Below, piece by piece: positions 1-7,418 of a DNA stretch of 7,418 nt; the first letter of the stretch is position 1, and each line of letters starts with the position of its first letter. The notes beneath the pieces were generated by a model. That model was not told the DNA's origin and did not search any database. It saw only the letters and a list, made by a program, of their open reading frames with translations. The DNA is from Flavobacteriaceae bacterium. GTDB taxonomy: Bacteria; Bacteroidota; Bacteroidia; Flavobacteriales; Flavobacteriaceae. The stretch is from NCBI GenBank assembly GCA_016763715.1, contig JAESTG010000354.1, forward strand, positions 1-7,418. Reading direction: 5' to 3'. The position numbers were made by a program, and so were the translations under genes.

Positions 1-675
1 GAACTTAGCATACAAATTTATGGTATTATATTCTTTTGTGAACGCTATAAATTCATTTTTATATCTTTCTTCGAACGAACTTAAAAGATAGCTTTTCTCT
101 CCTGTCTTAAAGTTTTTACCCGCTGCCTGCCAGTATAAATGTTCTAAGGCATGTTCATATGAAGTGTTTCTGTCAATACTGTCTCGGAATCTTGCATCAA
201 TTAAGTTGATTAAATCTGTTGATGCAAACTCAATTTTTCGGTATTGGGCGCTTTGAAACCCACTAGCTGGTGTTAGGGTATTTCTAAATTTTAAATACTG
301 TTCAACTTCCATTCCTTCAGACATAATATTGAAAGACGAAGTTAGCATGTCAAAATAACGACTAATTCGCATCAAACGTTCTGAGAAAAACTGAGCTTCC
401 AAATTTTCATGATGTGAAACTTGCTCAATTTCCCATAGAATCATCTTAAATAGCAATTCATTAATTTGATGGTACATGATAAAGACCATCTCATCAGGTA
501 GAGTGGTTCGCTGCGTTTGCAGTCCTAATAAAGCGTCCGTTTGAATATAATCCCAATAGGTAATTGGTTCGCCATAAAGCAATCCTTCCAAATGGGTATC
601 CACATCCTGACCTATTGCATCGTATTTATGCTTTAATTGCTCGAGTAGTTGTTCGGTTTTTGGTTGTTTCTTCAT
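1..675 (-). CDS. kynA: Tryptophan 2,3-dioxygenase, C-terminus cut off by window edge
   Basis: Heme enzyme that opens the indole ring of L-tryptophan with O2 to give N-formylkynurenine, the first step of the kynurenine pathway; cytoplasmic. The frame is open from ATG at 673-675 to the window edge, giving 225 residues; family members of this kind run to roughly 300, so the C-terminal part, including the proximal heme histidine, lies outside. Visible hallmarks are the YGEPITYWDYIQ segment (about 34-45), DEMVFIMYHQINELLFKMIL (about 61-80) with the distal-pocket histidine H69, and FRNTLTPASGFQS (130-142), whose Arg131 matches the substrate-carboxylate arginine of the family. ATG was chosen because the encoded protein starts where the family does and the codon lies 3 nt after the stop of the upstream DUF3108 gene, suggesting co-transcription and translational coupling. 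No frameshift or odd residue is visible. Identification is confident. Confidence 0.95.
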   Translation of the reverse strand, partial: MKKQPKTEQLLEQLKHKYDAIGQDVDTHLEGLLYGEPITYWDYIQTDALLGLQTQRTTLPDEMVFIMYHQINELLFKMILWEIEQVSHHENLEAQFFSERLMRISRYFDMLTSSFNIMSEGMEVEQYLKFRNTLTPASGFQSAQYRKIEFASTDLINLIDARFRDSIDRNTSYEHALEHLYWQAAGKNFKTGEKSYLLSSFEERYKNEFIAFTKEYNTINLYAKF

Positions 676-678
676 GTG

Positions 679-1449
679 TTAATCTACTTGTATTCTGAAT
701 GAATTTTTTAATCCTCTAAATTCACTAAGAGATGCTTTTAGTGATCCTATGGCCAAATCGGCCTTTATTAAAACTGGCATTCTATTACTATCATCGGTAA
801 CCCAAACAGTTAAACTTTCTTTTTCCTTGAAGACACGCCCCGATTGTACATAGGGCCTAAATTTCAAAGTGGGTACTTTTCCAAATTTAGTTCGAATGAC
901 TTCTCTTCCTAAAAATTTAAGTCTGAATTTATAACTTTCCTTATCGAAAAACATATTCATATCTATCGTCTCTCCTACTTCAATATTAGAAACATCCAGA
1001 CGACTGCGAAGATAATAAAATGCAGAGACCATATCCTGTGCATCCTTAGGAAAATCGACCCATTCTTTGGTTTTATGCTTTTTGTTATTTACAAGTGCTT
1101 TCCCTCTTTCGTGATCAAAGTCTATTTGAATATCCTTGGTATGTCCTCCTTCGTCTATTTTCCGAATAAAACGATATGGCATATCCGTTTCCTTATCTAC
1201 ATAGGACTGGTAATCATCATCTACCTTGAAAAAAGCACGAGAAAACCCAGTAGTTTTTCCATATCCCTTTATATGATATACTTCTTTACCATTCAAAATT
1301 TCATTACCAACTTCTAAGGTCGCATAGCCCGCAGTAACAAAGCCATAATGCACTCGAAATTTAAACCATTCGCCATCACCATAGGCTCGCTCTTGTGCAG
1401 TTGAAAGCAACGTTATACCGCAAAGAAATAAAAATATAAATTGTTTCAT
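679..1449 (-). CDS. Exported DUF3108-family protein
   Basis: A 256-residue protein of unknown function. Residues 1-18 look like a Sec signal peptide: one Lys, a hydrophobic core FIFLFLCGITLL, then STA before QE, a plausible signal peptidase I site. C10 sits within the hydrophobic core and is not in a convincing lipobox, so a soluble periplasmic or loosely attached protein is more likely than a lipoprotein. The mature part begins GEWFKFRVHYGFVTAGYATLEV and continues as alternating hydrophobic beta-rich segments, the pattern of the DUF3108 family. No catalytic motif is evident. The gene starts 111 bp after hppD stops, and its own stop is 3 nt before the kynA ATG, so it is probably translated together with tryptophan dioxygenase. 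An envelope protein inside a cytoplasmic catabolic cluster is unexpected; whether it takes part in the pathway cannot be told from sequence. Family assignment is from recognition of the N-terminal motif. Confidence 0.8.
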   Translation of the reverse strand: MKQFIFLFLCGITLLSTAQERAYGDGEWFKFRVHYGFVTAGYATLEVGNEILNGKEVYHIKGYGKTTGFSRAFFKVDDDYQSYVDKETDMPYRFIRKIDEGGHTKDIQIDFDHERGKALVNNKKHKTKEWVDFPKDAQDMVSAFYYLRSRLDVSNIEVGETIDMNMFFDKESYKFRLKFLGREVIRTKFGKVPTLKFRPYVQSGRVFKEKESLTVWVTDDSNRMPVLIKADLAIGSLKASLSEFRGLKNSFRIQVD

Positions 1450-1512
1450 TGTAATCTAGTTTGAGGTGTATAGTAAGCAACTTGCAAGGACTGTTCCAAA
1501 AACAAAACCCCA

Positions 1513-1529
1513 CCATCTTTAGACGATGG
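1513..1529 (-). terminator. Possible weak terminator after hppD
   Basis: About 30 bp past the hppD stop, the minus strand reads CCATC, a 7-nt loop GTCTAAA, then GATGG, followed by TGGGG and the T-rich stretch TTTTGTTTTTGG (down to 1496). The stem has only 5 pairs and the T-run does not directly abut it, so at best this is a leaky terminator or a processing hairpin between hppD and the DUF3108 gene. Confidence 0.25.
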
Positions 1530-1560
1530 AATTTTCAATCTGTTACATACTACCACCATA

Positions 1561-2724
1561 CTACAACGTTCCTCTTCGTGCTTGTTGTCTTTCAATAGCC
1601 TCAAAAAGTGCTTTAAAGTTTCCAACCCCAAAAGATTGTGCTCCTTTTCGTTGTATAATCTCAATGAACATGGTAGGTCTGTCAAGTACATTGTTCGTAA
1701 ACAATTGTAATAAATAACCTTCCTCATCTCTGTCTATTAAAACTCCATGTTTTTTTAATACTTCAATATCTTCATCTATCTCTCCAACTCGTTCTAAAAT
1801 ATCATCATAATAGGTTTCTGGCACATATAAAAACTCTACCCCTCGATCTCGCATTGCCGAAACAGTGGCAACAATATCATCAGTTGCTAAGGCAAGGTGT
1901 TGCACTCCCGCTCCATTATAAAAATCTAGATATTCTTCAATCTGTGATTTCTTTTCAGCTTTTGCTGGTTCGTTGATTGGGAACTTAATACGTCCGTTTC
2001 CATTACTCATCACCTTACTCATCAATGCAGTATATTCGGTAGCGATGTCGTCATCCGCGAACGAGATAATTTGAGCAAACCCCATTACTTCAGCATAAAA
2101 CTTACACCAAATATTCATTTCATTCCAACCCACATTTCCAACGATATGATCTATAAATTTTAATCCTAATGGTTCAGGGTTATAATGAGATTCCCATTTT
2201 TCGAATCCGGGTAAAAAGATTCCATTGTAATTCTTTCGCTCAATAAACAAGTGCACCGTTTCTCCATAAGTATAGATTCCCGATTTGATTACATATCCAT
2301 CCTCATCCTCCTCTCGTGTAGGTTCCAAATAAGGTTTGGCTCCTCTGCTTGTGGTTTCTTCAAACGCTTTCGTAGCATCATCTACCCAAAGGGCAATCAC
2401 CTTTGCTCCATCGCCATGCTCGTCAATATGACGATTCAAATCTCCTCCTTTATTTAAAGGGGTCGTCAAGACTAATCTAATTTTATCTTGCCTAATTACA
2501 TAAGACACCCGGTCTTTCAAACCTGTTTCCAAGCCTGCATAGGCTTCAGATTGAAACCCGAAGGCACTTTTGTAATAATAAGCCGCTTGCTTGGCGTTTC
2601 CAACATATAGTTCAACATAATCTGTGCCTAATAGGGGAAGGAAATCCTCTGCATCGCTAAATAGCTTTTTCAAGCTATACTCTGTATTCTGTAAATCTTT
2701 TAAATTTTTTATTTCTTTTGCCAT
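1561..2724 (-). CDS. hppD: 4-Hydroxyphenylpyruvate dioxygenase
   Basis: Non-heme Fe(II) enzyme that turns 4-hydroxyphenylpyruvate plus O2 into homogentisate and CO2, the second step of tyrosine degradation; cytoplasmic. The 387 residues match the usual length. Two vicinal-oxygen-chelate domains are visible: an N-terminal one (about 31-165, beginning LLGTDYVELYVGNAKQAAYY) and a catalytic C-terminal one (about 188-360). The iron-binding triad is present: H193 in IDHIVGNV, H276 in GVQHLALAT and E355 in FIEIIQR. The segment GYLLQLFTN (336-344) and the C-terminal gate helix GVGNFKALFEAIE (365-377) are also typical. The ATG at 2722-2724 gives a normal N-terminus; there is no Shine-Dalgarno site, as usual in Bacteroidota. 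hmgA ends 123 bp upstream, so the two consecutive pathway enzymes are adjacent and probably co-transcribed. No key residue is missing. Confidence 0.97.
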   Translation of the reverse strand: MAKEIKNLKDLQNTEYSLKKLFSDAEDFLPLLGTDYVELYVGNAKQAAYYYKSAFGFQSEAYAGLETGLKDRVSYVIRQDKIRLVLTTPLNKGGDLNRHIDEHGDGAKVIALWVDDATKAFEETTSRGAKPYLEPTREEDEDGYVIKSGIYTYGETVHLFIERKNYNGIFLPGFEKWESHYNPEPLGLKFIDHIVGNVGWNEMNIWCKFYAEVMGFAQIISFADDDIATEYTALMSKVMSNGNGRIKFPINEPAKAEKKSQIEEYLDFYNGAGVQHLALATDDIVATVSAMRDRGVEFLYVPETYYDDILERVGEIDEDIEVLKKHGVLIDRDEEGYLLQLFTNNVLDRPTMFIEIIQRKGAQSFGVGNFKALFEAIERQQARRGTL

Positions 2725-2752
2725 TGTAATTGTCTTTTAAAGGTGATTCGTA

Positions 2753-2771
2753 TTTCTTTATTCTGAAGAAA
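2753..2771. promoter_or_regulatory. Inverted repeat upstream of hppD, possible operator
   Basis: TTTCTT (2753-2758), a 7-nt spacer and AAGAAA (2766-2771) form a perfect 6-bp inverted repeat 29 bp before the hppD start, in the 123-bp hmgA-hppD gap. The half-site resembles the TTTCTC/GAGAAA palindrome before hmgA, but the spacer lengths differ (7 against 5). In DNA this AT-rich, such repeats arise easily by chance. I found no convincing Bacteroidota promoter (TTTG then TAnnTTTG) in the gap. Confidence 0.15.
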
Positions 2772-2847
2772 ACGTCGCCTATGACCACATGGCCCTTGAA
2801 TGAGGGGTAAGGTCTATTCGTTTTTGTGCTTTACTTTCCATAATATC

Positions 2848-4011
2848 CTATTGGTTTTCTAACCAAGATTGAAAATAAGTATCATCAGCAATCTTCATTG
2901 CTTCTTCGGTCACCATGAGTGGTTTAAAAGTATCCACCATTACGGCCAATTCACTAGTCTCAGTTTTACCAATACTTCGCTCTGTCGCTCCAGGGTGTGG
3001 ACCATGTGGAATCCCAGCAGGATGCAGAGAGATATGGCCTGCATCTATGTCGTTTCTGCTCATAAAATCACCATCTACATAATACAATACCTCATCACTA
3101 TCAATATTGCTGTGATTGTAAGGGGCTGGAATACTGTCTGGATGATAATCGTACAATCGAGGCACAAAACTACAAATCACGAACGTATCGGTCTCAAAAG
3201 TTTGGTGTACAGTTGGCGGCTGATGAATGCGTCCAGTAATAGGTTCAAGATCGTGAATGGAAAAAGCATATGGAAAATTATATCCATCATAACCCACTAC
3301 ATCAAAAGGATGCGTAGCATATATCATATCGAAGATATCGTCATTCTTTTTAACCTTTACTAAAAATTCTCCTGTTTCATCATAAGTTTCCAGTTCCTGT
3401 GGCTTGCGAATATCACGCTCACAAAAGGGGGAATGTTCCAGTAGCTGTCCAAACCAGTTGCGATATCGTTTTGGAGTATAAATAGGGCTTCGTGATTCTA
3501 CAATAAACAATCGATTATTTTCATCATCAAATTGCAATTTATAAATCATCCCTCTTGGAATTAAAAGGTAATCTCCATATTTGAAATTCAAATTTCCCAT
3601 GTGGGTTCGTAGCTTTCCACTTCCTTTATGGATAAAAATAAGTTCGTCCGCATCGGCATTTTTATAAAAATAGTCTTCTTGTGAATGTTTGGGTGCTGCC
3701 AAAATAATATGGCAATCGCTATTGGTTAACACCACCTTTCGGCTTTCTAAATAATCATTCTCTGGTGGCACTTGAAAACCGCGAAAACGGTAGGAGTGCA
3801 TATTATTTGACTTCGCAATTTTAGGTGCTACACCATATTGGCGTTTTATTTCTTTTACCTGTGTAGGGCGATGTTCATGATAGAGGTTACTGTACATCCC
3901 GTCAAAACCGACGGTTCCAAAGAGTTGTTCCGAATAGAGTGTTCCGTCTGGTTTGCGGAACTGAGTGTGTCTTTTAGGGGGTATTTTTCCTAGTTTGTGA
4001 TAAAATGGCAT
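2848..4011 (-). CDS. hmgA: Homogentisate 1,2-dioxygenase
   Basis: Non-heme Fe(II) enzyme that cleaves the ring of homogentisate with O2 to give 4-maleylacetoacetate, the step after HppD; cytoplasmic. The 387-residue protein has the cupin-type fold pattern of the shorter bacterial branch, against about 430-445 in the human/Pseudomonas branch. The N-terminal motif GFDGMYSNLYHEHRPTQV (35-52) and the cupin strand KYGDYLLIPRGMIYKL (144-159) are typical. The metal site lies in PYNHSNIDSDEVLYY (297-311) and LHPAGIPHGPHPG (329-341). H300 and H336 are 36 residues apart, as are the human ligands H335 and H371. The acidic ligand is E307 or D306 (see findings). The ATG at 4009-4011 gives a full N-terminus. 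A 225-bp gap separates it from the patatin gene upstream, the largest in the window and the likely promoter region for the catabolic genes. Confidence 0.96.
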   Translation of the reverse strand: MPFYHKLGKIPPKRHTQFRKPDGTLYSEQLFGTVGFDGMYSNLYHEHRPTQVKEIKRQYGVAPKIAKSNNMHSYRFRGFQVPPENDYLESRKVVLTNSDCHIILAAPKHSQEDYFYKNADADELIFIHKGSGKLRTHMGNLNFKYGDYLLIPRGMIYKLQFDDENNRLFIVESRSPIYTPKRYRNWFGQLLEHSPFCERDIRKPQELETYDETGEFLVKVKKNDDIFDMIYATHPFDVVGYDGYNFPYAFSIHDLEPITGRIHQPPTVHQTFETDTFVICSFVPRLYDYHPDSIPAPYNHSNIDSDEVLYYVDGDFMSRNDIDAGHISLHPAGIPHGPHPGATERSIGKTETSELAVMVDTFKPLMVTEEAMKIADDTYFQSWLENQ

Positions 4012-4070
4012 GCTAGTAATTTTAGGTTAGTACTTCTTTATTCAGCAAAAAAGAGGGGCACTATTCTGGG

Positions 4071-4087
4071 TTTCTCTTGACGAGAAA
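4071..4087. promoter_or_regulatory. Perfect palindrome upstream of hmgA, possible operator
   Basis: TTTCTC (4071-4076), TTGAC, GAGAAA (4082-4087) is a perfect 6-bp inverted repeat with a 5-nt spacer, 59 bp before the hmgA start in the 225-bp gap behind the patatin gene. Its position fits an operator or an mRNA hairpin in the hmgA leader. On the minus strand it is not followed at once by a T-run, so it is a poor terminator. The rest of the gap (4012-4236) shows no convincing terminator for the patatin gene and only a partial -7-like element near 4134-4141. Confidence 0.25.
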
Positions 4088-4236
4088 TTTTAGCAGAAGC
4101 AACAAGTATTTCCAAGTTTTGATTGCCATACTACAAATATCGTAAAAATTTGGGTCTCTTCCCTTTAAGAACTCCAAAATATAAAAGGCTTTACAGAAGA
4201 CGAGGTCATAAAAAGTAAGGGATTGAAATAGTCAAT

Positions 4237-6483
4237 TTAAAACCTAAAACCAACATTCACATACCACTCATCGGTCCTGCGTTCAGGCGAATAGGAATAC
4301 TTTAATTCAATAGGACCAAAGAAAGTCTCCAAACCATAGCCTAAAGCAAAACCACTATAGTCAATCCTCTCAAGCCATTCAACTCGCTCAAACAACTTAT
4401 CCCCAACATTGGCAATATTTCCTGAAATATTAATGTGGTTATTCTTGAAAATTTCACAATCCAAAGTTATTTGTGAACTTAAATAAGTGTCTCCACGTAG
4501 GCTTAACGCTTCATAACCATAAAAAGGGATAATATTATTAAGGGGTTTGTAACCGTAACCGCCAACAAAGAAGTCCAATGAATTAGTTCCTCGGTCTCCC
4601 AATCGAAAACCACCGGATGCTGAAACCAGCATAGAAAAACTAGGTGAGAGTGACAATGCGTATGCTATTTTCGTTTTCGCAATTGAGAAAGGATCGAAGG
4701 TGTCGCTTCTACCTTTAGCAAATAAATACCAATGAAAGTCTCCTTCAAAATAGAGTCCTTCAGTGGGGAAATATTTATTATTAAAAGTATCATACTTCAA
4801 AACACCATAACTACTGAAGTAACTGGTGTTTTCAAAAACAGTTTGAGGGAGGTTGTTTTCATCTACACCTATGGTTTTTGACAACAACCGAAGCCATTTA
4901 TGCTCTGCACCCAAACGCAACAAAAAACTTCTACGAAAAACGGTCTGTGCAAAAATTTGATTGGTAAAATCAGAGTATTCCAAATCCAACTGATTCACCT
5001 GCTGTTGTTGAATAACCGCCTCCTCTTCCCCTAAAATAAAATTGGTAGCTACATCCTGATTAAAAGTATTATAGGCAGAGCTTAGCCCTACACTCCAATA
5101 AAACCCTTTGTCCACATAATAATCTAAATTGCAGCGTAAATTATCCCCTACAACCAAATCCAAAGAAGCCACATCATTATTAGTAAATAACCGTTTTCTG
5201 GTAATATTAATCAAGGCAGCGGTGCGATATAAATCGTCATAATGTACCGCCAATCGAAGTAGCGTTTTCGAACTGCTTTCTTGTAATTGAAACTGAACCG
5301 AATATTCTTCAGCGTTATCTGGGTCTTCAATAAATTTATAATCAATACCATCATAATTGCCTGTAGCAGAAAGGTTATTCACCCCTTCATTGAATTTTTT
5401 ATAGCTCACTTCGGAAGGAATTTTCAATCTCAATTTACCTAAAACATAAGAACGGGTGTAATTCTCATTCCCATGAATTCCAACATCATAAATATAAATG
5501 GATTCTCTGGTATTAAGGATAACGGCACGCTTTGACATTTGAATTTGTTGCGCAGCCGCTTTTTTCAAATTGGGAAGTAATTTGGCTGCAGCTTCTTCTC
5601 CGGCATTTACAAGCTTCGATTCTTCTGCAAAAGAAACCATAGAGAAATCTTTAATTTCTGGATGAATATAGATGTCCGTTTTCTTTCGCTTCTCCACCAT
5701 ATCGTTGATGGTTCGATAATTACTAATTTGTACCATAACATCTACCGCAGACTTCAAATCCTCTCTACCTCTCAATTCATCCTGAACATCCACCCCTATC
5801 ACAATATCTGCACCCATGGCACGTACCTCATCTACTGGGTAATTATTCACTACACCTCCGTCTACATAAATGGTGTCATTAATAATTACGGGGCTAAAAA
5901 GCGACGGCAAAGCTCCGCTTGCAGCCAGCGCTTTGGGCAAATACCCTTTGTTAAGTATGACTTCTTTTCCAGTTTCAATATTGGTAGCCACACACAAAAA
6001 TGGAATTGTCAACTTGCTAAAATCATCCACATCTTTCACATGAATCAACAAACGGGAAAGTAAATTATATATGTTCTGTCCTTTCGAAATTCCCGATGGA
6101 AGCGATAATTTAAAATCATCAAACGGTAAAGTGATTGCATATTTTTCAGAATCTGCCTTTTCATAAAAAGTCTTAGCTCCTCTTGGCACCTCATCCTGAA
6201 TTAAGGTCTGGAAGTCTACTCTCTTAAAAATAGAGTCTAACTGTCTGGCGTTATAACCTGAAGCATACAAGGCGCCTATAATAGCTCCCATACTTGTTCC
6301 ACCAATATAGTCAACCCGAATTCCTGCTTCTTCTATCACTTTTAGCACACCAATATGGGCTAGTCCTTTAGCTCCACCTCCACTCAACACCACGCCAATT
6401 TTAAGATCCTTCTGTTGTGTTTCTTGTGCAAAAGAAAAAGCACCTATTAATAAGGCAATGATGATGATGATGATATGTTTCAA
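4237..6483 (-). CDS. Patatin-like phospholipase with POTRA-like and outer-membrane beta-barrel domains
   Basis: Predicted serine lipase/phospholipase anchored in the outer membrane, 748 residues. Residues 1-19 are a signal peptide (six consecutive Ile, then AFSFA before QE). The patatin domain spans about 27-310: oxyanion loop GGGAKG (35-40), nucleophile S64 in GTSMG (62-66) and the partner D208 in DGG (208-210), so the Ser-Asp dyad is intact. Residues about 328-405 resemble a single POTRA domain, and about 405-748 are alternating strands of a BamA/TpsB-like barrel. Barrel signatures are YFPTEG (571-576), FGPIELKYSYS (722-732) and a terminal aromatic, GFRF. The layout matches PlpD-type proteins (type Vd secretion), although many Bacteroidota members probably remain attached. 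The start is TTG at 6481-6483: no in-frame ATG lies between it and the upstream stop at 6520-6522, and the next in-frame Met is M65, past the catalytic serine. It follows uvrC closely. Natural substrate unknown. Confidence 0.93.
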   Translation of the reverse strand: MKHIIIIIIALLIGAFSFAQETQQKDLKIGVVLSGGGAKGLAHIGVLKVIEEAGIRVDYIGGTSMGAIIGALYASGYNARQLDSIFKRVDFQTLIQDEVPRGAKTFYEKADSEKYAITLPFDDFKLSLPSGISKGQNIYNLLSRLLIHVKDVDDFSKLTIPFLCVATNIETGKEVILNKGYLPKALAASGALPSLFSPVIINDTIYVDGGVVNNYPVDEVRAMGADIVIGVDVQDELRGREDLKSAVDVMVQISNYRTINDMVEKRKKTDIYIHPEIKDFSMVSFAEESKLVNAGEEAAAKLLPNLKKAAAQQIQMSKRAVILNTRESIYIYDVGIHGNENYTRSYVLGKLRLKIPSEVSYKKFNEGVNNLSATGNYDGIDYKFIEDPDNAEEYSVQFQLQESSSKTLLRLAVHYDDLYRTAALINITRKRLFTNNDVASLDLVVGDNLRCNLDYYVDKGFYWSVGLSSAYNTFNQDVATNFILGEEEAVIQQQQVNQLDLEYSDFTNQIFAQTVFRRSFLLRLGAEHKWLRLLSKTIGVDENNLPQTVFENTSYFSSYGVLKYDTFNNKYFPTEGLYFEGDFHWYLFAKGRSDTFDPFSIAKTKIAYALSLSPSFSMLVSASGGFRLGDRGTNSLDFFVGGYGYKPLNNIIPFYGYEALSLRGDTYLSSQITLDCEIFKNNHINISGNIANVGDKLFERVEWLERIDYSGFALGYGLETFFGPIELKYSYSPERRTDEWYVNVGFRF
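6458..6474. repeat. Trinucleotide microsatellite in the patatin signal peptide
   Basis: The plus strand reads ATG five times plus AT, which in the coding frame is five successive ATC codons (Ile4-Ile8), followed by ATT for Ile9. The repeat makes up most of the hydrophobic core of the signal peptide. Slippage by whole units would lengthen or shorten the core by one Ile without breaking the frame. Confidence 0.85.
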
Positions 6484-6519
6484 AGAGTATTCATTTAACT
6501 GGTTGAACGTATTTATTTT

Positions 6520-6590
6520 TTATTTATTCGTTTCAGAATTTTTAAATTGAAAATGTGCTATTATTTTCTTGGATCTACTTGCTCCTACTA
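6520..6590 (-). other. uvrC: Out-of-frame continuation of uvrC (missing second helix-hairpin-helix)
   Basis: If the A7 run at 6591-6597 (coding strand) is read as A6, the uvrC frame continues after ...DALEK with IVGASRSKKIIAHFQ and eight more residues to TAA at 6520-6522, 23 residues in all, replacing the 5-residue tail NSRSK. The segment VGASRSKKIIAHF has the form expected for the second, C-terminal helix-hairpin-helix of UvrC (G, then a basic stretch, then a helix ending in HF). The corrected stop lies 36 bp before the patatin TTG. This supports a one-base frameshift, whether a sequencing error, a real mutation or recoding. Confidence 0.85.
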
Positions 6591-7418
6591 TTTTTTTCGA
6601 GAGCGTCAAAGCCAGCCTCACTGATACGTTTGGTGCTCTTAAAGTGCTTTAGCAACTCCACCACTGTCTTTTCTCCAATCCCCGAAATAGTTTCCAAGGT
6701 CGAATCTAGTGCTTCTTTACTACGTTTGTCGCGATGAAAAGTAATTCCAAACCGATGTGCCTCATTTCTTAGTTGCTGAATGATTTTTAATGTTTCAGAT
6801 TTTTTGTCCAAATACAACGGAATGGGATCCTCTGGATAAAATAGCTCTTCCAAACGCTTGGCAATACCCACAATAGCTATTTTACCTCGCAATTCCAATT
6901 TATCTAAACTTTTTAAAGCCGAAGACAACTGTCCCTTTCCTCCATCTACGATGATTAATTGTGGTAATGGTTGCCCCTCTTCCTTCAATCTTTTATAACG
7001 ACGATACACAACCTCTTCCATTGAAGCAAAATCATCTGGCCCTACTACCGTTTTTATATTGAATTTACGATAATCTTTCTTACTCGGTTTTCCATTCTTA
7101 AACACCACACAGGCAGCCACTGCATTTGTGCCTTGAATATTACTATTATCAAAACACTCGATATGACGAGGCTCTTCCGAAAGTCTCAAATCTTTTTTCA
7201 TTTGTGCCATAATACGATTGGCATGACGTTCTGGGTCTACAATTTTAGCTTGCTTAAATCGCTCCATTCGGTAATACTTAGCATTCCTAGTAGAGAGTTC
7301 CAATATTTTCTTTTTATCACCTGCTTTTGGAATGTGAATCTTAACATCAACTTCCGTTTTAATAGAAAAAGGAACATAGATTTCTTTACAAATGGAGCTG
7401 AAACGTTGTCTCAATTCA
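6575..7418 (-). CDS. uvrC: Excinuclease ABC subunit C, N-terminus outside the window, frameshifted at the C-terminus
   Basis: UvrC makes the incisions on both sides of a DNA lesion in the UvrABC nucleotide excision repair complex. The window holds 280 codons of a protein of about 600 residues; the GIY-YIG nuclease and UVR domains are outside. The first in-frame codon that could pass as a start, TTG at 7412-7414, is internal: the frame is open to the window edge and the text ELRQRF is mid-protein. The RNase H-like 5' nuclease domain is visible. Counting that TTG as residue 1, its catalytic residues are D89 in CFDNSNIQG, D157 in IIVDGGKGQL and H220 in RNEAHRFG. The first helix-hairpin-helix, ETISGIGEKTVVELLKHF (241-258), follows. 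The protein then ends abruptly at NSRSK, whereas the family carries a second helix-hairpin-helix; that sequence is present in another frame immediately downstream. The patatin gene follows and may be co-transcribed. Confidence 0.95.
   Translation of the reverse strand, partial: ELRQRFSSICKEIYVPFSIKTEVDVKIHIPKAGDKKKILELSTRNAKYYRMERFKQAKIVDPERHANRIMAQMKKDLRLSEEPRHIECFDNSNIQGTNAVAACVVFKNGKPSKKDYRKFNIKTVVGPDDFASMEEVVYRRYKRLKEEGQPLPQLIIVDGGKGQLSSALKSLDKLELRGKIAIVGIAKRLEELFYPEDPIPLYLDKKSETLKIIQQLRNEAHRFGITFHRDKRSKEALDSTLETISGIGEKTVVELLKHFKSTKRISEAGFDALEKNSRSK

What the first reader, a model, noticed from the sequence alone, without database searches (positions are those of the whole stretch)
6520..6600. 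uvrC is broken by one extra A in an A7 run; the lost C-terminus is intact in the next frame
Seen directly: the coding strand has CTCG, seven A, then TAGTAGG. As written the protein ends DALEKNSRSK. With six A it ends DALEK-IVGASRSKKIIAHFQ plus eight residues, stopping at 6520. The family has two consecutive helix-hairpin-helix motifs at the C-terminus, and the second is exactly what the alternative frame supplies. Explanations: a homopolymer sequencing or assembly error (most likely), a true recent mutation removing the DNA-binding second motif, or slippage at the A7 run producing a mixture of long and short UvrC. A7 is short for efficient transcriptional slippage, so programmed recoding is the least likely but the most interesting.
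Basis: partly seen in the sequence, partly recalled or inferred. Interest (0 to 1): 0.7.

Follow-up and report, generated by a model that had tools for sequence, protein, structure and literature searches.

The report
Repair gene with one extra A
A DNA-repair gene (uvrC) in this flavobacterium is cut short by one extra A in a run of A's, while the closest relatives examined have the full-length gene; this is most likely a sequencing error or a very recent mutation, not a new mechanism.

Summary
Confirmed: the coding strand reads CTCG-A7-TAGTAGG (T7 at 6591-6597 on +), so uvrC ends ...DALEKNSRSK at 6575. The next frame carries IVGASRSKKIIAHFQFKNSETNK and stops at 6520-6522. This is the real UvrC C-terminus: all 80 genome loci fetched carry its counterpart in frame, and the four closest listed proteins (94-95% identical) share its end, FKN..NK (P0160: 20 of 23 residues). 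None of the 80 loci has seven A's at this place; the closest has six, in frame. The lost piece is the hairpin and last helix of the second helix-hairpin-helix. Programmed recoding is unlikely: the run is not conserved; A8 or a -1 ribosomal shift hits TAG at once; and in a reporter test E. coli RNA polymerase showed no detectable slippage below eight A's and no deletion on the poly(A) runs examined (PMC6260861, passages). Runs of seven or eight A's are read in frame elsewhere in uvrC of 45 of 80 loci, so A runs here are ordinary. I favour a run-length error in reads or assembly (0.6) over a true recent mutation (0.35); recoding is about 0.04. Only reads can separate the first two.

The parts
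6575..7417 (-). uvrC 3' part as written (280 aa, 5' end runs off the window), ending DALEKNSRSK
   Evidence: ORF; Pfam UvrC_RNaseH_dom 194 bits; TIGR00194 uvrC 235 bits, below its 285 cut-off because the gene is partial
6591..6597 (-). A7 run on the coding strand (T7 on +), the site of the frame break
   Evidence: closest genome relative L001 has A6 in frame
6575..6577 (-). premature stop TAG of the frame as written
6520..6591 (-). ancestral UvrC tail in the next frame: IVGASRSKKIIAHFQFKNSETNK and stop (6520-6522)
   Evidence: counterpart in 80 of 80 loci
6523..6700 (-). C-terminal double helix-hairpin-helix region; the first motif is whole, the second is cut after its first helix
   Evidence: (profile of intact relatives matches the E. 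coli UvrC C-terminal domain 1kft and UvrC 2nrt); Pfam HHH_5 matches residues 240-274 only below its cut-off (20 against 27 bits)
4237..6483 (-). next gene downstream, patatin-Omp85 protein with TTG start, open to full length; not part of the lesion
   Evidence: TTG as first in-frame start also in relatives L002, L003, L004

Best explanation
The uvrC gene of this organism is an ordinary full-length uvrC, and the sequence in hand carries one extra A in a run whose ancestral length is most likely six. The extra base most likely came from a run-length error in reads or assembly. It shifts the frame at codon 276 of the window's part, replaces the last 23 residues with NSRSK, and so removes the hairpin and last helix of the second helix-hairpin-helix. 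Shown: the A7, the frame break, the tail's homology, and the absence of A7 at this place in the 80 loci. Inferred: that the extra A is technical rather than biological.
For: 80 of 80 genome loci are intact at the C-terminus and none has A7 at this place. L001 reads GAAAAAATAGTGGGC, six A's, in frame. All 39 listed proteins at 90% identity or more have tails of 15-23 residues after the cut point. P0160 ends VVGASRGKKIIEHFQFKNSETNK, 20 of 23 identical to the window's other-frame tail, so there is no sign of decay. The break sits in one of the only two 7-base runs of the window. Long-read-only assemblies in one benchmark kept about one error per 5 kb, over 80% of them in homopolymers (PMC8442456, passages). 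The window ends inside genes on both sides.
Against: The sequencing technology and depth are unknown. The other T7 (1750-1756, in the 4-hydroxyphenylpyruvate dioxygenase gene) and the other coding runs of six lie in frames that stay open, so the contig is not visibly error-rich. A real mutation of the same form would look identical.
Confidence: 0.6

Rival explanations
1. The extra A is a true, very recent replication-slippage mutation (A6 to A7), fixed or polymorphic in this strain. It makes a UvrC without a working second helix-hairpin-helix, so the 5' incision of nucleotide excision repair is expected to be weakened.
For: The site is A6 in the closest genome relative, L001, and homopolymers are hot spots for such mutations (PMC3812077, passages). 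The rest of the contig looks clean. The double helix-hairpin-helix is needed for single-strand DNA binding and the 5' cut (review PMC7835731, passages). uvrC degradation is known in some symbionts (PMC5310779, passages).
Against: No decay in the lost tail. No listed relative with the same end. The C-terminus of uvrC is intact in all 80 loci fetched.
Confidence: 0.35
2. The A7 run is a recoding site: RNA polymerase or ribosome slippage lets a share of products regain the tail, so the cell makes long and short UvrC.
For: Frame bypass at runs of 3-8 bases gave some functional protein in a laboratory gene (PMC3812077, passages). A precedent for two protein lengths from a poly-A run exists: tssM, A11, about 20% (PMC4256274, section 7 read). 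PMC6260861 also cites lacZ mutants with 7-11 A's in which deletion slippage occurred, at no more than half the rate of insertion, and an A11 tract at which E. coli RNA polymerase favoured deletions in vitro (passages). In Buchnera 21% of transcription deletions began in homopolymers (PMC5574713, passages).
Against: The run is not conserved: at this place the longest A run is 6 in 1 of 80 loci and 5 or less in 79. One added A gives EKK-stop, and a -1 ribosomal shift lands on TAG; only loss of one A, gain of two, or a +1 ribosomal shift reads the tail (and the sequence). In a reporter test E. coli RNA polymerase showed no detectable slippage below eight A's and no deletion on the poly(A) runs examined (PMC6260861, passages). 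A7 or A8 runs are read in frame elsewhere in uvrC of 45 of 80 loci.
Confidence: 0.04
3. This lineage naturally has a short UvrC tail and NSRSK is its normal end.
For: None found beyond the sequence itself.
Against: The next frame still holds the whole tail, including the FKN..NK end shared by the four closest listed proteins. None of the 80 loci ends short and none of 261 listed proteins ends in SRSK.
Confidence: 0.01

Closest known systems
UvrC, excinuclease ABC subunit C (TIGR00194; PDB 2nrt, 3c65, 1kft)
   Same: RNase H-type 5' endonuclease domain and first helix-hairpin-helix present; out-of-frame tail matches the family's end
   Different: Frame as written lacks the hairpin and last helix of the second helix-hairpin-helix
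Homopolymer-length errors in assemblies (as discussed for long-read assemblies, PMC8442456, passages)
   Same: One base too many in a homopolymer, frame break in an otherwise conserved gene
   Different: Technology of this record is unknown, so the source of the error cannot be checked
Poly-A transcriptional slippage genes such as Citrobacter tssM (A11; PMC4256274, abstract and section 7)
   Same: An A run shortly before a premature stop, intact tail in another frame
   Different: A7 not A11, not conserved in the relatives examined, and one added A ends the protein at once instead of restoring the frame

Membership tests
UvrC | C-terminal RNase H-type endonuclease domain | tested here: met
   Pfam PF08459, 194 bits, profile 2-159 of 159
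UvrC | Two consecutive helix-hairpin-helix motifs at the C-terminus, in the frame as written | tested here: not met
   The truncated end lacks the last helix (model: helices end at 53 of 56, against a fifth helix 55-68 in an intact relative; the short model has only 69 mean pLDDT). The missing part lies in the next frame
UvrC | N-terminal GIY-YIG domain | not testable with these tools
   The gene runs off the window at its 5' end and no own genome is held
Poly-A slippage (programmed recoding) gene | Run length conserved among relatives | tested here: not met
   At this place, longest A run 1-6 in 80 of 80 loci, six in one only
Poly-A slippage (programmed recoding) gene | The favoured slip (one added A) opens the tail frame | tested here: not met
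   A8 gives LEKK-stop; of runs 6 to 9, only A6 and A9 open the tail
Poly-A slippage (programmed recoding) gene | Two products seen in RNA or protein | not testable with these tools
   No transcript or protein data available here
Sequencing or assembly artefact | Reads disagree with the consensus at the run | not testable with these tools
   No reads available; no near-identical copy among those listed (best protein 94.9%; best DNA 80%)

The most novel reading that the evidence does not exclude
A real A7 acts as a leaky frame switch: most UvrC is made without the last helix of the DNA-binding domain, and a small share made by slippage keeps full 5' incision, so run length tunes repair and mutation rate in this lineage.
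Probability: 0.03. Interest if true: 0.6.

Novelty: not a real feature. Interest (0 to 1): 0.1.

Why it matters
Mainly a caution for annotation: without comparison, this uvrC would be catalogued as a truncated repair enzyme, although the full tail is there one base out of frame. If the A7 proved real, it would be a natural test of what the second helix-hairpin-helix of UvrC does in a living cell.

Tried and rejected
A natural short tail was rejected: 80 of 80 genome loci have the full tail in frame. Programmed recoding was judged unlikely from non-conservation, the wrong slip direction and the published limits of E. coli RNA polymerase.

A second frame problem at the start of the downstream patatin gene (no in-frame ATG at the start) was considered and rejected: in relatives such as L002, L003 and L004 the first in-frame start is also TTG.

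P0021 (289 aa, ends LDELEVGLSIGKNI) was considered as a second case of the same lesion. Its end does not match the window's short frame, and whether it is a frame shift or a deletion cannot be told without its DNA. P0102 stops inside the tail, which may be a contig end (inference). These are the 2 of 261 listed proteins with a tail under 15 residues.

A same-species copy was sought and not found: proteins (261 distinct listed, each search listing only its best 120 of about 8000 scored), genomes (capped at 80 loci, 131 of 149 genomes matched, best 80% DNA identity), viral contigs (8 pattern matches, no relative). No metagenome scan was allowed. No RNA family reached its threshold and no tRNA was found in the window. 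The codon-position count (382, 138, 589 differences at positions 1, 2, 3 over 14 codons against 80 loci) shows coding constraint in the tail frame, but mostly reflects the relatives' selection, not the window's own branch. Searches for a printed uvrC frame shift, slippage or truncation case (2, 3 and 7 papers) were seen as listings only; no title or abstract start describes such a case.

Full report
Observation. The coding strand at the end of uvrC reads CTC GAA AAA AAT AGT AGG AGC AAG TAG, with seven A's at 6597 down to 6591. The ORF as written (6575-7417, 280 residues, open at the window edge) ends DALEKNSRSK. The next frame carries IVGASRSKKIIAHFQFKNSETNK, with its stop at 6520-6522.

What the lost piece is. 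In all 80 the frame runs on through a counterpart of IVGxSRAKKIxxHF. Three protein searches gave 261 distinct listed proteins (counted). 259 have a tail of at least 15 residues beyond the cut point. The two exceptions, P0021 (8 residues, 83% identical) and P0102 (12 residues, 77%), end differently from the window. All 39 proteins at 90% identity or more have tails of 15-23 residues. The four closest (P0160, P0162, P0164, P0167; 94-95%) share the C-terminal extension FKN..NK with the window's other frame, with 20, 17, 19 and 19 of 23 tail residues identical. So the tail is the true end of this UvrC and shows no decay.

Domain. A profile of 41 of these C-termini (chosen by me from the 78 distinct ones listed) matches solved UvrC C-terminal structures 2nrt, 3c65, 8b0q and the E. 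coli domain 1kft, and other double helix-hairpin-helix proteins. Pfam's HHH_5 matches the window's first motif only below its cut-off (20 against 27 bits). Models of an intact relative (L003, mean pLDDT 78) and of the window's short form (mean pLDDT 69, so weak) share four helices with slightly different limits. The fifth, residues 55-68, is missing in the short form. Foldseek places the intact model with XPF, FAAP24 and UvrC C-terminal domains, at E-values near 0.004 and above and none at 0.001 or below, so as support only. A review says that this domain is required for single-strand DNA binding and the 5' incision, and may help the 3' incision in some contexts (PMC7835731, passages). A true truncation would therefore be expected to weaken repair; this is inference, since the first motif remains.

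The run. At the aligned place, the longest A run in the 18 bases up to and including the first codon of the motif is 1, 2, 3, 4, 5 or 6 in 6, 35, 16, 15, 7 and 1 of 80 loci. The one with six is L001, the closest of the 80 (91%), and there it is in frame. A6 is therefore the likely ancestral length, and A7 was seen in no other sequence here. DNA of the four closest proteins was not available. Elsewhere in the matched part of uvrC, runs of seven or eight A's occur in 45 of 80 loci, read in frame, so A runs in this gene look like an ordinary result of lysine codons in AT-rich DNA (window G+C 37%).

Why not recoding. With A8 the product is LEKK-stop; of runs 6 to 9 only A6 and A9 open the tail. 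A -1 ribosomal shift also lands on TAG, by the sequence. In a reporter test E. coli RNA polymerase showed no detectable slippage below seven T's or eight A's and no deletion on the poly(A) runs examined; sequencing of mRNA found 0.39% insertions at one A7 (PMC6260861, passages). Genome-wide, fewer than 1% of E. coli transcription deletions began in homopolymers, and no case of a restored frame was seen (PMC5574713, passages). Against this: in Buchnera 21% of transcription deletions began in homopolymers (same paper). PMC6260861 cites lacZ mutants with 7-11 A's where deletion slippage did occur, at no more than half the rate of insertion, and an A11 tract where E. coli polymerase favoured deletions in vitro. 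A laboratory study found bypass of indels at runs of 3-8 bases giving some functional protein (PMC3812077, passages). So faint leakage cannot be excluded, and the polymerase of this organism has not been tested.

Error or mutation. No whole genome of this organism is held, no same-species copy was found among the listed hits (best protein 94.9%; best DNA 80%), and no reads are available. The break sits in one of the two 7-base runs of the window. The other, in the 4-hydroxyphenylpyruvate dioxygenase gene, lies in a frame that matches its family profile to the end (2-353 of 353). I favour an artefact at 0.6 and a true recent mutation at 0.35; the figures are judgement, since technology and depth are unknown.

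Verdict. The finding is an ordinary one-base run-length change, most likely technical.

Noticed in passing
1-4011: Aromatic amino-acid breakdown cluster on the minus strand: tryptophan 2,3-dioxygenase (partial), a DUF3108 protein, 4-hydroxyphenylpyruvate dioxygenase and a homogentisate dioxygenase. The last scores far below the NCBIfam cut-off (69.5 against 510.75 bits), so it is a divergent form.
   Followed up: partly
6483: The patatin-Omp85 gene downstream of uvrC starts with TTG, and TTG is also the first in-frame start of its counterpart near uvrC in several relatives (for example L002, L003, L004).
   Followed up: yes
   Followed up: partly
L002, L004, L007, L009, L013 and others, end of uvrC: Several relatives carry an in-frame A8 run in the AKKI codons of the tail, which the window lacks.
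   Followed up: partly
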